From assembly GCA_002923195.1 (NCBI GenBank), contig BDTH01000076.1:1-42951 (forward strand): 42,951 nt of DNA, given 5' to 3'. Shown here one piece after another: positions 1 to 42,951 of the stretch (positions are counted from its first letter, which is position 1; the number at the start of each line of letters is the position of its first letter). Origin of the DNA: a bacterium BMS3Abin15 (GTDB taxonomy: Bacteria; Patescibacteriota; Minisyncoccia; Moranbacterales; 2-12-FULL-40-10). A program made the translations under genes and the position numbers. The notes under the pieces are model-generated. The model had not been told where the DNA came from, did no database searches, and was given only the letters and a program-made list of their open reading frames with translations.

Positions 1-276
1 CATCCTCTAGGTCCCATTTGATCTTCAAAGCGCATTCTTCTTTTTCCCTCCTTAGCTCTTTGATTCTTTCCTTAATGCGTATCGGCGTTTCATCAGGATG
101 ACTTCCAGGTTTAGTGGATTTTGGCTTTAATCCGGATTCTCCGTATTTTCTGTAATCAGCCAGCCACCTCTCCAGACTATGAGGGCATACCTTAACTGCG
201 TCTGCCAGCCTAATCTCTCTGTTGTAGGCAGGCCAATACCCATCTCAACCTCTCTTCCTTTAATTGTTTTTGGCAT
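1..276 (-). pseudogene. Transposase N-terminal fragment (IS481/IS3-like), frameshifted, runs off the left edge
   Basis: On the minus strand an ATG at 276 opens MPKTIKGREVEMG. After the G-run at 239-241 the reading must shift by one base to continue as YWPAYNREIRLADAVKV and then PHSLERWLADYRKYGESG. That region is a helix-turn-helix followed by a Lys/Arg/Glu-rich segment, typical of the DNA-binding N-terminus of IS481/IS3-type DDE transposases. The catalytic core would lie beyond the window. Restoring one G makes a single continuous frame, so this is either a decayed copy, a sequencing error in a homopolymer, or less likely programmed frameshifting (codon 14 is an unusual place for it). Assignment rests on HTH sequence character only; the exact IS family is uncertain. 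Confidence 0.6.
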
Positions 277-291
277 ATTTATACACATATA

Positions 292-336
292 CCAGAATAT
301 CGCTATTCTGGAAAAACCGCCAAATGTATGTGGACA
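292..336. repeat. Possible IS terminus with an inverted repeat
   Basis: A perfect 7-bp inverted repeat (CCAGAAT at 292-298, ATTCTGG at 305-311) sits just upstream of the transposase start. Further out, the plus strand reads TGTATGTGGACA at 325-336, so the minus strand begins TGTCCACATACA. Ends of the form TGT...ACA fit IS481-type elements. The other end lies outside the window, so the boundary at 336 is a guess. Confidence 0.25.
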
Positions 337-349
337 TTACCTACTGCTA

Positions 350-376
350 TTGACTTTTTCCGAATTTTGATATACA
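350..376 (+). promoter_or_regulatory. Candidate promoter for the 491 pseudogene
   Basis: TTGACT at 350-355 is followed after 15 bp by TATACA at 371-376, preceded by TG with one intervening base (extended -10). A perfect 7-bp hairpin (TACTGCT, 418-424; AGCAGTA, 428-434) lies in the inferred leader. Confidence 0.35.
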
Positions 377-490
377 ACAGAGCATCGTCTTAAGATAGAT
401 GATTGCAATTTAACAAATACTGCTCTTAGCAGTATAAATTTCAAAAATAGCAACATGTTTGCAAAAACACTGTTGCAAAAGGAGGCAACT

Positions 491-1183
491 ATGAGTGATT
501 TAATGCTCGATGTTGACCAAGCTGGAGAATTAAAGGCTGCATTCAGGCGCGGAGACTGGACAAAGACTGAAGTAAAAAGCTGAGCGAGGGAACTATTCTT
601 ACTCAGGTTCGACAGGTCGTGCTTGGTAATGCCAAGATCGTTCAAGCTGAACTACTGGAATTTGTCGGCACGGCCATTATTTCTGCAATCGCCAAAAAGT
701 TCATCGCCAAGGATAACTTTATTGTCGACACCAGCAAGAAAGCAAAGGTGAAAATTTCCTATCTTGAAGATAATTTCCGGGAAAATTTCCTTGGCAAAAC
801 AGAAGAGGCAATACCGGAAATCGTCCTCCGCTATCACAAATTGCGGAAAAGTTCAGTTGATAAGCCAATCCTCGCTGAACTGGGTGGCAAGGAAAAAGCG
901 GAAACCACCCTCACTGAAATGTTCGCCCTTATGGAAAAACAGGGCAACGGCGAGAGTGGATGCCTACTTACTAACGGATACGCCAATATTTTCTATATCC
1001 ACGATGTAAATGGTGTGCTGTGGGCGGTTCGACTGCCGCTGGGACGATGGTGGCTGGAACCTGGATGCTAGCGGGGTTGTCAGTCCGGATGAGTGGGACG
1101 ATGGCCGCCGGGTGTTCTCCCGCAACTCCTCTGACACCCAGACTCAACAGACCCTTTGTTCCTTTGAAACTTTGGCCCTCTGA
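491..1183 (+). pseudogene. Degenerate member of a paralogous hypothetical family with a W/D/G-rich C-terminus
   Basis: A strong SD (AAAGGAGG, 478-485) precedes ATG 491. The product starts MSDLMLDVDQAGELKAAFRR and reaches a TGA at 581-583. Adding one A to the A-run near 574-578 restores the frame, giving KKLSEGTILTQVRQVVLGN and the long stretch to about 1030. A second shift near 1030-1034 returns to the original frame and reads a WDDGGW block, then WDDGRRVFSRNS, ending at TGA 1181-1183. The two WDDG blocks form an internal repeat. I recall similar N-termini (MLDV.QA.E.K.AFRR) in multicopy CPR hypothetical proteins, but the function is unknown to me. Two compensating indels suggest decay, or sequencing errors. 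Confidence 0.6.
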
Positions 1184-1214
1184 AATTTCTTTAAATTTCC
1201 AGGGGTCTTTTGTT
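1176..1214 (+). terminator. Intrinsic terminator after the pseudogene
   Basis: CCCT/AGGG and GAAATTT/AAATTTC pair around a CTTT loop with a small internal mismatch, followed by TCTTTTGTTT. The stop codon of the pseudogene lies inside the 5' arm. Confidence 0.5.
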
Positions 1215-1243
1215 TGCATAAATTTCGCCATTAGTGATATAAT
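1214..1243 (+). promoter_or_regulatory. Promoter for the YbaK-like gene
   Basis: TTGCAT at 1214-1219, an 18-bp spacer and TATAAT at 1238-1243, with an extended -10 TG at 1235-1236. The predicted leader is about 55 nt. Confidence 0.5.
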
Positions 1244-1272
1244 GAACTGAACTGGCAAAAGTCCGTCCTAGT

Positions 1273-1291
1273 CTCCCTTTTAAAAAGGGAG
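1273..1291 (+). promoter_or_regulatory. Leader hairpin containing an SD-like sequence
   Basis: CTCCCTTTT and AAAAGGGAG form a perfect inverted repeat 14 nt upstream of ATG 1305. The AGGGAG of the 3' arm is the only SD-like sequence for this gene, so folding would hide it. Regulation is inference. Confidence 0.35.
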
Positions 1292-1304
1292 AGAAGATAA
1301 GATT

Positions 1305-1802
1305 ATGGCAATATCCAAGAAAATAATTAAATATCTTGATGATAATAAGTATAGGTATGAAGTTATCCAACATCGGACTACTTATACTGCTTGGGATACG
1401 GCCCAGACAGAGAAAGTAAAGCCGCAGGAAGTAGCCAAGTCCTTGGTTTTAAAAACTGATAAGGATTATATCGTGGCAGTTGTTCCATCAAATAAAAACT
1501 TGGACAAAAAAAAGCTTCTTAAAATTATAAATACTAAGAGAAAAAAGGAAGACAATAAATCAGTTAAGAAAGTTGAATTTGCCAAAGAGACCTGGATGAA
1601 AAAAAACATTGATGGCAAGGTTGGCGCCACCCCTCCATTTGCAGGAATCTTAAAAACGGATATTTATGTCGACAAGTCATTGTTAAACAGCAGTAAGATT
1701 TATCTCGGTTCTGGCGAATACGATGCTTCTATTAGAGTAAGTACGAAAGAATATCTCAAGAAGGAAAATCCTATTACCGGAAGTTTCAATATGAAAAAAT
1801 AA
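1305..1802 (+). CDS. YbaK/EbsC-family aminoacyl-tRNA deacylase-like protein
   Basis: This 165-residue protein matches the YbaK/ProX editing domain, which hydrolyses misacylated tRNA (Cys- or Ala-tRNA-Pro in characterised members). Visible family hallmarks are EVAKSLVLKTD (residues 42-52, with the conserved Lys45), a GATPPF loop at 107-112 (usually GxxxPFG) and GSGEYDASIRVS near the C-terminus. The length is that of a stand-alone editing domain. It has its own promoter upstream and is followed 16 nt later by scpA. The specific tRNA substrate cannot be read from the sequence. Confidence 0.85.
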   Translation: MAISKKIIKYLDDNKYRYEVIQHRTTYTAWDTAQTEKVKPQEVAKSLVLKTDKDYIVAVVPSNKNLDKKKLLKIINTKRKKEDNKSVKKVEFAKETWMKKNIDGKVGATPPFAGILKTDIYVDKSLLNSSKIYLGSGEYDASIRVSTKEYLKKENPITGSFNMKK

Positions 1803-1818
1803 AGCTTTATAACGCTCT

Positions 1819-2550
1819 ATGGCTTACCAAATAAAACTGGAACAGTTTGAAGGTCCCCTGGATCTTCTTTTGAATTTAATTGAGGAGCAAAAGCTAGACA
1901 TCACTCGCGTAAGCCTATCCAAGGTAGCGGATCAATACCTGGAATACATTAGGAGCAAAGAAAATATCACTCTGGAAAATCTAGCCGATTTTCTTTCTGT
2001 CGCCTCCCGGCTTATTCTAATAAAGTCCAAGGCCCTACTCCCACTCCTAGAGTTTAGCCAGGAGGAGGAAGAGGATATTAAAGATTTAGAAAAACAACTA
2101 GCTGAATATAAAAGATTTAAGGATATTTCTAAGGAAGTAAAGAGGCTGGCTAATTCTAAAAGGGCTTGTTTCTCCAGGGAAGGGTATCTAGGCATCCAAT
2201 CATTTTTTTACCCTCCGAAAAATATTAATATTTTTGACCTTAAGAAAACATTTGTTAAGACATTAGGCGAGATCCCAATCATTGAAAAGTTGGAGGAGGA
2301 GATGGTTAAGGAAGTGATAACCATGGAAGAAAAAATCAATCATTTGCAGGAAGTACTGCGCGAAAAGATTGAAACATCATTCTCTGAAATTACTTCCAAT
2401 GCCAAAGATAAGATTGAGGTAGTAGTGTCATTTTTGGCGATATTAGAGCTGGTAAAGCAGAAATTAATCCAAGTGGAACAAACGGAATTATTTCAGGATA
2501 TTAAATTAAGGCATAATAATAACAATGAAACCCAAAGCACTAAATCCTAA
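1819..2550 (+). CDS. scpA: Segregation and condensation protein A
   Basis: This 243-residue kleisin subunit of the bacterial SMC-ScpAB condensin bridges the SMC heads and recruits ScpB during chromosome segregation. The N-terminus YQIKLEQFEGPLDLLLNLI is diagnostic, followed by the helical ASRLILIKSKALLP stretch that contacts the SMC neck. A winged-helix C-terminal region ends in a low-complexity Asn-rich tail. scpB follows after a 153-nt gap filled by a palindromic element. The stop codon lies within the left arm of that element, so the last codons may be element-derived. No SD is seen; TATAAC at 1808-1813 lies only 5 nt before the ATG. Confidence 0.93.
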   Translation: MAYQIKLEQFEGPLDLLLNLIEEQKLDITRVSLSKVADQYLEYIRSKENITLENLADFLSVASRLILIKSKALLPLLEFSQEEEEDIKDLEKQLAEYKRFKDISKEVKRLANSKRACFSREGYLGIQSFFYPPKNINIFDLKKTFVKTLGEIPIIEKLEEEMVKEVITMEEKINHLQEVLREKIETSFSEITSNAKDKIEVVVSFLAILELVKQKLIQVEQTELFQDIKLRHNNNNETQSTKS

Positions 2551-2700
2551 ATCCCTGCCCGCCATCGCTGTGCTCAGGCATTGGCAGGCGGGCGAAACAA
2601 TATTAAAGCTCAAATATAAAAATCCAAAACATTTTGAAATTTAGATTTAGAAAATTTGAATTTGTTTAGTAATTAGAGTTTAGGGATTAGAATTTGTAAC
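2536..2700. repeat. Intergenic imperfect palindrome, scpA-scpB, with a GC-rich hairpin in its loop
   Basis: The left arm (2536-2556, AGCACTAAATCC...) and the right arm (2664-2700, GTTTAGTAATTAGAG...) are inverted and built from 7-bp units such as GTTTAGT, AATTAGA, GTTTAGG and GATTAGA. The scpA stop codon is inside the left arm, and the right arm ends 3 nt before the scpB ATG. The loop holds a GC-rich hairpin at 2557-2593. Confidence 0.7.
2557..2593. repeat. GC-rich REP-like hairpin, copy 1
   Basis: GCCCGCC (2557-2563) pairs with GGCGGGC (2587-2593) across a 23-nt loop. A related hairpin with the same TGCCCGC and GGCGGGCG ends is found at 39952-39990, also inside the loop of an AT-rich palindrome. 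Its base composition contrasts sharply with its surroundings. Confidence 0.65.
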
Positions 2701-2703
2701 TAT

Positions 2704-3249
2704 ATGAATCAGGACAAGTTAAAATCAATAATAGAATCACTGCTGTTTGTCAGTGGTGAGCCGATAAAAATATCGCGCTTGGTTAAAATTTCCGGAGCGC
2801 CAAAACCAGAAATAGAAAATGCCATAATGGCACTGTCTAGCGAGTATGAGTCTCAGAACAGGGGATTGAGGATTGTTAAAAAGGAAAATCAGGTCCAAAT
2901 GGCAACCGGCCCAGAAAGTGCTCCTTACGTTCAGCAGTTGATTGAAGGAAAGTTGCAAGAAGAACTGTCTACAGCCTCTCTCGAAGTTGTATCAATTGTG
3001 GCTTACCGTGGTCCGATAACTCGGGCAAATATTGAATCTATTCGAGGGGTAAATTGTAGTTATACTCTGCGCAACCTTTTGATGAGAGGACTAATAGATA
3101 GAACGGAAAATCCTAAGGACGCCCGCGGATATGTTTACAGTATATCTTTTGACTTTTTGAAAAAATTAGGGATTGATGATGTTAAAAAACTGCCTGATCA
3201 CGAAATAATGTCAAAAGATGAAAGGATAGATAATATAATCCAATCATAA
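2704..3249 (+). CDS. scpB: Segregation and condensation protein B
   Basis: This 181-residue winged-helix partner of ScpA and SMC forms the dimeric clamp on the kleisin. Family hallmarks are IIESLLFVSGEPI near the N-terminus, ASLEVVSIVAYRGPITRANIE and IRGVN in the second winged helix, and LLMRGLIDRTENPKDARGYVY. The length is normal. The start is the only ATG before the conserved N-terminus. It has no SD; the palindromic element ends immediately upstream. The acidic and polar C-terminal tail (DHEIMSKDERIDNIIQS) is unremarkable. Confidence 0.93.
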   Translation: MNQDKLKSIIESLLFVSGEPIKISRLVKISGAPKPEIENAIMALSSEYESQNRGLRIVKKENQVQMATGPESAPYVQQLIEGKLQEELSTASLEVVSIVAYRGPITRANIESIRGVNCSYTLRNLLMRGLIDRTENPKDARGYVYSISFDFLKKLGIDDVKKLPDHEIMSKDERIDNIIQS

Positions 3250-3371
3250 ATTCTAATTCCCAAATTCTAAGCACGAAACAAACTATAATTATTTAAATTC
3301 AAATACCTTAAACTTTTAGAAAATTTGAAATTTGATATTGTTTAGGATTTAGATATTAGAATTTAGAGTTT
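3250..3371. repeat. Intergenic imperfect palindrome, scpB-dacA
   Basis: The left arm starts directly after the scpB stop (AATTCTA, ATTCCCA, AATTCTA units). The right arm is at 3340-3371 (GGATTTA, GATATTA, GAATTTA, GAGTTTT units). Both arms show 7-bp periodicity and pair imperfectly around an AT-rich centre. The right arm ends 10 nt before the dacA ATG. Confidence 0.7.
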
Positions 3372-3381
3372 TTAAATCATT

Positions 3382-4389
3382 ATGAATTTTATTTTAATTA
3401 TTTTAACTCTAACTTTCCCACTGGCTTCCTTTTTAGGATTCCAGAAAATGTATTCCTCTGCGGGAGAGGAAAAACAAGCGGAAATTTCAGAAAAGCTGGC
3501 TGATTCCGGCGGGGAGGTTAAAGGTGAAAATATTGCACAGAAAAGCGTACTTCCCGTTGTGCCATCCCGTCCCATAAGAAAGGAGGGGTATCCAGATCTT
3601 GTTGTGCCCGATGCGCACGCTTCCCTTATATTGGATGTGGATTCAGGAACAATCCTCCACTATAATAAAGGAAGAGAAAGGCGCCAGATCGCCTCTCTTA
3701 CAAAACTGATGACTGCTGTAATAGTGGTAGAGAAAATGTCAAATCTTGACGAGGTAGTAACTGTTGATGAAGAGGCGGTTTATGCCGATGGGACGAAAGT
3801 CGGATGTCCACGTTCCGGCTATTGCATAGGAAACCGGCTGAAAGTCGGAGAGAAAATAACGGCCAGGAATTTGCTTAAGGCAATGTTGATGAACAGTGCC
3901 AATGACGCGGCCATCGCTTTAGGAAAACACATTAGTGGCTCGCAGGAAAAATTTGCCAGACTAATGAATGATAGGGCTAAGGAATTAGGACTTAAGGACT
4001 CTAATTTTTGCACTCCGTCGGGATTGGAAATCGACGGGAAGGAAAAGGAGTGTTATTCTTCAGCCTACGACATCGCCCGCATCGCCGCCCATTCGATGAA
4101 GTATGCCATTATTTGGGAAGCTTTGCGTCTTCCTCCGCAGACGATATTTTCAGCTGACGGAAAATATTCCCACGACATATTAAACACCGACCAGGTATTG
4201 GATCAAATTCCAAACTGCCTAGGAGGTAAAACCGGATTTACTCCAATGGCCGGCAGGTCGTTGCTTTTGGCTGCTGGCGACAAGACAGGTGAACATAAAA
4301 TAATAGCAGTAGTATTAGATAATCCCTATCGTTGGCAAGATATTCCAATGATGATAAGTTGGGCATTTGAAGCCCATGAATGGCAATAA
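3382..4389 (+). CDS. dacA: D-alanyl-D-alanine carboxypeptidase (PBP5/6-type, peptidase S11)
   Basis: This 335-residue enzyme trims the terminal D-Ala from peptidoglycan stem peptides outside the membrane. The three active-site motifs are visible: SxxK as SLTK (Ser105, Lys108), SAN at 172-174 and KTG at 283-285. An N-terminal hydrophobic stretch (residues 2-20) looks like a signal anchor, followed by about 50 polar linker residues before the catalytic domain. It lacks the C-terminal amphipathic anchor domain of classical PBP5, ending shortly after the KTG subdomain. mraY and ddl elsewhere in the window supply other peptidoglycan steps. It has no SD, and a palindromic element ends just upstream. 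Confidence 0.9.
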   Translation: MNFILIILTLTFPLASFLGFQKMYSSAGEEKQAEISEKLADSGGEVKGENIAQKSVLPVVPSRPIRKEGYPDLVVPDAHASLILDVDSGTILHYNKGRERRQIASLTKLMTAVIVVEKMSNLDEVVTVDEEAVYADGTKVGCPRSGYCIGNRLKVGEKITARNLLKAMLMNSANDAAIALGKHISGSQEKFARLMNDRAKELGLKDSNFCTPSGLEIDGKEKECYSSAYDIARIAAHSMKYAIIWEALRLPPQTIFSADGKYSHDILNTDQVLDQIPNCLGGKTGFTPMAGRSLLLAAGDKTGEHKIIAVVLDNPYRWQDIPMMISWAFEAHEWQ

Positions 4390-4869
4390 TATAAATCCCC
4401 AATCGACGCAAATCTTTCCCCAATAATCACGAATATAAAAACATAAAATGCCAAAACTAATTCATCCAGAGCTAAGCTATAAAATAGTAGGTGCCTTATA
4501 TGCGGTATATAATTCAATAGGCAGTGGCTACCAAGAAAGATATTACCAAAGGGCATTGTCGAAAGAATTTAAAGATGAAAAAATAAAATTTAAGGAACAA
4601 TTGCCGATAAAGCTGGAATACAAAGGCGATAATTTAGGCATATACTATATAGATTTTCTAACAGAAGATAAGATAATTTTAGAAATAAAGAATTCTTCTA
4701 AGTTTTACCCAAAAGATATCAAACAAGCCCTGGGATATTTAAAGGCAAAAAATAAAGAGTTAGGCATACTTGCTTGTTTTGGAAAAAATGGGTTGATACA
4801 CAAAAGAATTTTAAAAGGAAATTAGAAATAATTCGTGATGAAATTGGTGTAGATTAGTGATTTAATTCA
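4390..4869. mobile_element. Palindromic element split by a GxxExxY gene (dacA-mraY gap)
   Basis: The left flank (4390-4435) contains TAAATCCCCAATCGACG and later AATCACGAATA. The right flank (4829-4866), reverse-complemented, reads TAAATCACTAATCTACACC and later ATCACGAATTA. The two align over about 40 nt with one 8-10-nt indel, so together they form the arms of one imperfect palindrome of the type found elsewhere here. The entire 378-bp GxxExxY gene occupies the loop. The right arm abuts the mraY start codon. This looks like an element carrying a nuclease passenger; mobility is inferred. Confidence 0.6.
4448..4825 (+). CDS. GxxExxY protein (PD-(D/E)XK nuclease-like)
   Basis: This 125-residue protein has the name-giving motif as GYQERYY (Gly27, Glu30, Tyr33). 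It also has a PD-(D/E)XK-like core: Asp69 in YIDFL, then Glu79-Ile-Lys81 in LEIK, with a conserved lysine-rich helix after it (KDIKQALGYLKAKN). The family is widespread and of unknown biological role; nuclease activity is predicted from the fold. Full family length, intact frame. It lies between two inverted-repeat arms that match the palindromic elements in other gaps, making it look like cargo of that element rather than part of a cell-wall operon. It has no SD. Confidence 0.85.
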   Translation: MPKLIHPELSYKIVGALYAVYNSIGSGYQERYYQRALSKEFKDEKIKFKEQLPIKLEYKGDNLGIYYIDFLTEDKIILEIKNSSKFYPKDIKQALGYLKAKNKELGILACFGKNGLIHKRILKGN

Positions 4870-5970
4870 ATGGAAATAGCACAGATACAAACAATTCCCA
4901 TGGTGATTAATGTTATGAAAGTTTTAGTTACGGGAGCTATAGCTTTCTTTTTGGCTTTTTTAATTACTCCATTTTGGACTAACGTTTTATATAGATTTAA
5001 AATAGGCATAAAGATAAAAGAAAAGTCGTATGATGGCGATAAATTGACGTTTGTGAATAAACTTCATGCGAGGAAGGCGGGGACTCCCACAATGGGAGGA
5101 GTTATAATCTGGGTTTCTGTTTTAATTCTGGTTTTTGCTTCTCATTATCTTTTCCCGATTTTTGCCAGGTGGACAGACATAAATTTTATTGCCCGCCTTG
5201 ATTTCTTAAGCCGTTCCCAAGTTTGGCTCCCACTTTTTGCATTAGTGACAGCCGGTGTTCTGGGGCTTTTTGATGACATCATGAGTATCCGCGGGTGGGG
5301 AAGCAATAAAGGAGGAGGGATGAAATTTGCTATGCGCTTTTGGTGGCTCTTCGCTATTGCCGGGGTTGGTGCCTGGTGGTTTTTCAGCAAGCTTGGATGG
5401 GATCAAATTCATATTCCAGCTGTGGGAGATTTCTCTATTGGATTTTGGTATGTTCCGTTGTTTGTTTTTGTAATCTTTTTTACGGCTTTTTCATCTAACG
5501 AAACTGACGGATTGGACGGGCTGAATGGCGGTGTGCTTCTTATGGCATTTGCGTCATTTACTATTATAGCTTTTCTTCAAAATAAGGTTGATATGGCAGC
5601 TTTTTGCGCCGCTATTTCAGGAACACTTCTGGCTTTCCTCTGGTTTAATATTTATCCGGCCAGGTTTTTTATGGGAGACACAGGAGCTATGGCTCTGGGG
5701 ACTACTTTGGGAGTAGTGGCTATGCTTACTAACTCAGTTTTAGTCTTATTTGTTATAATGGCTATTTATATACTAGAATCAGGAAGTGCCGCCGTACAGC
5801 TCTTGAGTAAAAAGTATCGGGGGAAGAAAATATTTTTGGCAGCGCCGATTCACCACCATTTTGAGGCTAAGGGCTGGCCGGAGCCTAAAATAGTTATGCG
5901 GGCCTGGATCTTTACCTCTGTCACTGCCCTTATTGGAGTAATTATTGGGATATTGGGAATGGGAAAGTAG
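4870..5970 (+). CDS. mraY: Phospho-N-acetylmuramoyl-pentapeptide transferase
   Basis: MraY transfers phospho-MurNAc-pentapeptide from UDP to undecaprenyl phosphate, giving lipid I at the inner face of the membrane. This 366-residue polytopic protein shows HARKAGTPTMGG (67-77), LFDD (Asp135, Asp136), NETDGLDGLNGG (210-221), FMGDTGA (Asp270) and the cytoplasmic IHHHFE loop (327-332), all diagnostic. About ten hydrophobic segments are evident. The first ATG is used; internal ATGs at codons 11 and 16 could also serve. There is no SD, and the start abuts the right arm of a palindrome. A terminator overlaps the stop codon. Confidence 0.95.
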   Translation: MEIAQIQTIPMVINVMKVLVTGAIAFFLAFLITPFWTNVLYRFKIGIKIKEKSYDGDKLTFVNKLHARKAGTPTMGGVIIWVSVLILVFASHYLFPIFARWTDINFIARLDFLSRSQVWLPLFALVTAGVLGLFDDIMSIRGWGSNKGGGMKFAMRFWWLFAIAGVGAWWFFSKLGWDQIHIPAVGDFSIGFWYVPLFVFVIFFTAFSSNETDGLDGLNGGVLLMAFASFTIIAFLQNKVDMAAFCAAISGTLLAFLWFNIYPARFFMGDTGAMALGTTLGVVAMLTNSVLVLFVIMAIYILESGSAAVQLLSKKYRGKKIFLAAPIHHHFEAKGWPEPKIVMRAWIFTSVTALIGVIIGILGMGK

Positions 5971-5988
5971 TTTATGGCTACTTTTTTT
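5964..5988 (+). terminator. Intrinsic terminator overlapping the mraY stop
   Basis: AAAGTAG (5964-5970, includes the stop TAG) pairs with CTACTTT (5978-5984) around a 7-nt loop, followed by an uninterrupted T-run. Confidence 0.65.
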
Positions 5989-6001
5989 ATTTCCACTTTT
6001 T

Positions 6002-6010
6002 TGGTAAAAT
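6002..6010 (+). promoter_or_regulatory. Extended -10 promoter for the pgk operon
   Basis: TGGTAAAAT is an extended -10 (TG, one base, TAAAAT) just after the mraY terminator. There is no clear -35. Transcription would start near 6017, ahead of the leader ORF. Confidence 0.4.
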
Positions 6011-6036
6011 TGCAGTGATACCGCTAAAAAATTAGA

Positions 6037-6093
6037 ATGGAAAAAGTAGAGGATAGTTTTTATGTTAGGCGAAGAAAAACCGAAATAAAATGA
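6037..6093 (+). CDS. 18-codon leader ORF overlapping pgk
   Basis: ATG 6037 opens MEKVEDSFYVRRRKTEIK and stops at TGA 6091-6093, overlapping the pgk ATG (6090-6092) in an ATGA junction. The next two junctions in this operon (pgk/hydrolase and hydrolase/TIM-barrel) are also ATGA overlaps. A second mini-ORF (MLGEEKPK, 6062-6088) in another frame stops 1 nt before the pgk start. Neither has an SD. A role in translational coupling is inference; chance occurrence is possible at this length. Confidence 0.35.
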   Translation: MEKVEDSFYVRRRKTEIK

Positions 6094-7151
6094 TTTTAAA
6101 AAAAGTACAAGATGTAGAGTTGGTAAATAAGCGCGTTTTGTTGCGAGTGGATTTTAATGTGGCTTTAGAATATGGGCATATAAAGGAAAGCTTTAGAATT
6201 GAATCAGCCAGAGAAACAGTCGATTTTCTACTGAGCAAAAAAGCTAAAGTTGCCCTGGTGTCCCACCTGGGCCGTCCCAGCGGCACGATTAATTTAGGGT
6301 TTTCAATGGAACAGTTGAAAGGGGATGTAGAAAGAATTCTGGAAAAAGAAATAGAATTTGTTCCTAGTTGCACAGGAGAAGAAGTAAAAAAAGGATTGGA
6401 TAGTCTGAAAAGCGGAAGGGTTCTGCTTTTAGAAAACACAAGATTTTATGAGGAGGAGCAGTTGAATGATGAAAAGTTTGCCAAGGCTCTGGCGAAAAAT
6501 TTTGACATCTATGTTAATGACGCTTTCAGTGTTTGTCACAGGAGCCATGCGTCAATTGTTGGAGTAACTAAATTTTTACCGAGTTATGCAGGGTTGTGGA
6601 TGCAAAAGGAAGTAGAAAACTTAAATAGGGTGAAAAATAATCCTGACCGTCCGGCAACAGCCATTATTGGGGGAGCCAAAATAGAAACCAAGCTCCCAAT
6701 TATTAAAAACTTCATTGAGAGTTACGACCATGTTTTAGTGGGAGGGAGAGTAGCTTGTGAAGCTATTGATAGAGGGCTAAAGTTTGATGAGAAGGTTATA
6801 TTAGCTCAAGATTTTGCTGCTAACAGATATGATGTCGGACCGGAAACGATTAAGAAATTTAAAGAAATTGTTTCGCAGTCTAAGACTATAGTTTGGAACG
6901 GGCCACTAGGAAAGTTTGAGCATCCTCCGTATGACGAGGGGACCATAGGAGTTTTAGGCGCTGTAATTGAAAGTGGAGCCTTCTCGCTCGTGGGAGGAGG
7001 AGAATCAATTCAGGTACTTGAGGAAAATAATATGATGAATAAGATTTCTTTTGTTTCTACCGGCGGTGGCGCGTTGCTGGAATATTTAAGCGATGGTCCG
7101 ATGCCTGGGCTGGATGTGTTGAAATTTAATCCTGACAACATAGAAATATGA
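6090..7151 (+). CDS. pgk: Phosphoglycerate kinase (short form)
   Basis: This enzyme interconverts 1,3-bisphosphoglycerate + ADP and 3-phosphoglycerate + ATP in lower glycolysis. Motifs seen are RVDFNVAL (19-26), SHLGRP (58-63), ENTRFYEEE (115-123), NDAFSVCHRSHAS (143-155), GGAKIETK (194-201) and near the end GGGESIQ and STGGGALLEYL. At 353 residues it is shorter than the usual 390-420, with trimmed loops, which fits CPR proteins. It heads a tightly coupled operon, overlapping the next gene by ATGA. eno and gpmI follow further down, so most of lower glycolysis lies in one block. Confidence 0.95.
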   Translation: MILKKVQDVELVNKRVLLRVDFNVALEYGHIKESFRIESARETVDFLLSKKAKVALVSHLGRPSGTINLGFSMEQLKGDVERILEKEIEFVPSCTGEEVKKGLDSLKSGRVLLLENTRFYEEEQLNDEKFAKALAKNFDIYVNDAFSVCHRSHASIVGVTKFLPSYAGLWMQKEVENLNRVKNNPDRPATAIIGGAKIETKLPIIKNFIESYDHVLVGGRVACEAIDRGLKFDEKVILAQDFAANRYDVGPETIKKFKEIVSQSKTIVWNGPLGKFEHPPYDEGTIGVLGAVIESGAFSLVGGGESIQVLEENNMMNKISFVSTGGGALLEYLSDGPMPGLDVLKFNPDNIEI

Positions 7152-7708
7152 AAAAAGTTGTCGTAATTCATTGCTGGGAGGGATATCCGGAGTATTGCTG
7201 GTACCCTTATGTTAAAAAAACCCTTGAGAAAAAGGGTTATGAAGTTAATGTTCCGGCATTTCCTGAAACTGACTTGCCCAAACTTGATAAATGGCTGCCC
7301 AAATTACAGGAGGCTGTTGGTCAGCCAAGTGAAAATGTTATTTTGGTGGGACATAGCGTTGGATGTATCACAATTCTGCGATACCTGGAATCATTATCAG
7401 AAGATCAAAAAATTGGTGGAGCTATACTAGTTGCTGGATATATAGGCGATCTTGGATATGACGAGTTAAAGAATTTTTTTGATTCGCCGGTTAATTTTGA
7501 GAAAGCCAAGAGACATTGTGAAAATTTTATTGCTATTCATTCTGATAATGATCCATATGTGGATTTAAAGCACGCTGATATTTTTAAAAAAGAACTAGAT
7601 GCAGAAATAATAATAAAACACAATGCTAAGCATTTTTCCGGTCCGTCTGATAAGGAAGATTCTTGCACTGAATTGCCTGACGTTGTAGACAGTATAGAAA
7701 AATTATGA
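7148..7708 (+). CDS. RBBP9/YdeN-family alpha/beta hydrolase
   Basis: This small 186-residue serine hydrolase shows the nucleophile elbow GHSVG (Ser70), an acid in SDNDPYVD (Asp135) and the catalytic His in AKHFSG (His162). The spacing matches the RBBP9/YdeN family. The N-terminus KVVVIHCWEGYPEYCWYPYVK and the LPKLDKW segment are typical. The substrate is unknown; the family includes small esterases. It overlaps pgk by 4 nt and the next gene by 4 nt (ATGA at both), so translation of all three is probably coupled. Why it sits with pgk is not evident. Confidence 0.88.
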   Translation: MKKVVVIHCWEGYPEYCWYPYVKKTLEKKGYEVNVPAFPETDLPKLDKWLPKLQEAVGQPSENVILVGHSVGCITILRYLESLSEDQKIGGAILVAGYIGDLGYDELKNFFDSPVNFEKAKRHCENFIAIHSDNDPYVDLKHADIFKKELDAEIIIKHNAKHFSGPSDKEDSCTELPDVVDSIEKL

Positions 7709-8403
7709 AAAATAATAATAAAATTGCAGACAAAGTCTTAGTTGGAATCACTGGAAAAACAAATAAAGACTGGAAAGAAAAATTTAAAGAAATTGAAAAA
7801 TTTAAAATTACTAGAACAGCTTTATTTTTAGAATTATTTAAGAAGAAGCAAAGAGAGGAAATTTATAAAGCGCTCTTGAAATCAAGCATAAAAAAAATAC
7901 CACTGATCCATATCAGAAATGACATGTCCAGAAGCGAATTGAAATTTTTATGTGAGAAGTATAATAATCCCTGCCTCACCATTCATGAAAACAGTTTCAG
8001 ATATTTGAAAAAATGGAGTGGATACTATCAGAATCTTTTTTTAGAGATGAATACTGACAATTTCGTTTCTCGGCGCACAAAATTAAGAAAAATAGGAGGA
8101 TTTTGCGTTGACTTGGCTCATTTCAAAGTAGCAGAAGAAAAATGGTCTGAAGAATTCGAATATACTATCAGAAGAAGGAAAAATCCAAAACATTTTGACT
8201 GCAATCACCTGAGTGGCTATTCATACGAAAAAAACACCGATGTGCATAGTGTAAAAAATAAAAATGAATTTGATTACGTAAAAACCTTACCTAGATTTGT
8301 GTTCAGCAATGTTATTGCGATAGAGGTTTATAATAGCATCAAAGAGCAGCTGAAATTTAGGAAATATATACTAAGAATACTCAACAAAAAGTTCGATAAG
8401 TAG
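7705..8403 (+). CDS. Uncharacterised protein, possibly xylose-isomerase-like TIM barrel
   Basis: I do not recognise a named family for this 232-residue protein. Successive beta-strand-like segments end in charged residues: VLVGITG, TALFLELF, IPLIHIRNDM, CLTIHENSF, GFCVDLAHF, FDCNHLSGYS and NVIAIEVYNS. Histidines and acids sit at strand ends (His in IHIRND, Asp and His in CVDLAHF, His in NHLSGYS, Glu in AIEVYNS). That pattern resembles metal-binding AP-endonuclease-2/xylose-isomerase-like TIM barrels, here shortened. It is coupled by ATGA overlap to the hydrolase and ends 90 nt before eno. A sugar-phosphate role would suit the neighbours but is inference. Confidence 0.55.
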   Translation: MKNNNKIADKVLVGITGKTNKDWKEKFKEIEKFKITRTALFLELFKKKQREEIYKALLKSSIKKIPLIHIRNDMSRSELKFLCEKYNNPCLTIHENSFRYLKKWSGYYQNLFLEMNTDNFVSRRTKLRKIGGFCVDLAHFKVAEEKWSEEFEYTIRRRKNPKHFDCNHLSGYSYEKNTDVHSVKNKNEFDYVKTLPRFVFSNVIAIEVYNSIKEQLKFRKYILRILNKKFDK

Positions 8404-8449
8404 CCTTTACTGATTTAGGGGGATGCACCGCGCGCCTCTTTTTGTTTTG

Positions 8450-8458
8450 TGATATAAT
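8450..8458 (+). promoter_or_regulatory. Extended -10 promoter for eno
   Basis: TGATATAAT is a perfect extended -10 (TG, one base, TATAAT). The -35 region is GC-rich and does not match consensus. The same word occurs in front of the YbaK-like gene. The predicted leader is about 28 nt. Confidence 0.55.
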
Positions 8459-8493
8459 GGAAGGGTAAAAAGCGATGAATAAAGAGTAAAAAT

Positions 8494-9783
8494 ATGGCAA
8501 AAATAACTAGAATCAAGGGGAGGGAGATTTTGGATTCCCGGGGAAATCCGACTGTTGAGGCTGAGGTAGAACTGGAAAGCGGGGTAAAAGCCAGGGCGGC
8601 GGTTCCATCCGGGGCATCAACTGGTTCTCACGAGGCGTTAGAGTTGCGTGATAATGAACCTCGTTATGGCGGCAAGGGAGTTTCAAAAGCAGTTGCTAAT
8701 ATTAACGGGTCAATTCAAAAAGCGATTGTGGGAATGGACGCTAGTGATCAGAAAAAGGTTGACGAAAAAATGATAAAACTGGATGGTACGGAAAATAAGT
8801 CTAAATTGGGAGCCAACGCAATACTGGGAGTTTCGTTAGCTGTCTGCCGGGCTGCTTCTGCAGATAAAAACATTCCTCTCTACAAGCATATTGCTGAAAC
8901 TTTTAAATTTTCCTCTGTGCCTAAACTTCCAATTCCAATGTTTAATGTTTTAAATGGAGGAGAACATAGCGACTCGGGACTGAGCATCCAAGAATTTAAG
9001 ATAGTACCTATCAGAATTGAAAAATATTCTGAACAGCTAAGAGCCGGGAGTGAGATTTTTCATAGCCTTAAGAGGCTTCTGGATAAGGATGGCCACAGTA
9101 CGGGAGTGGGAGACGAGGGAGGATTTGCTCCTAAATTAGAAAGCAATGTCCAGGCGCTGGAATTTATTGTTGATGCGATTAAGGAGGCCGGATACAAACC
9201 GGGAGTAGAGATTAGTATTGGGTTAGATGCAGCGGCCAATTCCTTTTATGACAAAAACGAAAATCAATATGTTTTAAAGCCAGAAGGGGCAAATTTAAGC
9301 CGGGAGAGTTTAATTAATTTATATCGCGAATGGATTGATAAATATTATATCATTTCCATTGAAGACGGGCTTCAGGAAGAGGATTGGGAAGGATGGAAAG
9401 TTATGATGGAAAAGATTACGAAAAAACAAATTCTTTCTGGGTTTGATAACTCAATCTTGAAAGAAAACATGATTATTGGCGATGACTTATTAGTTACCAA
9501 TGTTAAGCGACTCCAAAAGGCTATTGATAATAAGGCTTGCAATAGTGTTTTGATTAAAGTAAATCAAATAGGATCACTTTCTGAAACAATTGACTGCATA
9601 AAACTGGCTAAGAAAAATAAAATGAACACTGTGATTTCTCATCGCTCTGGAGAAACTACTGACGATTTCATCGCCGATCTAGCGGTGGCAACTGGCGCTA
9701 ATTTCATCAAGACCGGATCTTTATCAAGAGGGGAAAGAATTTGCAAATATAATCAATTATTAAGAATAGAGGAAGAGATATAG
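8494..9783 (+). CDS. eno: Enolase
   Basis: Enolase converts 2-phosphoglycerate to phosphoenolpyruvate. The 429-residue protein starts MAKITRIKGREILDSRGNPT and contains PSGASTGSHEALELRD, the GDEGGFAP metal loop, IEDGLQEEDW, LIKVNQIGSLSE with the catalytic Lys, SHRSGETTDDFIADLAV and KTGSLSRGER followed by KYNQLLRIEEE. The usual CRSER motif reads SRGER. The length is normal. It has its own promoter, separate from the pgk operon, and is followed by gpmI after a palindromic element. Confidence 0.97.
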   Translation: MAKITRIKGREILDSRGNPTVEAEVELESGVKARAAVPSGASTGSHEALELRDNEPRYGGKGVSKAVANINGSIQKAIVGMDASDQKKVDEKMIKLDGTENKSKLGANAILGVSLAVCRAASADKNIPLYKHIAETFKFSSVPKLPIPMFNVLNGGEHSDSGLSIQEFKIVPIRIEKYSEQLRAGSEIFHSLKRLLDKDGHSTGVGDEGGFAPKLESNVQALEFIVDAIKEAGYKPGVEISIGLDAAANSFYDKNENQYVLKPEGANLSRESLINLYREWIDKYYIISIEDGLQEEDWEGWKVMMEKITKKQILSGFDNSILKENMIIGDDLLVTNVKRLQKAIDNKACNSVLIKVNQIGSLSETIDCIKLAKKNKMNTVISHRSGETTDDFIADLAVATGANFIKTGSLSRGERICKYNQLLRIEEEI

Positions 9784-9785
9784 CT

Positions 9786-9869
9786 CTACTAATTACAAAT
9801 CAAGTACAAATATACGAATGTGAATTAAAAAATATTTGTAAATTTGTAAAAGATTTGTGGATTTGTAGG
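9786..9869. repeat. Intergenic imperfect palindrome, eno-gpmI
   Basis: The left arm (CTACTAATTACAAATC..., units TACAAAT and TACGAAT) begins 3 nt after the eno stop. The right arm (units ATTTGTA and ATTTGTG, ending ATTTGTAGG at 9869) is its imperfect reverse complement. Unlike the others, it ends 34 nt before the next ATG. Confidence 0.7.
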
Positions 9870-9903
9870 ACAATATTGCGGAAAATGTATCTACTAATTT
9901 TTT

Positions 9904-11463
9904 ATGAATAATAAAAAACCTACTTTATTAATAATTCTTGACGGTTGGGGGGTGGCCCCGCCGTCTAAGAACAATGCAATAACATTAGCTAAAACGCCGA
10001 TTATTGATCGGCTTTCTAAAGCTTATCCTTCTACTACGCTTGGGGCGACAGGAAGAGATGTCGGGTTGGATGATAATCAAATGAGCGGCTCCGAAGCTGG
10101 ACACATGAATATAGGAGCAGGAAGAGTAGTAATTCAGGACTCGTATCATATTACTGAAAGCATAAAAAATGGAAGTTTCTTTAGCAATCCCGCTTTGAAA
10201 GGGGCTGTTAAGCATGCAAATAAAAATGGAAGTAAGCTTCATGTCATGGGCCTTATGGGAAACAGCGATAGCCCGCATAGTAATCCAGAGCACCTTAGAG
10301 CCCTTTTGAAGTTGGCGAAAGACAGTAATGTCAAAGAAGTTTATTGCCACTTGTTTACTGATGGAAGGGACTCTTATCCTCAAAGTGCGCTGGATCATCT
10401 TAAATATTTCAGGCAGATAATGAAGGAAGAGAAGGTGGGAAAAATTGCAACTATGTCTGGAAGATTTTATGCTATGGATCGGTCAAAAAATTGGGATCGA
10501 TTAGCCAAAGCTTACGACGCTATGGTTTTTTCCAATTCAGAAAAGGCTGGTTCGGCTGAGGAAGCAATTAATAACGCGTACAGTAAAAATTTAACAGACG
10601 AATATATTCTTCCCACAGTGATTTTGGATAACGGAAAGCCAGTTGCTCAAATAAAAAAAGGCGACAGTGTTATTTTTTATAATCTCCGTTCTGACAGAGC
10701 CAGGCAGTTTACAAAGTTGTTTGCAGCCACAAATGGAGAAAGAATAATCAGTGACAACATGCCTGTCATTGACAAGATTGACGACTTGTATTTTGCGGCC
10801 ATGACTGACTTTGGTCCTGATCTGAGTATTAATACCGCTTTTTCAGGACAAACTATTTTATCCACCCTGCCGATGATTCTTAAAAATGTGAAACAACTTT
10901 ATATCGCAGAAATGGAGAAGTACGCCCACCTGACATACTTTTTTAACGGTGGTTATCCTGATCCAGTAGGAGGAGAAGACAGAATGACTATACCTTCTCC
11001 AAAGATTGATAATTACGCTAAAATTCCGAAAATGTCAGCTGGAGCTATAACGGACAACGTGTTAAAATACATAAAAGAGGATAAATATGACTTTATTGCC
11101 ATAAATTTTGCTAACGCTGATATGGTGGGGCATAGCGGAGATTTCAAAGCGGTAATAAAAGCGGTGGAATTTATTGATAAACAGGTAGGAAGACTAACGG
11201 AGGTTGTCCTTGAAAGAGAAGGAAATTTAATTATTACAGCAGATCATGGCAACGCTGATAGAATGATTGATGTTATTGATGGAAAGGAAATGATATTCAG
11301 TTTTCATTCTAAAAATCCGGTTCCTTTCTGCGTTGTTAGTGACAGATTTAAAGGAAATAAATTAAGCTCAGGAATACTAGGCAATATTGCGCCTACGGTT
11401 TTGGATATTATGGGAATTGAAAAGCCAAAGGAAATGAGGTGCAAATCACTGCTGAATGGTTAA
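9904..11463 (+). CDS. gpmI: 2,3-bisphosphoglycerate-independent phosphoglycerate mutase
   Basis: This enzyme interconverts 3- and 2-phosphoglycerate using two Mn ions and a phosphoserine. The 519-residue sequence has ILDGWG with Asp13, the catalytic Ser63 in MSGSEAGHMNIGAGRVV, FTDGRDS, SGRFYAMDR, FYNLRSDRARQ, NFANADMVGHSGD and ITADHGNAD, all at normal positions. The catalytic loop reads SGSEAGH where many bacteria have GNSEVGH, but the Ser is kept. It stands between eno and the PfkB kinase, completing the PGA-to-PEP steps with eno. No SD. Confidence 0.97.
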   Translation: MNNKKPTLLIILDGWGVAPPSKNNAITLAKTPIIDRLSKAYPSTTLGATGRDVGLDDNQMSGSEAGHMNIGAGRVVIQDSYHITESIKNGSFFSNPALKGAVKHANKNGSKLHVMGLMGNSDSPHSNPEHLRALLKLAKDSNVKEVYCHLFTDGRDSYPQSALDHLKYFRQIMKEEKVGKIATMSGRFYAMDRSKNWDRLAKAYDAMVFSNSEKAGSAEEAINNAYSKNLTDEYILPTVILDNGKPVAQIKKGDSVIFYNLRSDRARQFTKLFAATNGERIISDNMPVIDKIDDLYFAAMTDFGPDLSINTAFSGQTILSTLPMILKNVKQLYIAEMEKYAHLTYFFNGGYPDPVGGEDRMTIPSPKIDNYAKIPKMSAGAITDNVLKYIKEDKYDFIAINFANADMVGHSGDFKAVIKAVEFIDKQVGRLTEVVLEREGNLIITADHGNADRMIDVIDGKEMIFSFHSKNPVPFCVVSDRFKGNKLSSGILGNIAPTVLDIMGIEKPKEMRCKSLLNG

Positions 11464-11508
11464 GCCATTTTTAGTAGTTTAATAATGTAACAGCGTAAAA
11501 ACTTAAAA

Positions 11509-12528
11509 ATGAACCAAGTAATTTGCATAGGATCAGCGTCTAAGGATGTTTTTTTTCCTACTGCCAGGGGAATAATAACCAATACTCCTGAAGATTTAAC
11601 TTCCCAAAAAAAGATTTCTTTCGAACTGGGTGCTAAGTATCAGATTGAGGACCGCTATGAAGCGCCTGGAGGAGTAGCGGCTAATGTCTCTCAAGGATTG
11701 GCGAGATTGGGAATAAAAGCAGGTTGTTGCTCGAAAATTGGAGATGATAAATTGGGAATGTGGATCGTAGATGAATTAGAAAAAGAAAATGTCGACACTA
11801 GCCTTATCCAGGTGGAAAATAACTGCAAAAGCGATTTGTCCGCAATAATAGTCGATACCAACAGTGGCGATCACACGATATTTTTTAACAGGGACGCTAA
11901 TGAAAGGTTAGAAATTGTTCCTGAAAAAATAAAAAATACCGAATGGTTTTTTATAAGTGCATTGAATGGCAGTGTTAGAAAAAGTTGGGAAGAAAATCTT
12001 GAAGAGATTATTAAAATTGCCAAAAACGAAAATATTCATATCGCTTTCAATCCGGGACAGAGAAATATAAAGGACAATTCTGAAAAAGTTGCAAAGGCGG
12101 TTGAAAATAGCGAAGTGTTAATACTTAATAGGGATGAGGCAATTGAAATAGTATCTGGTTATAAGAAACAAATAACAGGCGATAAGGAATTTAACGACGA
12201 AAAGTTTTTAATAAAAGAATTGCAAAGTCTGGGCCCGAAAGTTGTATCTCTCACCGACGGAATAAGAGGTGCTTGGGCATGTGATGAAAATAATTTATAT
12301 TATACTAAGGCTTCGGGAAATAAGCCTGTTGAGACAACCGGAGCAGGCGATAGTTTTTCCAGTGGTTTTTTGGCTGCTTATATTCAAGGGAAAAGCATTG
12401 AAGAAGCGTTGAGGTGGGGAACTGCCAATGGTGGCAGCGTGGTTGGATTCTATGGAGCAAAAGACGGACTAATAAAAGAAAATGAAATGTTGGAAAAAAT
12501 TGAAAAAATAAAAATTGAAACATTATAA
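11509..12528 (+). CDS. PfkB-family carbohydrate/nucleoside kinase
   Basis: This 339-residue ribokinase-fold protein has the N-terminal GGVAANVSQGLARLG signature (Gly54-Gly55) and the C-terminal signature ETTGAGDSFSSGF, with catalytic Asp281 and the anion hole TGAGD. A lid-like insertion (residues 20-48) follows the first strand. The specific substrate is not readable: ribokinase, adenosine kinase, fructokinase and PfkB-type phosphofructokinase share these motifs. Its place after gpmI among glycolytic genes makes a sugar or sugar-phosphate substrate attractive, but this is inference. The FtsA-like gene follows 11 nt later, so co-transcription is likely. Confidence 0.85.
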   Translation: MNQVICIGSASKDVFFPTARGIITNTPEDLTSQKKISFELGAKYQIEDRYEAPGGVAANVSQGLARLGIKAGCCSKIGDDKLGMWIVDELEKENVDTSLIQVENNCKSDLSAIIVDTNSGDHTIFFNRDANERLEIVPEKIKNTEWFFISALNGSVRKSWEENLEEIIKIAKNENIHIAFNPGQRNIKDNSEKVAKAVENSEVLILNRDEAIEIVSGYKKQITGDKEFNDEKFLIKELQSLGPKVVSLTDGIRGAWACDENNLYYTKASGNKPVETTGAGDSFSSGFLAAYIQGKSIEEALRWGTANGGSVVGFYGAKDGLIKENEMLEKIEKIKIETL

Positions 12529-12539
12529 CAACTATTTGT

Positions 12540-13808
12540 ATGTCTTTTTTTTCTAAAATTTTTAAAAGGAAGAGAAAATCCGAATTGGTTTTAGCTTTGG
12601 ATATTGGAACGGAAGTGGTCAAGGCTTTAATTTTTCAAACTGATCCAGAGACTGGCAAAGGAGTAGTTATAGGGGTGGGAAAGGTGCGTCAAAAAATAGG
12701 CAATATGCAAAGCGGTGCAGTTTCAGATATTTCAGGCGTAATTACTACTGCTCAAGAAGCTATCGACATTGCCAAGAGAAAATCGGGAGTCAAAAATATT
12801 AAAAAAGCTATAGTAGGAATTGCTGGCGAACTAGTAAAAGGAACTACCACTACTGTTCACTATGAGAGAATAAGGCCGGAGGTGAGGATTGATTTGCCCG
12901 AACTGAAGAATATCGTGCAAAAAGTGCAACAGAAGGCCTATGAAAGGATCAAAAAGCAGTTGGGCTGGGAAACAGGACAGGAGGAAATTGATATTAAGCT
13001 GATTAATGCAGCTATTGTGGATGTCAGAATTGACGGCTATCGGATATCTAATCCAATTGGATTTCAGGGACGTGATGTTTCTATAAGTGTGTTTAATGCT
13101 TATGCACCCATGATCCATTTAGGGGCGCTTCAGACCATTGCTGACGAACTTGAAATTGATTTAATTAGTATCGCAGCCGAGCCTTATGCAGTAGCTCGAT
13201 CGATAGGAATTGATAAAGACAATTTGGACTTCAGCGCCATATTTATCGATGTAGGAGGTGGAACGACCGACATAGCAGTGGTGAGGAACGGCGGACTAGA
13301 AGGCACGAAAATGTTTGCTTTGGGTGGGCGAGCCTTTACTAAGAGACTAGCCCATGAATTAGGAATTGATTTTAATGAAGCGGAAAGCTTGAAAATAAAA
13401 TATTCCCAAAATAGACTGGGAGCGGACGTTAGTGAAAAGGTGGAGCAATTCCTAGAAAGTGATTGCCAGATTTGGCTTAGTGGACTGGAGATTGCTTTAT
13501 CAGAGTTTTCAGAGTCCGATATGTTACCTTCAAAAATACTGCTTTGTGGCGGAGGGTCGGCTCTTCCAGGAATCAAAAAAGCCTTATCTTCCTCGGAGTG
13601 GGTCCAAAGTCTTCCATTCTCAAAGGCTCCTGTCATTAACTTTCTCCAACCTAGAGATATCATAAGAATTATAGATACCACTGGCGATTTAAAAAATCCC
13701 CAAGATGTTACCCCGATGGGTCTGGCAAACTTAACTCTAGACTTAGAGAGTGAAGAAAAAATGCTATCTGGCATTTTAAGAAGAGCGGTGTATGTAGTAC
13801 AGGATTAA
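12540..13808 (+). CDS. FtsA/PilM-like actin-fold ATPase
   Basis: The 422-residue protein has the actin/HSP70-type nucleotide pocket: phosphate-1 LALDIGTEVVKAL (Asp21), an SHS2/1C-like insertion at roughly 90-185, phosphate-2 FIDVGGGTTDIAV (Asp237) and the adenosine motif LLCGGGSALPG (335-344). FtsA tethers FtsZ to the membrane; PilM is the cytoplasmic ring of type IV pili. The basic N-terminus (FSKIFKRKRKSE) could be a membrane-binding segment. The C-terminus lacks an obvious FtsA-type amphipathic helix with a strong terminal motif. The baseplate-J-like membrane protein is next, so a cell-envelope machine is more likely than metabolism. FtsA versus PilM cannot be settled here. Confidence 0.78.
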   Translation: MSFFSKIFKRKRKSELVLALDIGTEVVKALIFQTDPETGKGVVIGVGKVRQKIGNMQSGAVSDISGVITTAQEAIDIAKRKSGVKNIKKAIVGIAGELVKGTTTTVHYERIRPEVRIDLPELKNIVQKVQQKAYERIKKQLGWETGQEEIDIKLINAAIVDVRIDGYRISNPIGFQGRDVSISVFNAYAPMIHLGALQTIADELEIDLISIAAEPYAVARSIGIDKDNLDFSAIFIDVGGGTTDIAVVRNGGLEGTKMFALGGRAFTKRLAHELGIDFNEAESLKIKYSQNRLGADVSEKVEQFLESDCQIWLSGLEIALSEFSESDMLPSKILLCGGGSALPGIKKALSSSEWVQSLPFSKAPVINFLQPRDIIRIIDTTGDLKNPQDVTPMGLANLTLDLESEEKMLSGILRRAVYVVQD

Positions 13809-13862
13809 TATAAATTACATCTGGATTCAATTCGAACATAATTAGGATTAAAATTAGTATAT

Positions 13863-15734
13863 ATGCATCAAACGTTCTATATAGACATCGATGAAGAAAT
13901 CACCTCAGCCATCGATCGTCTAAGAAAGTCGAAAACTAAAGAAAATATTTTTGTGGTTCCAAAAAGAGCTTTAATCTTACAAAGCGTCGTTAATTTGAGG
14001 CTACTTAAAAAAGAGGCCGGGAAATTAAAAAAACAAATCATGATCATTTCCCAAGATGAGCAAGGAAGAGCTTTGGCTGAAAAAGTCGGAATTTTTTCCC
14101 AGCAGTCGTTAGAAGGCGTAGAAGTTAAAGAGGAATTAAAAATCAAAGTACATCCTCAGATAAATAGCGAACGGCAAAAAAATCTAAACAAGAAAGTCAA
14201 AAAGAAAAGAAAGCTGGAAAATGTAGGCTCTAAAGATTTTTACGAAAAAGACAAAAAAACCATGGATGCCAAGAACTCATTGGAGGCGGAAAAAAAGGTT
14301 GTAGTCGGCAAGAAAAAAATAGAAGAAAAAAAAATACTTGTCAAAAAACAAGGCAGGGACCATGTAGTATCGGGCGTTGTGAAGTCTGTAGATTTTCCAT
14401 CCTCCTCCTTAAAATATCATCCCTCAAATGTAAAAAAAGTAAAAAGCGGGAGTGGTGGGGATTACGCAAAGTATAAAAAAGACATTGACCCCAGAAAAGA
14501 AGAGGAATTAAAAGAACTTTTCCAACTTGACAAGCATCAGGATCAGCCAAAGAAACAGTTGCAAGTATCAGTTCCAAAGAAAACAAAAAAGATTTTTATT
14601 TTATTTGGAATAGTAAGTGTTGCTGTAATTCTTTTGGTGGGCATATTTTTGATTTTTCCCAGGGCTAAAATTAGCATTCACATGTCATCAAATGTGCAGA
14701 CAATTGACTTGGAGATTAAGGGGAATAGTAATGCTGTTATCTCTGATCTGGAAGGAAGAAGCGTACCAGCTAGAGCAATCGAGAAGGATGCAGAAAGAAC
14801 TGAGTCGTTTAGTGCAACCGGGAGGAATGAAATCTCAGATCAGAAAACGAGGGGGACTATCGCCATTTACAATGAACATGGAACCTCTCCTCAGCCGTTA
14901 GTAGCTACTACAAGGTTTTTAACTCCAGATGGAAAACTATTCCGATTAGTTAAAGGTGTGACAGTGCCTGGCATGACTGAAGTGGATGGCAAACTAAAAC
15001 CGGGAGTCATTGAAGCAGAGGTAATAGCTGACCAACCGGGTGAGGAGTATAATATTGGCCCTAGCGATTTCTCTATTCCTGGGCTTAAAGGAAGTTCTAA
15101 ATATGAAAAATTTTATGCTCGTTCTGCTAGCTCCATGAGCGGAGGTGGATCAAAAGGTGATGAGGTTGTTATCATTTCACAGAAAGATATTGATAATGCA
15201 AGATCGAAGGTGGAAGCTAGTCTTATGGAAGAAATTAAAAATGAAATTCGAAATAATCTTCAAGGAGATGAAGTGTTCATAGAAGAAACAGCTGAGAAAA
15301 TCATTCTGGAATCAGATTCACCTGAAATTGGCATAACAACTGATTCATTCGAGTTTAAACTAAAAATAAGAGTAAGGGCCATAGTTTTCTCTGAAGAAAA
15401 ATTAAAAGACGTAGTGATGGACAGTTTTGATAAAAAATCTGATGAAAAATTGAATTCGCTAAAAATTGAATACGGGGAAGCGACTCCCGATTTCGATACC
15501 GGAATCATCAATATCAAGGTGCATGGAAAAGCTTTATTTGATCCGCTTATAGATACTGATAAGTTAAAAGCTGAGTTATTGGGAAATAATGAGGAACAAA
15601 TAAAAGAAATTTTAAATAATTATTCCCGGATAAAAGAGATAGAAGTGGAATTATGGCCCGAATTTTTATCAGGAAAAATTCCCCGGTATAAAAAACGGGT
15701 TGAAATAGAAATAATCCCCTCTAGTTTTGAATAA
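13863..15734 (+). CDS. Single-pass membrane protein with a baseplate-J-like extracytoplasmic region
   Basis: The 623-residue protein has a compact N-terminal domain (1-85; strands around FYIDID, IFVVPKR and IMIISQD, then helix QGRALAEKVGI) resembling a small Rossmann-like cytoplasmic domain. A long Lys/Glu-rich linker (90-240) follows, then one transmembrane helix (244-265) and an outside region of about 355 residues. The outside part contains the stretch from ARAIEKDAERTESFSATGR through GTIAIYNEHG to EAEVIADQPGEEYNIGPSDF, which resembles proteins annotated as baseplate J/gp47-like in CPR genomes. No function is established. It follows the FtsA/PilM-like ATPase by 54 nt; both may act at the envelope. 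The inferred topology is N-in, C-out. Confidence 0.65.
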   Translation: MHQTFYIDIDEEITSAIDRLRKSKTKENIFVVPKRALILQSVVNLRLLKKEAGKLKKQIMIISQDEQGRALAEKVGIFSQQSLEGVEVKEELKIKVHPQINSERQKNLNKKVKKKRKLENVGSKDFYEKDKKTMDAKNSLEAEKKVVVGKKKIEEKKILVKKQGRDHVVSGVVKSVDFPSSSLKYHPSNVKKVKSGSGGDYAKYKKDIDPRKEEELKELFQLDKHQDQPKKQLQVSVPKKTKKIFILFGIVSVAVILLVGIFLIFPRAKISIHMSSNVQTIDLEIKGNSNAVISDLEGRSVPARAIEKDAERTESFSATGRNEISDQKTRGTIAIYNEHGTSPQPLVATTRFLTPDGKLFRLVKGVTVPGMTEVDGKLKPGVIEAEVIADQPGEEYNIGPSDFSIPGLKGSSKYEKFYARSASSMSGGGSKGDEVVIISQKDIDNARSKVEASLMEEIKNEIRNNLQGDEVFIEETAEKIILESDSPEIGITTDSFEFKLKIRVRAIVFSEEKLKDVVMDSFDKKSDEKLNSLKIEYGEATPDFDTGIINIKVHGKALFDPLIDTDKLKAELLGNNEEQIKEILNNYSRIKEIEVELWPEFLSGKIPRYKKRVEIEIIPSSFE

Positions 15735-15773
15735 CAGAATTCAACAGACAGATAGCAATAAAATAAAATGACA

Positions 15774-15812
15774 GGGGGCTTGCCCCGTTAGAGGTGTGCA
15801 TCTCTAACGGGG
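15774..15812 (+). promoter_or_regulatory. Strong hairpin with an alternative fold
   Basis: CCCCGTTAGAG (15783-15793) and CTCTAACGGGG (15802-15812) form a perfect 11-bp stem with an 8-nt loop. GGGGC (15775-15779) can instead pair with GCCCC (15782-15786), which overlaps the 5' arm, so two folds compete. There is no good T-run (TTGACAATATTTT follows), so it is a weak terminator candidate for the upstream gene. It abuts the -35 of the next promoter. Confidence 0.6.
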
Positions 15813-15841
15813 TTGACAATATTTTGATATATTGTTAATAT
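15813..15841 (+). promoter_or_regulatory. Promoter of the candidate ncRNA
   Basis: TTGACA at 15813-15818, a 17-bp spacer and TAATAT at 15836-15841. This is the best -35 match in the window. The inferred start is near 15848. Confidence 0.6.
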
Positions 15842-15847
15842 GAAAAA

Positions 15848-16048
15848 CACGATAATTTAATATACAATTTTACCCCCACACCTATATTGATAACTGCACA
15901 TCTAATAATAACCATATTGTGGCGTTGGGGGTGAACACAATAATAGAGGTTTAACCTCTGAGCTTCAGGAATTAGGATAAGATTTTCGGATACCTCAATA
16001 GGGCATGCTTAGCATGCTTAATTGAGGCAAAGCTCCTCTATTTTTTTG
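15848..16048 (+). ncRNA. Candidate structured non-coding RNA (~200 nt)
   Basis: The stretch between a good promoter and a T-run has no ORF but dense complementarity. ACCCCCA (15872-15878) pairs with TGGGGGT (15926-15932), and TATTGTG (15915-15921) pairs with CACAATA (15936-15942); together they make an H-type pseudoknot. AGAGGT/ACCTCT form a local hairpin (15945-15959). CCTCAAT (15993-15999) pairs with ATTGAGG (16021-16027), enclosing GCATGC/GCATGC with a TTA loop. AATAGAGG (15942-15949) pairs with CCTCTATT (16035-16042) right before the T-run, in competition with the local hairpin. It lacks recognisable tmRNA, RNase P or SRP signatures. A 6S-like RNA is one possibility by size; identity is unknown. 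Strand is set by promoter and T-run. Confidence 0.55.
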
Positions 16049-16055
16049 TTTGTTT

Positions 16056-16136
16056 CTACTAATTACGAATTGTGTACGAATATACAAATAAATAATTCGT
16101 TATTGGTAAATTTGTAATCGATTTGTAATTTGTAGG
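16056..16136. repeat. Imperfect palindrome upstream of infA
   Basis: The left arm (CTACTAATTACGAATTG, TACGAATA and TACAAATA units) pairs imperfectly with the right arm (ATTTGTAATCG, ATTTGTA, ATTTGTAGG). It starts with the same CTACTAATTAC word as the eno-gpmI element and ends 6 nt before the infA ATG. Confidence 0.7.
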
Positions 16137-16142
16137 AAGTTT

Positions 16143-16355
16143 ATGGAAAAAGAAATAATTAAACTAGAAGGAACTATTGCGGAAACGTTGCCCAGCACCA
16201 CCTTTAAGGTTAAATTGGAAAACGGGCACGAAATACTGGCTCACATTTCAGGTAGAATGCGAGTCAACTATATTCGATTGCTTCCAGGAGATAAGGTAGA
16301 GGTAGAGATGAGTCCATATGATTTAACAAAAGGCAGAATAATAAAAAGATTATAA
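16143..16355 (+). CDS. infA: Translation initiation factor IF-1
   Basis: This 70-residue S1/OB-fold protein blocks the ribosomal A site during initiation. The sequence has the canonical order [33 protein letters not shown] in pieces (e.g. [26 protein letters not shown]), then [23 protein letters not shown]. Normal length. A weak AGGAAG lies 5 nt upstream, formed by the end of the palindromic element. It heads the ribosomal block in the usual infA-rpmJ-rpsM order. Confidence 0.96.
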
Positions 16356-16359
16356 ATAA

Positions 16360-16444
16360 AACTCACGAATTAAGAACTAATAAAAAGCGAATAAGAACGA
16401 ATATTCGCACCAATTAGTTTCTAATTCGTTCGTGTTAGCGAGTT
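16360..16444. repeat. Intergenic imperfect palindrome, infA-rpmJ
   Basis: The left end AACTCACGAATTAAGAACTA and the right end (reverse complement AACTCGCTAACACGAACGAA) correspond, with ACTAAT and GCGAAT blocks further in. It begins 4 nt after the infA stop and ends 5 nt before the rpmJ ATG. Confidence 0.7.
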
Positions 16445-16449
16445 ATTTT

Positions 16450-16563
16450 ATGAAAGTACGAGCATCAGTTAAAAAAATTTGCGCTAAATGCAAAATAGTC
16501 AAACGCAAGAGAAGACTCTATGTTATTTGTTCTAATCCTAAGCATAAACAGCGCCAAGGCTAG
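16450..16563 (+). CDS. rpmJ: 50S ribosomal protein L36
   Basis: A 37-codon ORF reads [19 protein letters not shown], then [18 protein letters not shown]. It is the zinc-binding form of L36, with Cys11, Cys14, Cys27 and His32 in C-X2-C-X12-C-X4-H. The length is exact for the family. It lies between infA and rpsM as in most bacteria. No SD precedes it; the palindromic element ends 5 nt upstream. Confidence 0.96.
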
Positions 16564-16660
16564 TATGCGAAAAGCGCTCGCTCGCACTACGCACTCGCGA
16601 AATGCGAAAGCGCACATGCGAATAAGTTCGTAGATTCGTATTTAATTCGTAGTTTCGTAT
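16564..16660. repeat. Intergenic imperfect palindrome, rpmJ-rpsM
   Basis: The left half is GC-richer (TATGCGAAAAGCGC, GCACTCGCGAA, TGCGAAAGCGCACATGCGAA) and the right half is a run of TTCGTA words (TTCGTAGATTCGTA, TTCGTAGTTTCGTATCGG). Pairing between halves is imperfect. It begins at the rpmJ stop and ends 10 nt before rpsM. Confidence 0.6.
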
Positions 16661-16670
16661 CGGTATAATT

Positions 16671-17060
16671 ATGATAAGAATTGCGGGAATTAATATCCCC
16701 GATGACAAAAGAATAGAAATTGCCTTAACCTATATTCATGGAATAGGGAAGTCTTCAAGTGGGAAGATTTTAAGTAGTTTAAATATTAGCAGAGATACCC
16801 GAACAAAAGATTTAACATCAGAAGAAGCCAATAAACTTAGGGACGAGATAGAAAAGAAATACAGAGTAGAGGGGGAGCTTAAGCATGAAATTAAAACGAA
16901 CATTAAAAGATTAAAGGAGATCGGATGCTATCGAGGAATTAGGCACCAAAGGGGTCTTCCCGTAAGAGGCCAGAGAACCAAGACTAATAGCCGTACTGTT
17001 CGGGGAAATGTCAGAAGAACTATGGGAAGCGGAAGAAAACCGGGGGCAGAAAAAACATAA
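16671..17060 (+). CDS. rpsM: 30S ribosomal protein S13
   Basis: This 129-residue small-subunit head protein contacts 16S rRNA and P-site tRNA. It begins [20 protein letters not shown] and continues with IHGIGKSS (helix-hairpin-helix) and [19 protein letters not shown] near the C-terminus, which is diagnostic. Normal length. TATAAT at 16662-16667 ends 3 nt before the ATG and cannot serve this start as a promoter. No SD. rpsK follows after 12 nt. Confidence 0.97.
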
Positions 17061-17072
17061 TACTAATTACAT

Positions 17073-17516
17073 ATGGAAGAAATTAAGAAAGCTAAAGAAA
17101 AAGAAGGAACGGATCAAAAATCCGAGAGCGTTGAAGTACCGAAAAAAAAGAAAAGAAAAATCAGACATCATATTCAAAAAGGCCAGGCTCATATACAATG
17201 CACCTATAACAATACAGTGATAACCATAGCCGATATTAATGGCGCAGCTTTGGGATGGTCAAGTGCTGGACTTCTTGGATTTAAGGGAGCTAAGAAAGCT
17301 ACTCCGTATGCGGCCACTCAAATAGCGGCTGATGTAGCGGAGAAAGTTAAAAAGTATGGGATTAAAGAATTAGAAGTTTATGTTAAGGGAGTAGGAAGTG
17401 GAAGAGAAGCATCAATAAGATCATTGGCTAACAATGGCTTTAATTTAGTTTTAATAAAGGATATTACACCTATCCCCCATAATGGATGTCGCCCACGGAA
17501 ACCTAGAAGAGTATAA
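17073..17516 (+). CDS. rpsK: 30S ribosomal protein S11
   Basis: This platform protein near the mRNA exit has a 147-residue sequence that includes an N-terminal extension of about 20 residues, rich in Lys and Glu ([20 protein letters not shown]), before the conserved [27 protein letters not shown] core. The core continues through [20 protein letters not shown] and ends [15 protein letters not shown]. The extension makes it longer than the usual 125-130. The first ATG fits the 12-nt spacing from rpsM. No SD. Confidence 0.96.
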
Positions 17517-17521
17517 AAATT

Positions 17522-18154
17522 ATGGCACGTAATTTAGATTCAAAATGTAAAAAATGCCGAAGAGCTGGAGAAAAGCTCTTTCTTAAAGGTGATCGTTGTG
17601 ATTCTTCTAAGTGCGCTATGGTGAGAAAGCCATACCCACCAGGAATGCATGGCAAGAGTTTTTCCCGAGGCCTCAGCGAATACGGAAAACAGTTGGCAAT
17701 GAAACAGAAAATAAAAAGAATTTATGGAATTATGGAGCGGCAATTCAGAAAGCATTTTAAAGAAGTTAAAAGAAAAACAGGTGTTATTGGGGATCTTCTG
17801 ATGGCACGTTTAGAGATGCGCTTAGATAATGTGGTTTATCGACTTGGCATTGCTGTTTCTAGAACTCTAGCACGTCAGCTTGTGAGTCACGGGTATATTA
17901 AAGTAAATGGGAAAATAACCAATATTCCGTCCTACGAAGTTAAAATAGGCGATACTATTTCTATTAATGAATTAAAAAAAGAAAAAAATTATTTAAAAAA
18001 TCAACTTCAAGTCCTGAACAGCAAAAAGAATTTTCCAAAATGGATTGAATTTGATGCGTCTAAGCTAGAGGGGAAGATTAAAGCAATGCCAAAAAGAGAA
18101 GATATTGATGCCAATGTTGATCCTCAAGTAGTTGTAGAGTATTACTCTAGATAA
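17522..18154 (+). CDS. rpsD: 30S ribosomal protein S4 (zinc form)
   Basis: This 210-residue primary 16S binder nucleates 30S body assembly. It carries the C+ zinc motif with Cys9, Cys12, Cys26 and Cys31 (C-X2-C-X13-C-X4-C), then KPYPPGMHGK, the S4 RNA-binding domain with RLDNVVYRLGIAVSRTLARQ and VSHGYIKVNGKITNIPSYEV, and the C-terminal EYYSR. Length is normal. It follows rpsK by 5 nt and precedes rpoA by 48 nt. No SD. Confidence 0.97.
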   Translation: MARNLDSKCKKCRRAGEKLFLKGDRCDSSKCAMVRKPYPPGMHGKSFSRGLSEYGKQLAMKQKIKRIYGIMERQFRKHFKEVKRKTGVIGDLLMARLEMRLDNVVYRLGIAVSRTLARQLVSHGYIKVNGKITNIPSYEVKIGDTISINELKKEKNYLKNQLQVLNSKKNFPKWIEFDASKLEGKIKAMPKREDIDANVDPQVVVEYYSR

Positions 18155-18202
18155 TAAAAATTTAAATTGTTTTATAGTGTTAATAATTATTAATATAAAA
18201 AA

Positions 18203-19186
18203 ATGACAACAATATCACTCCCCCAAAATCCAAAGTATACCGAAATTGACAAGAACAGCGGAAAATTTGAAATCCAGGGATGTTATCCTGGTTATGGAGC
18301 AACTATTGGAAATGCTCTTCGTCGAGTCTTACTTTCGTCATTAGAAGGGGCGGCCATAACCTCCATTAAAATTAAAGGGGTATCACATGAATTCTCTACC
18401 GTTCCTGGAATAATAGAGGATGTTATCCAAATTATTTTGAATATGAAGAAAATTCGTTTTAAAATGCATGGCGATAATTCAGTCAAGGTGACTCTGAAAT
18501 CCAAGAGTGAAGGGAAAATTACAGCCAAGGACATAAAGTGTCCCTCCGATGTTGAGGTAGTTAATGTTGATCAGATTATTGCTACCGTGAATGATAAAAA
18601 AACTGAAGTGGAGATGGAAATGGATATTTCCAATGGACTTGGATATATACCCGTAGAGCAACAGGAGAAGGAAAATAAGGAAATAGGCGTTATGGCGATT
18701 GATGCGATACACACTCCTGTAAAAAGAGTAAATTATAGTGTAGAAAATATGCGCGTGGGAAAAAGAACTGATTATGACAAGGTTACGTTGGAGGTAGTAA
18801 CTGATGGCAGCATTTCCCCACAGGACGCATTTGTTAAAGCAAGCCAGATTTTAGTAGACCAATTTTCTTCACTTCTTAAGATAGCATCCGAAAAAGAAAG
18901 TGAAAAAAAGGAGGCAAAAAAGGAGCCATTTTTGAAAACAGAAGAAATTAAAAAAGAAGAAGGAGATATTGAGATTGATGCACAAGAAACCGAAGTTACA
19001 GAACTTAAAAATCTATCCACCAGAACATTAAATGTTCTTGAGTCTAACAATATCAAAAAGGTTAAAGATATAACCCAATTAACAGAAGAAGAAATAAAGA
19101 ATCTTGAAGGCATGGGAGATAAGGGAATAAAAGAAATTAGAAAAACTATTGGGGATTTTGGATTAACACTTAAAAGTCACGAATAA
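18203..19186 (+). CDS. rpoA: RNA polymerase alpha subunit
   Basis: This 327-residue subunit has an N-terminal dimerisation domain (YPGYGATIGNALRRVLLSSL, then GAAITSIKIKGVSHEFSTVPG) that scaffolds beta and beta'. An acidic-basic linker (about 228-270) leads to a C-terminal domain (LSTRTLNVLESNNIKKVKDI, then GMGDKGIKEIRKTI) that binds UP elements and regulators. Normal length. The stop codon is followed at once by the next palindromic element, and the last codons (SHE) share its TCACGAATAA word. Confidence 0.97.
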   Translation: MTTISLPQNPKYTEIDKNSGKFEIQGCYPGYGATIGNALRRVLLSSLEGAAITSIKIKGVSHEFSTVPGIIEDVIQIILNMKKIRFKMHGDNSVKVTLKSKSEGKITAKDIKCPSDVEVVNVDQIIATVNDKKTEVEMEMDISNGLGYIPVEQQEKENKEIGVMAIDAIHTPVKRVNYSVENMRVGKRTDYDKVTLEVVTDGSISPQDAFVKASQILVDQFSSLLKIASEKESEKKEAKKEPFLKTEEIKKEEGDIEIDAQETEVTELKNLSTRTLNVLESNNIKKVKDITQLTEEEIKNLEGMGDKGIKEIRKTIGDFGLTLKSHE

Positions 19187-19283
19187 TCACGAATTTTGAT
19201 GAAAAAGGTAAACTTTTTCATCTCGCTAATCAACGCGAATAATTCGGGATAGTTGGAGACAGATTCGAGTAGATTAGCGATTT
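19187..19283. repeat. Intergenic imperfect palindrome, rpoA-rplQ, with inner hairpin
   Basis: TCGCTAATCAACGCGAAT (19223-19240) matches the reverse complement of 19263-19280 (TCGCTAATCTACTCGAAT) at 16 of 18 positions. A separate perfect 10-bp hairpin, GATGAAAAAG (19198-19207) with CTTTTTCATC (19213-19222), sits in the left half. The words TCACGAAT and GATTAGCGATTTA recur in the dacA-mraY and rpsL-rpsG elements. It ends 8 nt before rplQ. Confidence 0.72.
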
Positions 19284-19291
19284 ATATCATT

Positions 19292-19657
19292 ATGAAGCAC
19301 AGAAAAACAGGTCGAAAATTAAGCAGAGTTAAGAGACAGCGAGAAGCGCTTATGAAAACGCTTCTGGGGAGTTTGATTATGTCCGAAAAAATTATTACTA
19401 CTGAAGCTAAAGCTAAAGAAGCAAAGTTATTAATTGATAAGATAATTAACAAAGCTAAAAAATCAAAAGCTGACAGCAAATTAAAAGTTTCAACAGTAAG
19501 AGGGTTAAAGAATAAGATTCCATCAGGGGCTGTTGATAAGCTCAGGGGTGATTTTCTGAATAAATTTAACAAAAGAAAAAGTGGCTACACAAGAGTTGTT
19601 AAGTTGCCTCCTAGAAAAAGCGACAGTGCCAAAATAGCAGTAATTGAATTTGTATAA
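19292..19657 (+). CDS. rplQ: 50S ribosomal protein L17
   Basis: This 121-residue large-subunit protein lies near the peptide exit tunnel. The start at 19292 gives MKHRKTGRKLSRVKRQREAL, the conserved L17 N-terminus; an in-frame upstream ATG at 19253 lies within the palindromic element and adds 13 non-conserved residues. It continues with TLLGSLIMSEKIITTEAKAKEAK, given here in two parts (TLLGSLIMSE, KIITTEAKAKE), and ends with SGYTRVVKLPPRKSDSAKIA. No SD. rplM follows after 4 nt. Confidence 0.95.
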   Translation: MKHRKTGRKLSRVKRQREALMKTLLGSLIMSEKIITTEAKAKEAKLLIDKIINKAKKSKADSKLKVSTVRGLKNKIPSGAVDKLRGDFLNKFNKRKSGYTRVVKLPPRKSDSAKIAVIEFV

Positions 19658-19661
19658 GCAT

Positions 19662-20051
19662 ATGAATAGAAAATATCACTCATTTAATGTTCGAGGGAAG
19701 ATTTTAGGCAGGATAGCAGTTGATATTGCTAAAGTTCTTAGCGGTAAGGGAAAAATTGATTTTTCGCCTCATATTGATGCTGGTGATTTTGCTGTAGTGA
19801 CTGATTCTGATGAAATTGCGGTAACGGGGAATAAGAGGGAAGGGAAAATGTATCACAGATTTAGCGGATATCCCGGGGGGATAACTTCAATTTCTCTTGG
19901 GGACCAAATTGAAAAAGATTCAAGAAAAGTCATAGAGAAGGCTGTATTCGGAATGCTTCCAAAAAACAGATTGAGAGGAAAGATGATGAAAAGACTTTTT
20001 ATTTACAAGAAGGATGATAAGCATAGTCACAAAGTTGACATTAAGCATTAA
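19662..20051 (+). CDS. rplM: 50S ribosomal protein L13
   Basis: This early-assembly 50S protein has 129 residues. The start at 19662, right after the rplQ stop, gives MNRKYHSFNVRGKILGRIA; an in-frame ATG at 19644 inside rplQ is possible but less likely. Family motifs are LGRIAVDIAKVLSGKGK, FSPHIDAGDF, VTGNKREGKMYHRFSGYPGG and AVFGMLPKNRLRGKMMKRL. The N-terminus is shorter than in E. coli L13 (142 residues). It pairs with rpsI as in most bacteria. Confidence 0.95.
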   Translation: MNRKYHSFNVRGKILGRIAVDIAKVLSGKGKIDFSPHIDAGDFAVVTDSDEIAVTGNKREGKMYHRFSGYPGGITSISLGDQIEKDSRKVIEKAVFGMLPKNRLRGKMMKRLFIYKKDDKHSHKVDIKH

Positions 20052-20060
20052 TATTTTTAT

Positions 20061-20555
20061 ATGGCGGTAAAGAAATCTCAAGAAAAAACCCCCGCAAATA
20101 CTGAAGTTAAACCGAGCAAGGAAGAAAATAAGGAGAAGAAGAGTGTTGCCAAGAAAGACAAGTATTTTTATGCTGTAGGCAGAAGGAAAACAGCAGTTGC
20201 TCAAATTTTTCTGTACACAGGAGCAGGGCTTAAGAAAGATGGTTCAGTTGTGAATAATATGAGTGTAGAGAATTATTTTCCTACTTCAACAGAGCAAAGT
20301 ATATTTTTTGCTCCTGTTAAAGCTGTAGGATTGGAAGATAAATCGAGAGTTTCTGTTTTAGTTAGAGGCGGAGGAAAAAAAGGTCAAGTGGAAGCAGCTC
20401 GTCTTGGAATAGCTAGAGCCCTGGTTAAATTTGATGGGAATTTAAAAAAAACCCTCAAGGGTTTTGGTTTCTTAACTCGCGATGCGAGAAAGGTTGAGCG
20501 TAAGAAACCAGGTCTTAAGAAAGCTAGACGTGCTCCGCAATGGAAGAAGCGTTAG
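20061..20555 (+). CDS. rpsI: 30S ribosomal protein S9
   Basis: S9's C-terminal tail reaches the P-site tRNA. The 164-residue sequence carries an N-terminal Lys/Glu-rich extension (about residues 1-33) before KYFYAVGRRKTAVAQIFLY. The core contains RVSVLVRGGGKKGQVEAARLG in two overlapping motifs (VLVRGGGKKGQ, EAARLGIARALV) and ends KKPGLKKARRAPQWKKR, the expected basic tail ending in KR. The extension, like that of S11, is highly charged. A bidirectional terminator follows. Confidence 0.96.
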   Translation: MAVKKSQEKTPANTEVKPSKEENKEKKSVAKKDKYFYAVGRRKTAVAQIFLYTGAGLKKDGSVVNNMSVENYFPTSTEQSIFFAPVKAVGLEDKSRVSVLVRGGGKKGQVEAARLGIARALVKFDGNLKKTLKGFGFLTRDARKVERKKPGLKKARRAPQWKKR

Positions 20556-20581
20556 GATTTGTATATATTTTTAGATATTTT

Positions 20582-20608
20582 AAAACCCGACATATTGTCG
20601 GGTTTTTT
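20582..20608. terminator. Bidirectional intrinsic terminator between convergent genes
   Basis: AAAACCCGACA (20582-20592) and TGTCGGGTTTT (20596-20606) form an 11-bp stem with a TAT loop and T-runs on both strands. It ends the ribosomal block and also the minus-strand PEGA gene. Confidence 0.88.
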
Positions 20609-20622
20609 GATGAACACTTCTT

Positions 20623-22089
20623 TTAATTACCTAATCCCAGAATCCCGGTTTTTTCTGGGAAATTAATGGAATATAAACTTGATTGTCCCTCGTTGGTGTC
20701 TGTAAAATATATTTTGCTTTCAAAGAAATCAGTTATAACATTGGAATTATTAGTGTTGAGTGTTGTAATGTTCGTTAGGTTTCTATTGTCTCGATGGTCA
20801 AGTTCAACGATTTTTAATTCTTTTCCTACAGTAAAAATTACATGCTCGTAGTCTTTTGACCACTGGACATTATTAATTTTTTCAGAGAAGCGGGTTATGT
20901 ATTTTATGTCATTTTCCTGACGTTGTGGCTGGACGTCCCATTCCCTAGTGAAATAAACATTAATTTCATTATTGGTCCAGTATAAAATCTTTTTTCCGTC
21001 GTTAGAAAAATGTATATTGGAAGCATCTTGAGATAATTCGCTGAAATATTTTTCCTTTTCCCCGTCATTGTAAATATATAATTTACCGATTTTATTGAGA
21101 ATTGCCAGTCTCTTTTCATCGAAAACGATAATTCGATAAGAAACATCACTCATGTCATTGGGGGGAGAAGTGGTAACCTGTGAAATTATTTTGTTATTCT
21201 CCGGATTAATTCTGTAAACTATGCCGCTAGGCAATTGAAAATAATATATGTCGCGTGAGGAAATATCGTAACCAGATATGTTTTCCGCAATAATATTTTT
21301 TTCGGAATCACTAAGACTCATCCTGTATAGATTATTTTCTGAAATGTAATATATCGAATCCTTGCGCACAGAATCCCAGCGAACATTTTTCAATTCATCA
21401 GACTTAGTTATATTCTCAAGATTTATTATCTCTTTTTTCTTTATGTCAGCTATAAAATAATTTTTTCTTTCCCCATTAAAAGTAGGAATAATTAATTTAT
21501 GAGATTGGGGAGACCACTCAATATTCTCTTTTTCTTTTTCAAAGTCTTCCTTATTGAATCTATAGTCAGTCGAAGAAAACACTATTTCTATTTCTTCCGA
21601 ATCTAGGTCTAATATTTTTACGGAAAAATTTTGATCTTCATTTTGAGTATAAGCAACAAGCTTTCTGTCGGGAGACATAAAGAATTTTTCCATACCTGAA
21701 GTATTATAATTTTTTTTAGCGTATTCTTTTCTAGTCAAAAGAACATTCCAGAACTCAGTAGAAATTCCACTGTGGATAGTTATTTTTTTTGACCAATCAT
21801 TGTAATCAGACAACTTTAATTCTAGCAGATACTCTCCTGGCCTAATCCCGTCGATATGATAAGAATTATTTATCGGATTTAATTTTTTACTGGAGACTTG
21901 TTTTCCGTCAAGAAAGACACCTACTTTCTGGGGGTTAGGTTTTATGGTGATCGATCCAGAGTAAATAAAAATACCCCTTTCGAAACTAAATCGATATCCA
22001 CGGGCATAAAAAATAACCACAGGGGTGGTGGCGATAAAAAGCAACACTAGGATCCAAAAGAATATTCGTCTGAATTTTTTACTAGCCAT
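20623..22089 (-). CDS. PEGA-domain membrane protein with a beta-propeller-like region
   Basis: The 488-residue protein has an N-terminal transmembrane segment (about 9-27, IFFWILVLLFIATTPVVIF). A PEGA-like domain follows (about 46-110), containing SGSITIKPNPQKVGVFLDG, then IDGIRPGEYLLELKLSDY. The remaining 370 residues show repeated strand patterns such as KFFMSPDRKLVAYTQNEDQ, ENIEWSPQSHKLIIP, IHFSNDGKKILYWTNNEI and NNVQWSKDYEHVIFTVGKE, typical of WD40/TolB-like propellers. It probably sits on the outer face of the membrane. Function unknown; PEGA proteins are often linked to surface structures. It is the only long minus-strand gene here and is divergent from the first histidine kinase. Confidence 0.78.
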   Translation of the reverse strand: MASKKFRRIFFWILVLLFIATTPVVIFYARGYRFSFERGIFIYSGSITIKPNPQKVGVFLDGKQVSSKKLNPINNSYHIDGIRPGEYLLELKLSDYNDWSKKITIHSGISTEFWNVLLTRKEYAKKNYNTSGMEKFFMSPDRKLVAYTQNEDQNFSVKILDLDSEEIEIVFSSTDYRFNKEDFEKEKENIEWSPQSHKLIIPTFNGERKNYFIADIKKKEIINLENITKSDELKNVRWDSVRKDSIYYISENNLYRMSLSDSEKNIIAENISGYDISSRDIYYFQLPSGIVYRINPENNKIISQVTTSPPNDMSDVSYRIIVFDEKRLAILNKIGKLYIYNDGEKEKYFSELSQDASNIHFSNDGKKILYWTNNEINVYFTREWDVQPQRQENDIKYITRFSEKINNVQWSKDYEHVIFTVGKELKIVELDHRDNRNLTNITTLNTNNSNVITDFFESKIYFTDTNEGQSSLYSINFPEKTGILGLGN

Positions 22090-22185
22090 ATTTTCTTGTG
22101 ATCATGATAGCCGAAAATATACACTTTGTCCAATTTTTTATTTTCCAATAAAGTTGTATAATTTAGATAAGTAATTAAAGCATCT

Positions 22186-23793
22186 ATGAGCTTCAGCTTC
22201 TATTCCGTTTTTCCATTTTTAGCATCACTAGTGATGGTATTTCTTAGTGTTTTTGTTTTTCTTAAAAAGAGAAAATCCCATGTCAATCAGGGACTCAGTT
22301 TTTTCGCTTTCGTTAGCTTTATATGGTTGTCCCAATATGCTATTTCATATTCAACAAGCTCTGAGGGAATGGCACTTCTTTGGTTAAAAATAGGATATAT
22401 CGGTGTAATACTATTCCCACCTGCATTTTCACTTTTTATTTATGCGTTTCTAAAGGTAACTCATTATAAAAAAATAATTTACTTTTATTTTGCGTTAAGC
22501 TCTATATTTATTTACTTACTCTGGGCTACTAATTATTTTATAAACGGCACACATAAGTATTTTTGGGGATATTATCCCAAAGCTGGCCCCTTGCATCCGT
22601 TCTTTTTAACCTTTTTCGTTGCCACGGTATCTATTTGTTTAATACTATTGTTTACAAGTTGGATAAAAGCAAAAAAGAAAAAATCATTACATACACACAG
22701 AATACTTTATTTATTTTTGGGATATACAATTTATGTTATAGGCGCCGTGGACTTCGTTCCTAATTACGGAATAGAGATTTATCCGTTTGGCTGGATATTT
22801 GCGATTTTTTTTGTATCCATTATTACTTATGCCATCCTTAAGTACCAGCTAATGGACATAAGGGTGGTAATAAAAAGAGCTTTCTTTTATTCAATAGGAA
22901 TAGCTTTAGTTAGCGGAACAATAGTGGGCATAAGCTTTCTGGGCAGTTGGTTTACAAGAAACATCCCCGGTTTCCAATTCTGGATAGTACCGGCAGTTGC
23001 TGGATTCTTCGCTTTTATGGTGGGTAACATTTTCTGGCAAAAATCCAAGGAAGTAGAAAAAGCCTACGAAATAGAAAAACAAGCCCATGAAGAGCTGAGG
23101 CGTTTAAGCAAGGCCAAGGACGAATTCACTTTAGTCACCCAGCACCACTTGCGGACACCCTTGAGCATCGTTAAGGGGCATTTATCTAATATTTTAGAGA
23201 GTGATAAGACACTCAGCGATAGTACTAGGGATAGTCTGAATAAAACTATTAATTCCACCAACCGACTCACCAACCTCGTTGACGAACTGATTGACATAAC
23301 CCAAATGGAAGTAGGTAAGGAGGTTTTCGATATTAATCCTGTCGATATTAAGGAAGTGATTAATAGCATAGCAATTGAACTAGATACTGAGATTAAAAAG
23401 AAAAAACTGGATATAGAAATTACTCCTCAAAACAGCTGGCCTCAAATACCAGCTGATCTGGCAAAAATAAAGATAGCCTTGTTTAATTTAATAGATAATT
23501 CTATTAAATATACGGAACAAGGGAAGGTAACTATCAAAGGCGAAAAGAAAGGCAATTACTTTCAAATATCTATCAAGGATACTGGAATAGGAATGGATTC
23601 GGAAAGCACCAAGGATATATTCTCTAAATACTTTGAGAGAGGGAATAAGGCTCAAAAACTCTATGCTACTGGCAGGGGCATTGGATTATTTATCGCTGCC
23701 AACATAGTTAAGGCTCATAATGGAAAAATCTATGCCAAAAGTGAAGGGATTAACAAGGGAAGTGAATTTGTGGTAGAGTTAAAAATTAACTAG
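22186..23793 (+). CDS. Sensor histidine kinase with a multi-spanning N-terminal sensor (kinase 1)
   Basis: The 535-residue protein has seven to eight hydrophobic segments in residues 1-220 (7TM-type sensor) and two more at about 232-280. A HisKA dimerisation domain with TQHHLRTPLS (His320) and a HATPase_c domain with NLIDNSIKYTEQG, DTGIGMD and GRGIGLFIA follow. The residue after the phospho-acceptor is His rather than the usual Glu/Asp/Gln. Residues about 217-294 are nearly identical to kinase 3 (30196-31836), while the sensor half is diverged. The stimulus is unknown. TATAAT at 22154-22159 likely serves it. Confidence 0.9.
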   Translation: MSFSFYSVFPFLASLVMVFLSVFVFLKKRKSHVNQGLSFFAFVSFIWLSQYAISYSTSSEGMALLWLKIGYIGVILFPPAFSLFIYAFLKVTHYKKIIYFYFALSSIFIYLLWATNYFINGTHKYFWGYYPKAGPLHPFFLTFFVATVSICLILLFTSWIKAKKKKSLHTHRILYLFLGYTIYVIGAVDFVPNYGIEIYPFGWIFAIFFVSIITYAILKYQLMDIRVVIKRAFFYSIGIALVSGTIVGISFLGSWFTRNIPGFQFWIVPAVAGFFAFMVGNIFWQKSKEVEKAYEIEKQAHEELRRLSKAKDEFTLVTQHHLRTPLSIVKGHLSNILESDKTLSDSTRDSLNKTINSTNRLTNLVDELIDITQMEVGKEVFDINPVDIKEVINSIAIELDTEIKKKKLDIEITPQNSWPQIPADLAKIKIALFNLIDNSIKYTEQGKVTIKGEKKGNYFQISIKDTGIGMDSESTKDIFSKYFERGNKAQKLYATGRGIGLFIAANIVKAHNGKIYAKSEGINKGSEFVVELKIN

Positions 23794-23879
23794 ATGTATG
23801 TAAAAAAAATAAAGCATGACATTTTGTTATTTTTTAAAAATAATGTAAAATTAAGACGTTAAGTATTAAAATAAAAAAA

Positions 23880-25043
23880 ATGAAATATTTTCAGAAACAA
23901 AAAAATAACCTATCAGGCGCAACATGGATTTGGGCGGTTGTAATTGTTTTTTTAGTTGTGATACTGGTAGTAACCGTCGGAGCATTTTTCAAGAGGACAA
24001 CTAGCCTAAATACGGAAAAATCAAAACAAGAAGAATCTTCACGAACATCGCAGCAAATTTCTTATATTCGATCAGTTAAGGATAACGAAGAAATGTCATT
24101 GCTGGGAGCCCATGAATTTGCCATCAGGGACAATTATTTGTATGTGACCACCGTTAGAGATCATGGCTTGGAGATTATGGATATAACCAACCCGGCCAAC
24201 CCTAAGCATATTGGAGCATTTTTTGACAATGACGAAACTCTGATGAGAAAAATTCATAGCGTGGCTCTTTATAGTAATTATGCATTTCTAGGAAGTATGG
24301 AGGATAATGCCATACAAGTTCTTGATATTTCAAATCCCAAAAATATATTGCCCGTGAAGTCGCTTAAGCTAAATTTCAAAGGCATTCACGGAATGTCGAT
24401 ACATGGAAGCTATCTCTATATTGCCTATTCTTCTGATGATACGGTTGAAATAATTGATATTTCTGATCCGACGAATCCGAAGGTCGCTGTTACATTATCC
24501 GATAATGATCAGATGTCCCTAGGAGCTCCGCATGAGTTTTTATTTGTGGGTAGTTATGCTTATGTTATTTCCGGAACTGAAGGTATGGAGATACTGGATA
24601 TTTCCGATCCGACTAACCCAAAACATGTAGCGGCAGTAAAGGATAATGATAAAGTCGCGCTTAGCGGGGGACATGGCATGGATGTCGCGGGGAATTATAT
24701 TTATACCGCTAGTTATGTTGACGGTTTTGCAATTTTTGATATTACGAATCCACAAAACCCCGTCCAAGTAGCAAAGATAGATCCAACTGAAAATAATGGC
24801 CTTATATCAGCTGCAGATGTGGATGTTTCAGGCAAGTATGCGTTCGTTGTTTCTGAGGTGGGTAATGCCGTCGTTATGATTGATGTTTCTAATCCTGCAA
24901 ATCCAATTATTAAAGATATGATTAGGGATGATGGTTCTGGAGATATGTTTCTTTGGAATGGACATTACGTGGAAACCTACAATAATTATATTTATGTAGC
25001 TGGATTACAGGATGGATTCGGGATTGTAAAGATCTTGGAGTAA
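23880..25043 (+). CDS. Membrane-anchored LVIVD-repeat beta-propeller protein
   Basis: The 387-residue protein has an N-terminal membrane anchor (about 17-37, IWAVVIVFLVVILVVTVGAFF), a short polar linker and then about seven repeats with the LVIVD signature, for example GLEIMDITNPANPKHIGAF, VEIIDISDPTNPKVAVTL, GMEILDISDPTNPKHVAAV and FAIFDITNPQNPVQVAKI. Such repeats form beta-propellers in surface proteins of unknown function. It is likely displayed outside the cell. It lies between two histidine kinases, so a sensing or ligand-binding accessory role is plausible but unproven. No SD. Confidence 0.82.
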   Translation: MKYFQKQKNNLSGATWIWAVVIVFLVVILVVTVGAFFKRTTSLNTEKSKQEESSRTSQQISYIRSVKDNEEMSLLGAHEFAIRDNYLYVTTVRDHGLEIMDITNPANPKHIGAFFDNDETLMRKIHSVALYSNYAFLGSMEDNAIQVLDISNPKNILPVKSLKLNFKGIHGMSIHGSYLYIAYSSDDTVEIIDISDPTNPKVAVTLSDNDQMSLGAPHEFLFVGSYAYVISGTEGMEILDISDPTNPKHVAAVKDNDKVALSGGHGMDVAGNYIYTASYVDGFAIFDITNPQNPVQVAKIDPTENNGLISAADVDVSGKYAFVVSEVGNAVVMIDVSNPANPIIKDMIRDDGSGDMFLWNGHYVETYNNYIYVAGLQDGFGIVKILE

Positions 25044-25074
25044 TTAAGTAAAAATTGGAACAATACAATAAGAT

Positions 25075-26526
25075 ATGAAATACTCTGCTTGGCATATAAT
25101 TGCTTTTTTGTTTACCCTGATTGGCATTCTGGCGATACTTTTTGTGGTGGGCATATCCTTTTTCTTCCACCGCTTTAATGTTAATCAGGTGGTGAATGAC
25201 AAAATTACAGACCTGGAACTTATATCTAATACGATAGCCGGACCATCGTGGACGGTAAAAGAGTCTTATCCCGGAACTATAGAAAATACGTTTAGGGGAG
25301 TGTTGAAGATGCCAGGGGTAAAATTTATACGTCTAATTAGTTCCGAAAGCAATATAATTGAAAAAAGTGGCAACATAGATGAGGTAAATAATGTGAATAT
25401 TGATAACCTGCCATTGTTCAGTAGAGACGTTTCTGTCCGTGATGGGACGCTTGATGGAGAATTAATTAAGGAATTCAGCATAAAAACGAGAGATGGGAGT
25501 GATTTGTGGATGGGAGTTTCCTTAATAAATGTAAAGAAAAATATTTTATTTTCCGCAGTTTTGATGGGGATAGTCGCTATGGTGTTAATGACCATAACAA
25601 TCATGGTGGTATTTTTACTGGTTCGCTATGTATTTATGAGTCCGTTAGCAGTATTGATGAGTGCATTCGGAAAATTAAAAAATAGCGATTATGACGTTCA
25701 GTTGGGAAAAGCCAGGATTATTGAGATGCAAGAAGTGTTTGATTCGTTTAATCAGATGGTCGCCAAGGTAAAAGAAGCAGAAGTAAAACTAGCGGAAGAA
25801 CTGAAAAGAGCTAAGGAAATCGACCGCATGAAGTCAGAATTTATCTCCGTTGCCGCCCACCAGCTTCGCACCCCTCTTTCTGCCGTTAAGTGGACAATGA
25901 AAATGCTGATAGACGGAGATATCGGCCATCTGACCCATGAGCAGAGAACTTTTTTGATGCAGGGATACATAAGCAACGAGAGAATAATAAACTTAGTTAA
26001 CGATTTATTAAATGTAGCCAGGATTGAAGAAGGTCGTTTTGGATATAAATTTGCCATGATTCAGATAGAAGATTTGATTGAGAGCATAGTTCTTGACATT
26101 AAGCATAAAGTGAAGGAAAAGGAACTAGATTTCAAATTTGAAAGATCCGGACTTCCGAAACCGCCAAAAATTAAAATAGATCCTTCCAAGATGCGATTAG
26201 TTATACAGAATTTACTGGACAATGCCGTTAAATATACGCCCAAAAAGGGTAAGGTGACAATTTCCGTTAAGTATAGTAAACTGGGAGTAGAAGTGGCTAT
26301 TAAGGATACTGGCATGGGCATTCCTAAAGAACAGCAGAAACAGTTATTTACTAAATTTTTCCGGGGCAATAATGCTGTTAAATCGCAAACAGAGGGAACC
26401 GGCCTGGGACTTTTTATTGTAAAGAATATTGTCGAAAAGCATTATGGAAAAATATGGGCGGAGAGTGAAGAAAACAAAGGTACTACATTCCGCTTTACTA
26501 TTCCATTTCAAGCCGACATAGAATAA
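25075..26526 (+). CDS. Sensor histidine kinase with periplasmic-type sensor and HAMP-like linker (kinase 2)
   Basis: The 483-residue protein has two transmembrane segments (about 7-31 and 157-185) that flank an extracytoplasmic sensor of about 125 residues. A HAMP-like region (186-240) and coiled-coil lead to HisKA (SVAAHQLRTPLSAVKW, His262) and HATPase_c (NLLDNAVKYTPKKG, DTGMGIPKEQ, GTGLGLFIVKNI). This differs in architecture from kinases 1 and 3. The two receiver proteins follow within 20-83 nt, so kinase 2 is the best candidate partner for them. Confidence 0.92.
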   Translation: MKYSAWHIIAFLFTLIGILAILFVVGISFFFHRFNVNQVVNDKITDLELISNTIAGPSWTVKESYPGTIENTFRGVLKMPGVKFIRLISSESNIIEKSGNIDEVNNVNIDNLPLFSRDVSVRDGTLDGELIKEFSIKTRDGSDLWMGVSLINVKKNILFSAVLMGIVAMVLMTITIMVVFLLVRYVFMSPLAVLMSAFGKLKNSDYDVQLGKARIIEMQEVFDSFNQMVAKVKEAEVKLAEELKRAKEIDRMKSEFISVAAHQLRTPLSAVKWTMKMLIDGDIGHLTHEQRTFLMQGYISNERIINLVNDLLNVARIEEGRFGYKFAMIQIEDLIESIVLDIKHKVKEKELDFKFERSGLPKPPKIKIDPSKMRLVIQNLLDNAVKYTPKKGKVTISVKYSKLGVEVAIKDTGMGIPKEQQKQLFTKFFRGNNAVKSQTEGTGLGLFIVKNIVEKHYGKIWAESEENKGTTFRFTIPFQADIE

Positions 26527-26565
26527 CTAATAATTTTTTGAAAATTTAGCAAACTTAATAAAACT

Positions 26566-26591
26566 CTAATATTTTATAAATAAAATATTAG
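26566..26591. promoter_or_regulatory. Perfect palindrome upstream of the REC-REC gene
   Basis: CTAATATTTTAT (26566-26577) and ATAAAATATTAG (26580-26591) are perfect 12-bp inverted arms with an AA spacer, 17 nt before ATG 26609. There is no T-run, so it is an operator or leader hairpin candidate rather than a terminator. Confidence 0.5.
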
Positions 26592-26608
26592 AAGTTCCAC
26601 TAAGAAAT

Positions 26609-27400
26609 ATGTCTAAGAAACAAAAAATATTAATCGTCGAAGACGAAAAAATTCTACTGGATGCTATAGCTAAAAAGCTCCAAAAAGAAGATTATGAAAT
26701 CGTCACTGCTTTGGATGGAGAAGAGGGGCTTGAAAAGATAGAGAAAGAAAGGCCTGATCTGATTCTTTTAGACATCTTGATGCCTAAGGTTAATGGCATA
26801 GAAGTTTTGGAGAAGATGCATAATGACGAAGAGCTTTCAAAAATACCTGTGATAATAATTTCCAACTCCGGACAGCCGGTAGAAATAGAGAAAGCGTTAT
26901 CTTTAGGCGTGAGAGATTATTTAGTCAAGGCCGAATTTGATCCTGACGAGGTGCTTAAGAAGGTAAACAACGTTCTTTTGGGAGAAGATAGTGGCTCCGG
27001 AGAATCAGAAAAAGGAAGTAATGCATCGAAAAAGGTGTTGATCATTGAGGATGATCAACTGCTACGCGATTTGTGCAGCCGAAAAATTATCTCAGAAGGC
27101 TTTAATGTGGAGACAGCCATTGATCCTAAGGTAGGATTAGATAAGGTAATAAAATTTAAACCCGATATTATTTTGTTAGATTTAGTTCTTCCAGGAATGA
27201 GCGGCTTTGATGTTCTAAAAGAGATAAAATCTAATTCTGATAAAGAAATAGCAAAAATACCGGTAATAATCCTTTCTAATTTGGGGCAGGAGTCGGATAT
27301 TAAAAAAGGAGAGGAGCTGGGAGCAGAGGATTACCTGATAAAAGCTACGACCACTACCGATGAAATTGTAAAAAAAGTAAAAAAGGTGCTGGGAGCTTAA
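26609..27400 (+). CDS. Tandem receiver-domain protein (REC-REC), no output domain
   Basis: The 263-residue protein is made of two CheY-like receivers joined by a Ser/Gly-rich linker (125-140). REC1 has ILIVEDE, phospho-acceptor Asp55 in LLLDILMP and Lys107; REC2 has VLIIEDDQ, Asp191 in LLDLVLPG and Lys245. Both look phosphorylatable. No DNA-binding or enzymatic domain follows. It may act as a phosphate relay or by protein contact, perhaps with the FtsA/PilM-type envelope machinery or with kinase 2, but no target can be read here. No SD. Confidence 0.93.
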   Translation: MSKKQKILIVEDEKILLDAIAKKLQKEDYEIVTALDGEEGLEKIEKERPDLILLDILMPKVNGIEVLEKMHNDEELSKIPVIIISNSGQPVEIEKALSLGVRDYLVKAEFDPDEVLKKVNNVLLGEDSGSGESEKGSNASKKVLIIEDDQLLRDLCSRKIISEGFNVETAIDPKVGLDKVIKFKPDIILLDLVLPGMSGFDVLKEIKSNSDKEIAKIPVIILSNLGQESDIKKGEELGAEDYLIKATTTTDEIVKKVKKVLGA

Positions 27401-27419
27401 ATTAATATAAGGCTATATC

Positions 27420-27845
27420 ATGGATGAAAAACAAAATAAAACCGCGGTTTATTATGTGGAAGACGAGCCCGATTTGGTTGAGCTTTGTAAAATCGCATTT
27501 CAAATAAACGGATTTAATATGCAGAGTGTCGCAACGGGAGAAGGGGCGATGGAAGATGTAAAAAAAATCATAAACAAAGAAATTGATCCTCCCAGCGCAT
27601 TTATTCTTGATATTCTTCTGCCGGGTATCTCTGGAATGGATATTTTAAGGGAAATAAGAAAACATAAAGAACTTAATAGAATTCCGATCGTGCTGTTTAC
27701 CAACTATAGCGATAAAAAAATACGAGATGAAGCGGAAAATACGGAAAATACCGAGTACGTGTTAAAAACAGATGTTATACCAACCCAGCTGGTTAAGATT
27801 GTGTCTAAGAAAATAGAAGAATCCAAAGTAAAGTACAAGAAATAA
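27420..27845 (+). CDS. Stand-alone receiver-domain response regulator
   Basis: The 141-residue single REC domain has AVYYVEDEP (Glu14, Asp15 acidic pair), phospho-acceptor Asp64 in FILDILLPG, Thr94 in LFTNYSD and Lys116 in YVLKTD. No output domain is present. It follows the REC-REC gene by 19 nt, and both lie just downstream of kinase 2, giving three receivers for three kinases in this neighbourhood. A terminator ends the unit. No SD. Confidence 0.92.
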   Translation: MDEKQNKTAVYYVEDEPDLVELCKIAFQINGFNMQSVATGEGAMEDVKKIINKEIDPPSAFILDILLPGISGMDILREIRKHKELNRIPIVLFTNYSDKKIRDEAENTENTEYVLKTDVIPTQLVKIVSKKIEESKVKYKK

Positions 27846-27873
27846 CGTATATTTAATTAAGATTATCTATATC

Positions 27874-27905
27874 AAAAAAGAGCGGTGATGACCGCTTTTT
27901 TATTT
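27874..27905 (+). terminator. Intrinsic terminator after the receiver genes
   Basis: AAAAAGAGCGGT pairs with ACCGCTTTTT around a GATG loop, with a T-run on the 3' side. Confidence 0.8.
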
Positions 27906-27991
27906 TAAAATTTTTCAAGATGCGATTTTTACCAATAGTGGGGCGCAGTATAACGATGTAATGACGGTTCGATTCTGCTTATCCTGGTACG

Positions 27992-28021
27992 TTGTAAAAC
28001 TTTTTAAAAATACGGTATAAT
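27992..28021 (+). promoter_or_regulatory. Promoter for the small membrane protein
   Basis: TTGTAA (27992-27997), an 18-bp spacer and TATAAT (28016-28021). The leader then carries an inverted repeat, AAGCTATA and TATAGCTT (about 28032-28063), before the SD and GTG start. Confidence 0.5.
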
Positions 28022-28117
28022 TAAAGCAGTTAAGCTATATTTGGGCTTGGCTTCAGTATAGCTTTCCGTGTTTTTTTTAAACAAGGAATATCGGCCATAA
28101 ATTGGCAAGGAGGAGAG

Positions 28118-28336
28118 GTGACAATAAGTGAAATATTTGAATTAGGATGGCTTGTGATAAAAAATATTTTCGTATCATTCTTTGGGCCTATTGCCGAGAT
28201 GATATGGAGCCTAACCTATTCCTTCTGGTATTTATTGATTGAAACCCGTGATCCAGTACTTGTAGCTCTCTTGATTGTTCTGGCTTTAGTTACAGTGGTT
28301 GTTGTTTTTGAAAAAACTCCAAAGAAAACACAGTGA
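28118..28336 (+). CDS. Small membrane protein, unknown
   Basis: The 72-residue protein starts at GTG 28118, chosen because of the strong SD AAGGAGGAGAG ending one nucleotide before it. It has two hydrophobic stretches (about 8-43 and 48-64, LVALLIVLALVTVVVVF) and a short basic tail (EKTPKKTQ). I recognise no family. It is monocistronic by its promoter and a hairpin at its stop codon. The strong SD sets it apart from the receiver genes upstream and alkD downstream. Confidence 0.7.
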   Translation: MTISEIFELGWLVIKNIFVSFFGPIAEMIWSLTYSFWYLLIETRDPVLVALLIVLALVTVVVVFEKTPKKTQ

Positions 28337-28357
28337 GCGACAAATTGTCGCTCACTG
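28331..28357 (+). terminator. Perfect 12-bp hairpin over the stop codon, no T-run
   Basis: CAGTGAGCGACA and TGTCGCTCACTG pair perfectly around an AAT loop. The stop codon TGA (28334-28336) is in the 5' arm. CATCTCAAAATTTG follows, so it is not a standard intrinsic terminator; an mRNA 3'-end stabiliser or a DNA palindrome are alternatives. Confidence 0.5.
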
Positions 28358-28384
28358 CATCTCAAAATTTGAACAATTTAAAAT

Positions 28385-29092
28385 ATGACCGACCTTAAAT
28401 TTTTAAGAAAAGAATTAAAATTAAAATCTGATCCAAGGAGAGCGAAGCTCTTGCAGGGATTTTTCAAGACTGGTCCTGGCGAATATGGAGAAGGAGATAT
28501 CTTTTTGGGCATTACTGTGCCAGAGGTGAGAAAAACCGCAACCAAATTCAATGAATTAAAATTTTCAGATGTAAAAAAACTACTGGGATCAAAAATTCAC
28601 GAGGAGCGTCTGACAGCCTTGCTTATCCTGGTTCATAATTTCAACATAGGAAATGAAGCTGAACGGAACAAAATATTCAAATTTTATTTAGCCAATACTA
28701 AAAACATAAATAACTGGGACTTAGTGGACTTATCGGCGCATAAAATAGTGGGGGAACATATCCTAGATAGATCAAGAAATATATTATACAAACTAGCCCG
28801 TTCAAAAAAATTGTGGGAAAAAAGAATATCAATAATTTCAACGTTTGCGTTCATAAGAGACAACGAGCTTAAGGATAGCTTAAAAATTTCAGAAATACTG
28901 CTTAATGACGACCATGATCTAATCCACAAAGCGGTTGGCTGGGTCTTGAGGGAGGTGGGAAAGAAGTCATTAGCAACGGAAGAAAAATTTTTAAAAAAAC
29001 ATTATAAAAAAATGCCCCGAACGATGCTAAGATACGCCATAGAAAAGTTTCCGGAGAAAAAAAGAAAAGCTTATTTAAAGGGGAATATCTAA
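28385..29092 (+). CDS. AlkD-like DNA alkylation repair protein (HEAT-repeat)
   Basis: This 235-residue all-helical protein belongs to the AlkC/AlkD DNA glycosylase family, which excises alkylated bases. Seen are FFKTGPGEYGEGDIFLGITVP near the N-terminus (given here split: FFKTGPGEYGEGD, IFLGITVP), then NNWDLVDLSAHKIVGEH, KLWEKRISIISTFAFIRD, DLIHKAVGWVLREVGKKS and MPRTMLRYAIEKFP, the usual AlkD landmarks. The WDLVD segment contains the conserved Asp of the active-site cleft. Length normal. The Nudix gene follows after 16 nt, pairing DNA repair with possible nucleotide-pool cleaning. Confidence 0.9.
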   Translation: MTDLKFLRKELKLKSDPRRAKLLQGFFKTGPGEYGEGDIFLGITVPEVRKTATKFNELKFSDVKKLLGSKIHEERLTALLILVHNFNIGNEAERNKIFKFYLANTKNINNWDLVDLSAHKIVGEHILDRSRNILYKLARSKKLWEKRISIISTFAFIRDNELKDSLKISEILLNDDHDLIHKAVGWVLREVGKKSLATEEKFLKKHYKKMPRTMLRYAIEKFPEKKRKAYLKGNI

Positions 29093-29108
29093 TTTTTTTA
29101 ATTGTATC

Positions 29109-29555
29109 ATGAAAACAGACTTAGTAATTGCAGGATATATTATTCATCAAGATAAAGCTCTGCTTATTCATCACAAGAAGCTGGACTCATGGCTTCCTGT
29201 TGGCGGGCATATTGATGAAAATGAAACACCCGACCAAGCATTGCTCCGCGAAATTAAAGAAGAAGTCGATATTGACGTAGAAATACTTAATAAAAGTGAT
29301 ATTCCTTTAGGCGGTAACACCAAGCGCAATCTTGCTACGCCTTTTTGTGTTAATATTCATTCAGTTGGAGACCACGACCATTGTTGTTTATTTTATGTCT
29401 GTAAAGCTATAAATCCGGAACAATTGAAAATAAATGAGGAATTAAAAAATTTTAAATGGTTTACGAAAGATGATTTAAATAAAAATCATGTTCCTGTTGA
29501 TGTAAGAAACATATGCTTAAGAGCTTTTGACTTATACAACAGTTTTTCAAAGTAG
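29109..29555 (+). CDS. Nudix hydrolase
   Basis: This 148-residue protein has a Nudix box starting at Gly33: Glu39, Arg47-Glu48, Glu51 and Glu52 are in place (REIKEEVDI). The Gly normally found after EEx is Asp54, a common tolerated change. Nudix enzymes hydrolyse nucleoside diphosphates linked to other groups; the substrate cannot be read from the sequence. SWLPVGGHID just before the box is typical of the MutT/NTP-pyrophosphohydrolase-like subgroup. It follows alkD closely and may be co-transcribed with it. Confidence 0.9.
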   Translation: MKTDLVIAGYIIHQDKALLIHHKKLDSWLPVGGHIDENETPDQALLREIKEEVDIDVEILNKSDIPLGGNTKRNLATPFCVNIHSVGDHDHCCLFYVCKAINPEQLKINEELKNFKWFTKDDLNKNHVPVDVRNICLRAFDLYNSFSK

Positions 29556-29605
29556 CACTTATCTAAAACGTTTAGCTAAATTTAATTAATAATTAAAATA
29601 AACCT

Positions 29606-29968
29606 ATGAGCTTATTAAAGCAATGGATTATAATCTCGCTGGTGATTTTTGCTGTCGCCTATATCGCTCCCGGAATAATGGTGGCCAATTTTACCACTGC
29701 CGTAGTTACGGCGGTAATTTTGGGACTTATCAACGCTTTCTTGCGTCCAATACTCATAATTTTCACGCTGCCCATTAATATTTTGACCTTGGGACTGTTT
29801 ACTTTCGTCATCAATGCCTTATTGGTTATGCTGACTGATAAATTAATCATAGGGTTTAGCGTGGCCAGCTTCGGGTGGGCGCTTATTTTAAGCTTGATAC
29901 TTTCTATCGTTAATTTCAGCATTAGCCACCGGGGAGAGAAATATGACGCGGAGAAATTCGGCAGTTAA
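29606..29968 (+). CDS. Holin-4-superfamily-like small membrane protein
   Basis: The 120-residue protein has four hydrophobic helices (about 6-25, 30-50, 55-80 and 85-107) and conserved segments NAFLRPILIIFTLPINILTLGLF in pieces (NAFLRPIL, LPINILTLGLFTFVINALL) typical of the phage-holin-family 4/YvlD-like proteins found in many bacteria. Despite the name, these chromosomal proteins are not shown to lyse cells. Function unknown. It is followed at 32 nt by the AbrB-like mini gene. Confidence 0.82.
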   Translation: MSLLKQWIIISLVIFAVAYIAPGIMVANFTTAVVTAVILGLINAFLRPILIIFTLPINILTLGLFTFVINALLVMLTDKLIIGFSVASFGWALILSLILSIVNFSISHRGEKYDAEKFGS

Positions 29969-29974
29969 ATAATA

Positions 29975-29994
29975 GTACATACCTTAGTACGTAC
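29975..29994. promoter_or_regulatory. Candidate operator A: GTACATAC-N4-GTACGTAC
   Basis: Two 8-bp half-sites separated by CTTA lie 6 nt before the AbrB-like ATG (30001). A perfect 14-bp palindrome TTAGTACGTACTAA (29984-29997) overlaps it. The same 8-4-8 layout occurs at 38214-38233. Autoregulation by the AbrB-like protein is inference. Confidence 0.4.
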
Positions 29995-30000
29995 TAAAAA

Positions 30001-30165
30001 ATGAAAAAATATATTAACAAGCTATCTAAAACTTCGAAGTATAGTTATTATCTTGTAATTCCCAAAGAAATTATTGACAAGTACGGCTGGAAAGAAAAAC
30101 AGAAGCTAGTCGTTAAAGATAAGGGAAGGGGAAAACTTGAAATACACGATTGGAGGAGAAAATAA
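30001..30165 (+). CDS. Mini AbrB/SpoVT-like DNA-binding protein
   Basis: The 54-residue ORF reads MKKYINKLSKTSKYSYYLVI, then PKEIIDKYGWKEKQKLVVKD and KGRGKLEIHDWRRK. The pattern S-Y-Y-L-V-IPKEIIDKYGWKEKQKLVV is the swapped-hairpin AbrB/MazE core (x-IPKEI-x-x-x-GW-x-x-G-type). AbrB-like proteins are dimeric transcription factors or antitoxins. No toxin gene is adjacent: a holin-like gene is upstream and a kinase downstream. A palindrome lies just in front of its start codon. No SD. Confidence 0.7.
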   Translation: MKKYINKLSKTSKYSYYLVIPKEIIDKYGWKEKQKLVVKDKGRGKLEIHDWRRK

Positions 30166-30195
30166 ATTATATTTTAAGAATTGCAGCCTGATTTT

Positions 30196-31836
30196 ATGTC
30201 GCATATAAATGATTTTTTAGCCAGTGTGCATTATTTAAACCACCCGTATCTCTCCGGTTTGAGCGCGTTAATACTTTTGTCGTTGGGTGTTTTTGTTTTT
30301 TTAAAAAATAAAAAATCTGAGCTATACAGGGTCTTCTTTTGGTTGAATTTTACAATTGGCGTTTGGTTTTTTGGCAATGCTTTAGTTATGGCTAACTTTA
30401 AGAATACTGATCTTGCGATTTTTTGGTTCAAGGTTGCCTATGTGGGAGCGATCCTCATCTCCGCAACTTATTATCATTTTTACCTAGCTTACTTTAAAAG
30501 AAGCAAAACGGTTCTTTATTACTTTATCTATGCTATTGCCGCGTTAGAAATTGTTTATTTGTGGTTTTTTGCAGACCTAAAGCCGTTGTCTTATGTTTTG
30601 CCAAATGTAGGTTTGGTTTTTCCATGGATATCACATTTTTCCTATCTTTTAATTTTTGACATGCTTAAGTACATTGTCATTTCAATAGCGGTAGCAGTGT
30701 CTTTTTTAAAAGTATGCAGAAAAGAGATAAATTATTCTAAAAAGGATCAGTTGAAATGGCTAGCAATATTGTTTTTTGTACTCTCGCTCGGCGCGCTAGA
30801 ATGGATAACAGTATTTAATATACCGCTCCATATGGCGTGGATAGTAGTGCCCATCTTTTCCGCGTTTATGGCCTACGCCATTCTCAAATACCAGCTAATG
30901 GATGTAAAGGTAGTAATTAAGAAAGCTTTCTTCTACTCAATAGGAATGGCATTAGTCAGTTGTTCTATTGTAGGCATAAGCTTCCTGGGAAGTTGGTTTG
31001 CAAAAAACATCCCCGGCTTTCAGTTTTGGATAGTGCCAGCGGTTGCTGGATTTTTCGCCTTTATAGTTGGTAACATTTTCTGGCAAAAATCAAAGCAGGT
31101 GGAAAAAGCTTATGCAGTGGAAAAACAGGCTCGTGAAGAACTTCAAAATCTCGGTGAAGTGAAGGATCAATTCATTCTTGCTACTCAGCATCATCTGAGA
31201 ACGCCGCTAAGTATAATAAAAGGGTATCTCTCTACGGTTCTGGAGAGTAATAGTATTAATTCTGAAGATAGGCAACATTTGGACAGAACCCTGGAATCTA
31301 CAGATCGGCTTATAGGTACAGTCAATGAACTTCTGGATGTTGCTCAAATAGAAGTCGGGAAAAAGACTCTGGACATTAAACCTATTAATATAAAAAAATT
31401 GATAGAAGAAATAATTGGGGAACTTAGCAATGAAGCTAAGGAAAAGAATATTGAAATTGAAATATTTCCCAATAAGGATTGGCCCGATGTTATGGCTGAT
31501 AAGGAAAAAATTAAAATAGCGCTTACTAACCTCATTGATAATGCTGTGAAATATACTAAAGAAGGGGAAATAATAATAATGGGCAAAAAAACAAAAGACT
31601 GTTTCCAGATATCCATTAAGGATACGGGCATTGGCGTTGATCCCAAAAAAATAAAGACTATATTTTCCAAGTATTTCGAAAGAGGTAAAGAGGCCAAGAA
31701 AATATTCACCACTGGCAGAGGCATTGGTCTTTTTATCGCTGCCAATATAATTAAAGCTCATAATGGAAAAATCTACGCTAAGAGCCAAGGTGTCGGTAAA
31801 GGCAGTGAATTCATTATAGAATTACCAATAAAATAA
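30196..31836 (+). CDS. Sensor histidine kinase with a multi-spanning N-terminal sensor (kinase 3)
   Basis: The start at ATG 30196 is preferred over an in-frame TTG at 30181. The protein of about 546 residues has some seven hydrophobic segments up to residue 230, a further pair at about 245-295, HisKA with ATQHHLRTPLS (His332) and HATPase_c with NLIDNAVKYTKEG, DTGIGVD and GRGIGLFIAANI. It is a paralogue of kinase 1: about 68 of 78 residues are identical across the ILKYQLMD...EKAY block and the catalytic half is also similar, but the sensor half differs. It also has His after the phospho-acceptor His. Partner regulator unknown. Confidence 0.9.
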   Translation: MSHINDFLASVHYLNHPYLSGLSALILLSLGVFVFLKNKKSELYRVFFWLNFTIGVWFFGNALVMANFKNTDLAIFWFKVAYVGAILISATYYHFYLAYFKRSKTVLYYFIYAIAALEIVYLWFFADLKPLSYVLPNVGLVFPWISHFSYLLIFDMLKYIVISIAVAVSFLKVCRKEINYSKKDQLKWLAILFFVLSLGALEWITVFNIPLHMAWIVVPIFSAFMAYAILKYQLMDVKVVIKKAFFYSIGMALVSCSIVGISFLGSWFAKNIPGFQFWIVPAVAGFFAFIVGNIFWQKSKQVEKAYAVEKQAREELQNLGEVKDQFILATQHHLRTPLSIIKGYLSTVLESNSINSEDRQHLDRTLESTDRLIGTVNELLDVAQIEVGKKTLDIKPINIKKLIEEIIGELSNEAKEKNIEIEIFPNKDWPDVMADKEKIKIALTNLIDNAVKYTKEGEIIIMGKKTKDCFQISIKDTGIGVDPKKIKTIFSKYFERGKEAKKIFTTGRGIGLFIAANIIKAHNGKIYAKSQGVGKGSEFIIELPIK

Positions 31837-31845
31837 TTTATATTG

Positions 31846-31851
31846 TATAAT
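31846..31851 (+). promoter_or_regulatory. -10 element implying a leaderless exonuclease mRNA
   Basis: TATAAT ends 8 nt before the ATG at 31860, so a normal start (6-8 nt after the -10) would fall at or within about 2 nt of the start codon. Confidence 0.45.
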
Positions 31852-31859
31852 TACGTATT

Positions 31860-32570
31860 ATGAGTAAATTAGTTTTTGACATCGAAACGGTCGGAGAGGA
31901 TTTTGATTCACTAGATAAGACCACTCAGGAGGTATTGACACGTTGGATTAAGAAGGAGTCAGTAAGCGATTCGGAATACAGGATTTCTCTTGAAGACTTG
32001 AAAAGCGGAATGGGTTTTTCGCCCTTGACTGGCGAAATTGTGGCCATGGGTGTTTTAGATGTGGAGAAAAGCAAGGGCGGAGTATATTACCAGGCGCCGG
32101 GCGAGAAAGTTGAAAATTTTGAAGAAGATGGAATAAAGTTTGAAGCGATGAGTGAAAAAGAGCTACTGGAAAAATTCTGGAACATAGCGGAAAAATACAC
32201 GGAATTTATCGATTTTAACGGCAAAAGCTTTGACGTTCCTTTTATAATGGTTAGGTCGGCTATTCACAAGGTCAAACCCTCAAAGAATTTAATGTCTAAC
32301 CGGTATCTGGGAAGCCAGAAATTTGATGCCAAACACGTGGATCTTTTGGATGAATTGACTTATTACGGAGCGGTGCGAAGAAAGGGAGGGCTGCATCTGT
32401 GGTGCCGGGCCTTCGGCATAAAAAGTCCCAAGGATGAAGGTGTAACCGGTGATGATGTAGGAAAGTTATTTAAAGAGAAAAAGTTCGCTGATATTGCCAA
32501 ATACAATGTAAGAGATCTCTATGCTACCAAGGAACTCTATGAATACTGGGATAAATACATAAGATTTTAA
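31860..32570 (+). CDS. DEDD-type 3'-5' exonuclease-like protein
   Basis: The 236-residue RNase H-fold protein has the exonuclease motifs ExoI DIET (Asp7, Glu9), ExoII IDFNGKSFDVPF and ExoIII YNVRDLYAT, with a Tyr four residues before the last Asp (DEDDy type). It resembles the stand-alone B-family-polymerase-like 3'-5' exonucleases. A role in DNA repair or RNA processing cannot be chosen from sequence. The gene likely has a leaderless mRNA. It closes the signalling region. Confidence 0.82.
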   Translation: MSKLVFDIETVGEDFDSLDKTTQEVLTRWIKKESVSDSEYRISLEDLKSGMGFSPLTGEIVAMGVLDVEKSKGGVYYQAPGEKVENFEEDGIKFEAMSEKELLEKFWNIAEKYTEFIDFNGKSFDVPFIMVRSAIHKVKPSKNLMSNRYLGSQKFDAKHVDLLDELTYYGAVRRKGGLHLWCRAFGIKSPKDEGVTGDDVGKLFKEKKFADIAKYNVRDLYATKELYEYWDKYIRF

Positions 32571-32599
32571 TAAAATAAAAATATAACAAGGAGGTGTTT

Positions 32600-32773
32600 G
32601 TGAGAGAGACGAAAGTTTTTTACGGTTCAGCAGTAGAAGATTTGCGGATAGCTTTTTTAAAAAATAAAGATGTAATAACAGGGGATCTGGCAGTAGGTTA
32701 TTTCAACCCCGAGTCTCAACCTCCGCCGTTCGGATCACCCTCATGGGCTAATGATTACGGGATAGACGATTGA
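32600..32773 (+). CDS. Small hypothetical protein (57 aa)
   Basis: GTG 32600 follows a textbook SD (AAGGAGG, 32588-32594). The product starts VRETKVFYGSAVEDLRIAFL and ends with the Pro-rich PPPFGSPSWANDYGIDD. No family recognised. It is the first of three consecutive small genes with strong SDs (32600, 32793, 33305), probably one operon ended by the terminator at 33484. Confidence 0.6.
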   Translation: MRETKVFYGSAVEDLRIAFLKNKDVITGDLAVGYFNPESQPPPFGSPSWANDYGIDD

Positions 32774-32792
32774 AAAATAAAGGGAGGTATGT

Positions 32793-33263
32793 ATGCTCAT
32801 AAAAGCATTAACCATATTGGCAATGTCAGTTATATTGATTATTTTCTCTTGCCCGATTTTAATAGCCGGTGAGGAAGAAATATTCGCTATGACTGAATGG
32901 AAAAAGGTCATCGACCTTGCAGAAAAAGAAAATACTAGATTGAGAAAAGAGGTCGAGGACGTTACTGATCTATTAGAGGGGAAAATAATTTGTGGCACCA
33001 ATGTTGTTGTTCCCAGCGCTAAGGTCAAAGACGAACTCACGGTTATCCTAAGCGAAGCAAAGAAGCTTATTGCTCAAAGTAAGCAAATGACTAATAATGT
33101 TTCTGTTGAAAACGAAACAGACCTCATGGATTTATCTGATAGGATGTCTAAAAAACTATTAATTGCCAACAACGGACACGTAATGATAGCGGAGGATATA
33201 AAAAAATTCAAAAGCCTTCCTCTGTGCGACAAGGCAGAAACTATTAAAAAATTGCGGATCTAA
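32793..33263 (+). CDS. Secreted or membrane-anchored hypothetical protein with coiled-coil character
   Basis: The 156-residue protein begins with a hydrophobic signal-like segment (MLIKALTILAMSVILIIFSC, to about residue 25, with a possible cleavage after IAG). It continues as a charged, heptad-rich region (EWKKVIDLAEKENTRLRKEV, then LSEAKKLIAQSKQMTN). Two Cys (in IICGTN and PLCDKA) could pair outside the cell. SD AAAGGGAGG lies 5-6 nt before the ATG. I recognise no family. It is the second gene of a small SD-strong operon. Confidence 0.65.
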   Translation: MLIKALTILAMSVILIIFSCPILIAGEEEIFAMTEWKKVIDLAEKENTRLRKEVEDVTDLLEGKIICGTNVVVPSAKVKDELTVILSEAKKLIAQSKQMTNNVSVENETDLMDLSDRMSKKLLIANNGHVMIAEDIKKFKSLPLCDKAETIKKLRI

Positions 33264-33304
33264 TTTCCCAAGGAGTTCTTATAAGATAAGAGGAGGAGTA
33301 AAAA

Positions 33305-33475
33305 ATGAAAAAAGACCCATTAAAGAAAGCAGTTGCTGCGGCAAAGTCATTTGAAAACACTCCGGCAGTTAAGGGCTATGGTGGTAAAAAAATAACAGGG
33401 GCGGTCTTTACGAGGTCTACAGCGGAGTCAGGTGAATTGGCAAGGGCAATTAGGAAGGCAACAGGAAAGGAATGA
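33305..33475 (+). CDS. Small conserved-looking protein (56 aa), paralogue of the 36329 product
   Basis: The ORF reads MKKDPLKKAVAAAKSFENTP, then AVKGYGGKKITGAVFTRSTA and ESGELARAIRKATGKE. The SD GAGGAGG (33291-33297) is well placed. It aligns with the C-terminal 58 residues of the 36197-36505 product: both share LKKxVxAA, a Gly-rich turn, KIxGAxxxTRS and a final helix with a basic end. Function unknown; the basic composition suggests nucleic-acid or protein binding. It ends the three-gene SD-strong operon. Confidence 0.6.
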   Translation: MKKDPLKKAVAAAKSFENTPAVKGYGGKKITGAVFTRSTAESGELARAIRKATGKE

Positions 33476-33483
33476 ATGTTATT

Positions 33484-33518
33484 CAGCGCAATTTTAACAA
33501 ATTGCGCTGATTTTTTTT
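33484..33518 (+). terminator. Strong intrinsic terminator
   Basis: CAGCGCAATTT (33484-33494) and AAATTGCGCTG (33499-33509) form a perfect 11-bp stem with a TAAC loop, followed by ATTTTTTTT. Confidence 0.92.
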
Positions 33519-33522
33519 AGAG

Positions 33523-33531
33523 TGTTATAAT
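33523..33531 (+). promoter_or_regulatory. Extended -10 promoter for rarA (near-leaderless)
   Basis: TGTTATAAT is a perfect extended -10 ending 9 nt before the rarA ATG at 33541. The transcript would start about 1-4 nt before the start codon. Confidence 0.5.
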
Positions 33532-33540
33532 GATTAGACT

Positions 33541-34746
33541 ATGATAAAAACACAAGAACCATATACTCCTCTGGCTGATAAAATGAGGCCTGATAGCCTG
33601 GAAGACTTTTTCGGCCAGGAAGAATTAGTGGGAAAAAGCTCATATCTTAAAGGCGCTATTGAGACGGATCAGGTTCCGTCGATGATTTTTTGGGGTCCGC
33701 CGGGAAGTGGCAAAACCACTCTGGCCTCAATAGTAGCTAAAAAAACTGATTCGGATTTTCTTCAGCTTAGTGCAGTAACTAGCGGAGTAAAGGAGATAAG
33801 AAGCATAATTGACAGGGCTAAGGAAAATAAAAAAATAGGCAGAAAAACTGTTTTATTTGTTGATGAAATCCATCGCTGGAACAAATCCCAGCAAGATACT
33901 CTGCTTCCCCATGTCGAACAGGGAGTAATTATTTTAATTGGAGCCACCACTGAAAATCCCAGCTTTGAAGTGATTTCCGCTTTACTTTCGCGGGCCAGAG
34001 TTTTTGTTTTGCATAAATTAAGCGCTGGCGATATCGAAAAAATAATTCAGCGGTCGCTAAAAGATAAAGAAAAAGGGCTAGGAAAAGAAAATATCAAAAT
34101 AAATGAAAAAATAACAAAACTTATTGCCCAACTGTCTAACGGAGACGCCAGGGCAGCGCTTAATACTTTAGAATCTTGCGCCAATCAGAATAAAAAGATC
34201 ACGGAAGAATTAGTAAAGAAAGTTTTGCAAAAGTCGCATCTATTTTATGATAAAGGAGGAGAAGAACACTATAATATTATTTCCGCTCTGCACAAATCAA
34301 TGCGCGGCGGGGATGCTAATGCATCACTTTACTGGCTGGCCAGAATGCTGGAAGGCGGCGAAGATCCTATTTATGTGGCTCGCCGATTGGTACGATTTGC
34401 CTCAGAAGATATTGGGCTGGCTAATAACACAGCTCTTATTCTGGCCAATGCCGTTTTTGATGCTTGCCAAAAGTTAGGAATGCCGGAGTGTAATGTTCAT
34501 TTAGCACAGTGCGTAATTTACTTGGCAAAATCTAAGAAAGATATTTCCGCTTATCAGGGATACCATGAAGCCAAGAAAGACGTGGAAAAATTAGGCAACC
34601 TCCCCGTTCCTCTGCATATCAGAAATGCTCCAACGAAATTAATGAAAGATTTAAAATACGGAAAAGATTATAAGTACACTCCTAAAGAAGATAGTTCGGA
34701 GCAGGAGTATCTTCCTGAAGAAATAAAGAATAAGAAATATATTTAA
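33541..34746 (+). CDS. rarA: Replication-associated recombination protein RarA/MgsA (AAA+ ATPase)
   Basis: RarA acts at stalled replication forks as a tetrameric AAA+ ATPase related to clamp loaders. The 401-residue sequence starts PLADKMRPDSLEDFFGQEEL. Walker A is WGPPGSGKTT (51-60), Walker B is VLFVDEIHRW (104-113), sensor 1 is IGATTENPSFEV, and the arginine-finger region LLSRARVFVL is present. Typical C-terminal parts are GGEDPIYVARRLVRFASEDIG in two pieces (EDPIYVARRLVRF, ASEDIGLA) and YQGYHEAKKDVE. Length slightly short of 440. Transcription probably starts right at the ATG. Confidence 0.94.
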   Translation: MIKTQEPYTPLADKMRPDSLEDFFGQEELVGKSSYLKGAIETDQVPSMIFWGPPGSGKTTLASIVAKKTDSDFLQLSAVTSGVKEIRSIIDRAKENKKIGRKTVLFVDEIHRWNKSQQDTLLPHVEQGVIILIGATTENPSFEVISALLSRARVFVLHKLSAGDIEKIIQRSLKDKEKGLGKENIKINEKITKLIAQLSNGDARAALNTLESCANQNKKITEELVKKVLQKSHLFYDKGGEEHYNIISALHKSMRGGDANASLYWLARMLEGGEDPIYVARRLVRFASEDIGLANNTALILANAVFDACQKLGMPECNVHLAQCVIYLAKSKKDISAYQGYHEAKKDVEKLGNLPVPLHIRNAPTKLMKDLKYGKDYKYTPKEDSSEQEYLPEEIKNKKYI

Positions 34747-34755
34747 ACTTTTTAA

Positions 34756-34787
34756 TTTACTTCAGTATTCTAGTATACTAAAGTAAA
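34756..34787. promoter_or_regulatory. Near-perfect palindrome over the ddl promoter
   Basis: Half-sites TTTACTTCAGTATTCT and (reverse complement) TTTACTTTAGTATACT match at 14 of 16 positions. The right half contains TATACT, a -10 candidate ending 19 nt or less before the ddl ATG. The 15-nt word ACTTCAGTATTCTAG is repeated exactly at 36025-36039. Confidence 0.6.
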
Positions 34788-34793
34788 AAATCC

Positions 34794-35894
34794 ATGAAGA
34801 GATTAAAAATTAGTTTGATATTCGGGGGTAAGAGCGGGGAGTATGAAGTTTCTCTGATTTCAGCCCGCTCAATTTATAACGCTCTGGATAAGAAAAAATA
34901 TAATATAAAATTAATTGGCATAGACAAATCTGGTATTTGGCATTTAGGTAATTCAAAAAACTTTTGGATCAGCCCGGAAAATCCGGAAAAAATAAAGCTG
35001 AATTTAAAAACTCCGAAAATTACAGCTGTAAATAAAAAAGACAAAGCATATTTAATTGATTTAGAAAACGGAAAAAATATTACGGACATTGATGTATTTT
35101 TCCCGATTACCCACGGTACTTTCGGGGAAGATGGTTGTTTACAGGGGTTCTTAGAGCTTCTGGACACTGCCTATGTCGGTTCGGGAGTCTTGGGATCATC
35201 AGTGGGAATGGATAAGGATATAATGAAACGCCTTTTTATAGAGGCCGGAATTTTAACCTGCAAATTCCAAACTCTTAATAAATCAAACGTAGGCAAAAAA
35301 AACATCAATAATATTATAAAGAAATTAAAATTCCCGATATTTGTAAAACCAGCCAATCTCGGTTCGTCAGTGGGAATTTCCAAAGCAGGTGATAAAAAAG
35401 AACTGAACAAGGCGATAAAGAACGCTTTCCAGTATGATAATAAAATTATCCTAGAAGAATGTGTTAATGGACGAGAAATTGAATGTTCTGTTTTAGGGAA
35501 TGAAAGGCCTATTGCTTCAGTTCCCGGAGAAATAAAATTAAAGCGTGGATTTTATTCATATGGCGCGAAATACATTGACGAAGATACGGCCGTTCCGGTG
35601 CCAAGAGCGGACTTAACCAGGAAAGAAATTAAAAAAATTCAGGACGTGGCAGTAAAGATTTTCAAAACTCTGGGATGTGAGGGAATGGGAAGAGTGGACT
35701 TTTTCTTAACGAAAAATGGAAAATTGTATGCCAATGAAATCAATACTTTGCCGGGATTTACCAGTGTCAGTATGTATCCTAAAATGTTTGAAGAATCCGG
35801 AATTCCGTATCCAAAATTACTAGACAAATTGATTCAGTTGGGAATGGAAAGGAAAAGGAGAAATGATAAACTAAGAAGAGATTTTCATCTTTGA
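34794..35894 (+). CDS. ddl: D-alanine--D-alanine ligase
   Basis: Ddl makes the D-Ala-D-Ala dipeptide for peptidoglycan precursors by ATP-dependent ligation. The 366-residue ATP-grasp protein shows FGGKSGEYEVSLISARSI near the N-terminus (FGGxSxEHxxS with Tyr for His), THGTFGEDGCLQGFLE, GVLGSSVGMDK, VKPANLGSSVGIS, the SYGAKY omega-loop-like segment and EINTLPGFTSVSMYPK. Normal length. It pairs functionally with mraY and the carboxypeptidase upstream in the window. It is flanked by two related palindromes that may coordinate its control. Confidence 0.95.
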   Translation: MKRLKISLIFGGKSGEYEVSLISARSIYNALDKKKYNIKLIGIDKSGIWHLGNSKNFWISPENPEKIKLNLKTPKITAVNKKDKAYLIDLENGKNITDIDVFFPITHGTFGEDGCLQGFLELLDTAYVGSGVLGSSVGMDKDIMKRLFIEAGILTCKFQTLNKSNVGKKNINNIIKKLKFPIFVKPANLGSSVGISKAGDKKELNKAIKNAFQYDNKIILEECVNGREIECSVLGNERPIASVPGEIKLKRGFYSYGAKYIDEDTAVPVPRADLTRKEIKKIQDVAVKIFKTLGCEGMGRVDFFLTKNGKLYANEINTLPGFTSVSMYPKMFEESGIPYPKLLDKLIQLGMERKRRNDKLRRDFHL

Positions 35895-36023
35895 AAATAT
35901 ATTTTATTTCCATTATACGACATTTTACCGCGATCGCGAGATATTGTCACAAATTATTTTTTTTAGCACGTTTTGTATCAGTCACTGCAAGATATATTTC
36001 TTGAATCTAAGCTAGATTTTATC

Positions 36024-36051
36024 CACTTCAGTATTCTAGAATACTGAAGTG
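36024..36051. promoter_or_regulatory. Perfect 28-bp palindrome downstream of ddl
   Basis: Half-site CACTTCAGTATTCT is followed directly by its exact reverse complement, with the centre at 36037/36038. It shares ACTTCAGTATTCTAG with the site in front of ddl. No T-run follows. It is a candidate operator for a dimeric regulator or the end of a mobile hairpin. Confidence 0.65.
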
Positions 36052-36111
36052 CCAATCTTAGTATTAATAGAGAACCAATCTGTATTTTTGCCAATATTGA
36101 CTGTTTAAAAC

Positions 36112-36146
36112 GAAACCTGCTAGACTAATAGCAGTTTTTTGGTTTC
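36112..36146 (+). terminator. Nested hairpin with T-run upstream of the small membrane gene
   Basis: CTGCTA (36117-36122) pairs with TAGCAG (36129-36134) followed by TTTTTT. An outer pairing GAAACC (36112-36117) with GGTTTC (36141-36146) is possible and overlaps at one base. It could terminate ddl transcription or attenuate the downstream genes. Confidence 0.6.
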
Positions 36147-36196
36147 TTAACAATGAAATATACGTTAACCCTAAAAATGTACAAGGGAGGTAAAGG

Positions 36197-36505
36197 ATGA
36201 AATTTGGCCCCTGGGAAACACTAGCAACCGCCACAGTAATTTCAGCTGTTTTGATGTTTTTGTTTTTTTTGGCACTACATTTTAAAACAAGAAACAACAG
36301 AAAGAAGAAGGAAAATAAGGGGGAAAATATGGATGAGGGAACTGTGCTGAAAAAAGTTGTAAAGGCGGCACTTTCAAAGGAAACGTGCGTTACGGAAACT
36401 TTCGGCCCCAGAAACAAAATCATCGGAGCTACGGCCCTTACGAGATCAAAAGGAGTTGACATTGCGAAGGATATTAAAGAAGTTATGAAAGAAAGGTCTA
36501 TGTAA
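36197..36505 (+). CDS. Small membrane protein with C-terminal paralogous domain; internal start at 36329
   Basis: The 102-residue long form starts after SD AAGGGAGG. It has one transmembrane helix (about 10-29, TATVISAVLMFLFFLALHF) and a basic stretch TRNNRKKKENKGEN. An internal ATG at 36329 is preceded by its own SD-like AAGGGGG and would give a soluble 58-residue form, MDEGTVLKKVVKAALSKETC onward. That C-terminal part resembles the 33305 product along its whole length (LKK.V.AA, K-x-I-x-GA, TRS, terminal basic helix). Function unknown. pyrF follows 21 nt later, also with a strong SD, so co-transcription is likely. Confidence 0.65.
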   Translation: MKFGPWETLATATVISAVLMFLFFLALHFKTRNNRKKKENKGENMDEGTVLKKVVKAALSKETCVTETFGPRNKIIGATALTRSKGVDIAKDIKEVMKERSM

Positions 36506-36526
36506 AGACCTCAAAAGGAGGGGAAA

Positions 36527-37273
36527 ATGAGAAGAATTATCGACGCAAAAAGAAGTGTGATTGTAGCGGCTGATGTCGCTGATATAGAATCACTTAAGCA
36601 ATTGATTGCCTCAACAATTGAAGTTCCCGGTATTGGTGGCTACAAACTTGGCATTGAACTCGGACTTGGAGGTCTGGGTGAAGCAGCAACAGTTATTCAC
36701 AAGATGAGTGAGGGAGTTGGCAGGCATATCGCCGTGATTTACGATCATCAAAAAGCTGGCAACGACATTCCGCCTATGGGGGATAAGTTTGCACTTAAAC
36801 TAAGAGACTCTGGAATAGATGCTGCTATACTTTTCCCTTTTGCAGGGCCGGCGACGCAAAAACGGTGGACAGAGGCATGTGTTAAAGTAGGACTTGATGT
36901 TATTACTGGTGGAGTCATGACTCATGATGAATTTCTTGTCAGTGAGGGTGGATACATATCCGATGATGCCCCAGAGCGTATCTATAGACTAGCGACCGAG
37001 CTGGGCGTTCGACATTTTGTTGTTCCGGGAACGAAGATACACTGGGTCGAAAAAATAAATAAATTGCTGGATGAGTTAATTGGTTCCGACCAGTATGTAT
37101 TATATGCTCCTGGATTTATCGATCAGGGTGGAGATATTTCCGTCTGTGGCAATGCCGCTGGTGAAGAATGGCATGCAATTGTGGGTACAGCCATTTATGG
37201 AAAAGGTGAGCTTAATTCTCCGGATGAGATGCGCAAAGCCGCGGAGATCGTAACGAAACAGATTGCTGCTTAA
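36527..37273 (+). CDS. pyrF: Orotidine 5'-phosphate decarboxylase-like protein
   Basis: OMP decarboxylase makes UMP from OMP. The 248-residue TIM-barrel protein has VAADVADI at strand 1, GYKLGIELGL at strand 2, YDHQKAGNDIP at strand 3 (Asp73, Lys76, Asp80), LFPFAGPATQKRW, FVVPGTKIHW and the C-terminal phosphate-binding APGFIDQGGDIS with VGTAIYGKG. The catalytic D-x-K-x-x-D spacing is altered by extra residues, so it may belong to a distinct subfamily. The pyrE gene directly downstream strongly supports pyrimidine synthesis. Strong SD (AAAAGGAGG). Confidence 0.82.
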   Translation: MRRIIDAKRSVIVAADVADIESLKQLIASTIEVPGIGGYKLGIELGLGGLGEAATVIHKMSEGVGRHIAVIYDHQKAGNDIPPMGDKFALKLRDSGIDAAILFPFAGPATQKRWTEACVKVGLDVITGGVMTHDEFLVSEGGYISDDAPERIYRLATELGVRHFVVPGTKIHWVEKINKLLDELIGSDQYVLYAPGFIDQGGDISVCGNAAGEEWHAIVGTAIYGKGELNSPDEMRKAAEIVTKQIAA

Positions 37274-37288
37274 ATGCAAAAAAATCAA

Positions 37289-37327
37289 TCGGTGGTGAAG
37301 ATAATCTCAAAACCACCGAAATTTTTT
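37289..37327 (+). terminator. Hairpin plus T-run between pyrF and pyrE (possible attenuator)
   Basis: TCGGTGGT (37289-37296) pairs with ACCACCGA (37312-37319) across a 15-nt loop, then AATTTTTTGG. It lies inside the operon, ahead of the pyrE SD (AAGGAG, 37330-37335). It could trim readthrough into pyrE. Confidence 0.6.
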
Positions 37328-37342
37328 GGAAGGAGAGAAAAG

Positions 37343-38149
37343 ATGCACGAAGACGAAATAAAGAAAATATTTTCAGACGCCGACGCTATTATAACGGATG
37401 ACCACTTCGTCTATGCGCAGAAGTCCGACGGATGGTATCATGGGTCTGCTTATGTCAATAAAGATGCGATCTACCCATACACTAGAGTTATCAGTCCGCT
37501 GTGCAAAGAAATTGCTAACTACTTCAAAGATGCTGGTGTTGAAGTGGTTGTAGGACCAACAATAGGAGGGGTTAGTCTTTCTCAATGGGTGAGTTATCAT
37601 CTAGCTTCTTCTAATGACCAAAAAGAAGTTCTAGCGGTATTTGCCGAAGAAGAAGATGTATTTGATATTCATGAGATGCCCAGCGGAGATTTTGTAACGA
37701 TGCTTGCAACAGATTTTAAGCCCGTTACTATTACTAGCGTTAGATTACAAGAAAGGGGAATGTATCCACATGCTCTTGAAAAAGTTGTTTATAAGATCAA
37801 AGTTGGTACCAAGAGGATTTTCAAGCGTGGATATGATAAAGTTGTAAAAGGAAAAAAATGTCTTGTTGTCGAGGATATTATAAATTCTGGGGCTACAGTC
37901 CAAAAGACAATTAAGGCAATCAGAGACGCCGGGGGTGATGTTGTCGGGGTAGGCGCGTTATGTAATCGGAGCGGCGGCACGGTAAAGGGAGAAACTCTTA
38001 GTGTACCGGTGCTTCATTCACTTTTGAACATTCGTATGAGAATGATCAAGGAGGATGTCTGTCACATTTGTAGGGAAAAAGGCGAGAAATCGGTGCGTAC
38101 GGACCTAGGAAAAGGGAAGGAATTTCTTGTCCGAAAAGGATTGTTATAG
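37343..38149 (+). CDS. pyrE: Orotate phosphoribosyltransferase-like protein
   Basis: OPRT joins orotate and PRPP to OMP. The start at 37343 is chosen for its SD (GGAAGGAGAG); an in-frame ATG at 37274 would add 23 residues encoded across the attenuator hairpin. The 268-residue protein has VVGPTIGGVSLSQWV and the PRPP motif VVEDIINSGAT (175-185), followed by ALCNRSGG. The C-terminus carries an extra region with CHIC and basic residues, making it longer than the usual 180-210. It forms a pair with pyrF. Confidence 0.85.
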   Translation: MHEDEIKKIFSDADAIITDDHFVYAQKSDGWYHGSAYVNKDAIYPYTRVISPLCKEIANYFKDAGVEVVVGPTIGGVSLSQWVSYHLASSNDQKEVLAVFAEEEDVFDIHEMPSGDFVTMLATDFKPVTITSVRLQERGMYPHALEKVVYKIKVGTKRIFKRGYDKVVKGKKCLVVEDIINSGATVQKTIKAIRDAGGDVVGVGALCNRSGGTVKGETLSVPVLHSLLNIRMRMIKEDVCHICREKGEKSVRTDLGKGKEFLVRKGLL

Positions 38150-38166
38150 AGTAGGAAAAAAATAAG

Positions 38167-38198
38167 AAAGGAGCAGATAAATATCTGCTCCTTTTAAT
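38167..38198. terminator. Bidirectional terminator between pyrE and rpmB
   Basis: AAAGGAGCAGAT (38167-38178) and ATCTGCTCCTTT (38183-38194) form a 12-bp stem with an AAAT loop and T-rich flanks on both strands. It serves pyrE (plus) and probably rpmB (minus). Confidence 0.88.
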
Positions 38199-38213
38199 TT
38201 TATGTTCATGCGC

Positions 38214-38233
38214 GTACATACGGACGTATGTAC
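38214..38233. promoter_or_regulatory. Candidate operator B: GTACATAC-N4-GTATGTAC
   Basis: Perfect inverted half-sites with a GGAC spacer; the arms extend to 9-10 bp. The layout matches site A in front of the AbrB-like gene. It lies between the terminator and the 3' end of rpmB, not at a start codon. Confidence 0.4.
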
Positions 38234-38254
38234 GTAAAGAAAAAAAGAATAAGA

Positions 38255-38434
38255 TTAAGCGGACTTAACCTTCGACATTGTCTTAATACATTTGGTACAG
38301 ACTTTTTTTCTTTTTCCGTCTATTTTTTTTGTCTGAAGATTAACGTTAAATTTTCTCTTGGTGGCAACCTTGGAATGAGATACGGCAAATCCTGTTTGAG
38401 GTCCACGACCACATATGTCACAAACTCGACTCAT
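38255..38434 (-). CDS. rpmB: 50S ribosomal protein L28 (zinc-ribbon form)
   Basis: The minus-strand ORF encodes 59 residues: [20 protein letters not shown], then [18 protein letters not shown] and [14 protein letters not shown]. Cys5, Cys8, Cys46 and Cys49 form the zinc pairs. [12 protein letters not shown] with a following SHS and RKFNVNLQ is diagnostic for L28. Its start codon is 4 nt from the inner end of the heptad palindrome, so the element also acts on a minus-strand gene. A plus-strand ORF overlapping it at 38228 is a shadow. Confidence 0.93.
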
Positions 38435-38438
38435 GAAA

Positions 38439-38529
38439 TTAGTAACTCGTAACTAGTAACTCGTAACTAGCAATGAAATTTATCATAAGAGATATTTCTG
38501 ATTACTGATTACCGATTACTGATTACTAA
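38439..38529. repeat. Heptad-built imperfect palindrome between divergent rpmB and the protease gene
   Basis: The left arm (38439-38470) is four 7-bp units, GTAACTC, GTAACTA, GTAACTC, GTAACTA. The right arm (38498-38529), reverse-complemented, is GTAATCA, GTAATCG, GTAATCA, GTAATCA. GTAA is kept in every unit, and the other three bases differ between arms almost throughout. The loop is about 27 nt. This is the clearest example of the periodicity of the element family. Confidence 0.8.
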
Positions 38530-38587
38530 GTATATTTGATTAGTTACAAAATTCAGGTTATCATATAAATAAATTTTTGACAAGCAT

Positions 38588-39289
38588 ATGCCCGCAGAGA
38601 TTATATTAATAGTTTTTCAAGTAGCGATATTGATAATGTCGGTCGTCATTCATGAGGTTTCTCACGGAGTGTCCGCTTTGTGGTTGGGTGATCCGACTGC
38701 TAAATACGCCGGACGACTAACCCTTAATCCCCTGAAGCATCTGGATTTGTGGGGATCTTTTCTAGTACCCTTAATCATGATCTTAACCTTAGGCTTTGGA
38801 TTTGGCTGGGCTAAACCAGTACCGTATAATCCCTACAATCTGCGCGATCAGAAAAAGGGTCCTGCAATAGTTGGATTAGCTGGGCCACTTTCTAATATTG
38901 TCGTGGCTTTAATTTTTGGCTTAGGAGCCAGGTTTATTCCGCTAGGATCTGTTGTTAAGGTAGATATAATACAAAATTTAATGCAATTCAACTTTTCAGA
39001 TCTAGCCGTTGCCATCTCTGGATCTTTTGCCTCTATTTTCTTTCTGATTTTTGTAATGATAGTGTTTATTAATGTTATATTAGCCTTTTTCAATTTAATC
39101 CCCATACCCCCCTTAGACGGCTCTAAATTGCTATTTTCTATTATCCCACTTAGAACAGAAACGAAAATTATGTTGGAACAGTTCGGGTTTGTTTTTCTAT
39201 TAATGTTTATTTTCCTCTTTTCCGGATTATTAGGGAGTTTTCTAATAGGTGCTTTGTCGTTATTTTTCAGATATGTTGTCGGATTATAA
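38588..39289 (+). CDS. Site-2 protease family zinc metalloprotease (M50)
   Basis: This 233-residue intramembrane protease-like protein has about six hydrophobic segments, the zinc-binding HEVSH (His22, Glu23, His26) in the first, and the second motif NLIPIPPLDG (169-178, Asp177) that supplies the third metal ligand. It belongs to the short S2P/SpoIVFB-like class without a PDZ domain. Substrates unknown; S2P enzymes cleave membrane-bound regulators or signal-peptide remnants. Divergent from rpmB. No SD. Confidence 0.9.
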   Translation: MPAEIILIVFQVAILIMSVVIHEVSHGVSALWLGDPTAKYAGRLTLNPLKHLDLWGSFLVPLIMILTLGFGFGWAKPVPYNPYNLRDQKKGPAIVGLAGPLSNIVVALIFGLGARFIPLGSVVKVDIIQNLMQFNFSDLAVAISGSFASIFFLIFVMIVFINVILAFFNLIPIPPLDGSKLLFSIIPLRTETKIMLEQFGFVFLLMFIFLFSGLLGSFLIGALSLFFRYVVGL

Positions 39290-39360
39290 GGCGCGATTAG
39301 TCGCTATATTGACATTATTTTAGAAGTTTTGTATTATTAACTCTGCTAGCTATTTATATA

Positions 39361-39497
39361 AAAATTAAATATCAAAGTGCAAATCTCAAAATTTAGGTAT
39401 TCGCTCCGCTTATGGTTTGTTTTGAAGAGATTGTTGCGAGGCGATTCCGAAGTTTTGATTTTTTATTTTTAAATTTTTATTTTAAGCGAAAGCGAAT
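39361..39497. repeat. Intergenic imperfect palindrome upstream of rpsL
   Basis: ATTCGCTCCGCTTA (about 39399-39412) pairs with TAAGCGAAAGCGAAT (39483-39497), and an AT-rich outer region (AAATATCAAAGTGCAAATC) pairs loosely with the T-rich run before it. It ends at the rpsL start codon. Confidence 0.6.
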
Positions 39498-39917
39498 ATG
39501 CCGACTATCAACCAATTGGTAAAAAAGAAAAGAAAATCCATCAAGAAAAAGTCAAAGTCTCCGGCTATGACCCATGTTTTTAATACTTTAAAAAACAGGC
39601 CAGTTAAGTCTCAGGGTCCATTCAAGAGAGGAGTTTGTATAAAAGTCGGGACTGTTACTCCCAGAAAGCCTAACTCAGCGCTCAGAAAGATCGCCAGAGT
39701 CCGCCTTACCAATGGAATGGAAGTAACAGCTTATATTCCCGGAATTGGACATAATCTGCAAGAGCATTCAATTGTAGTAATCCGCGGGGGAAGAGTGAAG
39801 GATCTTCCAGGTGTTAGATATCATGTTGTGAGAGGGGTTCTTGACACTGGGGGAACGGAAAATAGAAAAAGAGGACGAAGTAAATATGGAGCAAAAAGAC
39901 CCAAGGAAAGCAAATAA
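39498..39917 (+). CDS. rpsL: 30S ribosomal protein S12
   Basis: S12 forms part of the decoding centre. The 139-residue sequence has [20 protein letters not shown], then [51 protein letters not shown] and [30 protein letters not shown] contains the Lys whose mutation gives streptomycin resistance elsewhere; it is wild type. It heads the str-type block rpsL-rpsG-fusA. Confidence 0.97.
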
Positions 39918-39921
39918 TGAT

Positions 39922-40051
39922 TTAAATCGCGAATCAACTCGAATTTAATCTCCTGCCCGCAATGCTTCGCAATGGCGTTGCAGGCGGGCGAATATTCGCG
40001 AATAATTATCAGAGATAATTAGTGAATTAATTAGCGTAAATTAGAGATTTA
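39922..40051. repeat. Intergenic imperfect palindrome, rpsL-rpsG, with GC-rich hairpin in the loop
   Basis: TAAATCGCGAATCAACTCG (left, from 39923) corresponds to the reverse complement of the right arm, TAAATCTCTAATTTACGC (right end 40051). The loop carries the GC-rich hairpin listed at 39952-39990. It ends 7 nt before the rpsG ATG. Confidence 0.7.
39952..39990. repeat. GC-rich REP-like hairpin, copy 2
   Basis: GCCCGC (39955-39960) pairs with GCGGGC (39984-39989), and alternatively GCAATGC (39959-39965) with GCGTTGC (39975-39981). It is related to the 2557-2593 copy by its TGCCCGC and GGCGGGCG ends and its nested position. Confidence 0.65.
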
Positions 40052-40058
40052 TAACATC

Positions 40059-40526
40059 ATGCCGCGAAAAAAAAGAAAACATGTAAGGCATTGGAAAATA
40101 GACCCAAAGCATGGCAACATACTGGTTGGGCGTTTTATTGGTATCATGATGATTGATGGCAAAAAGGGAAAAGCGGAAAAAATTGTTTATGATTCTCTTG
40201 ATATTATTCACGAGCGCACTAAAAAAGGCGGACTCAATGTATTCGAACAAGCCATAAAAAATATTTCTCCTCTTCTGGAAATTAAATCAAGAAGGATTGG
40301 GGGAGCTAATTATCAGGTACCCATACAGGTTGCCGGAGATAGAAGGCAAACTTTGGCAATGAGGTGGATAAGAGATGCCTGCAGAGGAAAAAAAGGTAAA
40401 AAAATGGCAGATAAATTGGCTAGTGAATTAATAGATGCTTCTGATAAAACCGGAGCAGCCATGAAGAAGAGAGAAGATACTCATCGTATGGCAGAAGCCA
40501 ACAAGGCTTTTGCTCACTTTGCATAA
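40059..40526 (+). CDS. rpsG: 30S ribosomal protein S7
   Basis: S7 is the 30S head assembly protein. The 155-residue sequence includes RKKRKHVRHWKIDPKHGN, then VGRFIGIMMIDGKKGKAEKI, EQAIKNISPLLEIKSRRIGG, ANYQVPIQV, RRQTLAMRWIRDACRG and REDTHRMAEANKAFAHFA. Normal length. No SD. fusA begins 3 nt after its stop. Confidence 0.97.
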   Translation: MPRKKRKHVRHWKIDPKHGNILVGRFIGIMMIDGKKGKAEKIVYDSLDIIHERTKKGGLNVFEQAIKNISPLLEIKSRRIGGANYQVPIQVAGDRRQTLAMRWIRDACRGKKGKKMADKLASELIDASDKTGAAMKKREDTHRMAEANKAFAHFA

Positions 40527-40529
40527 GTT

Positions 40530-42611
40530 ATGGAAAAAAAGACACCAATAGATAGGCTAAGAAACATAGGGATTATTGCCCATATTGACGCCGGTAAAAC
40601 CACAGTTACCGAGCGTATTTTATATTACACCGGAATTACTCACAAGATCGGAGAAGTTCATGAGGGTGAAGCTACTATGGACTGGATGGAACAGGAAAGA
40701 GAAAGAGGGATTACCATTACTAGCGCCGCTACCACATGCTTCTGGAAAGACGTTCAAATTAATATTATTGATACCCCTGGACACGTTGACTTTACTGTTG
40801 AGGTAGAGAGATCTCTCAGGGTACTTGATGGAGGTGTAGTTATTTTAGACGGAAAAGAAGGTGTTGAGCCGCAATCAGAAACTGTTTGGCGCCAGGCGGA
40901 CAAATATAATGTCCCGAGAATATTTTTTATAAATAAAATAGATAAGGAGGGAGCAGACTTTAATTATTCAATTAATTCAGTTTGGGACAGACTGACTCCC
41001 CATGCAGTGGCCATTCAGATTCCTATAGGGGAACGTTCTAATTTTAAAGGAGTTGTGGATCTTGTAAAAATGAAGTCGTATACTTTTGATGGAGAAAAAG
41101 GGGAAAAGGTCGTAGAAGCTGAAGTGCCATCTGAATTGCTGGACAAAGCTAAAGAGTGGAGGGAAAAAATGGTGGAAAAAATAGCAGAAACTGATGATCA
41201 ACTGACAGAAAAATTTTTAGAAGGAAAGGAAATCTCCGAAGATGAATTAAGGAAAGCGCTAAGAAAAGCTACTATCGAAGCTAAAATATTTCCTGTTCTT
41301 ACTGGAACAGCTCTTCGTAATAAAGGAGTTCAATTAATTCTTGATGCAGTAATTGACTACTTTCCTTCGCCGATTGACATTCCTTCAGTAAAGGGGACTG
41401 ACGTTAAAACAGAAAAAGAAATCGAAAGAGAAGTTTCAGATGGTGAGCCATTTGCCGCCCTGGCCTTTAAAGTAGCTACTGATCCATTTGTAGGACAGCT
41501 TACATTTTTTAGAATTTACTCAGGAACAGTTAAGGCTGGTTCCTATGTTTATAATTCTACCAAAGATGAGAAGGAAAGAATTGGAAGAATTTTGCGTATG
41601 CACGCCAACCACAGGGAAGAAATTGAAGAACTCGGCGCCGGAGAGATCGGAGCGTTAGTTGGACTTAAGAGCACTACTACTGGAGACACTCTTTGTGACG
41701 AGGATAAGCCAATTATTCTTGAGTCAATAACTTTTCCTGAACCAGTTATAGATATCACCGTTGAGCCAAAGACCAAGGCTGATCAGGAAAAAATGGGTCT
41801 GGCACTTAAGAAGCTAGCAGAAGAGGATCCAACTTTCAGAGTTAGAGTTGATGAAGAAACAGGACAAACTATTATTTCTGGAATGGGAGAGCTTCATTTG
41901 GATATTATCGTGGATAGAATGAGGAGGGAGTTTAAAGTAGAGGCCAATATCGGACAGCCGCAGGTAGCTTATAGGGAAACTATTAAATCCAAAGCTGAAG
42001 CGGAAGGAAAATATATCCGCCAGTCGGGTGGTCGGGGACAGTATGGGCATTGTTGGCTTCGAGTTGAACCTCAAGAGCCTGGAGAAGGCTACGAATTCCT
42101 TAATGAGATTAAGGGCGGGGTTATCCCTCAAGAATTTATTCCGGCTGTAGAAAAAGGTATCAAGGAAGCTATGGATAATGGAGTATTGGCCGGATACCCA
42201 GTGGTTGATGTTAAAGCCGCGCTTTATGATGGCTCATTTCATGATGTAGACTCTTCAGAATCGGCTTTTAAAATTGCAGGATCTATGGCATTTCAAGAGG
42301 CAGCCAGAAGGGCCAAGCTAGTTTTATTAGAGCCAATAATGAAAGTAGAAGTAACCACCCCAGAGCGGTTTATGGGAGATGTGGTCGGAGATTTAAACTC
42401 TCGTCGAGGAATTATTAAAGAGATAAATGACAGAGGAGAAGGAAATGCTGCAGTCAAGGAAATCAGCGCAGAAGTTCCTTTGGCTTCCATGTTCGGTTAT
42501 GCCACCCAGCTTCGAAGCATGACTCAGGGAAGAGCTAATTACTCGATGGAATTCGGGCATTATAGCGAAGTCCCGAACAATGTAGCAGAGGAAATCGCGG
42601 GGAATAAATAA
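40530..42611 (+). CDS. fusA: Elongation factor G
   Basis: EF-G is the translocation GTPase. The 693-residue protein has G1 AHIDAGKTT (17-25), G2 [14 protein letters not shown]3 DTPGHVDFT (81-89) and G4 NKID (135-138), then domains II-V. The domain IV tip is seen in [20 protein letters not shown] and the C-terminal domain in [19 protein letters not shown]. Full length. It starts 3 nt after rpsG, so the two are coupled. tuf is not in the window. Confidence 0.97.
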
Positions 42612-42614
42612 CTA

Positions 42615-42642
42615 TTGCAATGTATTGGATTTGTAATATAAT
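42615..42642 (+). promoter_or_regulatory. Promoter for the LamG-type gene
   Basis: TTGCAA (42615-42620), a 16-bp spacer and TATAAT (42637-42642), directly after fusA. The predicted leader is about 45 nt. Confidence 0.5.
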
Positions 42643-42694
42643 AAAACCAGTATAAAATAGCGAACAAAAACGACTCCAAAATTCATAATCCATC

Positions 42695-42951
42695 ATGCGA
42701 ACAAGAAAAGAATTAATTAAATTTCAAAAATCCAAAACAAGAGTATTCTTGTTGTTGGTTTTTTCTTTTCTATTCCTGATTATTTTATCCATGCCGAATA
42801 ATGCCAGCGCTGACATTACTTCCAGCTTAGTTGGCCATTGGGAATTTGATGAAGGAACCGGCAATACAACAACGGCTGATTCTTCCGGAAGCGGTTATAC
42901 GGGCACCATGACTAATATGGAAAGCGGGGACTGGGTAACGGACGGAGTAGG
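42695..42951 (+). CDS. Secreted LamG/concanavalin-like protein, 5' part only
   Basis: ATG 42695 opens an ORF that runs off the right edge. It has a basic N-terminus (MRTRKELIKFQKSKTR), a hydrophobic core (VFLLLVFSFLFLIILS) and a likely signal-peptidase site after NASA (about residue 39). The mature part begins DITSSLVGHWEFDEGTGNTT, then DSSGSGYTGTMTN, the usual opening of LamG-like domains. It is likely a large surface protein. The size is not known from this window. Confidence 0.8.
   Translation, partial: MRTRKELIKFQKSKTRVFLLLVFSFLFLIILSMPNNASADITSSLVGHWEFDEGTGNTTTADSSGSGYTGTMTNMESGDWVTDGV

Follow-up and report, generated by a model that had tools for sequence, protein, structure and literature searches.

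Palindromes with four heptads in each arm are dispersed through Patescibacteria genomes and look like small mobile DNA

Intergenic DNA of a Moranbacteria-like genome and of its relatives contains dispersed elements of approximately 70–130 nt, each of which consists of an arm of the form (AAYNNNN)x4, an AT-rich middle (mostly 12–66 nt) and an inverted arm. These heptad palindromes look like undescribed small mobile DNA. We put the probability that they behave as a REPIN-like miniature mobile element at roughly one half, the mobility itself being what we infer. This reading is favoured by the presence, absence and replacement of whole elements, by the dispersed homologues and by the inverted doublets. 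The window, i.e. the whole stretch of 42,951 nt that was analysed, is contig C76 of a genome of 1.22 Mb in 114 contigs. Its M50 protein has its nearest named relatives in Candidatus Moranbacteria, and the host genome is Moranbacteria-like and belongs to the Patescibacteria. The genomes compared were mostly draft metagenome bins with genes taken from simple open-frame calls, and the window's genus was represented in the collection by a single species.

The element at rpmB lies between the gene for ribosomal protein L28 (rpmB, 38261–38434, minus strand; Pfam PF00830, E 7.5e-17) and, on its far side, a gene for an M50-family peptidase (38588–39289, plus strand; Pfam PF02163). The left arm (38437–38474, plus strand) is 2 nt from the rpmB start codon and reads AATTAGT AACTCGT AACTAGT AACTCGT AACTAGC AAT, giving GTAACTC/GTAACTA heptads. 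It is followed by the AT-rich middle (38475–38493, no strand) and by the right, inverted arm (38494–38527, minus strand), whose units after reverse complementation are, in order, GTAATCA, GTAATCG, GTAATCA and GTAATCA, with GAAAT at the end. The initial annotation had described four heptads in each arm, which the sequence and TRF confirmed: in the left arm TRF reported period 7 with 3.9 copies and period 14 with a 100% match, the arm being an alternating (GTAACTC GTAACTA)x2 with a 14-bp duplication. It had also stated that GTAA is kept while the remaining three bases differ between the arms; indeed, the GTAA positions matched in 16 of 16 cases and the triad positions differed in 11 of 12. The units AACTNGT of one arm and AATCRGT of the other both fit the AAYNNNN frame. 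At other places in the window's genome, GTAACTN units form lone arms, and some arrays are therefore not part of a palindrome.

The heptads that had been noticed before scpB and dacA were found as TTAG repeated four times at period 7, at 2666–2690 (scpB) and 3342–3367 (dacA). When inspected by eye, both arrays were halves of full palindromes, in which each arm has approximately four units and its inner end reads AAACAA. The left arm of the dacA element (3249–3281, plus strand) follows directly after the scpB stop codon and reads (T)AAATTCT AATTCCC AAATTCT AAGCACG AAAC, as taken from the sequence; the right arm (3338–3371, minus strand), with its TTAG array, ends 11 nt before the dacA start codon. 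In the scpB element, the right arm (2664–2699, minus strand) is located just before the scpB start codon, and the left arm (2530–2604, plus strand) was read as ACCCAAA GCACTAA ATCCTAA ATCCC, an apparent GC-rich split and then AAACAATATT. A nested GC-rich palindrome (about 2556–2594) apparently splits this arm, within which the upstream ORF also has its stop codon (ORF end 2550).

GC-rich palindromic repeats of the CCCGCC...GGCGGGC type were observed inside or beside heptad arms at three sites of one genome (the window at about 2556–2594, L001 at about 1460–1500 and L004 at about 1533–1590), as if a second dispersed element inserted into heptad arms. In addition, the stop codons of upstream genes come from the first heptads of an array (TAA in CTAAT or GTAAC) in the window at 2548–2550, in L010 at about 453–460 and in L105 at about 2474–2486, and the insertion of an element can thus re-end a gene.

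Arrays with a lag of 7 are not due to chance. The pattern GTAAN3GTAAN3GTAAN3GTAA occurs 7 times in the 1.22-Mb genome, versus 0 times for the pattern read backwards. In 29 kb of intergenic DNA we counted 9 strong lag-7 arrays against 0.8 expected from Markov simulations; other lags gave 0–3 arrays, except for lag 14 with 6. Autocorrelation at lag 7, which had been suggested as a check, was weak as a plain average over all intergenic DNA (z 1.5; lag 8, z 2.8), since that DNA consists only to a small extent of arrays, which are discrete; tests at the level of arrays were used in its place. The initial annotation had named the absence of a genome-wide lag-7 signal as the finding that would speak against it, and such a signal is present. 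For any 4-mer in at least four copies at a fixed period, there were 14 period-7 arms in the window's genome (430 kb examined), 48 in G046 (500 kb) and 7 in G022 (100 kb), compared with 0–3 at each of the nine other periods (5, 6 and 8–14). In two further genomes the counts were 110 in 375 kb (G050, about 290 per megabase) and 93 in 400 kb (G013), versus 0–6 at other periods. Inverted pairs in the 500 kb of G046 amounted to 12 at period 7 and 0–1 at other periods, and G009 (59% GC) had zero period-7 arms. AAY x5 at period 7 was present across the phylum in 190 of 286 genomes and across the order in 51 of 54, although some families are array-poor; these counts describe distribution only, as the reversed control depends on the pattern itself (TAA recurs at period 7 in CTAAT arrays too). 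The architecture is specific to period 7 and widespread in order and phylum, and it does not represent decay of a perfect palindrome; the initial annotation had likewise doubted simple decay.

Copies that are homologous over their full length are dispersed in the genomes. A 126-nt element of G050 had 47 matches in its own genome and 13–44 in five sister species, with hits to both strands of one palindrome counted separately, and the best matches covered both arms and the middle. An alignment of 40 matches showed AAT to be near-invariant at period 7 together with four variable columns, so that units which differ to the eye (CTAAT, TTTTCAA, TTCCAAT and TTCGAAT) constitute one family. Copies of one family in G046 read AAT(NNCTAAT)x4RAA inwards in both arms, and the same architecture is found with other cores (GTAT, AGCT and GTAG) within one genome. 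The number of exact unit copies per arm in G050 was 4 in 68 cases, 5 in 41 and above 5 in 1. We detected no near-identical copies within a genome, the best matches showing 70–88% identity over most of the element. On either strand, the predicted hairpins surpassed those of shuffled sequences (z mostly −3 to −6); RNAalifold gave no consensus structure for the 40-copy alignment, probably because the middle is gapped.

One heptad palindrome seems to be embedded in frame within a gene (L229, 9624–10115; L248, 14158–14719); between G050 and G013 it shows 99% identity, compared with about 85% for its flanks. In an Abditibacterium MAG (L083, 3971–4058) we observed a GC-rich palindrome of the GGCGCCA type, the arms of which have four heptads each and are essentially identical, hinting that the architecture extends beyond the Patescibacteria.

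To examine the relationship between the arms, we compared 24 distinct elements of the g14 family. Units within an arm shared 2.90 of 4 variable positions versus 2.51 by chance, a level that 0 of 5000 shuffles reached. Between the two arms of an element, in contrast, similarity did not exceed that between arms taken from different elements (2.531 versus 2.529), and their identity at the variable columns, in register, was 2.45 versus 2.52 for unrelated arms (p 0.24). Examples of opposed arms are TTCC x4 facing TTCG x4 and TTCT x4 facing TTTC x4, and the AACTNGT and AATCRGT arms at rpmB behave likewise. The alternating paired and unpaired blocks are thus explained by a shared short core and by the independent homogenization of each arm. 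A designed mismatch between the arms was rejected in the g14 family, where arm–arm identity equals that of unrelated arms, and in general nothing points to mismatches being selected.

Junctions act as slots with exchanged content, and turnover proceeds by whole elements, in a sample of one species pair (G050 and G013) and a few single loci. In genus g16, six species have one particular junction empty (about 5–11 nt), whereas five have heptad palindromes there, roughly 105–130 nt long and made of differing units. In genus g14, the junction between rpmB and M50 is empty in G036 and contains a full palindrome in G050, the right arm alone in G013 and a period-8 array in G065. Empty junctions, being diverged and only a few nucleotides in length, gave no reliable reading of target-site duplications. 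As for the other forms at rpmB–M50 junctions, the G065 palindrome (L187) is a related one with the array (GTTTAAAT)x5, and in G064 and G063 (L189 and L188) TACRAAT units are spaced about 7/11/8/8 and mirrored in the other arm.

G050 and G013 are 88% identical over 129 kb of matched blocks. Among 38 G050 elements with an orthologous slot in G013, 11 were retained, 20 had no similarity and 7 were partial by a BLAST criterion, while looser local alignment placed more slots between these classes, which AT-rich DNA would lead one to expect. The 11 retained elements displayed 84–100% identity over most of the slot, some of them being identical or nearly so while their flanks differed more. Two of the 20 dissimilar G013 slots are 2 and 10 nt long, and many hold another heptad palindrome; no displaced copy of the elements was found in the sister species of the pair. 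The flanks of replaced elements were as conserved as those of retained ones (90.6% versus 87.9% from G050 to G013; 90.3% versus 87.2% in reverse), which argues against import along with neighbouring genes. Of 89 orthologous junctions, 14 were occupied in both species, 13 in one and 62 in neither. Occupied junctions thereby coincide between the species (odds ratio 24, p 2e-7), which speaks for the mobile reading but could also mean that few junctions tolerate insertions. The copy number of (GTTATAT)n differs between G013 and G050. In one further slot, G050 (L230, 12232–12303) carries a different palindromic repeat (GTCATTCCGG...GGATGACA type) and G013 (opposite, L247 at 11456) a heptad palindrome. 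A copying mechanism that rewrites units had been proposed for the heptads: copying at the level of units is visible in the homogenization within arms, but it is not the main route between relatives, since most differences at the same junction are swaps, losses and gains of whole elements.

According to the reading that we prefer, an inverted doublet would be copied or moved as a unit, probably via a single-stranded or hairpin intermediate, and would survive mainly between genes. Within each arm the units may be copied from one another by slippage-type events, so that each arm would stay uniform and yet diverge from its partner. Either the copying alters the sequence, or the sources lie in other lineages, or the copies are old and the slots change by another route; each would account for the lack of close copies. 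Faithful copy-paste or cut-and-paste was rejected, as neither a near-identical source nor a moved copy was found. It is also conceivable, albeit at rather long odds, that self-propagating palindromes inherit the architecture alone (two inverted arms of four heptads) and that an unrecognized copying process alters the units, so that copies never closely match their source. No mobilizing gene was identified among the candidates considered, Y1/RAYT and reverse transcriptase. Genomes with a reverse transcriptase (RVT_1) had a median of 47 AAY heptad arrays versus 13.5 in those without (p 0.0036; 54 relatives of G000, relatedness uncorrected), but G050 (162 array matches), a strong exception, and G036 (85) have neither reverse transcriptase nor Y1, and reverse transcriptase is therefore a weak lead as driver.

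The elements might be true REPINs mobilized by a RAYT (Y1) transposase, since they are extragenic inverted doublets in many copies with singlets present, and 30 of 54 relatives encode Y1-domain proteins (about 225 aa), as does the window's genome, which gave 5 matches. However, no Y1 (Y1_Tnp) match was found in the array-rich genomes G050, G036, G022 and G011, a heptad arm lies within 500 bp of 3 of 34 Y1 loci although RAYTs are described as always flanked by inverted REPs (PMC2817692), and the presence of Y1 is weakly associated with array number (p 0.053). It is therefore very unlikely that a RAYT is the mobilizer. Locus-by-locus slippage, in which the polymerase slips by 7 nt and the inverted arm arises via template switching, fits the homogenized units, the 14-bp duplication in the left arm at rpmB and the variable (GTTATAT)n, and it is the explanation given for the heptamer excess in bacteria (Mrazek 2007, as cited in PMC4679880 and PMC4692102). 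Microsatellites formed in this way would have no preferred copy number, whereas numbers in G050 peak at 4–5 instead of falling off; moreover, middles as well as arms show homology from one locus to another, neither arm of an element is a copy of its partner and whole elements are replaced between species. We regard slippage alone as an unlikely account of the elements.

Selection of RNA hairpins for structure at gene junctions (mRNA processing, stability or termination) would agree with the hairpin z scores on both strands, with elements that occupy the whole space from stop codon to start codon and with some retained copies that resemble each other more than their flanks do. Single arms are common, though, the same junction is empty in sister species, the arms do not covary and, in the elements inspected, the hairpin lacks a U-run after it, and hence such selection appears improbable. 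The initial annotation had also suggested tandem protein binding, and arrays of sites for a DNA- or RNA-binding protein would match the conserved core columns beside variable ones, the regular spacing and the position near start codons; binding was proposed for TAACTGA by MacGregor (2015). Nevertheless, many different cores share the architecture in one genome, so that no single sequence-specific site explains them, a period of 7 is mismatched to the DNA helix and an element can be replaced as a whole by one whose core is different, making this explanation distinctly improbable.

Tandem heptanucleotides dispersed in intergenic DNA are known as the STRR repeats of cyanobacteria, which the Patescibacteria arrays resemble as far as that general description goes. 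In many bacteria, heptamers are the most abundant long simple repeats, for which slippage is the explanation cited (Mrazek 2007, in PMC4679880 and PMC4692102). The heptamer excess has so far had no tested mechanism, being ascribed to slippage or, in Xanthomonas, to G-quadruplexes. AT-rich heptads with the same convergent pairs of four units and with whole-element turnover contradict G-quadruplexes as a general reason, and make the origin of heptads testable by comparison of strains. They further indicate that reduced Patescibacteria genomes can carry an apparent miniature element at a density of up to about 290 arms per megabase (G050).

The REPINs are REP doublets that form hairpins and are associated with RAYT transposases (PMC3116915, PMC2817692). 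The heptad palindromes resemble them as extragenic inverted doublets of about 100 nt with a spacer, hairpin potential, singlets and many copies per genome (for example, the 12 period-7 pairs of G046). They differ in that the REPIN arm is a palindrome headed by GT(A/G)G, whereas the Patescibacteria arm consists of four heptads, mostly AAYNNNN, with a GTAG core in one array only. Another difference is that REPIN RAYT genes are flanked by REPs (PMC2817692), while several array-rich Patescibacteria lack a RAYT and Y1 genes, where present, are in general not array-flanked. The TAACTGA direct repeats of Beggiatoaceae, Cyanobacteria and Bacteroidetes are likewise intergenic heptads near start and stop codons, with 7-nt indels between close strains, but they are almost always direct, with one inverted case, and one heptamer dominates (PMC4679880). 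The corresponding Patescibacteria unit is TAACTNG or, in general, AAYNNNN; the units in the window are TAACTCG, TAACTAG and TAATCAG/TAATCGG in inverted arms, as opposed to TAACTGA in direct repetition.

A literature search of open-licence papers returned no description of such elements in Patescibacteria. Close counterparts are the heptameric repeats GGGAATC/GGGANTN of Xanthomonas and GGGGA(C/T)T of Nostoc, the function of which is given as unknown (PMC4692102). They are mostly intergenic heptads with conserved and variable columns, usually in four units and often in two convergent arrays, all of which we also observed here. Their units are G-rich and linked to G-quadruplexes, whereas the Patescibacteria heptads are AT-rich and unable to form these, with no G-tracts in units such as GTAACTC and AATTTCT, which excludes G-quadruplexes as a general basis. 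Whole-element turnover and the independence of the arms were observed in Patescibacteria and are not mentioned for the Xanthomonas and Nostoc repeats in the sections of PMC4692102 that were consulted. The heptad palindromes are thus related to known heptad repeats and, with respect to the open-licence literature, newly described in Patescibacteria.
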